From contig JAGFIZ010000121.1 of assembly GCA_024103135.1 (NCBI GenBank), forward strand, positions 1-32,205: a stretch of DNA of 32,205 nucleotides, written 5' to 3'. A model generated the notes under the pieces. It was not told the DNA's origin, did no database searches, and saw nothing but the letters and a program-made list of their open reading frames with translations. This document shows positions 1-32,205 of this stretch, one piece after another. Source of the stretch: Bradyrhizobiaceae bacterium (GTDB lineage: Bacteria; Bacteroidota; Ignavibacteria; Kapaibacteriales; Kapaibacteriaceae). How positions within the stretch are numbered: position 1 is the stretch's first letter; the number at the start of each line of letters is the position of its first letter. The translations under genes were made by a program, and so were the position numbers.

Positions 1-632
1 TCGTTGGCTACGGCACCGTCAATCTGAAAGTTGTTGAATCTTGAGTTTACCCCTGCAACACTCACACCGCTCAGCCCGTCGCTGCCTGCTGTTTCCGTTG
101 CCTGAGTGTAGGGATTCATTCTGGCAAAGTCCGTTATACTGCGGTTGATCGTGGGGGCTGCCGCAATCATGCTTTCGGTGATTACGCTGGACGATCCCTC
201 CTTTGCTGCATCAAGTCCGCCACGTTCCGCAAGCACCATCACCGCTTCTGTCGTCCTTGAATCGGGCTCGAGTTCAACGTCGACAATCTGCGTCTCGGCT
301 ACCTCGACGGCGACATTGTTGATGGTTCTGGCTCTGTAGCCAACATGGGTAACGGTGACGGTGTAGGTACCTGGTCGGAGGCCACGTAGTGTGTACTTCC
401 CACCTTTTCGGGTGTACACTCCGTAGGTTGCTCCTGTCTGAACGTGAGTTGCTTTGATGGTTGCGCCGGAAAGCGGTCGTGCGGCTGTGTTTTCGGTACT
501 GACCTGCGATGTGGTGTCGACGGCTACGACCGTACCGGTGATGGTACCTGTAGTGACGCCTTGCGACCACATACAAATCGCACCAAGCATGAAGGCCAAC
601 AATGAACAAGCGAAGCGGACGTGCATAGGCAT
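1..632 (-). CDS. TonB-dependent receptor, N-terminal part (cut by window edge)
   Basis: Outer-membrane receptor/transporter of the TonB-dependent (Oar-like) type; only the first 210 codons are in the window and the frame is open to base 1. Residues 1-24 form a signal peptide (hydrophobic core LLAFMLGAIC). Residues about 26-122 form a carboxypeptidase-regulatory-like beta-sandwich (GTITGTVV, then PLSGATIKATH, GKYTLRGLRPGTYTVTV, HVGYR). The plug domain begins after about residue 128, with SVITESMIAAAPTINRSI and later GVNSRFNNFQIDG. The start at 632 (MPMHVRF) was chosen because it begins directly before the signal peptide; 626 is an in-frame alternative. There is no Shine-Dalgarno. A TAnnTTTG element lies 18 nt upstream. 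The substrate cannot be told; in this lineage such receptors import glycans, siderophores or peptides, or act in adhesion. The family call is firm and the substrate is unknown. Confidence 0.9.
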   Translation of the reverse strand, partial: MPMHVRFACSLLAFMLGAICMWSQGVTTGTITGTVVAVDTTSQVSTENTAARPLSGATIKATHVQTGATYGVYTRKGGKYTLRGLRPGTYTVTVTHVGYRARTINNVAVEVAETQIVDVELEPDSRTTEAVMVLAERGGLDAAKEGSSSVITESMIAAAPTINRSITDFARMNPYTQATETAGSDGLSGVSVAGVNSRFNNFQIDGAVAN

Positions 633-640
633 ACAAGTTT

Positions 641-673
641 TTGGGAAGCACAAATGTACATCCGATAATTTTG
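641..673 (+). promoter_or_regulatory. Bacteroidota-type promoter for the GAF/PP2C phosphatase gene
   Basis: TTG at 641-643 and TAATTTTG at 666-673 are separated by 22 nt, matching the -33 TTG / -7 TAnnTTTG pattern known for Bacteroidota sigma-A promoters. The expected transcription start is near 680, leaving a leader of about 35 nt before the ATG at 715. The -33 spacing is at the long end of what is usual. Confidence 0.45.
651..658 (-). promoter_or_regulatory. -7 element (TAnnTTTG) for the TonB receptor gene
   Basis: The minus strand reads TACATTTG, 18 nt before the receptor start codon at 632. The nearest upstream TTG on that strand is 26 nt away, too far for a good -33 element. It lies inside the spacer of the oppositely oriented promoter at 641-673, so the two promoters interlock. 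Confidence 0.35.
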
Positions 674-714
674 GGCGCCCGCACCAAACACCCACCAGGC
701 CCCATCAAGTCCTC

Positions 715-2415
715 ATGACTGTTCCACCTAGCATGAACCTGGCATCGCTGCTTGACCTTGTGTCGCAAGCAGAGTCAATGTCAGAAACCAACATCCTCCA
801 GTCAGCCTTGTTCAGTCTCATGGGACGTCTACGTGCCACACGGGCATGCGTGCTTCGGGGTCACCACGGTGTGTGGTCGACGCAAGAGCCGCTGTGCAAG
901 GGGGTGAGTCCATTTGAGTTAGACCAGTCTGACGTGACCTACTTGGAGAGTCTTGGTGGAGCGGGAACGGTGCATGAACTTGAGGCTGACGGTCGGCAGG
1001 GTAGACCGTCTGGTCTTACCGAACGAGGGTTCTCACTCCTGGTACCCTTGACGTCGCATGGGGACAGCCTTGGAGTGATAGCGATTGGAATGCTGATTGC
1101 ACCTGATGATGGCAAGTTCGTGCAACAATACCTTGAGCTGGCTGGAATGCTTATTAGCATTGCCGTGGCTAACTCCAGGCATGTGGAGTCAATGCGCAAG
1201 GCCACAAAGGAGTTGGAAGCGCGGAATCTTCTTATCACGTCGCTCTACGAAAGTGCCCACGACTTCACACAGGGCAGAACGGATGCCGAGTTGTTCAAGA
1301 TGCTCCAGTTCCGGTTGATGGGACAGCTGATGGTGAGCTCGTTCGTGGTCTATCTCAAACATGAGTACCATGGTGATGAAGTCATTGTAGTCCCTCGAAA
1401 CACTCCTGAGCTCGAAGCTCTTTATCCCGACATTCTGGAATGCACGGAACCAACGATCGTTTCGGAGATGTCCGATGATCATCCACTAAAGGAGCGACTC
1501 AAGGCTGTAAATCTGGCCATGCTCGCACCATTCACCTTGCATGGAGAGTGTGTCGGGATTCTTGCAATACGACCAAAGCTTAGTGGGCAGGAATTCACTA
1601 AGAATGAGCTGGGTTTCGTTGAATCGCTGGGCAATGCAGCGATAGCGGCATTGGAGAATAACCGCCTCCTCGAAGAGGAACTTGAGAAGCAGCGGATGGA
1701 TTTGGAACTGTCTATCGCTGCCAGCATTCAACAAAAATTGATTGCCTCCAATCCTGATCACCGAGATGGGTTGGATCTTGCCGTCGAGATGAGATCAAGT
1801 AGGCAAATTGGTGGTGATTATGTCGACGTGATCCCGCTCGATACCGAGCGGACCATGTTCGTCGTCGCCGATGTTGCGGGCAAGGGTATTCCTGCAGCAC
1901 TCCTTATGGCTACAGTTCAGGCCTCCATTCGTGTGCTAGCAACGCTAGACCTACCCCTTACGGAGCTTGTACGACGGATCAATACGCTGATCTTTGACAG
2001 CACGGAACCAGAAGTATTTGTAACGGCCTTCATTGGTGTGGTCGACGATAACAGCAGGACGATGCAGTACATCAATGCTGGACACAACCCACCTCTGTTA
2101 GTTCACGGCGATAATGTTCTAACGCTCAGTGCTGGTGGTCTGATTCTAGGAGTCCTGGCAGAACCACCGGCATATCAAACAGGGGAGTGCACCATGGTGC
2201 AAGGAAGTACGCTGGTGCTGTACACCGATGGAATAACCGAGGCACGAGTTGGAATGGATGAGTTTGGGGTTGAGCGATTGTCCGCTACAATCCGCCAGCA
2301 TCAAGCATCTAGCGCACGCGAAGTCCTGTCGCAGATCCACCGTGCGGTAGGTGAATTTCTCGGCGAGGAATCGCTAAATGATGATGCCTCGGTCATCGTA
2401 GCCAAAGTGCTGTAG
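715..2415 (+). CDS. GAF-GAF-PP2C (RsbU/SpoIIE-type) serine phosphatase
   Basis: Cytosolic PPM-family phosphatase of 566 aa that probably dephosphorylates an anti-sigma-factor antagonist in a partner-switching stress pathway. Two GAF-like sensor domains (about residues 25-165 and 185-335) are followed by a coiled linker rich in Glu/Leu/Arg (about 325-350), then the SpoIIE/PP2C catalytic domain (about 355-566). Metal ligands are visible: D368 in GGDY, D386 in VADVAGKG, D505 in YTDGITEA and D556/D557 in NDDAS. The NAGHNPP motif is also present. The frame stays open upstream to 454, but that part is antisense to the TonB receptor start. I chose the ATG at 715, just after a TAATTTTG promoter; 733 is an alternative. 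No anti-sigma or STAS partner lies in the window. The signal sensed is unknown. Confidence 0.9.
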   Translation: MTVPPSMNLASLLDLVSQAESMSETNILQSALFSLMGRLRATRACVLRGHHGVWSTQEPLCKGVSPFELDQSDVTYLESLGGAGTVHELEADGRQGRPSGLTERGFSLLVPLTSHGDSLGVIAIGMLIAPDDGKFVQQYLELAGMLISIAVANSRHVESMRKATKELEARNLLITSLYESAHDFTQGRTDAELFKMLQFRLMGQLMVSSFVVYLKHEYHGDEVIVVPRNTPELEALYPDILECTEPTIVSEMSDDHPLKERLKAVNLAMLAPFTLHGECVGILAIRPKLSGQEFTKNELGFVESLGNAAIAALENNRLLEEELEKQRMDLELSIAASIQQKLIASNPDHRDGLDLAVEMRSSRQIGGDYVDVIPLDTERTMFVVADVAGKGIPAALLMATVQASIRVLATLDLPLTELVRRINTLIFDSTEPEVFVTAFIGVVDDNSRTMQYINAGHNPPLLVHGDNVLTLSAGGLILGVLAEPPAYQTGECTMVQGSTLVLYTDGITEARVGMDEFGVERLSATIRQHQASSAREVLSQIHRAVGEFLGEESLNDDASVIVAKVL

Positions 2416-2420
2416 TACTA
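2413..2420. other. Palindrome holding both stop codons of convergent genes
   Basis: TAGTACTA is a perfect 8-bp palindrome. Its left half is the TAG stop of the phosphatase gene and its right half, read on the other strand, is the TAG stop of glgA. Only two bases separate the two coding regions, so there is no room for an intergenic terminator. Confidence 0.8.
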
Positions 2421-3896
2421 CATCTGTTGACGGCGCTCAACAGCCCAGCCAAACAGCTCTACGTACTGCTGTGCTGTGCGTTCGATCGAGAAGTCAACAC
2501 TCATCGCATTGCGACGCACATTGGTCCAGTGAGGTTCACGCTGGTAGAGGTGTAGGGCAGCGTCGATCGATCGCGCCAAGGCATCGGCCGTGAACATGTT
2601 GAACCGAATGCCAGTACCTTCGAACGTCACTGGATCGTAGCCGACAACGGAGTCGTTGAGTCCGCCAATGGCCCGAACGATGGGTATGGTCCCATACGAT
2701 AGGGCGAACATCTGGGTAAGTCCGCATGGTTCGAACTTCGACGGCATAAGGTAAAAATCCGACGCTGCTTGAATGCGGTGTGACAGTGATTCGTTGTAGC
2801 CAACTTCAAGAAGAACGTGCTTGGGAAAGCGTTCAGCCAGTGACCGGAAGCCATCCTCGAATTTGCGTTCACCACTGCCGAGTACCACCATGCGGAGTCT
2901 GTTCTGCTCGAGATAGGGTACGATGGCATCCAGGATTAGACTGATGCCCTTCTGTTCCGTTAGCCTTGATACGAAACCAAAGAGCGGGAGCTTGTCTGAC
3001 GATTCCTGAAGCGTTAAACCCATCGACATCAACAGTCCGCGCTTTGATGCTTCCTTCCCCCGAATGGTGTCAGGAGTAAAATTCACGGGGATGTTTACGT
3101 CGACTGCTGGATTCCATGAATGCCGGTCAATACCGTTGAGAATGCCGACGAGGTCGGCTCCGCGATGCTGCAACGCATCCTGGAGCCCCTTTCCTTCAGG
3201 CGTCCATCGAATCTCTTCGGCATAGGTCGGACTTACGGTGGTGATCTTATGCGCAAACATGATTCCGACCTTCATGGCATTGAAAATTCCATCATGCTCG
3301 AACCACGAACCGTGATGAAACTCCTGCTGATCAAAGCCACAGAGCTCCATGGCTAGCGATGGCTCATACATGCCTTGATAGGCAATGTTGTGAATGGTAA
3401 ACACACCAGCCGTCTTGCCAAGGTGCGGATCGCTGTGATAGTGCTTGCGAAGCATGGCCATGGTTGGCGCAGCATGATAGTCATGAGCGTGGACGACGTC
3501 TGGATAGACGTCAAGTGCCTTTGCTAGCTCCAGGGCAGCACGTGAGAGAAAGATGAACCGTCGGTCGTTGTCCTCAAAGCCGTCATGATAGCCATAGATC
3601 CCAGGACGATCGTAATATTCAGCAGATCGTAAGAAGTAGACCGTGACGTTACTGCCCGGAAGGAGGCCAGTGTACACCGTTGCATACTCTGTCCAATGTC
3701 CCAAAGGAACGGTCAGCACCAAATCAGTCTTTGTGATACCGTACTTCTCTACGTCGATGTTGCCATACAGCGGCAGCACGGGAATCACCGTATGTCCGGC
3801 ATCGCTCCATGCGCGTGGCAGTGCCCCAGTCATATCGGCTAGTCCGCCAACCTTGGCAAACGGCACCATTTCTGCACTTACTTGAAGTATCGTCAT
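2418..3896 (-). CDS. glgA: Glycogen synthase (ADP-glucose type, GT5)
   Basis: Transfers glucose from ADP-glucose (or UDP-glucose) to the growing alpha-1,4-glucan; cytosolic, 492 aa, the usual GlgA length. The N-terminal GT5 domain carries the K-V-G-G-L motif (K15), which binds the nucleotide-sugar phosphate, and HAHDYHAAP. The C-terminal GT-B domain carries SRLTEQKG and the E-x7-E type motif region FEPCGLTQM, followed by GTIPIVRAIGGL. An upstream in-frame ATG at 3926 exists, but the start at 3896 gives the canonical N-terminus MTILQVSAEMVPFAK and makes an ATGA overlap with the ispE stop, so I prefer it. It forms a two-gene unit with ispE. No branching enzyme, ADP-glucose pyrophosphorylase or phosphorylase is nearby. 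Confidence 0.95.
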   Translation of the reverse strand: MTILQVSAEMVPFAKVGGLADMTGALPRAWSDAGHTVIPVLPLYGNIDVEKYGITKTDLVLTVPLGHWTEYATVYTGLLPGSNVTVYFLRSAEYYDRPGIYGYHDGFEDNDRRFIFLSRAALELAKALDVYPDVVHAHDYHAAPTMAMLRKHYHSDPHLGKTAGVFTIHNIAYQGMYEPSLAMELCGFDQQEFHHGSWFEHDGIFNAMKVGIMFAHKITTVSPTYAEEIRWTPEGKGLQDALQHRGADLVGILNGIDRHSWNPAVDVNIPVNFTPDTIRGKEASKRGLLMSMGLTLQESSDKLPLFGFVSRLTEQKGISLILDAIVPYLEQNRLRMVVLGSGERKFEDGFRSLAERFPKHVLLEVGYNESLSHRIQAASDFYLMPSKFEPCGLTQMFALSYGTIPIVRAIGGLNDSVVGYDPVTFEGTGIRFNMFTADALARSIDAALHLYQREPHWTNVRRNAMSVDFSIERTAQQYVELFGWAVERRQQM

Positions 3897-4783
3897 GTCT
3901 GCTCCACGCTGTTCATCGGGGCGCAAATATAGGTCTGGTAAGGGGATAGGGCTGACGCTGCGGTAGTAGCTGTTTCCACAGATGTGAATAACCCGAACAC
4001 GGCAGAACCGCTTCCCGAGAGAGAAGCGTACAGAGCTCCAGCATCATGAAGCCGACGGGTAATCGTTGGTATTTCAGGCAGTTGAGTGGCTAGACAACTG
4101 TGGAAATCATTGACGAGTTTATTGTACCCACCCTTGTTCAGATCATTCGCATCAAGTGCATAATTATCAAGGAGATGCGAGACGATTGATGCAGTGGATT
4201 CCGATGGTGGATTACGCTGTGGAAAAGCATCAATCTGCTGATAAGCCCATGGTGTGGAAATGTGTAGGTCGGGGGTAACGACGAGGACTGTCCACGGAAT
4301 ATCAAGAGGGAGAGTGCGAACTACATCGCCCCTTCCCGTAACGTGGGCGACCGGACCGTTGAGAAAGAAGGGGACGTCGCTTCCAAGGCGCCGTGCCAGT
4401 TGTGTTAGCTCATCTGGTGTATAGTCAAGGTTCCATAATCGGTTGAGTCCCAGCAATGCCGTTGCAGCATTGCTAGATCCACCGCCCAGACCAGCGCCGT
4501 GAGGTATCCGTTTTGTTAGGACTATCTTTGCCCCTTTACCAGTGCAACCAGCGAATTCCTGGAGGAGTGCGGCAGCCTTGTAGACCAGGTTGTCGGTTGG
4601 TGTATTCGTCACCGGTGGTTGGCAGACAAGATCGAGCAAATTGGCTTCGCTGAATGTGAGTTCGTCGCAGAGAGATACGGCCACAAACACCGAGTCGATG
4701 TCGTGATAACCATCATCACGAAGTCTGCCTACATGGAGACCAAGATTGATCTTGGCTGGCGAGAGCAGGGTAAAAGAGTCCAT
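3893..4783 (-). CDS. ispE: 4-diphosphocytidyl-2-C-methyl-D-erythritol kinase
   Basis: ATP-dependent GHMP kinase of the MEP isoprenoid pathway; it phosphorylates CDP-methylerythritol at the 2-hydroxyl. Length is 296 aa, typical for IspE. Visible signatures: SPAKINLGLHV with K11; the glycine-rich ATP loop PHGAGLGGGSSNAA (94-107); GSDVPFF with catalytic D136; and the C-terminal SLSGSGSAVFG. In-frame starts exist at 4798 and 4918. The start at 4783 gives MDSFTLLSPAKINL, the family N-terminus, and lies 23 nt downstream of a TAnnTTTG element. Its TGA stop overlaps the glgA start (ATGA). The divergent neighbour at 4817 is a polyprenol-kinase-like gene, which fits an isoprenoid theme. Confidence 0.95.
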   Translation of the reverse strand: MDSFTLLSPAKINLGLHVGRLRDDGYHDIDSVFVAVSLCDELTFSEANLLDLVCQPPVTNTPTDNLVYKAAALLQEFAGCTGKGAKIVLTKRIPHGAGLGGGSSNAATALLGLNRLWNLDYTPDELTQLARRLGSDVPFFLNGPVAHVTGRGDVVRTLPLDIPWTVLVVTPDLHISTPWAYQQIDAFPQRNPPSESTASIVSHLLDNYALDANDLNKGGYNKLVNDFHSCLATQLPEIPTITRRLHDAGALYASLSGSGSAVFGLFTSVETATTAASALSPYQTYICAPMNSVEQT

Positions 4784-4806
4784 TGTTGATCGTAACATGA
4801 GCAGAG

Positions 4807-4814
4807 CAAACATA
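4807..4814 (-). promoter_or_regulatory. -7 element (TAnnTTTG) upstream of ispE-glgA
   Basis: The minus strand reads TATGTTTG, 23 nt before the ispE start at 4783. No TTG is found 17-23 nt upstream, so only the -7 half is supported. It lies directly next to the divergent start at 4817. Confidence 0.35.
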
Positions 4815-4816
4815 GT

Positions 4817-5494
4817 ATGACGATGGCCCGGCAGCATGGTCAGATCTCCTACAAGAGCGAGTTGGCGCGGAAGAGTATTCATCTGCTCTCGTTGCTCATT
4901 CCCATCATTTACGTCCACGTACCCCGTCTAACCGGCGTAACGATTCTGGTGTGTATGACGCTTGTTTCGTTGGGAGTGGACGTTGCGCGGCATTACCATG
5001 CTCCATCGCGTGCCTGGTTGATGAAGCTCATTGGTCCGCTTCTCCGCAAACATGAGACGGAGAACGGAACCATGACCTTAACGGGCGCAACGTGGGTCCT
5101 CATAGCAGCAACACTCACGCTTGGCGTATTCCCGCTTGTTGTGGGCGTAGCGGCATTTTGTGTATTGATTGTGAGCGATACGTTTGCAGCCCTGGTTGGT
5201 AGACGTTTTGGTGTACGCCGGTTTTTGGACAAGTCGCTCGTCGGTACGTCCACCTTCATCATCACTGGTTGGCTAGTGGTTCTGGTTGTTGGACAGATCT
5301 ATCACTTACCGTCGACCTTCTACGTAGCCGGCTGTATCGGTGCTTGCAGTGCTGGTCTTGCCGAGGCAGCCGCCGTACGTTTTCGTATTGATGACAATCT
5401 TGCCATACCATTGAGTATGGCCATGACCATGATGATTCTCGAACGCTTGTTACAGACCTTGGGTGGGGAAGCCTTTTCCCATTTGGTGCGATGA
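4817..5494 (+). CDS. Dolichol/phytol-kinase-like membrane protein (CTP-dependent lipid kinase family)
   Basis: Polytopic membrane protein of 225 aa with about six or seven hydrophobic segments, resembling the family of Sec59 dolichol kinase, VTE5 phytol kinase and Dgk1 diacylglycerol kinase, related to CTP:phosphatidate cytidylyltransferases. Seen in the sequence: N-terminal ELARKSIHLLSLL (the RKxxH motif), GVDVARH, TLTGATW, and the SDTFAALVGRRFG and KSLVGTSTF motifs typical of the conserved cytosolic loops. It probably phosphorylates a polyprenol, phytol or diacylglycerol; the actual lipid cannot be told. The start is ATG 4817, with 4823 possible. It ends in an ATGA overlap with the next gene and lies divergent to ispE, which makes a link to isoprenoid lipid recycling plausible but unproven. 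Confidence 0.75.
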   Translation: MTMARQHGQISYKSELARKSIHLLSLLIPIIYVHVPRLTGVTILVCMTLVSLGVDVARHYHAPSRAWLMKLIGPLLRKHETENGTMTLTGATWVLIAATLTLGVFPLVVGVAAFCVLIVSDTFAALVGRRFGVRRFLDKSLVGTSTFIITGWLVVLVVGQIYHLPSTFYVAGCIGACSAGLAEAAAVRFRIDDNLAIPLSMAMTMMILERLLQTLGGEAFSHLVR

Positions 5495-6006
5495 CGAATA
5501 AGGGTACCACGATTTTCGTAATCATTATCGTAGCACTGGGCTTTGTCATCGCCGGTGGATACATCTGGTGGCGTTCGGCTAGTGAGTCGATTGATGGTTA
5601 CTACACGGTAACCGATGGGTTTATCGACTCTACGACCAATGTCTCAGCCAGCGTAAGCTTCGTGAAGGTCGTCCGCTATGATTCACTCATGCTGTTACGT
5701 GTAGCGGAACATCTCACCCGTGATGCCATCGAGCACAACAAGGTGAACAGTGCGAAGAAGCGCGACTTCCTCTATCATTTTTATGTGCAGGGCGACACGG
5801 CGGCGCTGACCGACGTTGTCCTCGACGAACTTGCCTACACCCATCCCAACCTGAGTAGTCCTGCAGAAAAGCTTGTTTCAGTGCCAGGGGGCTGGGTTAT
5901 TCGTGCACAGTTTGCGCCAAGGTCCATTCATCCACAGTCGGTGAAGACGTCACGCACGGCCTTCTACATGCCCCGGCCAGGTGTGAAGGCCCTGGACCTG
6001 CGGTAA
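5491..6006 (+). CDS. Membrane-anchored protein of unknown function
   Basis: I do not recognise this 171-aa protein. One transmembrane helix (about residues 7-27, TIFVIIIVALGFVIAGGYIWW region) is followed by a soluble domain of about 140 residues, probably periplasmic. The domain mixes an alpha-helical stretch (LMLLRVAEHLTRDAIEH, then a Lys/Arg-rich SAKKRDFLYHFYV) with a beta-rich C-terminus (VSVPGGWVIRAQF). It has no cysteines and no evident catalytic motif. Its ATG overlaps the TGA of the lipid-kinase-like gene (ATGA), so the two are probably translationally coupled and may work together. The gene is convergent with the acyl-CoA synthetase gene, with 51 bp between the stops. Confidence 0.7.
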   Translation: MTNKGTTIFVIIIVALGFVIAGGYIWWRSASESIDGYYTVTDGFIDSTTNVSASVSFVKVVRYDSLMLLRVAEHLTRDAIEHNKVNSAKKRDFLYHFYVQGDTAALTDVVLDELAYTHPNLSSPAEKLVSVPGGWVIRAQFAPRSIHPQSVKTSRTAFYMPRPGVKALDLR

Positions 6007-6057
6007 CACAAGGGCGTACGCCAAGGCATCTGTCGACGAAACGTGTGCTGGACGACG

Positions 6058-7719
6058 CTACTTGTCATTGAACTGGGCATTCTTCCATTCTGCAAAGAGA
6101 TGCCGCACCTTGTTACGTTGGTACTTGCCCGTTGACGTTACCGGCAATTCCTCGGTAAAGAGCACGACCTTAGGCGACTTATGCGGTGGTAGGTTGGCCT
6201 TGCAGAACTGCAGGATTGCTTCTTCGGAAGCATCGTGTTCCGGGATGACCAAGGCGCCGACCTCTTCGCCGTACAGCGTATTCTCGAAGCCGACGCAGAT
6301 GCCTGCACGAACACCTGGAGCTCTGTTGATGACCTCGTCGATCTCCAACGGTGCCAGATTCACGCCTCCACGGATGATCAGTTCCTTGAGTCGACCGGTA
6401 ATGAAGTAATACGCTGTGCCCTGATGATCCAACAGATAGAAGCCCTCGTCACCAGTGCGAAACCATCCATGTGAAAACGCCAATCGGTTTGCCTCGGGGT
6501 TATTGTAGTATCCTGGTGTGATGTTGCTGCCCTTGGCAACAATCTCACCACGTTCGCCAGGTGGAAGCGGATTGCTCTGGGCATCATGGATGGCCATTTC
6601 GTTGCAAGGAAGTGCAACGCCAATGCTCGGGAAACCATGGTCAAGGAGCCATGACTGGTGCTCTGCATCCGAAAGCGACCGAGGTAGGAAACAGGTATAG
6701 CACGTAGTCTCGCTTAGACCGTAGCCGTGGACGATGCGCACGGCAAAGGTCGACTCGAAACGCTGGGCAAGTTCGCAGGTAAGTGGACCTGCCCCGCAGA
6801 TGATGTGAAACTGCTCAGGTGTCCCTTCGGGGGGCGTTGGCCGAGCTTTATCAGTTGTCGCTGCAATGTCCGGTGCATTGGCATTCTGCGCTGCATCGTG
6901 CTCACAGAGAAAGGCAAGCAAGGTTGGTACAACGCTAACGATGTTCACGTTCTCCGTGCGCACCGTATCCCAGAATGCCGATGCAGAGAACTTACGATTC
7001 AACACCACGGTGCTGCCTGCAATGAAGGGTGCCACGTGGGTGACCACTGTGCCGTTCACGTGATGGACAGGTAGGACGCACATGACGTGTGAGTCTGGCG
7101 TCATCCCGTGCCACTGTGCAATGTCTACACCATCGGCAAAGAGATTGCTCTGAACCAATACCACGCCCTTGGGGTTTCCGGTGGTCCCGCTCGTATACAC
7201 GATCAGGCACTCATCGTCAAGCATGTTCTCACTGGCCGCATAGGCATAACAATCATGACTACGGACCATGGCATAGAACTTCGAATCAGCCGCATCTGAG
7301 TCAACCTCAAGGACGCGAGGATGTGAAATCCGCGTCAAGTACTCTGTCCTGCACAGTACCAGCGCTGCCTCACTATTCTCCAGGATGAAGGCTAGTCGTC
7401 CATCATCTTCCGTCATATTCAGCGGCACGGCACACGCACCCATTAACCAGCAAGCCCAGTAGGCCAGGATCGTATCAGGATGGTTGTGTCCAGCGATGGC
7501 AACACGAGAGCCCCGCTGCACACCATGTGCCGCCATCAGTGAAGCAAGGCGTCGTGCCGTTTCGATAAAGACGCTATACGACCACGTCTGCCTGAGCCCC
7601 TTACCATCCAGATAAATGAGCCATGGCTTTTCAAGCCAGCGATCGTGCTGACGTTCCATGAGGGCAGACCATGAGGTGTAGGGAGGAAGTGGTTGCGACA
7701 TCGGTGTTGTAATCGTCAT
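6058..7719 (-). CDS. AMP-forming acyl-CoA synthetase (ANL superfamily)
   Basis: Activates a carboxylic acid through an acyl-adenylate and transfers it to CoA; 553 aa, typical for a single-domain ANL enzyme. Motifs in order: the phosphate-binding loop YTSGTTGNPKG, the A5 motif GYGLSETT, GWFRTGDEGF, the hinge region GRLKELIIRGGVN and, near the C-terminus, TSTGKYQRN with the lysine needed for adenylation. The frame is open up to 7797, but that would leave only 23 bp to the divergent gene. The ATG at 7719 (MTITTPMSQ) or 7701 (MSQPLPPY) is more likely; 7719 leaves a 101-bp promoter region. The acid substrate cannot be read from sequence. The divergent threonine aldolase/thioesterase pair may share its control region. 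Confidence 0.88.
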   Translation of the reverse strand: MTITTPMSQPLPPYTSWSALMERQHDRWLEKPWLIYLDGKGLRQTWSYSVFIETARRLASLMAAHGVQRGSRVAIAGHNHPDTILAYWACWLMGACAVPLNMTEDDGRLAFILENSEAALVLCRTEYLTRISHPRVLEVDSDAADSKFYAMVRSHDCYAYAASENMLDDECLIVYTSGTTGNPKGVVLVQSNLFADGVDIAQWHGMTPDSHVMCVLPVHHVNGTVVTHVAPFIAGSTVVLNRKFSASAFWDTVRTENVNIVSVVPTLLAFLCEHDAAQNANAPDIAATTDKARPTPPEGTPEQFHIICGAGPLTCELAQRFESTFAVRIVHGYGLSETTCYTCFLPRSLSDAEHQSWLLDHGFPSIGVALPCNEMAIHDAQSNPLPPGERGEIVAKGSNITPGYYNNPEANRLAFSHGWFRTGDEGFYLLDHQGTAYYFITGRLKELIIRGGVNLAPLEIDEVINRAPGVRAGICVGFENTLYGEEVGALVIPEHDASEEAILQFCKANLPPHKSPKVVLFTEELPVTSTGKYQRNKVRHLFAEWKNAQFNDK

Positions 7720-7734
7720 GGTGATACTCTGGTG

Positions 7735-7742
7735 CGAAGGTA
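7735..7742 (-). promoter_or_regulatory. Possible -7 element (TACCTTCG) for the acyl-CoA synthetase gene
   Basis: One mismatch to TAnnTTTG, 15 nt before the start codon at 7719. No well-spaced TTG lies upstream. Weak; listed because two other divergent promoters in this window show the same T-to-C change. Confidence 0.2.
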
Positions 7743-7820
7743 TGAGTTTATACACAATCGGAACTGGACTGCGTGGCGGGGCAATTACACTGAACACATC
7801 AACCGTCGTAGGTTAGCAGG

Positions 7821-8843
7821 ATGATTGATTTACGAAGCGACACCCTTACAACCCCGGACCAAGGGATGCGTGCAGCGATGGCAGCGGCAGTAGTTGCCGA
7901 CGATGTGTATGGCGAAGATCCAACCGTCAACACATTACAGGACAGAGTTGCGGCAATGTTTGGAAAGGAAGCTGCATTGTTTGTCCCTAGTGGTACGATG
8001 GGCAATCAGATATGCCTGGCGTTGCATGGCGGTGCGGGTGACGAGGTGATTGCCGAACACCATGCCCACATCTTCCACTATGAGAATGGTGCTGCCAGCA
8101 CAATCTCTCGCATGCAGGTTCATCGCATAGCCAGTGAAGCTGGTGCAATGCAGCTTGCAGACATCGAGGAAGCCATTAGGCCACGTGAGTATTACTATCC
8201 TCGTACCAAGCTGATTGCAGTGGAGAATACTCACAACCGACATGGAGGGACGGTACTCTCAATGGACTACCTGCGGGCTCTATCAACCTTTGCGCGCGAA
8301 CGTTCCATTGCCCTCCATTGTGATGGAGCACGTATCTGGAATGCTTGCACCTACCTCGGTGTTTCCTATCACCACATGGCAGAGTGCTTTGATACGATGA
8401 GTGTCTGTCTTAGCAAGGGTGTTGGAGCACCGGTGGGTTCACTCATTCTCGGTAGCAGAGGCCACATCGAACAAGCGCGGCGATGGAGAAAGATGTTGGG
8501 AGGGGGCTTGCGACAGAGTGGTGTCCTCGCTGCTGCGGCGTTGTATGCCTTGGATGAAGTATTGCCCAAACTGGCACAGGATCACGCTAACGCAAAGGCA
8601 TTCGCCAGCATCATAAGCGAAGAACCGTCGATTACCATTGATCTTGATCGTGTGCAAACCAACATCGTCGTCTTTCGAGTACCAATGGACGATGGAGAGT
8701 TCCTCGAAAAAGCGCGAACAAGAGGGGTACGACTAGGGCTGATTTCGCCTGGCGTCGTCCGTGCCGTCTTCTACCACCAGATAGAATCGTCACAGGCCGT
8801 TGAAGCAGCCAATGAAGTTGTAGCGGTAGTGCGAAACAGGTAG
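7821..8843 (+). CDS. ltaE: Low-specificity L-threonine aldolase
   Basis: PLP-dependent fold-type I enzyme that cleaves L-threonine and L-allo-threonine to glycine and acetaldehyde; cytosolic, 340 aa, the usual length. The N-terminus [12 protein letters not shown] is characteristic. [14 protein letters not shown] follows, with [10 protein letters not shown] (phosphate binding), [20 protein letters not shown] (Asp contacts the PLP ring nitrogen) and [12 protein letters not shown] with K199 as the Schiff-base lysine. Followed after 12 bp by a hot-dog thioesterase, so the two are probably co-transcribed. No Shine-Dalgarno is visible. Confidence 0.95.
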
Positions 8844-8855
8844 TATTTTGCAAGC

Positions 8856-9353
8856 ATGACACGAGCAGACAAAGAAGAAGCCACCATAGAACAGGGTGCT
8901 TCAGTAGTTGAAGGACGTGGAACGTTCAACCATCGCCTGCATAGCAGGGTGCGGTCGTACGACGTCGACCGACAGAGCATCGTACACAATGCCGTGTATA
9001 TGTATTGGCTCGAAGCCGCACGGATTGAGTATTTCCGTGATCTAGGCATTCCTATCGACCGTCAGTCCTTTGTATCCAAACACCGATTTGTGGTTGCAAA
9101 GACGGAGATCGAATACCTCCAAGCCGCCCTGTTCGACGATCCTTACACGGTACTCACCAGAGTGTCGTTTGTCAAGAATACCTCGTTTGGCTTCGAGCAT
9201 GTGATCCAGCATGAGAACGGAACCGTTCTTGCTGTTGCCAAGAGCATTCTTGTGCATTTGAATCCAGCATCGCATAAGCCCGAACGTATTCCGGACTCCT
9301 ACCGGACCTTGATCCGCGAGTTCGAGGGTGATGCAGTAACGTTCTCAGAGTGA
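8856..9353 (+). CDS. Acyl-CoA thioesterase, 4HBT/YbgC-like hot-dog fold
   Basis: A 165-aa hot-dog protein hydrolysing an acyl-CoA or acyl-ACP thioester. The signature VRSYDVDRQSIVHNAVYMYW (residues 32-51) aligns with the 4HBT active-site segment VRxxDTDxxGxVxNxxY, with D36 and D38 kept and the usual Gly replaced by S41. EAARIEYF follows. A 20-25 residue Glu-rich N-terminal extension (MTRADKEEATIEQ) precedes the domain. The start is ATG 8856, 12 bp after ltaE. With the acyl-CoA synthetase encoded divergently, a CoA-ester balance role is possible. The substrate is unknown. Confidence 0.82.
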   Translation: MTRADKEEATIEQGASVVEGRGTFNHRLHSRVRSYDVDRQSIVHNAVYMYWLEAARIEYFRDLGIPIDRQSFVSKHRFVVAKTEIEYLQAALFDDPYTVLTRVSFVKNTSFGFEHVIQHENGTVLAVAKSILVHLNPASHKPERIPDSYRTLIREFEGDAVTFSE

Positions 9354-9364
9354 GCCGTGCTCAC
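9350..9364 (+). terminator. Small hairpin over the thioesterase stop codon
   Basis: GTGAGC-CGT-GCTCAC is a perfect 6-bp stem with a 3-nt loop that includes the TGA stop at 9351-9353. No T-tract follows, so it would be at best a weak or factor-assisted terminator. The rest of 9365-9448, between convergent genes, shows nothing I can identify. Confidence 0.25.
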
Positions 9365-9448
9365 AACGATCACTGTTTACCTTACGTGTACTGGTCGGAC
9401 TCCGGCCCAATAACGAATGCATGACTCCACATGTTCAATGGTGTCTGT

Positions 9449-10054
9449 CTAGAACTCCACGGTAAAGAGGCCGTTGTAGGTAACGGTATCCGATGGATTC
9501 ATAGGGTTGATAATCCGAATCGCCATTCTGCCCTTTACCAAGTCCTGTCCCTCCGGCCTAAACCACGCTAACAGAATCTGTTTGTCTAGAATGTTCGAAT
9601 ACCATCGGAAGTCATGTGATACCTTCATCTGATCAAGGTAGGCACCTGCAAGCCAGCAGTTGGTGTTGATACAGGATCGGAAAAATCCATCGACACGTTG
9701 TTTTTCGATTGAGAAGCTAAACTCGCGAACCAGTGGCGAATGCTCTGGAGTTGCCTGCATGGAATCTGACAACGTGAAATTGAATTGCGGTATGGTAATC
9801 GTCCATGGTTCCGTGCCCTTGGAAATCCAGATCGTATTCAGGAAGCTTGTATCCACGACGATGGCTTCGTACGCACTATCGCCGAAGTAGTAGTAGAGCG
9901 ATAGGCGAGTTGGATGTACTGACCCGTCCATGTATTGTTCAGTCCGATCAACGTCCAGTTCCATCGGACTCTCGCAGCCACCCAGCACGGCAAGCGCGAG
10001 TACGACTAGCACTGCTAGTGGAGCAGCGTGCCTTAGCCCCTTACTTGATTCCAT
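9449..10054 (-). CDS. Predicted lipoprotein of unknown function in the sigma-factor operon
   Basis: A 201-aa secreted protein with a type II signal peptide: MESSKGLRHAAP, a hydrophobic core LAVLVVLALAV, and lipobox LGGC with C27 as the lipidated residue. The mature part is mostly beta-like, with aromatic-rich strands (LSLYYYFG, WTITIPQFNFTL), a C-x4-C pair (CINTNC) that could form a disulfide, and an acidic N-terminal tether (MELDVDRTEQ). I do not recognise a family. The frame is open to 10186, but the start at 10054 gives the clean signal peptide and overlaps the upstream gene by 14 bp. Third gene of the sigma/anti-sigma set, so it may be a periplasmic or outer-membrane accessory of that system. 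Confidence 0.75.
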   Translation of the reverse strand: MESSKGLRHAAPLAVLVVLALAVLGGCESPMELDVDRTEQYMDGSVHPTRLSLYYYFGDSAYEAIVVDTSFLNTIWISKGTEPWTITIPQFNFTLSDSMQATPEHSPLVREFSFSIEKQRVDGFFRSCINTNCWLAGAYLDQMKVSHDFRWYSNILDKQILLAWFRPEGQDLVKGRMAIRIINPMNPSDTVTYNGLFTVEF

Positions 10055-11282
10055 CGATGTCCAGACTAAGGCCATAGGAAAGTCCCCACTTGTTTGACGT
10101 GAACCACGATGATTGCTGCTGGAAGGCGAGCGACGAAGCGTCGAGGCCAAGGAACACACGTAGTGGTCCGAATGGTTGATAGGCAAGTCCTACCGTAGCT
10201 CTTCCAACAGGTCCTTGCGAGTATGCATAGCCAAACGTTGCAATGGCAAAGGGTGAAACACCGCTTGCAAACGCGAAATCATTACCACGGTATTCATACG
10301 TGCCACCCATCCAGAACAACACCGGAGTTTGCGATACCTGGATGTTTCTGCCTTCCGGATCTGTCCGCATGAACTCTTGATGGAAGCTTTCCGTACCAAG
10401 CTCAACACCTACTCTGTGTTGAGACGTAAGCGGGAACACCAAGGCAAAGGCCGTGTTCGGCAGCAGCGCTTGTTGAATGCTCGAGGGCAGCTCTTCCTTG
10501 CTTGACACACCCGAGGCTAGTGTGCGAATCCGAATGTAACCTGGTGTCTGGCTTGTGAAGGACGGAGAGATGGGTGACAGTAGCGACGGTACGCTGGTGG
10601 TAGCTTGTGACGTAGCATTCAATGCACCAAGAGCTTGCACCGAAGCGTGAGTGATGATTGACGGCATCTCCACATCAACAACGTCGGTAGGTACCGTTGT
10701 TGATTCAACTGCACTCGGCGTTGTCGGTGAAGGAACGAAGGATGATGGTGGCTCGACCGGTGATTGTTGTTTCCTTGCCGTTGCAACATAGGTTGTGCGA
10801 TAGACCGTATCGATTGGCGCATGTACGGTAACGTTCAACTGTGGATGTCCCGCAACACCACCAGGTGAAGCATTGTTGAGACTAGCCGAGTTACGTGCTA
10901 GGTCGGTTTGACCATGCTCAGGCAAACCAGTGCGTGTGAGCAGCAACCAGGCAAGAGCAAAGCCGAAGCAAAGACTAACTGCGGAGAATAGCACCGTCCA
11001 CCAAGGACTAGACGCGGCCACAGCACCAGCACCTACAGCAGCACCGGTTGACGAGAATCCAACGGCAGCCATGAGGCCTTCTTCTGCAGCAGCGGGTGGA
11101 GCAACGATGTCATGGATGACAGCTGAGCGAATGCTGAGCATATCACGCATTTCTGATCGCAGTGACGGGTCTGCCGCAAGTTCGTTGAACAACGCTTGCT
11201 CGTCAGAGATGAGCAATTCGCCATCCATGAAAGCGTGGAGCGCTTCCTCTGGTGTTGGTTGGATGAAGTTCGAGTCAGACAT
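10041..11282 (-). CDS. Anti-sigma-like membrane protein with C-terminal beta-barrel-like domain
   Basis: A 413-aa protein encoded 2 bp after the ECF sigma gene. Residues 1-60 are a cytosolic helical domain (EEALHAFMDGELLISDE, ADPSLRSEM, MLSIRSAV) like the N-terminus of anti-sigma factors, but without the His-Cys-Cys zinc motif of the ZAS type. One transmembrane helix (about 95-116) follows, then a long Ser/Thr/Pro-rich linker (about 118-250). The last 140 residues show amphipathic strands with glycine turns and aromatic residues (FALVFPL, HRVGVELG, VLFWMGGTYEYRG, ATFGYAYSQG, RATVGLAYQPFG, LRVFLGLD, WGLSYGLSLDI), as in a small outer-membrane barrel. The layout suggests inner membrane at one end and outer membrane at the other. 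The anti-sigma role is inferred from position and the N-terminus; the barrel call rests on strand pattern only. Confidence 0.72.
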   Translation of the reverse strand: MSDSNFIQPTPEEALHAFMDGELLISDEQALFNELAADPSLRSEMRDMLSIRSAVIHDIVAPPAAAEEGLMAAVGFSSTGAAVGAGAVAASSPWWTVLFSAVSLCFGFALAWLLLTRTGLPEHGQTDLARNSASLNNASPGGVAGHPQLNVTVHAPIDTVYRTTYVATARKQQSPVEPPSSFVPSPTTPSAVESTTVPTDVVDVEMPSIITHASVQALGALNATSQATTSVPSLLSPISPSFTSQTPGYIRIRTLASGVSSKEELPSSIQQALLPNTAFALVFPLTSQHRVGVELGTESFHQEFMRTDPEGRNIQVSQTPVLFWMGGTYEYRGNDFAFASGVSPFAIATFGYAYSQGPVGRATVGLAYQPFGPLRVFLGLDASSLAFQQQSSWFTSNKWGLSYGLSLDIDGIK

Positions 11283-11284
11283 GC

Positions 11285-11881
11285 TTACGCCTTGTGTTGA
11301 ATATCGTTGAGGTAGGGGGTGAGGATCTCGCGAAGTCGTTTCTTGGCACGGAATATCCGCACCTTGATGAGGTGGACGGAGACTCCGACGACTTCAGCGA
11401 TCTCGTTGTAGGCAAGACCATTGTATTCACGAAGGATGAAGGCTTCGCGGTACTCTTCCGGGAGTAGTTCCAAGGACATCTGTATCAGACCCAGCAGTTC
11501 CTTCTGTTCGTATGGCACGTCGTGAGTGTGAACATGGAAGTCTTCGAATTCCACATACTGTCGGGTTGACCGACTCTTGTGGGTAAGACACAAGTTCCGT
11601 GCAATCGACATGAGGTAGGCTGGGATATTGTCGACAGGTTTTTCTTGCTTGCCAGTGTCGTAAATCCGAACAAACGTTTCCTGGAGGAAGTCCTTTGCTA
11701 GGTCTTGATCGGCGAGAACCTTGCGGCAGTACGTGTACACACGCTGTGAATAGCGTCGGTACAATGTCGTGAGAGCAGCTTGCGCAACGTGCTCCTCCTT
11801 CGACAACTGTCGAAAGAGCTCAAGATCCGAAGGATCTTGCACGTTTGCCGTGCTCTCGTGATTCATGGTTTCAACCGTCAT
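11285..11881 (-). CDS. ECF-type RNA polymerase sigma factor
   Basis: Extracytoplasmic-function sigma factor of 198 aa. Region 2 spans about residues 36-103, with the region 2.2 core-binding helix around DQDLAKDFLQETFVRIY and the promoter-melting part near AYLMSIARNLCLTHKSR. Region 4 spans about 131-187, with LPEEYREAFILREYNGL and the helix-turn-helix around YNEIAEVVGVSVHLIKVRI, then RAKKRLRE. The inter-domain linker holds an odd His-rich stretch (HVHTHD, 116-121). The start is ATG 11881, with 11866 possible. First gene of a three-gene operon with the anti-sigma-like gene (2-bp gap) and a lipoprotein gene. It is divergent from the GH3 gene across a 95-bp region that contains a 13-bp palindrome. 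Confidence 0.93.
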   Translation of the reverse strand: MTVETMNHESTANVQDPSDLELFRQLSKEEHVAQAALTTLYRRYSQRVYTYCRKVLADQDLAKDFLQETFVRIYDTGKQEKPVDNIPAYLMSIARNLCLTHKSRSTRQYVEFEDFHVHTHDVPYEQKELLGLIQMSLELLPEEYREAFILREYNGLAYNEIAEVVGVSVHLIKVRIFRAKKRLREILTPYLNDIQHKA

Positions 11882-11932
11882 TTCCAGACCAAGCGCATAC
11901 GATGGTGAGTGGTAATGACTGAGCTATCGTCT

Positions 11933-11945
11933 ATGTGTTACACAT
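11933..11945. promoter_or_regulatory. Perfect 13-bp palindrome, candidate operator
   Basis: ATGTGT-T-ACACAT is a perfect inverted repeat with a single central base, in the 95-bp divergent region between the ECF sigma gene and the GH3 gene. It is about 31 bp before the GH3 start and 51 bp before the sigma start, a suitable place for a dimeric regulator. The regulator is unknown. Confidence 0.4.
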
Positions 11946-11976
11946 GCTTGGATGGAAACCACAGTAATTTAGCTGT

Positions 11977-13491
11977 ATGTCTGATACTAAACGCCGGGCA
12001 GCCGCATTCGTCATGCCCCGCCTTGATGCCGAGAACTGGAGCGATCAGTCCTACCGCGACCTAGCCTATCGGTTGGTCGACGAAGGGGTAGGGGGCTTTG
12101 GAGTCTTCAAGGGTACGCTGGAGCAGACGGCTCTGATGATCCAGGAATTGCAGATGCGGGCTGGTGACAGGCTATTGTTCGGTGCGGATTTCGAACATGG
12201 TCTGCCAATGCGACTCACCGAAGGTGGTATTGATATGCCTAAGGCCATGGCCTTGGGCAAGCTTGCACCGGAGAGTACGGAAGCCATTGCAGCAGCCGTC
12301 GCACGAGAAGTTCGTGCACTAGGTGTCCATTGGAACTGGGCACCGGTAGCCGATGTGAACAGCGACGTTCGTAATCCAGTGATCAACATTCGCTCCTTTG
12401 GCGAGGAACCGCAGAACGTTGCCGATCACGTTGCTGCCTGGGTGAGAGGAACTCAAGGTGAACACATTGCCGCATGCTTGAAGCATGCACCTGGTCATGG
12501 TGCAACGAGCGTCGACAGCCACCTCTCCCTTCCGACCATCAACGTAAGTGGCGAGCGTGCTGCTCGGCGAGAGTTCCTTCCATTTCGAGCGGGAATTGAG
12601 GCCGGTGCAGCATCCATCATGGTAGGCCATGTGTTGGCACCATTCCTCGACGACAAGCATCCCGCTTCGGTTTCATCTTCTGTGATTAACGGTCTGATCA
12701 GAGATACCTGGGGTTTCGGCGGCGTCGTCGTGTCCGATGCTCTGGATATGGGAGCAATCACCACCAGATTTGATCCAGGTCAGGCAGCCACGAAGGCGTT
12801 TAAAGCTGGATGTGACATCGTGCTCATGCCTGCTGACCCCTTGGCGGCCATTGACGCCCTGAAGGACCTGTTCGACAAAGGAGGCGTTCGCGACGAGCGC
12901 GTCATCGCATCTGAAGAACGTATTCGTGCCCTTACGAAGCTTCGTCGACATTGGCCGCGACAGACAATGATCAACCAGCAGAATCATGCCATGCTTGCAC
13001 TCGATGCGGCAGCTAGAGCCATCGTCGAGCAGGGGACTTCTCGGCTACTGCCTCTAACAAAGTACCAGCAAGCAGCCGTCTTTGCCCTAGTGCAGGACGC
13101 CGATGTACCAGCAGCCACACAGTGGTGTAACTACCTGGCACAGGCCACGGAGATGAACATTGATTTTGGGTTTGTCAACCACGAGATCTCCGCCGATGAG
13201 TTGCAAGCCTTTGTCGAGGGCACCGCCGACGCTGATGTGGTATTATTTGCCCTATTCGGTGCTGGCAGGGCATTCCAAGGCGTCCTAGAACGAATGGATG
13301 GCTATCACAACATTGTTGCCACATTGCGCAGAGACAAACCGGCTATCATCATTGCCTGTGGAAGCCCGTACGGCGTCGAAAGCCTTGGTGCCGACCTTGT
13401 ACTCTACACCTATTCGAATACCACGCCCTCACTGGCCGCCAGCGTGCTGCACCTACTGGGCAAACAGCAATCGGCGACCGAAGCCCCTTAA
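11977..13491 (+). CDS. GH3 beta-N-acetylhexosaminidase, NagZ type
   Basis: Glycoside hydrolase family 3 enzyme, probably releasing GlcNAc from peptidoglycan fragments in wall recycling; 504 aa with no signal peptide, so cytosolic. The catalytic (beta/alpha)8 domain covers about residues 8-330. The NagZ-specific loop KHAPGHGATSVDSH (169-182) holds D180 and H182, the general acid/base dyad, and D254 in VVSDALDMG is the predicted nucleophile. A C-terminal alpha/beta domain (about 345-490) makes it longer than E. coli NagZ (about 340 aa) and closer to the two-domain form seen in Bacillus. Hydrolase or phosphorylase action cannot be told from sequence. It is divergent from the sigma gene and 20 bp upstream of rmlB. 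Confidence 0.88.
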   Translation: MSDTKRRAAAFVMPRLDAENWSDQSYRDLAYRLVDEGVGGFGVFKGTLEQTALMIQELQMRAGDRLLFGADFEHGLPMRLTEGGIDMPKAMALGKLAPESTEAIAAAVAREVRALGVHWNWAPVADVNSDVRNPVINIRSFGEEPQNVADHVAAWVRGTQGEHIAACLKHAPGHGATSVDSHLSLPTINVSGERAARREFLPFRAGIEAGAASIMVGHVLAPFLDDKHPASVSSSVINGLIRDTWGFGGVVVSDALDMGAITTRFDPGQAATKAFKAGCDIVLMPADPLAAIDALKDLFDKGGVRDERVIASEERIRALTKLRRHWPRQTMINQQNHAMLALDAAARAIVEQGTSRLLPLTKYQQAAVFALVQDADVPAATQWCNYLAQATEMNIDFGFVNHEISADELQAFVEGTADADVVLFALFGAGRAFQGVLERMDGYHNIVATLRRDKPAIIIACGSPYGVESLGADLVLYTYSNTTPSLAASVLHLLGKQQSATEAP

Positions 13492-13509
13492 CAGTTATTT
13501 TTGCTGTTT
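13462..13509. repeat. 9-bp inverted repeat spanning the GH3/rmlB junction
   Basis: AAACAGCAA (13462-13470) and TTGCTGTTT (13501-13509) are exact reverse complements with 30 nt between, flanking the GH3 stop codon and ending 2 nt before the rmlB start. A shorter nested repeat (AACAG/CTGTT) shares the right arm. It could be a weak terminator or a structure occluding the rmlB start. A 9-bp repeat at such spacing can occur by chance in a window this long. Confidence 0.3.
13496..13503 (+). promoter_or_regulatory. -7-like element (TATTTTTG) before the polysaccharide operon
   Basis: Exact match to TAnnTTTG, 8 nt before the rmlB ATG in the 20-bp gap after the GH3 gene. No TTG is found at the -33 spacing. 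If used, transcription would begin almost at the start codon (leaderless message). Otherwise the operon is transcribed from the GH3 promoter. Confidence 0.22.
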
Positions 13510-13511
13510 CC

Positions 13512-14480
13512 ATGAAAATCCTTGTCACCGGAGGCGCGGGCTTCATCGGTAACCACCTTGTCCGTATGCTCTTACGAGAAGGAGCGGACCAAGTCGTGGT
13601 GCTCGATGCACTAACCTATGCGGGTTCGCTATCGAACCTGTCGGACTGTATGGAGGATTCACGTTGCGTGTTTGTCCATGCTGATGTGACGGACGGACAC
13701 CGTGTCACGGATTTACTGAAAACCTATGCTTTCGACGTAGTGTACCACCTGGCAGCAGAAACACACGTCGACCGGTCGATTGCCTCGGGACGCGACTTCG
13801 TGCATACGAACGTCGTCGGGACGTTTACGCTTCTTGAAGCGATACGGACCGAACGTCCATCAGCTCGCATGGTTCATGTAAGTACCGACGAGGTTTACGG
13901 TGCCCTTGCAGTAGGTGATCTACCATTTACCGAGCATAGTCCATTGCGACCATCATCGCCCTATGCTGCCTCGAAAGCTGCTGCCGACATGCTTGTTCAC
14001 GCCCACGTAACCACGTATGGGCTGGACGTTGTTGTCACCCGATGTTGCAATAACTATGGTCCGATGCAATATCCCGAGAAGTTCATTCCATTGATGGTAA
14101 AGCAAGCACTGGCAGGGCAACCCCTACCTGTTTATGGTGATGGTCAACAGAGAAGGGAATGGATTCACGTAACTGATCATTGCAAGGCACTGATTGCCGT
14201 TGCAGGAAAAGGAAAGACAGGCGACGTCTATAACATCGGTACCGGACACGAAGAAGTGAACATCGACGTTGTGGAACGCATCGTGCAGCTCACCCAGGCA
14301 TCGCCAAGTTTGATCACCATGGTACAGGACCGTCCAGCGCATGATGTACGATATGCTCTGGATACTGGAAAACTTCGATCAACCTGCGGGTGGACGCCAG
14401 TGGTAGAATTCAATGCCGGTCTAGCAGACTGCGTTACGTGGTTTGTGGAGAATAACGAACGAACAAGAGTGGTGCATTAA
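13512..14480 (+). CDS. rmlB: dTDP-glucose 4,6-dehydratase (extended SDR)
   Basis: NAD-dependent enzyme converting dTDP-glucose to dTDP-4-keto-6-deoxyglucose; cytosolic, 322 aa, slightly shorter than E. coli RmlB (about 355-361). Seen: Rossmann motif GGAGFIG (7-13), HLAAETHVDRS, catalytic T125-D126-E127 in VSTDEVYG, Y151-x3-K155 in YAASK, and NNYGPMQYPEKFIPL followed by PVYGDGQQRREWIHV, all typical of RmlB rather than other SDR epimerases. First gene of the long polysaccharide operon. RmlA, RmlC and RmlD are absent here, so the final deoxysugar depends on genes elsewhere. Its TAA overlaps the next ATG by one base (TAATG). Confidence 0.93.
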   Translation: MKILVTGGAGFIGNHLVRMLLREGADQVVVLDALTYAGSLSNLSDCMEDSRCVFVHADVTDGHRVTDLLKTYAFDVVYHLAAETHVDRSIASGRDFVHTNVVGTFTLLEAIRTERPSARMVHVSTDEVYGALAVGDLPFTEHSPLRPSSPYAASKAAADMLVHAHVTTYGLDVVVTRCCNNYGPMQYPEKFIPLMVKQALAGQPLPVYGDGQQRREWIHVTDHCKALIAVAGKGKTGDVYNIGTGHEEVNIDVVERIVQLTQASPSLITMVQDRPAHDVRYALDTGKLRSTCGWTPVVEFNAGLADCVTWFVENNERTRVVH

Positions 14481-15874
14481 TGTCAGACAGGACGCAAGAA
14501 CGCATGCCAAAGAATGCAAGGAAAAATGTGAAAACGCGAACTTCAAAGAGTGAGCAGATGCTCATGACGCGTATCGAGGACGGGAGTGTTACCGTTGGTG
14601 TTATCGGACTTGGCTACGTTGGCCTTCCCATTGCCGTAGAGTTTGCCAAGGCAGGCATCCATACCATTGGCCTGGATCTGGATGAACGAAAGGTCAAGCA
14701 GCTCAATGCAAGGAAGAACTATCTCCAGGATCTATCAGACGCAGAGGTTGCCGGAGTAGTCAAGAGCGGACATCTAACGGCGACAACATCATCGGCCGAT
14801 CTCGCGAAGTGCGACGTGATTTACATCTGTGTGCCGACGCCGTTTACTGACAATAAGGACCCGGATGTTTCTCACATTCTTCATGCAACGCAGAGCATTG
14901 CATCGGTTCTCCGTAAGGGTCAGCTTATCATCCTCAAGAGTACGACGTTCCCAGGCACGACGGAGCGATATGTACAGCCGATACTCGACAAGACAAAGTT
15001 GAAATGCGGAAGCGATTACTTCCTTGCATTCTCGCCAGAGCGTATTGATCCAGGAAACACCAAGTGGACAACGGCAACAACGCCTGTTGTGGTAGGGGGT
15101 GTAACACCTACCTGCACCAATCTCGCCGTAGCCATCAACAAACGCATCATTGCTCAAGTCGTTCCCGTAAGCAATCCGCGCGTGGCAGAGCTTGAGAAGT
15201 TGCTGGAGAACATTTTCCGAAGTGTAAACATTGCCCTCGTTAACGAACTGGCTCAGCTCTGCGATCGAATGGGTATCAACATCTGGGAAGTGGTCGAAGC
15301 CGCAGCAACGAAGCCCTTCGGATTCATGCCGTTCTATCCAGGACCAGGAATTGGGGGACACTGTATTCTAATCGACCCATATTACTTGAGCTGGGCGGCA
15401 AGAGAACACGACTTCGTGACCAACTTCATAACGCTTGCAGCCGAAGTCAACGAAAGCATGCCGTTCTATGTCCGTGGCATGATTGAGAGAGAAATTGCCA
15501 AGCAGCCCGTGCGCTTGTCGGATGCGAAGGTCTTGTTGCTTGGTATGGCATTCAAACGTGACGTTGACGATCTGCGTCACAGCCCCGCATTGAAAGTTGC
15601 CGAGCTACTTCTGGCCGACGGTGTGAAGCACGTAAGCTATTACGATCCGTACATCCCCGAAGTAGCGGTGGGTGGACGCGTATTGAAATCACATCCATCG
15701 CTCACGTCCACCATCCTGGCGAAGCACGACGTCGTGGTGATCACTACCGACCATAGTGCTATCGATGTAGACTTTATCGCCAAGCATGCCAAGGTTATCG
15801 TCGACACCAGAAATGCCACGAAGAAGCTCAAGCGAAGCCGAAAGAATGTTGTCCTTCTTGGTGAGGGCCGATGA
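14480..15874 (+). CDS. UDP-N-acetylhexosamine 6-dehydrogenase (WbpA/WecC family)
   Basis: NAD-dependent nucleotide-sugar dehydrogenase, 464 aa, oxidising C6 of a UDP-HexNAc to the uronic acid. A basic N-terminal extension of about 35 residues precedes the Rossmann motif GVIGLGYVGLPIAVEF. VPTPF, STTFPGTT and SPERIDPGN follow. The catalytic cysteine is C295 in GPGIGGHCILIDP, where the family almost always has Pro at the position of L297. The C-terminal UDP-binding domain has GMAFKRDVDDLRHSPA. STTFPGTT and SPERIDPGN favour the WbpA group over UDP-glucose dehydrogenase. Next to wecB, it would give UDP-GlcNAcA or, after epimerisation, UDP-ManNAcA. Joined to both neighbours by overlaps (TAATG and ATGA). 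A later in-frame ATG in the extension is possible, but the 1-bp overlap supports 14480. Confidence 0.9.
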   Translation: MSDRTQERMPKNARKNVKTRTSKSEQMLMTRIEDGSVTVGVIGLGYVGLPIAVEFAKAGIHTIGLDLDERKVKQLNARKNYLQDLSDAEVAGVVKSGHLTATTSSADLAKCDVIYICVPTPFTDNKDPDVSHILHATQSIASVLRKGQLIILKSTTFPGTTERYVQPILDKTKLKCGSDYFLAFSPERIDPGNTKWTTATTPVVVGGVTPTCTNLAVAINKRIIAQVVPVSNPRVAELEKLLENIFRSVNIALVNELAQLCDRMGINIWEVVEAAATKPFGFMPFYPGPGIGGHCILIDPYYLSWAAREHDFVTNFITLAAEVNESMPFYVRGMIEREIAKQPVRLSDAKVLLLGMAFKRDVDDLRHSPALKVAELLLADGVKHVSYYDPYIPEVAVGGRVLKSHPSLTSTILAKHDVVVITTDHSAIDVDFIAKHAKVIVDTRNATKKLKRSRKNVVLLGEGR

Positions 15875-16959
15875 TCCGTGTGATCTCCGTCGTTGGTGCC
15901 AGACCAAACTTCATGAAGGTCGCACCTATACATCGCGCTTTTCAAGCTGTGAGCGACCAGTTTGAGCATCACATTGTTCATACTGGTCAGCATTACGATG
16001 CAAGCATGAGCGATGCATTCTTTGCTGACCTTGCAATGCCACAGCCATCCTATTTTCTTGGCGTCGGCAGTGGCAGCCATGCACAGCAGACTGCAAAGGT
16101 CATTACTGGATTCGAGCAGGTATGTCTTGAAGCACGACCGGATTATGTAATCGTAGTCGGTGACGTCAACAGTACGGTTGCCTGTGCCCTGACTTCGGTG
16201 AAGCTTGGCATAAGGACAGCTCACGTCGAGGCAGGACTGCGTTCAGGCGATCGGTCGATGCCCGAAGAGATCAACCGTCTGGCTACGGATGCCATTGTCA
16301 ACGATCTGTTCGTTACCGAGCACAGCGGTGTGGAGCATCTGCTCAGTGAAGGGGCACCGTCTAGCTCTGTCCACCTCGTTGGTAACACAATGGTCGACTC
16401 GCTCTTCTGGGCACTGCCATTGGCAGACAACAGCACGGTGCTTGATCGATTGAACCTTCGCACTGTACCGTACGCCCTGGTAACGTTGCACCGACCAAGC
16501 AATGTCGACGATCCAGAGCAGCTCCGTGCACTTCTAACAACCTTGGCAACGTTAAGTGAGGAGGTAGCTATAGTGTTTCCGATGCATCCACGCACGCAGA
16601 AACATGTTGCCGACCTAGGGCTATCGTTGCCGGCAAAAGTGATCGTTACGGAACCGTGTGGTTACGTGGACTTCCTTGCCCTTATGAAGAATGCAGTTTG
16701 CGTCATTACCGACAGTGGCGGAATTCAAGAAGAGACAACGGCATTGCGCATTCCATGTGTAACTGCGCGGACAACAACTGAGCGACCAATCACGACGGAG
16801 ATCGGAACCAATGTCCTGGTTCCGCCGGAGCCAGAGGCCATTACGGTTGCCGTCAGAAAAGTCTTGCAAGGCAACCATAAACATGGTCAGGTACCCGAGC
16901 TTTGGGACGGGCATGCAGCCGAGAGAATCGTTTCAATTATTAGCAGGTTTTATGAATAG
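15871..16959 (+). CDS. wecB: UDP-N-acetylglucosamine 2-epimerase (non-hydrolysing)
   Basis: Interconverts UDP-GlcNAc and UDP-ManNAc; cytosolic GT-B-fold enzyme, 362 aa, typical length. Seen: GARPNFMKVAPI with R11, HTGQHYD, VVGDVNST with D98, HVEAGLRS with E120, MPEEINR with E132/E133, TLHRPSNVD and, near the C-terminus, DSGGIQEET, which binds the UDP moiety. These match the residues needed for the elimination/re-addition mechanism in bacterial WecB. With the preceding dehydrogenase it points to N-acetylmannosaminuronic or N-acetylglucosaminuronic acid in the glycan. The start overlaps the dehydrogenase stop (ATGA), and the stop overlaps the next start by 8 bp. Confidence 0.95.
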   Translation: MIRVISVVGARPNFMKVAPIHRAFQAVSDQFEHHIVHTGQHYDASMSDAFFADLAMPQPSYFLGVGSGSHAQQTAKVITGFEQVCLEARPDYVIVVGDVNSTVACALTSVKLGIRTAHVEAGLRSGDRSMPEEINRLATDAIVNDLFVTEHSGVEHLLSEGAPSSSVHLVGNTMVDSLFWALPLADNSTVLDRLNLRTVPYALVTLHRPSNVDDPEQLRALLTTLATLSEEVAIVFPMHPRTQKHVADLGLSLPAKVIVTEPCGYVDFLALMKNAVCVITDSGGIQEETTALRIPCVTARTTTERPITTEIGTNVLVPPEPEAITVAVRKVLQGNHKHGQVPELWDGHAAERIVSIISRFYE

Positions 16960-18661
16960 GCTAACGTTTGCTGTGATCCTTTGCCTTCTAGGTATGATCA
17001 ATGCCAATGCCCAAGGATCCTCAATGTTGGATTTGGATAAGCTCACATCAAAGGCGAGTGGCTTATCGAACACCATGCTAACAGGTGAACAGTTCCCCGT
17101 TGCCAATATCGTAGATCCTTCGATTTATGTTGTTGGACCTGGCGACATTCTGGCTTACCAGACCACTGGGTTGGACTTTACGGAAAAGCTTGCCTTGGTA
17201 TCACCTGAAGGTACCATCATGCTTGAGCGCATCGGTTTGGTCGATGTGCGCGGACTTACCCTTGATGCCGTAAAGGACGCAGTAAAGAAACGCCTTGCGG
17301 AACGTTCTGCATCGATAGAAATCTTCATCACATTGAAGCGAACACGTTTGGTCTATGTAACGGTGAACGGAAATGTGCCTTTCCCTGGAACCTATGCCGT
17401 ACCCGCCTCGATGCGTGTTAGCACACTGTTGCAACTCACACGTCAGCCATGGTCATTGCGCACCGATGCCATGGCCAAGGACATGGGCAAGGAATTCGCC
17501 ATGTCCACATCGCGTGATGTGCAGGAGATTACAAAGTCATCTGGAGGAGAGCTCAGTGCCTATGCTCGGCGCAACATCGTGGTGAAGCATTCGGATGGTG
17601 TGTCACTGGTCGATTTGTCAAGGGCACAGGAAGAGGGTCAGGCTCGCTTCGACCCACATTTACGTGAAGGTGACGTCATCACTGTTCCTTACGACCGAGG
17701 GCAGGTAGCGACGATCAGTATTGCTGGTGCCGTTGTAACACCAGCGATACTTGCGTATAAGGAGTCGGATCGAGCATCTACACTTCTTGCAGCTGCCGGA
17801 GGTGCCCTTGATGGGGCAGATCTTCAGAATGTGTATTTGATCAATCCGGGTAGCGGCAAGAAGGTGCCGCTTTCGGTAGACTCGCGACTAAGAGTGACTG
17901 GCGACAACCCAGTACTCGAACCGGGCAGTGCCATAGTTGTTGGACAACGGGTAGTAGCCGGATCTGATGCAACGCAAGGCGTTGTTGAAGTCTATGGCGA
18001 AGTAGGCACGCCTGGATCGGTCGTCATTGTTCCCGGGAAGACTCGTCTTAGTCAGGTTGTTGAGGCAGTTGGTGGAGTTAAGCCCACAGCTGCTTTGTCA
18101 TTGAGTTACATCGTACGTCCCGATGCTCAGCAACCAACGATGAAGAATGTTGCCGACCAGGCTGCACGAACGTTCATGTACAGCGACCTGAAGCTGGAGG
18201 ATACTCTGCGCTTTCAGATGGATCAGTTTCATCGAATTCCTTATGTGAGCTGCGATGTAGAGAAAGCTTTGAAGGACACGAATTCTTTGCAGAACATCGC
18301 CTTGCAGAGTGGCGACATCGTGGTAGTTAAGCAAATCCCCAATCGCATTTACGTGTACGGACAGGTAAATCAACCGGGGTATGTAACCTATGTTTCTGGG
18401 AAGACCCTTGAGTGGTACGTTCAACAAGCCGGCGGCTTTGCCATTGATGCCAAGGAGGGGAGGGCTCGCATTATTCGTGGTAAGAACAAGGTCTGGTTGG
18501 AGAGCAATGAAGGGGTCGTAGTAGAGCCAGGTGACGAAGTGTACGTACCCAGACCACCAGCAATTCCAGCCGGGGTCGAACTGCAGACCTACGCCATCAT
18601 CGCTGGTATTCTCTCAAGCGTCGCTGCATTGACAGCTACGATCATTACGTTAGCAAGGTAA
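16952..18661 (+). CDS. Polysaccharide export protein with SLBB domains (Wza-like)
   Basis: Envelope protein of 569 aa for passage of the polysaccharide across the periplasm and outer membrane. A type I signal peptide (residues 1-20, ending NANA before QG) is followed by the Poly_export domain (about 58-130, from YVVGPGDILAYQ), then about four SLBB-type beta-grasp repeats (starting VYVTVNGNVPFPGTY, ISIAGAVVTPAILAY, VEVYGEVGTPGSV and IYVYGQVNQPGYV). The last 25 residues form a hydrophobic helix (AIIAGILSSVAALTA). Unlike E. coli Wza there is no lipobox, and four repeats is more than Wza has. The frame is open from 16811, but the ATG at 16952 gives the signal peptide and an 8-bp overlap with wecB. 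Confidence 0.88.
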   Translation: MNRLTFAVILCLLGMINANAQGSSMLDLDKLTSKASGLSNTMLTGEQFPVANIVDPSIYVVGPGDILAYQTTGLDFTEKLALVSPEGTIMLERIGLVDVRGLTLDAVKDAVKKRLAERSASIEIFITLKRTRLVYVTVNGNVPFPGTYAVPASMRVSTLLQLTRQPWSLRTDAMAKDMGKEFAMSTSRDVQEITKSSGGELSAYARRNIVVKHSDGVSLVDLSRAQEEGQARFDPHLREGDVITVPYDRGQVATISIAGAVVTPAILAYKESDRASTLLAAAGGALDGADLQNVYLINPGSGKKVPLSVDSRLRVTGDNPVLEPGSAIVVGQRVVAGSDATQGVVEVYGEVGTPGSVVIVPGKTRLSQVVEAVGGVKPTAALSLSYIVRPDAQQPTMKNVADQAARTFMYSDLKLEDTLRFQMDQFHRIPYVSCDVEKALKDTNSLQNIALQSGDIVVVKQIPNRIYVYGQVNQPGYVTYVSGKTLEWYVQQAGGFAIDAKEGRARIIRGKNKVWLESNEGVVVEPGDEVYVPRPPAIPAGVELQTYAIIAGILSSVAALTATIITLAR

Positions 18662-18673
18662 CCACCTAACGCA

Positions 18674-19843
18674 ATGCCTATTACCGAAGTAGGTGTCTGG
18701 ATTGTGCTAACGTCACTCGTTGGCGTAGTATACCCACACGTAATCTACCCGGTGATCTTGAAGCTGTGTTGTCTTGTATTTGCACGGGATGTGAAGTCGT
18801 CCGATTCCTATACGCCTTCCATCGACGTTTTAGTTAGTGCGTACAACGAAGCCGATACGATCACCGAGTCATTGCGAGCTGTGTTGACATCGGACTACCC
18901 CTCAGATAAGGTCCACGTCATCGTAGGTGATGACGGCTCTACCGACGCAACGGTAGCGGTAGTATCTGCCATCGGGGAATCGGATCCTCGTGTACGCGTT
19001 GTGGAGTGTGGTCGACAAGGAAAGAACGAGACACTTAATGCAATCATTGCCGCGGCGAAGTCTGACGTACTCATTTTTATGGATGCCGACGCAACATTCG
19101 CACCGGATACCTTGCGTGTGTTACTTAGCCCCCTTGCCGATACAACGGTTGGAGCTTCGATATCTGAGATTGTGCAACTGACCTCATTGCGAGGAAATGG
19201 TAGCAACGGAGGATATTCAAGTCTGTATGACCGAATAGATCGTTGGGTTAATATCCATGAATCGAAACTCCATAGTACGGTTTCTTCCAATGGAGCCTTG
19301 TATGCCATACGGAGGGAGTTAGTCGAGCCCATGCCAGATCGCTTGGTAGCTGACGACTTTGTTACCACCTTACGTGCCATGAAGGCAGGCAAGCGGGTCG
19401 TCAAACAGAACTTGGCCAGAGTTGCGGAGTGCAGACCGAATACGCCGTCCATCGAGATACGTAGAAAGGTTCGAACTGCTGCCTCGGGGATGGCGGCAGT
19501 GTGGGCAGAGCGGACAATGCTGAGTCCGAAGTATGGATGGGTTGCATTCTTCTTGTGGTCGCATAGAATCGTACGCTGGCTTTCTCCGCTGTTTCTTGTG
19601 TTGGCATTCTGTGCAACGTGGCTGACGATAGGTGACCCTGTTGTTTTTGGCTGGTTCTTTTACAGTCAGTTTGCGTTCTATTCAATGGCCTTCGTTGGAT
19701 ATGCATCCAGCAAGTTTGGACAATCGATTCCAGTACTCACAACAGCCCACTACTTTGTTGCAATGAACATCGGCATGCTGTTAGGACTTTGGAAGTTCTG
19801 TATGGAAAGTGAGATCGACTCATGGGTGCCGGGAAGTGAGTGA
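18674..19843 (+). CDS. Membrane GT2 glycosyltransferase (processive, PgaC/HAS-like layout)
   Basis: A 389-aa family 2 glycosyltransferase with an N-terminal membrane helix (about 5-36), a cytosolic GT-A domain (about 48-290), and two or three C-terminal membrane helices (about 300-370). Seen: SAYNEADTI, GDDGSTDAT (D86/D87 for nucleotide binding), the metal motif MDADA (136-140), and VADDFVT, where the acid base is expected. In place of the classical QxxRW of processive synthases there is a basic stretch RRKVRTAASG. The membrane layout is that of chain-forming enzymes, but a single-sugar transferase is equally possible. It starts 12 bp after the export gene and ends in an ATGA overlap with wzx. 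Confidence 0.85.
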   Translation: MPITEVGVWIVLTSLVGVVYPHVIYPVILKLCCLVFARDVKSSDSYTPSIDVLVSAYNEADTITESLRAVLTSDYPSDKVHVIVGDDGSTDATVAVVSAIGESDPRVRVVECGRQGKNETLNAIIAAAKSDVLIFMDADATFAPDTLRVLLSPLADTTVGASISEIVQLTSLRGNGSNGGYSSLYDRIDRWVNIHESKLHSTVSSNGALYAIRRELVEPMPDRLVADDFVTTLRAMKAGKRVVKQNLARVAECRPNTPSIEIRRKVRTAASGMAAVWAERTMLSPKYGWVAFFLWSHRIVRWLSPLFLVLAFCATWLTIGDPVVFGWFFYSQFAFYSMAFVGYASSKFGQSIPVLTTAHYFVAMNIGMLLGLWKFCMESEIDSWVPGSE

Positions 19844-21306
19844 TGACAGAGAGTAATCAGTCAAACGTTCGGCAACTGGTGTACGGAAGCGTGATCGTCT
19901 TCGTATCTCAGGTTGTTTCGATGCTCATTTACTTCGTTGGACAGCGCATGATTCTTTCAACGCTAACCAAGGAAGAGAACGGAGTGTTGTTTGCAGAGCG
20001 ACGATTGGTTGACCTGCTTCTGATCTGTCTAGTCGACCTTGGTCTGAACATTACCGTACTTAGAAAGACGGCACAGAATCCCAAAGATCAAGGCAAGATT
20101 CTTGCTTCGGCATCGGCTGTCCGACTGGTTTTGTTAGCTGCCGTCGTGATCATCGCCGTACTATCAGGAGTCGGCTTTGGCTACTCTGCCATTGATATCG
20201 TGGTTTGGTGTATCTATAACGTGGTGTCGAGCAGGGTAGGGTTGATTCGAAACTTTATGGGCATGCCATATCGCAACACCTTACGTTTTGTAGTGCCGAC
20301 TGCCACCGCTGTTTTGGATGCTGTGTTGTTCCTTGGATTGCTGGCCTTTATGCCGTGGGATATGTCTACAACATCCATCATTGCCTGCTTCACACTCGGA
20401 GCACTTCCAGGGTTGGTCATTATGCTCGTGCTCGACAAGGACCGGTACTTCACGCTGAAGAATGTCGACTGGCCGGAGGCACGTAGCATTGTAAAGGAAA
20501 CACTCCCCGTTGCGGGAATGGTGATTCTTGTTGCGATCCATGACAAGATCGACGCTATGCTCCTTGCACTTTGGAGTTCGGCAGAGCAGGTTGGCATCTA
20601 TGGCGCTGCCTACATATCGATTTCTCCATTGTTATCGCTTCCGTTCACTGTACTGACTGCTGTGGTGCCACTTATTGCAAAACTCGCAGCTATCGACCGT
20701 GCGGAGAGCGAACGATATACACACACCGTCCTTCGAGGATTGGTTGCCTTGGCAATTCTCTGCAGTTCCGTGGCTTCGATCTTGACGCCGGCATTTATTC
20801 AATTGGTAAGCAAGGGACGTTATGCAGATGATGCAATGTACTTTGCAACCTTCTTGTGGCTACCCCTACCAATCTTCATTCTTGGGTTCGTGCAGGAGGC
20901 AATTGTCGCCCTTGGTTATTCACGAGGCACACTTACGATCGGGGTCACACTTGTTGTATCAACGGTGGTGAGCTGTGTACTCCTTATTCCACCCCATGCT
21001 GCCCTCGGGGCAACGATTGCCAAGGTGTTTAGTGTTGTAGTCGGAGCCGTAGTGTGCCTGATGATCATGCGACGCATTACAACGAACAGAATCACGGTCA
21101 GGTTCATTTCGAGTATGATGGTTACAACGACTGCTGGCCTCGCAGGGTTCTTTGTGCTTCCACAATTGTTACCTATGTGGTGGGCTGCTATCGTCAATGG
21201 GCTCATCGTTGGTGCCGTGGCAATGGCAACAGGTTTGCTGAAAACATCGGACGTGCGACTCATATCATCGGCAATGCGATCAAGATTTGAAGGAGCAAAC
21301 GCTTGA
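19840..21306 (+). CDS. wzx: Wzx-type lipid-linked oligosaccharide flippase
   Basis: Inner-membrane protein of 488 aa with about 12-14 hydrophobic helices over its whole length, in the MOP exporter superfamily. The N-terminal half begins with a short polar stretch, then VYGSVIVFVSQVVSMLIYFVG. The helix 7-8 region, with DKIDAMLLALWSSAEQVGIY then GAAYISI, resembles flippases that carry the unit across the membrane. It would flip undecaprenyl-diphosphate-linked repeat units to the periplasm. Its position next to the initiating transferase and GTs supports this role. The start overlaps the GT2 stop (ATGA), and the stop overlaps the next gene's TTG (TTGA). Sequence alone does not tell which repeat unit it moves. 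Confidence 0.88.
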   Translation: MMTESNQSNVRQLVYGSVIVFVSQVVSMLIYFVGQRMILSTLTKEENGVLFAERRLVDLLLICLVDLGLNITVLRKTAQNPKDQGKILASASAVRLVLLAAVVIIAVLSGVGFGYSAIDIVVWCIYNVVSSRVGLIRNFMGMPYRNTLRFVVPTATAVLDAVLFLGLLAFMPWDMSTTSIIACFTLGALPGLVIMLVLDKDRYFTLKNVDWPEARSIVKETLPVAGMVILVAIHDKIDAMLLALWSSAEQVGIYGAAYISISPLLSLPFTVLTAVVPLIAKLAAIDRAESERYTHTVLRGLVALAILCSSVASILTPAFIQLVSKGRYADDAMYFATFLWLPLPIFILGFVQEAIVALGYSRGTLTIGVTLVVSTVVSCVLLIPPHAALGATIAKVFSVVVGAVVCLMIMRRITTNRITVRFISSMMVTTTAGLAGFFVLPQLLPMWWAAIVNGLIVGAVAMATGLLKTSDVRLISSAMRSRFEGANA

Positions 21307-22700
21307 GAATTCCTTCTATCAAGGATCCCCGCATCATGCAGTTGGTGAGTGATCTTGTAGCACTCGAACTTGGCTTCATCGCATATCAGGCGGTGAGGAA
21401 TGCCATGTTTGCTTCCGTCGTACCTGCATTTCATCTGTCCGACACGCTGCTTGTTGGAACCATCGTCGCTCTTGGATGGCTTCTGGCATTCTGGCTCGGT
21501 GGCTTGTATCGTGACTACTACGTGCGATCGCCTTTTGCCGAGGCATTTACCGTCCTTCGAATTGTGTTTATTGGCAGTCTGATTTTCTTCATCGCCATTT
21601 ATACGGACAGTCCAGAGAGCTACCAACGCAGTCCGCGTTATGTGTTTCTTCTGTACTGGCTGCTCATCACCTTGTCGGTGACCACTGGTAGAGTGATCGT
21701 CCGTACCATCCAGCGAACGCTGCGCATGCGGGGCATCATTCGGATTCCCACGTTGCTCGTAGGCACTGCATCGCGCGTAACCGACCTGAACCGAGACGTC
21801 AATGCTGATAGGGGGCTTGGGTATTCCGTCATCGGGATGATCTCGCTCGATGGTCACGCTAGTCCGGACGTTGCCCTGCTTGGGACGGCAGCCGACCTTG
21901 AACGTGTCCTCGATGTGCACCGTCCCGTAGAGATGTTGATCACCACCGACAGTACATCGCACGACGAGCTTCTGAAGATCGCTGCCCAAGGCACCGATGC
22001 CGGCTGTAAGGTGAAGATTGTCCCTGATATGTATGAGATCGTTAGTGGACAAGCACGAACTCATCAGGTGTATGGAGCACCCCTTATTCACGTAAACCCC
22101 GAACTGATGAAGCCCTGGGAAGAGTTTGCCAAACGCTTGTTGGACATCACGGTCAGCATACTCATCCTCATTATCGGCCTCCCCGTGTGGTGTGTCATTG
22201 CCTTGCTCGTTCGACTTAGCTCACCAGGACCGGTGTTCTTTGTTCAGCCACGAGTAGGTAAGAACGGCAAGGTCTTCTCGATGTATAAGTATCGTTCCAT
22301 GTACGTCGACCTAAACCGCGGCGAAACATGGACGCAGAAGAATGATCCACGAGTAACACCGATTGGGCGATTCATTCGGAAGTCGCATCTCGACGAGATT
22401 CCCCAACTGTGGAATGTGTTAAGGGGCGATATGAGTCTGGTGGGACCACGACCGGAGATGCCAAACTTCGTAGAGAAATTTTCACAGATGGTGCCCTATT
22501 ATCGTAGGCGTCATAAAGTGCGACCTGGCGTTACCGGCTGGTGGCAAGTGAAGGCACAAAGCAATCCCGAGTCGCGTGAAGAGATTGAATCCCGACTTCG
22601 ATACGACTTTTTTTACATCGAGAACATTAGCTTTATGCTCGACTTGGAAATCATCGTGAGAACCGTTTTTGTCATGCTTAAAGGACACGGTCGAGCATGA
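21303..22700 (+). CDS. Polyprenyl-phosphate hexose-1-phosphate transferase (WcaJ-like, initiating)
   Basis: Integral membrane enzyme of 465 aa that starts the repeat unit by moving a sugar-1-phosphate from UDP-sugar to undecaprenyl phosphate. About four N-terminal helices (residues 10-125) come first, then a Rossmann-like CoA-binding_3 domain (about 150-270). The catalytic domain (about 275-465) has a re-entrant helix (LLDITVSILILIIGLPVW), SSPGPVFFVQ, RVGKNG, YKYRSM, the D364-E365 catalytic pair in HLDEIPQLWN, RGDMSLVGPRPE and RPGVTGWWQVK. The likely start is TTG 21303, which makes a TTGA overlap like the ATGA junctions around it; ATG 21336 is the alternative. Which sugar is loaded is not readable. 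A catalytically dead relative lies two genes downstream. Confidence 0.93.
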   Translation: MRIPSIKDPRIMQLVSDLVALELGFIAYQAVRNAMFASVVPAFHLSDTLLVGTIVALGWLLAFWLGGLYRDYYVRSPFAEAFTVLRIVFIGSLIFFIAIYTDSPESYQRSPRYVFLLYWLLITLSVTTGRVIVRTIQRTLRMRGIIRIPTLLVGTASRVTDLNRDVNADRGLGYSVIGMISLDGHASPDVALLGTAADLERVLDVHRPVEMLITTDSTSHDELLKIAAQGTDAGCKVKIVPDMYEIVSGQARTHQVYGAPLIHVNPELMKPWEEFAKRLLDITVSILILIIGLPVWCVIALLVRLSSPGPVFFVQPRVGKNGKVFSMYKYRSMYVDLNRGETWTQKNDPRVTPIGRFIRKSHLDEIPQLWNVLRGDMSLVGPRPEMPNFVEKFSQMVPYYRRRHKVRPGVTGWWQVKAQSNPESREEIESRLRYDFFYIENISFMLDLEIIVRTVFVMLKGHGRA

Positions 22701-23416
22701 GCAGCATCGTTTGTATCCCCACGTTTAACGAATCTGAGAATATCGTTCGGATTATCGACGCCATCCAGAACGTTAGACCGGACATCCATGTTCTGGTGAT
22801 TGATGATGGTTCGCCAGACGGTACGGCAGAGCTTGTTCGTGCACGTCAGAGCACCGACCAGCGCATTCACCTTATCGAGCGATCCGGAAAGCTTGGGCTT
22901 GGGACAGCCTATTGCCGGGGGTTTGCATATGCCCTTGAACAAGGATTTGAGTTCGTCTACCAAATGGATGCAGACTTTTCGCACGATCCAAACGAACTCG
23001 TTCGGTTTGGTCAGGCGATCAATGATGCAGACGTTGTCATTGGGTCGCGCTACGTGCAGGGCGTCAACGTCATCAACTGGCCAATGAGCCGACTGCTGTT
23101 AAGTTGGTTTGCCAACCTCTACACACGCATCATTACGGGCATGCCGATAGCCGATGCCACTGGGGGATTCAAGGCGTTTAGAGCATCCCTCCTGAAACAT
23201 ATCCAGCTTGATCGAATCAAGAGTAACGGCTATGCCTTTCAGATCGAGATGAACTATCGCCTGTGGAGGCTTGGAGCAAGAATTGTCGAGTTGCCCATTG
23301 TGTTTACCGATAGGGTAAGTGGCGAAAGCAAGATGAGCAAAAGCATCATCAAGGAAGCCGCCTTTCTTGTTTGGAAACTCAAGCTAGCGACCATTTTTTC
23401 GTTTGGGAAGAAGTGA
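22697..23416 (+). CDS. Dpm1-like polyprenyl-phosphate glycosyltransferase (GT2)
   Basis: A 239-aa GT2 enzyme of the dolichol-phosphate-mannose synthase group, making a polyprenyl-phosphate hexose. Seen: CIPTFNESENI, DDGSPDGT (36-43), the metal site MDADFSHDP (90-98), GSRYV, the family motif ADATGGFKAFR, and GYAFQIEMNYR. There is no C-terminal membrane domain, so it resembles the soluble or peripheral actinobacterial Ppm1/Dpm1 catalytic unit. The product could be the donor for periplasmic glycosylation or lipid modification, so it need not act on the polysaccharide itself. Overlaps: ATGA with the WcaJ homologue, GTGA with the next gene. Confidence 0.9.
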   Translation: MSSIVCIPTFNESENIVRIIDAIQNVRPDIHVLVIDDGSPDGTAELVRARQSTDQRIHLIERSGKLGLGTAYCRGFAYALEQGFEFVYQMDADFSHDPNELVRFGQAINDADVVIGSRYVQGVNVINWPMSRLLLSWFANLYTRIITGMPIADATGGFKAFRASLLKHIQLDRIKSNGYAFQIEMNYRLWRLGARIVELPIVFTDRVSGESKMSKSIIKEAAFLVWKLKLATIFSFGKK

Positions 23417-25371
23417 CTCCTGACGTCAGCATCCTCATCGTCAACTACAACGTCAAAGACTACTTGCTGCAGTGCCTACGTAGTATCGAAGCAAGTTCTC
23501 CGGGTGTATCATACGAAGTAGTCGTTGTTGACAATGCGTCAGTAGACCAGTCAATTAGTGAACTCAAACCAGACTTCCCGACGGTTAACTGGATTCAGCT
23601 CGAAGAAAACGTCGGCTTTGGCCGAGGCAATAACCGTGGTCTAGAGGAATGTCGGGGCAGGTATGTTCTCTTCTTGAATCCTGATACCATCATTGCCCAG
23701 GATACCTTGGAGGCGATGGTGCGATTCATGGACGAACATGCCGACGTCGGCATGGCTGGATGCAAGGTGCTAAACCCGGATGGTACGTTTCAGCTGGCAT
23801 GCAGACGAGGTCTGCCCACACCTTGGGCATCATTCTGCAAGCTTTCTGGTCTGCAGTCACTTTTCCCAAAGAGCAAACTGTTTGCACGGTACAACCTCAC
23901 CTACCTGCCGATCGATGCGACGTATGAGGTCGACGTGCTCATCGGTGCCTTCATGATAGCACCTACGTCGTTAATGAAGGAACTCGGTGGTTTTGATCCG
24001 GATTTCTTCATGTATGGTGAAGACGTCGACCTCTGCTATCGTGTGAAGAAAGCCGGTAAGAAGGTCATGTACACCCATCAGACCAGTATCATCCACTTCA
24101 AGGGAGAGAGTACGCGGCGTAGCTCCATCAACGAAGTGAAGGTGTTCTATGATGCCATGGAAATCTTTGCACGGAAGCACTTTTCGCGCTCAAGACTGTT
24201 CCTGGCCATGATGAAGGCAGGCATCGTGGGGAGAGCGATGGTGGAACGGGTGCTGCGTCATGCAGGCAGCATTGTCATGATTGCTGCCGATATCCTGAGC
24301 ATACTCATTGCCTTACTATGCGCTACCGCCGTGCGATTCGACGGACCGTTCGGATTCCCACCCTATGCCTATCCGTTGGTGTTGTTTGTGGTTCCATTCG
24401 TCATCGTCATGTCGCTCATCAGCGTTGGCGAATACGTCGAGTACCGTCCAACCATTCGCCGATCAATCGTCGGCTTGCTCGTTGGATTCTTCTTCTTAAG
24501 TGCACTCACATACTTCTTTAAGGACTTCGCCTTTTCTCGGGGCGTAGTGCTGATGACGATAGGCTTCAGTGCCGTACTCATGTCCATTACTAGAGGACTT
24601 GCCTCGGCTTATCGAGGACTGCGCGGACGTGACCGAAGTCGGAACATCATCGTCGTCGGCAGGACGTCCCAGGCAGAGTCCATCATCAGATCTTTACGAC
24701 AGGCGGAACACCGAAAAGCCCATGTACTTGGCGTCGTCAGTGTTGATCCGTATAGCGACAGTACGTTTGCTCAAGCGCCAATCCTTGGTACCATGGCCGT
24801 GCTTGACCGCATTGTCAGGGATGTACATGCTGACGAGGTTATTCTCGCCGATGCATCCGTAAGCCGTGCCGAAGCCATGACAGTCATGCAACGCTGTGCC
24901 GGCACCGTATCGCGATTTCATATTGCAACCGAGTATTCCGATATCGTTACGGCGCGAATCATCAACGACGTTGCAGGTGTCGAGCCAACGGTTGCCTTAG
25001 CCCCCTTACAAACCTTTAGAAACCGGGTAATCAAGCGACTGTTTGACATCGTTTGTTCGCTGGTGGTGTTGCCATTTTCCGTATTGCGCCTATCTTTGGG
25101 TAGCACCAAGGCCCGCCAGGCATTTACGCGGTGGCTGTCGGTGCTAAGGGGAGACAGTAGCGTTGTCGGTCTTTACCCGGACGACAAACAGAGGCCTTGG
25201 AACAAGGTTGGTATACTGAGTTTGGTACAGCTTAGCGATCTGGCGCAACTTGACACACACGCTATTGAACAGCTTAACGACTATTACGTCGACTATTTCA
25301 CCATCGCCCTCGACGTAGACATTCTTTTTAAACATCTGATTGGTCAACAACGTGGCAAGTACGGTTCTTGA
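23413..25371 (+). CDS. GT2 glycosyltransferase fused to a degenerate WcaJ-like domain
   Basis: A 652-aa two-part protein. Residues 1-265 are a complete GT2 domain of the rhamnosyltransferase-like group: [37 protein letters not shown] (89-92), [17 protein letters not shown]. Residues 286-394 hold four membrane helices, 410-535 a Rossmann-like domain, and 536-650 a remnant of the phosphoglycosyltransferase core. This half has the same layout as the enzyme at 21303. In the core, KRLFDI (541-546) and [13 protein letters not shown] (574-586) are only 33 residues apart, against 93 in the intact enzyme; the SPGP, YKYRSM and Asp-Glu segments are gone. The start is GTG 23413, giving a GTGA overlap with the previous stop; an ATG at 23371 is less likely. 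The GT2 half should be active and the second half not. Confidence 0.88.
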
Positions 25372-26302
25372 TTTCGAAAAACCCATTGTGGAACTCGAAC
25401 AGAAGATCCAGGAAATGCGATCCCTGACCGATACGCTCGATATCCAACCACAGATCGAGCAACTAGAAGAGCAAGTTGAACGATTACGAGCTGACATCTA
25501 TCGTGACCTTACACGATGGCAGCGCGTGCAGATAGCCCGTCATCCAGACAGGCCGTATACACTTGACTACATTTCCCATTGCTTCGAGGATTTTCATCAA
25601 TTGCATGGTGATCGCGTTTTCCGTGACGACCCGGCAATCGTTGGAGGAATGGCCCGACTGAACGGTACCTCGGTCATGGTTATCGGTCATCAAAAAGGTC
25701 GGGATACCAAGACCAACCTCTACAGAAACTTCGGCATGCCAAATCCAGAGGGCTACCGAAAGGCCTATCGTCTGATGACGCTTGCCGAGAAGTTCGGCAT
25801 GCCAATCATCTGCTTCCTTGACACGCAGGGTGCCTACCCCGGGCTAGAGGCAGAAGAGCGAGGCCAGGCCGAAGCCATTGCAAAGAACCTCCTTCTCATG
25901 AGCGGTCTTCGAGTACCCATCATCATTTGTGTGATTGGGGAGGGGGCGTCAGGTGGCGCCTTGGGTATCGGCGTTGGCGACCGCATCCTCATGCTGGAGA
26001 ACGCCTGGTATTCCGTCATTGCTCCCGAGAGCTGCTCCTCGATTTTATGGCGTAGCTGGGAGTATAAGGAAACGGCAGCCGAAGCATTGAAGCTTACCGC
26101 TCCAGACCTGGTAAAGGTTGGAGTCGTTGATAGAATTGTTCCAGAACCCGTAGGTGGTGCACACCGAGACCCACAGACGATGTTCCAAACCATGCGTACG
26201 ACCTTGGTGGACGAGCTGGAGCAGCTTGCAGATAAGAGTGCTGACGAGATTGTGAACGATCGCCGTGCAAAGTTTTATGCCATGGGTGTCTGGACCGAAT
26301 AG
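25352..26302 (+). CDS. accA: Acetyl-CoA carboxylase carboxyltransferase, alpha subunit
   Basis: With AccD it transfers the carboxyl group from carboxybiotin to acetyl-CoA, giving malonyl-CoA for fatty-acid synthesis; cytosolic, 316 aa. An N-terminal helical region ([16 protein letters not shown], then coiled [14 protein letters not shown]) precedes the crotonase-fold domain, with [51 protein letters not shown] and [15 protein letters not shown], the oxyanion-hole glycines. There is no ATG near the family N-terminus. GTG 25352 gives [14 protein letters not shown] 25340 is the alternative. Either start overlaps the preceding gene (by 20 or 32 bp). accD is not in the window. Its place at the end of a polysaccharide operon is unusual, though linkage need not mean a functional link. 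Confidence 0.95.
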
Positions 26303-26322
26303 ATATCATCCCTTCTACAGTC

Positions 26323-27420
26323 ATGCAACATCGCGGAAAAGACGACGACGACAGCCAGATTCGCTTCTTCGGAAGAGCCAAGAGCGATGACAAGGATTTA
26401 CCTATTGATAGGTACGGCAATCCTATTGGTCAACGTCAGCAAGGCTCGCCACGCGATGGAGGACGTAGCAGAAGCCGACACACAACAGGGCGTTATCACG
26501 GTGGTGTAGGGGGCGAACGTAGTCAGTACGATCGATCACGCAATGACGGTCGTGCTGACCGCCACAGAGACCAGCAAGGAGAACGTCGCTATCGAACACG
26601 GCGCTCTCAAGATGCCTCTCACAGACAAGGTCGGCAACGCACCTCAAATGCACCCGAGCAAACAAGTGTACTGGTCAAGGCGCTTGTTAGCTATCAGTTT
26701 GCATCACGATCGACCTCGGTCGCTGCCATACTTGCTGGACGGGTTACCGTGAATGATCAGGTGGTGACGAAACCCAATCAGGTTGTCTATCCAATGCGTG
26801 ATGTGCTGGCAGTGGATGGTCAGGTTCTGCTGAGGAAGTCGGTAAAGCCCATTACCATTGTCTTTCACAAGCCCAAGGGCTTGCCATCAAGTAGGGAAGA
26901 TGGTGTTGAAACGCTCTACTCATTCATCGCCAACAAGCGAGCCTGGTTCTTTCCAAAGGGTGGACTTCCAGCGTCGGCAAGCGGGATCGTGCTCATTTCA
27001 AACGACAAACGCCATCGCGTCACCTCAGAGAGTACGCTGGCAAAGCTTACCCATGATCTCTGGATAAAGGTTCCTGGCACTGTCAGTGATCAAGTTGTGG
27101 CAACTCTTCCATGCAGTGGGAGAATCGGTCAACAGAACGTGCGGACAACGTGGCTTGTTTTCGAGCGGACATCGTGCTCATTGCGTCAGTTATCCGTGAT
27201 GTTGAAGGCACTTGGGCTAGAGGTACTTGCATGGGAGCGCCGTAGAATAGGTCCGTTTGCAACCGATCAACTTCAGCCGGGTGCATGGTACCAATTGGAC
27301 GATCAGCAAGTGGTAGCCATCGATGAATTGGTGGAATCAGGAATTGCTGACGACACTCCGCTTGAGCAAGTATGGGAGTCCATCGCTCAGCGACTTAGGT
27401 CGAACCAAGATTCACACTAG
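26323..27420 (+). CDS. RluB/RsuA-family protein lacking the catalytic aspartate
   Basis: A 365-aa protein with three parts. Residues 1-112 are a low-complexity, Arg/Gly/Asp/Gln-rich tail, probably disordered and RNA-binding. An S4 domain spans about 115-170 (FASRSTSVAAILAGRVTVND). A pseudouridine-synthase-like domain spans about 175-345 (FHKPKGLPSSRED, WIKVPG, ERRRIGPF, LQPGAWYQL). The catalytic motif GRLDxxTSGLLLxTND aligns without gaps to GGLPASASGIVLISND (213-228): Arg becomes G214 and the catalytic Asp becomes P216 (codon CCA at 26968). It should therefore not make pseudouridine and may act as an rRNA-binding or assembly factor. The frame is intact, so this is not a decaying gene. It starts 20 bp after accA. 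Confidence 0.85.
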   Translation: MQHRGKDDDDSQIRFFGRAKSDDKDLPIDRYGNPIGQRQQGSPRDGGRSRSRHTTGRYHGGVGGERSQYDRSRNDGRADRHRDQQGERRYRTRRSQDASHRQGRQRTSNAPEQTSVLVKALVSYQFASRSTSVAAILAGRVTVNDQVVTKPNQVVYPMRDVLAVDGQVLLRKSVKPITIVFHKPKGLPSSREDGVETLYSFIANKRAWFFPKGGLPASASGIVLISNDKRHRVTSESTLAKLTHDLWIKVPGTVSDQVVATLPCSGRIGQQNVRTTWLVFERTSCSLRQLSVMLKALGLEVLAWERRRIGPFATDQLQPGAWYQLDDQQVVAIDELVESGIADDTPLEQVWESIAQRLRSNQDSH

Positions 27421-27460
27421 TCCAAACCAATCCTCTCTTCAAGCAGGAAGACAGCTTGGT

Positions 27461-27483
27461 CTAATAGCGTTCCACGTTATTAG
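27461..27483 (+). terminator. Hairpin between convergent genes, possible terminator
   Basis: CTAATAGCGT-TCC-ACGTTATTAG forms a 10-bp stem with one G-U pair and a 3-nt loop, in the 84-bp gap between the RluB-family gene and the convergent ABC transporter gene. The G-U pair forms only in the plus-strand transcript (A-C mismatch on the other), so it suits the end of the long operon. No U-tract follows. Confidence 0.4.
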
Positions 27484-27504
27484 TGGCCAGGTTGAATAGA
27501 GTAC

Positions 27505-29274
27505 TTACGTCGTTGTTTCAAACTGCAGGCGATACAGCTTTGCATACACGCCGTCATGGGCCAGGAGTTCCTGATGATTACCCATCTCGGCTACTTCTCC
27601 ATGCCTGAGCACAACGATCAGGTCGGCCTTTTGAATTGTGCTAAGTCGGTGAGCCACGACAATGCTGGTTTGTGCCCCGAGCATCGTTGAAATGGAACGT
27701 TCTATGATCTGCTCGCTTTCCGTGTCGATGTTGGCTGTTGCCTCGTCGAGGATAAGAATGTCGGGGTCGGAGACCAAGGCACGACAGAACGACAAGAGTT
27801 GTTTCTGGCCGACGGAGAGTACGGCACCACGCTCACGAACATTAGTGTCGTACCCATTTGGCAACCGCATGATGAACTCATGGGCGCCCAATGCCTTGGC
27901 CGTTGCTATGGCTTTCTCTCGTGTGATTCCTTCACGTCCGAGCGTGATGTTTTCAAGAACGGTGCGTGAGAAGAGGAAAACGTCTTGCAATACCACAGCC
28001 GTCCGGGCTCGTAGTGTGTCCTGTTGGTAGTTGCGTATGGACACGTTGTCAAGGAGGATTTCGCCACCTTGGTAGTCATAGAACCGACTCACCAAGTTGA
28101 TGATACTGCTCTTTCCCGCACCCGTTGCACCGACGAGTGCCACCGTCTGTCCACGTTTGACTGGAAAGCTTACCCCACGGAGTACGGGGTTCACTCCATC
28201 GTAGGAAAACTCGACCTTATTAAACGTAATTCCGCTTTCAAGACGAGTGAACGGGACGGCATTGGGGGCATCTTCAACGCGGATATGGGTATCAAGAAGA
28301 TTGAAAATTCTTTCGGATGCAACGGCACTGCTTTGGAGGGTGTTGTACTTTTCCGTGAGGTCGCGCACTGGACGAAAGAACATTTCGGTAAACTGGGTAA
28401 ACGCCACCAGGATTCCCACAGTCATCTCGCCACCGAGTATGGTGCCAGAGGCATACCAGAGCACAATGCATAGACTCACCGCACTAAGGAATTCCACAAC
28501 GGGGAAGAATGTTGCATAGTAGACGATGCTCTGGTCCTGATACTCACGGTGTTCCTTGTTGATGAAGGCAAATTGTGAGGTCATCCTACCTTCTTGCCTA
28601 AACAACTGCACGATGCGAACACCCGTGATGAACTCATTCATGAAGGCATTCATGCGTGCTACTTGTCGGCGAATCAGATTGTACACCTTTCTGACCTTCG
28701 CACGGAAGATGAAGGCAGCAATGAGCAGGAAGGGGAGAATGATAAAGGTTAGGTACGTAAGCTCGGCAGACGTTTCGAACATGAAGAATAGGATCCACGC
28801 GATGATCATCACGTCGGAAATCATCATCACAACGCCCTGCGAAAAGAGCTCGTTCAATACCTCGACATCATTGGTCACCCGCGTAACGATACGTCCAACG
28901 GCCGTGGTATCGTAGAACCGTAAGGCAAGGTGTTGAACGTGTTGGTAGAGAGTCGTGCGAATATCGAGGAGAACCTTTTGTCCAACCCAGCTCATGAGCA
29001 TCGACAGCGTGTACTGTAACAATCCTTGTAGAACAAGGAAGACCATGATCAGCAGTACAAACCAGAGCAGACCTGTTACGTCACCCTTGACGATATGTTC
29101 GTCGATGGCAATGCGTGTCAGGTATGGTCGCACGGGTCCAAGAGCAGAACCACTCAGCGTCAACAGTACAGCACCAGCAAGAGGTAGGCGGTATGGCTTG
29201 AGAAAGGTCAGCAGCCGACGCATCAAGGCGTAGTTGATGCGCGTTGTTGTTTCGTCGGGATGATTTGTTGTCAC
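27505..29274 (-). CDS. ABC exporter, fused permease and ATPase (MsbA/BmrA-like half transporter)
   Basis: Inner-membrane exporter of 589 aa that works as a dimer. The membrane domain has six helices (about 30-305) and the intracellular-loop motif FYDTTAVGRIVTRVTNDV. The ATPase domain has Walker A GATGAGKSS (382-390), Q-loop VVLQD, signature LSVGQ (486-490) in place of LSGGQ, Walker B ILILD with E511, and H542. LSVGQ is a known variant in type IV exporters of this group, so I do not read it as inactivation. GTG 29274 is the best start; the next in-frame ATG is at residue 18. Substrate unknown: lipid, drug or glycan. It is not clearly part of the polysaccharide operon, being convergent to it. 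Confidence 0.92.
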   Translation of the reverse strand: MTTNHPDETTTRINYALMRRLLTFLKPYRLPLAGAVLLTLSGSALGPVRPYLTRIAIDEHIVKGDVTGLLWFVLLIMVFLVLQGLLQYTLSMLMSWVGQKVLLDIRTTLYQHVQHLALRFYDTTAVGRIVTRVTNDVEVLNELFSQGVVMMISDVMIIAWILFFMFETSAELTYLTFIILPFLLIAAFIFRAKVRKVYNLIRRQVARMNAFMNEFITGVRIVQLFRQEGRMTSQFAFINKEHREYQDQSIVYYATFFPVVEFLSAVSLCIVLWYASGTILGGEMTVGILVAFTQFTEMFFRPVRDLTEKYNTLQSSAVASERIFNLLDTHIRVEDAPNAVPFTRLESGITFNKVEFSYDGVNPVLRGVSFPVKRGQTVALVGATGAGKSSIINLVSRFYDYQGGEILLDNVSIRNYQQDTLRARTAVVLQDVFLFSRTVLENITLGREGITREKAIATAKALGAHEFIMRLPNGYDTNVRERGAVLSVGQKQLLSFCRALVSDPDILILDEATANIDTESEQIIERSISTMLGAQTSIVVAHRLSTIQKADLIVVLRHGEVAEMGNHQELLAHDGVYAKLYRLQFETTT

Positions 29275-29376
29275 AACACGAAACTACCGATAATGAAGAA
29301 TTCTTTTCTGAAAACCGTGTGGCTGACAGTACTGGCATCACCGTGAATGAGGGACCAGAGCAGTATTTTCGAAGCC
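29275..29376. promoter_or_regulatory. Divergent control region, ABC exporter / beta-CASP nuclease
   Basis: These 102 bp separate two divergent starts. One-mismatch -7 elements lie on each side: TAGTTTCG on the minus strand (29286-29279) and TATTTTCG on the plus strand (29364-29371). Both are so close to the start codons (4-5 nt) that the messages would be nearly leaderless. No good -33 TTG is seen. If the alternative start at 29347 of the nuclease gene were used, the region would shrink to 72 bp. Confidence 0.25.
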
Positions 29377-30801
29377 ATGATAGAGATTACTCCGTATGGC
29401 GCGGCAGGGGAGGTAACGGGCTCGGCATACCTACTGCGATTTGAACAGACATCAGTGTTGGTTGATTTCGGGTTGTTTCAGGGTGACAAGGAAGATGATG
29501 CCCGAAATGTGGTTCCTGGTGAGATTCACCGGAATCATCCGCACGCTGTGCTGCTGACGCATGCTCATCTTGATCACTGTGGACGGCTACCTCTGCTTGT
29601 AGAGGGTGGGTATCGTGGTCCGATCTACGCTACCGACGCTACGCGTGACCTGGCAGAGTTGGTACTAATGGATGCAGCACACATCCAGGAAAGCGATTAT
29701 GAGCGCCGGAAGAAGAGAGCGCAAAAGCAGGGACGTAAGCTTCAGCGGACTGACCTGCCACTGTTTGATACAAGCGATGTTGAGCAGACACTTGAGTTGT
29801 TCTCAGTCGTAGAGTACAACACACCGATCGACGTAGCACCTGGTGTTACGGCTATTTACCATGAGGCCGGTCACATGCTTGGTTCGGCAAGCATTGAGGT
29901 CATCTGCTCTTCTAACGGTAATGTTTGTGGCAGGGTACTCTTTAGTGGCGACCTAGGTCCGCCCCAGCTACCGTTCCTGCGTGATCCAGAGCCCCCTTCC
30001 GGTCCATTCGACGTCGTTGTAATGGAGAGCACCTATGGCGACAGGGAGCACCGTCCGCTAGACGAAACCATGGAGCAGTTTGCCGCGATACTCGTGGAGG
30101 CTGTGTCGAGTAAGGGCAAGATCTTCATTCCATCCTTTGCCATTGGTCGATCGCAGAACATTCTCTACTACATCGCCGAGCTTGTCCGCACCAAGCGTAT
30201 TCCGCGAATCCCGATTTATCTGGATAGTCCGATGGCAATCAAGGCCTCGCACCTCTATGCTGATCATCATGATCTGTTCGACGAAGAGAGCACGGAGCTT
30301 GTGGAGTCGGGAAGCCTGCGGGACAATTTGCGCACTGTGCGCTTTACCGAAACAGCAGAAGAGAGTAAGGCCCTGAACACGAAGGAAGGACCGTTCGTGG
30401 TGATTGCAGGTGCAGGCATGTGCAATGCAGGACGAATCCTCCATCACTTGCGCAACAACATTAGCGACCCAACGGCACATGTGATCATCACTGGCTATCA
30501 GGCCTATGGTACGTTGGGCAGAAAGCTTGTTGACGGATTGGAGAACGTATCCATCATGGGTGATTACAAGCCCGTTCGTGCGCAAATCCACACGTTGGGT
30601 GGCATGAGTGCACATGCCGACAAGCCGCACCTTCTCAAGTGGCTTGGAAGTGTGCTAACGTCTGCACCATCAGCGTCGACCCACGTTGTCCTCACCCACG
30701 GCGAAGACGAGGCACGTGATGCACTCGGAGAAAGCATTGCTGAACAATATTCAATTCAAACGGTCCTGCCATATAACGGTATAACATTGGAGCTGCCATA
30801 A
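29377..30801 (+). CDS. Metallo-beta-lactamase/beta-CASP ribonuclease
   Basis: Zinc-dependent nuclease of the RNA-specific beta-CASP group (CPSF73/TTHA0252-like), 474 aa, acting in RNA processing or decay; cytosolic. Metal motifs: H62-A-H64-L-D66-H67 in THAHLDHCG, the later HEAGHMLGSA and FSGDLG. The beta-CASP insert has ESTYGDR, PSFAIGRSQ, YLDSPMA, AGAGMCNAGRI, GYQAYGTLG and GGMSAHAD, followed by the C-terminal RNA-metabolising part with VLTHGE. I chose ATG 29377 because it gives MIEITPYGAAGEVTGS, the usual N-terminus of the family; 29347 would add ten residues. Its TAA overlaps the aspA start by one base (TAATG). Confidence 0.92.
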   Translation: MIEITPYGAAGEVTGSAYLLRFEQTSVLVDFGLFQGDKEDDARNVVPGEIHRNHPHAVLLTHAHLDHCGRLPLLVEGGYRGPIYATDATRDLAELVLMDAAHIQESDYERRKKRAQKQGRKLQRTDLPLFDTSDVEQTLELFSVVEYNTPIDVAPGVTAIYHEAGHMLGSASIEVICSSNGNVCGRVLFSGDLGPPQLPFLRDPEPPSGPFDVVVMESTYGDREHRPLDETMEQFAAILVEAVSSKGKIFIPSFAIGRSQNILYYIAELVRTKRIPRIPIYLDSPMAIKASHLYADHHDLFDEESTELVESGSLRDNLRTVRFTETAEESKALNTKEGPFVVIAGAGMCNAGRILHHLRNNISDPTAHVIITGYQAYGTLGRKLVDGLENVSIMGDYKPVRAQIHTLGGMSAHADKPHLLKWLGSVLTSAPSASTHVVLTHGEDEARDALGESIAEQYSIQTVLPYNGITLELP

Positions 30802-32204
30802 TGAGAGTTGAACATGATTTTCTCGGTGAGCGTGAACTGCCTGATAGTGCATACTATGGCGTGCAGACCTTGCGAGCGAGTGAGAACTTCCATATAACCG
30901 GTATCAAGCTCGGCATCATGCAGAGCTTTGTAGCGAGCCTGGCCTATGTAAAGAAAGCGGCAGCGCTTGCAAACAGAGACCTGGGCGCAATCCCCGTCGA
31001 TGTTGCCGAAGCCATTGTACAGGCATGCGACTGTGTTGTGCGTGGTGAGTTGAACGACCAGTTCATTGTCGACGTGATTCAAGGGGGCGCTGGTACCAGT
31101 ACGAACATGAATGCCAACGAAGTCATCGCCAACAAGGCACTTGAAATTCTTGGTCATCCCAAGGGTGCATATCACATCGTTCACCCAAACAACCACGTCA
31201 ACTGCTCGCAAAGCACCAACGATGCCTATCCCACAGCGTTCCGTCTTGCAGTATGGTATGAGTTGCAGTTCCTCATCGAGCAGATAGAGAAACTCAGTGC
31301 GTCATTTCATGCAAAGTCGGACGAGTTTTGCGACGTCTTGAAAATGGGTCGCACGCAACTGCAGGATGCCGTACCCATGACGCTAGGTCAGGAGTTCGAG
31401 GCATTTGCCGTAAACGTGATGGAGGATGCAGCACGTCTTCGCGAAGTGCGGGAGCTTGTTACGGAGATCAACCTTGGGGCAACGGCCATCGGTACAAGCA
31501 TCAACGCACCCGACGGGTATCCAGAGCTGGCAACGTCCTACCTTAAGAAGATTACCCGCGTCCCAGTTACGCTTGCCGAGCATTTGATCGAAGCCACGTG
31601 GGATACCGGTGCCTACGTGCAGATCAGTGGTGTGCTCAAGCGCGTTGCCGTAAAGCTTTCAAAGATCTGTAACGACCTCAGACTACTCTCGTCCGGTCCA
31701 CGTGCCGGTATCAACGAAATCAACCTTCCACCGATGCAGCCAGGCAGCAGCATCATGCCAGGCAAGGTAAACCCGGTGATCCCTGAAGTGGTAAACCAGG
31801 TTTGCTATCGAGTGATTGGCAACGACGTAACCATTTCGTTTGCTTCAGAGGCTGGTCAGCTTCAGCTGAACGTCATGGAACCCGTCATCGCCTTCTGTCT
31901 GTTCCAAAGCATGAGCATGCTTACCAATGCGTGCAGTACTCTACGTGAGAAGTGTGTTGACGGTATTACGGCAAATGCTGAACATGCACGAGCAATGGTG
32001 TTGAACAGTATCGGCATTGTAACATCCCTGAACCCAATCCTGGGATATGAACTTTCTGCCGAGATAGCAGCAGAAGCCATGCATACCGGGGAGTCGATAC
32101 CGGACATCGTACGACGTCGTGGACTGCTCTCGGAAGAGAAGTTGGCCGAAGTGTTTTCCATTCAAAACTTGATGAAGCCGAAGTACATCACGTCAAAGAA
32201 CTAA
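30801..32204 (+). CDS. aspA: Aspartate ammonia-lyase
   Basis: Fumarase/aspartase superfamily enzyme deaminating L-aspartate to fumarate and ammonia; cytosolic homotetramer, 467 aa, the usual length. N-terminal MRVEHDFLGERELPDSAYYGVQT is typical of aspartase. Seen further: GGAGTSTNMNANEV, HPNNHVNCSQSTNDAYPTA, GRTQLQDAVPMTLGQEF, and the signature loop GSSIMPGKVNP (315-325) with S317 as the likely catalytic base. LQDAVP rather than the class II fumarase LQDATP region, and the N-terminus, favour aspartase over fumarase C. Complete, with its stop one base before the window end. It is coupled to the nuclease gene by a TAATG overlap, a pairing with no obvious functional link. Confidence 0.93.
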   Translation: MRVEHDFLGERELPDSAYYGVQTLRASENFHITGIKLGIMQSFVASLAYVKKAAALANRDLGAIPVDVAEAIVQACDCVVRGELNDQFIVDVIQGGAGTSTNMNANEVIANKALEILGHPKGAYHIVHPNNHVNCSQSTNDAYPTAFRLAVWYELQFLIEQIEKLSASFHAKSDEFCDVLKMGRTQLQDAVPMTLGQEFEAFAVNVMEDAARLREVRELVTEINLGATAIGTSINAPDGYPELATSYLKKITRVPVTLAEHLIEATWDTGAYVQISGVLKRVAVKLSKICNDLRLLSSGPRAGINEINLPPMQPGSSIMPGKVNPVIPEVVNQVCYRVIGNDVTISFASEAGQLQLNVMEPVIAFCLFQSMSMLTNACSTLREKCVDGITANAEHARAMVLNSIGIVTSLNPILGYELSAEIAAEAMHTGESIPDIVRRRGLLSEEKLAEVFSIQNLMKPKYITSKN

Positions 32205-32205
32205 G

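Follow-up and report, generated by a model that had tools for sequence, protein, structure and literature searches.

Probable pseudoenzymes descended from S4-domain pseudouridine synthases form a clade in the Kapaibacterium/Ignavibacteria lineage

Introduction

When a pseudouridine synthase homologue lacks the residues on which catalysis depends, is the change an error in the sequence, the decay of a single copy, or the lasting condition of a protein with another role? This question is raised by one gene in a stretch of 32,205 nucleotides, here called the window, from a draft assembly of 137 contigs. A preliminary description, made from the sequence alone, read the gene as a member of the RluB family in which the GRLD motif had become GGLP, and proposed that its product binds rRNA without modifying it. 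In Escherichia coli RluB, Asp110 is the catalytic residue and Arg194 belongs to motif III, and the R108A and Y140F variants show 0.6% and about 3% of wild-type activity, respectively (PMC3919597).

Results

Layout of the gene and fold of its product

The putative pseudo-pseudouridine synthase gene occupies positions 26323..27420 of the forward strand, starts with ATG and encodes 365 amino acids in a frame that is open throughout. It begins 20 bases after the stop codon of accA (acetyl-CoA carboxylase carboxyltransferase alpha; 25340..26302, forward strand), its conserved upstream neighbour, with which it probably shares one transcript. Residues 1-110 (26323..26652) form a low-complexity extension with 24 Arg, 15 Gly and 14 Asp and a net charge of +11; described earlier as an Arg/Gly-rich tail, this stretch in fact lies at the N-terminus. 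An S4 RNA-binding domain follows at residues 117-155 (26671..26787; Pfam PF01479, E 2e-6), so that both the open frame and the S4 domain of the preliminary description were recovered. The Pfam search that finds the S4 domain does not match PF00849 in the 365-residue protein.

The region at 26839..27300 nevertheless resembles a pseudouridine synthase domain, without the catalytic residues, when its structure is predicted (AlphaFold2 mean pLDDT 89; VIA Z 16.3 to RluF 2gml and 15.5 to RluB 4lab). The model has a mean pLDDT of 89.3 and a pTM of 0.83, and its best matches among solved structures are RluF, RluB, RluE and RsuA, with VIA Z of 15-16; the catalytic domain alone superimposes on solved structures with an rmsd of 2.6-3.6 A over about 150-160 residues. 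As modelled, then, the protein keeps the pseudouridine synthase fold, and this fold together with an N-terminal S4 domain marks it as a homologue within the RsuA/RluB/RluE/RluF superfamily.

The active site of the window copy

At motif II (residues 213-216; 26959..26970), the window copy reads GGLP for GRLD. Gly214 corresponds to the base-flipping Arg (RluB Arg108) and Pro216 to the catalytic Asp (RluB Asp110), columns that are 100% Arg and 100% Asp in 38 canonical relatives, exactly as the first reading of the motif had it. Two further features of an active S4-type synthase are also gone: Leu246 (27058..27060) stands at motif IIa in place of the active-site Tyr, the counterpart of RluB Tyr140, and alignment with canonical enzymes places SCSLRQLSV (27172..27198) at motif III, where EG[KR]NRxxRR is expected. 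The preliminary description had taken the C-terminal motifs to be kept; this holds for the R-x-G-P...G-x-W end and fails for motif III. The residue aligned to RluB Arg194 happens to be Arg in the window copy and varies across the clade. The S4 Arg beside an invariant Ser is present here, with Pro or His in its place in families f9 and f5, a variation that counts against the role proposed below. Judged by these residues, it is very probable that the window protein makes no pseudouridine.

Orthologues across the order

A protein search of 60 relatives and a profile search (threshold E 1e-60 or better) of 123 genomes of the order, here the Kapaibacterium/Ignavibacteria lineage, together recovered orthologues from nine of the ten families in the first sample, and the profile search placed them in 51 genomes; those relatives that carry names are Ignavibacteria and Candidatus Kapaibacterium MAGs, and the comparison genomes are MAG assemblies. 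In the members of families f1, f3, f5, f6, f7, f8 and f9 that were sampled, accA precedes the gene, mostly as its immediate neighbour and otherwise a few genes away, a conserved place that suggests co-transcription. Family f2, genus g3 and the sister species G005 lack the gene, which is therefore not essential everywhere.

The catalytic Asp is absent from 45 of 50 distinct orthologue sequences, and ten different residues replace it: T (13), E (10), L (5), P (4), S (3), G (3), N (2), R (2), A (2) and V (1). On the tree, this column requires 16 changes within the clade and is invariant in the canonical rows except for the RluB of family f5. A sequencing or assembly error at the motif might be suspected in a draft of 137 contigs, and the earlier note had named both such an error and orthologues that keep Asp as findings that would overturn it. 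Asp is missing from this gene in dozens of independent genomes, however, and the frame is open and unshifted; GGLP is therefore neither a sequencing error nor a one-off mutation, and we regard the chance of an artefact as negligible. A viral origin was also considered and set aside, as a search of viral contigs found no relative.

The other active-site features are lost to differing degrees. The base-flipping Arg is kept in 20 orthologues and absent from 30, the active-site Tyr is kept in 41 of 50, and an intact motif III was found in none of the 50. Thirteen columns that are at least 90% identical in canonical relatives vary in the clade, and most of these are the motif II Arg and Asp and motif III positions; Lys249, Glu300 and Trp322 are invariant in the clade and specific to it. 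Aligned in this way, the residues lost from the clade are centred on the active site.

Could the protein be a synthase that still works with an altered active site? The fold is kept, and Asp remains in five orthologues, four as GCLD and the fifth (G471) as GRLD; a few orthologues, in f9 and f7, have both Asp and Tyr. Such residues, Asp in 5 and Tyr in 41 orthologues, leave a slight chance of some activity in parts of the clade, although every orthologue is without motif III. The ten other residues at the Asp column, hydrophobic ones included, argue against continued activity, as do the disappearance of motif III from 50 of 50 sequences and the joint loss of Asp, Arg and Tyr from the window copy, and we consider a still-active enzyme very improbable.

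Relationship to RsuA, RluF and RluB

In one quick tree, a branch with SH-aLRT 98 separates the order clade from the rest, and the true RluB of the same genome (L003/L101) falls in a separate clade. Over the full length, the family matches the profiles of RsuA (1.8e-26), RluF (2.6e-23) and RluB (4e-17), in that order. Against NCBIfam models, it scores 43 bits for RsuA, whose cut-off is 275, and 18.8 bits for the RluB equivalog, whose cut-off of 290 marks RluB proper (23S U2605). By profile, the window family is thus nearer to RsuA and RluF than to RluB, and the tree does not decide between RsuA-like and RluF-like descent. Together, the profile scores and the tree rule out the RluB label that the window protein had been given.

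With RsuA, RluF, RluB and RluE (E. coli RsuA 1ksk, RluF 3dh3, RluB 4lab/4lgt), the family shares an S4 domain followed by the synthase fold, as well as the Lys of the K-P motif and the G-x-L, ND and R-x-G landmarks. It differs from them in that no part of motif III is conserved and neither is the Arg or the Asp of GRLD, in its own invariant Lys249, Glu300 and Trp322, and in its long basic N-terminal extension.

Selection on the core

Pairwise NG86 estimates of dN/dS on the core, between orthologues of related genera, gave 0.025 for the closest pair (L024/L028; dS 0.41) and 0.04-0.14 among members of genera g9 and g11, for which dS often approaches saturation. Orthologues in related genera are under purifying selection.

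The N-terminal extension

Orthologues, too, have RGG/QG-rich extensions at the N-terminus, and these vary in length. In family f1, the extension is unalignable apart from two short motifs. The first, DDDDSQIRFFG in the window copy (26341..26373), recurs as EDDDSQLKFFG and close variants in other f1 members; a motif like [ED]DDDSQ[LIT][KR]FFG is present in seven of eight members, and the eighth (L011) has a shorter DDQSAFFG. The second, ERRYRTRRS (26581..26607), resembles RTFRSRG[DE]R in f1 relatives.

A similar gene in a second order

In four genomes of family f13, which belongs to another order of the same class, there is a gene with GRLT and RG-rich extensions and without motif III; among 294 genomes of the class that were searched, only these four had this form. 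In the three f13 genomes whose flank matched accA, accA lies directly upstream. The f13 and order-clade profiles match at 6.1e-40 over 228 columns, and the two groups share a branch with SH-aLRT 96 that may be helped by long branches. As sequence-based signs of kinship, the position by accA and the profile match are better arguments than the joint branch. An f13 pair has dN/dS of 0.064 (dS 0.57). We also observed that, in the f13 relatives L057, L058, L060 and L061, low-complexity extensions rich in RG/RD flank the core at either end and reach up to about 300-400 residues.

Conservation of place next to accA across two orders, together with the retained S4 domain and basic extension, might indicate an RNA-binding regulator of the gene's own operon, acting for instance on the accA message and unrelated to the ribosome. 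Nothing ties the protein to accA mRNA, and accA stays put in genomes that lack the gene; we therefore judge such a regulator improbable.

The window copy within its genus

Relatives of the same genus differ widely at this site. In G003, the syntenic gene is full length, with GALV at motif II. The window copy has lost about 13 residues, and the Tyr and the Arg as well; alignment with orthologues places the deletion around Pro263-Cys264 (27108..27114). At the same site, the frame of G002 is open and has neither the extension nor most of the catalytic half, and that of G004, also open, has diverged strongly; in both remnants the S4 start remains, as does the C-terminal R-x-GP...S-W...VW end. G005 and the four genomes of genus g3 that were examined have accA and no relative after it in the flank that was read, and the whole-genome profile search at 1e-60 likewise found none in g3. 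Between accA and an ABC transporter, G005 has a 127-residue ORF (L137, 2546-2926, reverse complement). The shrinkage and the absence from a sister species imply that some of the clade can do without the function of the gene. Set beside its relatives, the window copy is reduced; its genus is losing the gene, and this copy may itself be on its way out.

It is therefore pertinent to ask whether the window copy is a relic: the pseudoenzyme would have a role in other parts of the clade, would be decaying in this genus and would have little or no function in this species. The series fits such a history, as it starts with the full-length gene of G003, passes through the window copy to remnant or diverged forms (G002, G004) and ends with none (G005), and the branch of the window row, at 0.78, is among the longer ones of its family. 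Yet all 365 codons are open, the short motifs of the N-terminus and the S4 domain can still be recognised, and the codon-position G+C of the core is like that of neighbouring genes; the remnants of G002 and G004, too, have open frames with an S4 start and a C-terminal end. A relic is an unlikely explanation, albeit one that deserves more weight than an operon regulator.

Other pseudouridine synthases of the genome

The genome encodes four intact synthases: two of RluA type, one RluE-like protein (GRLDYDSEG) and one RluB. The last (G000:C51, L101), with GRLDRNTTG and EGRNREVRR, is the second, intact RluB that the preliminary description had advised looking for, and with the three other synthases it rules out the window protein as the sole RluB of the genome. 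The two proteins are alike in their S4 and synthase architecture and in having a basic, repetitive N-terminal extension; unlike the window protein, RluB has all catalytic motifs intact and belongs to a separate clade.

Several observations concern the canonical enzymes themselves. Before its S4 domain, L101 has tandem [STA]PRSDERR repeats, where the protein of G005 (L100) has TGGSRP repeats. In genus g11 (f5), the canonical RluB reads GRLE in L117, L124 and L127 and GRLD in L123, L125 and L126; Asp has thus become Glu in 3 of 6 genomes, motif III is decayed in 5 of 6, and dN/dS is still about 0.04-0.12. From these sequences, the canonical RluB of g11 seems to be losing its active site. In genomes G026, G048 and G058, both the RluB orthologue and the window-family paralogue lack Asp.

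Discussion

We consider it reasonably probable that the window protein belongs to a clade-wide family of pseudoenzymes derived from S4-domain synthases, which bind RNA, most likely rRNA during ribosome assembly, and that the window copy is a further reduced member. To this extent, the earlier suggestion of an S4/RsuA superfamily member that is probably without catalytic activity is supported, and the protein is conserved as such across the order. The ancestor would have been a pseudouridine synthase of the RsuA/RluB/RluE/RluF type. With the catalytic Asp, the base-flipping Arg and motif III no longer conserved, the making of pseudouridine would have been lost. From the S4 domain, the fold and the basic extension we infer that the window protein binds RNA, and the S4 domain, what remains of the cleft and the N-terminal extension may together hold an RNA stem-loop. 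That this RNA would be rRNA, and the role one in assembly, is a further step suggested by the fold, the S4 domain and the precedent of RPUSD3.

Human RPUSD3 is the nearest precedent. In this protein, the catalytic Asp is replaced by Gly, and no activity on rRNA or tRNA is detectable (PMC12716993). A review places it in a 16S mt-rRNA module, and when this module is lost, mitochondrial translation is impaired (PMC8067846). Like the window family, RPUSD3 is a paralogue of an active synthase that has lost its catalytic Asp, and it is associated with large-subunit rRNA (PMC8067846). Unlike the window clade, which is bacterial, of RsuA type and also without motif III, RPUSD3 is eukaryotic, belongs to the RluA family and represents an independent loss. 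The literature searched, which left out most subscription journals, held no bacterial precedent for a synthase without Asp, and that gap in coverage makes this negative weak evidence of novelty.

A more ambitious account can be offered tentatively, with rather less confidence than the pseudoenzyme reading itself. Perhaps an rRNA enzyme became a non-catalytic ribosome-assembly or RNA-chaperone protein, gained an extension with short motifs, was kept by accA in two orders and was discarded several times. The family would then be a bacterial counterpart of mitochondrial RPUSD3, with intermediates that run from enzyme-like forms to a remnant.

A second role, as RNA chaperones and separate from catalysis, has long been suspected for pseudouridine synthases. 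In this family, catalysis has seemingly been abandoned and the fold is under purifying selection, so that a chaperone-type role could be studied alone. The clade also holds a natural series, in which Asp is kept, Asp is lost, the catalytic half is lost and finally the gene is lost, and this series could be used to ask what portion of the protein remains necessary.
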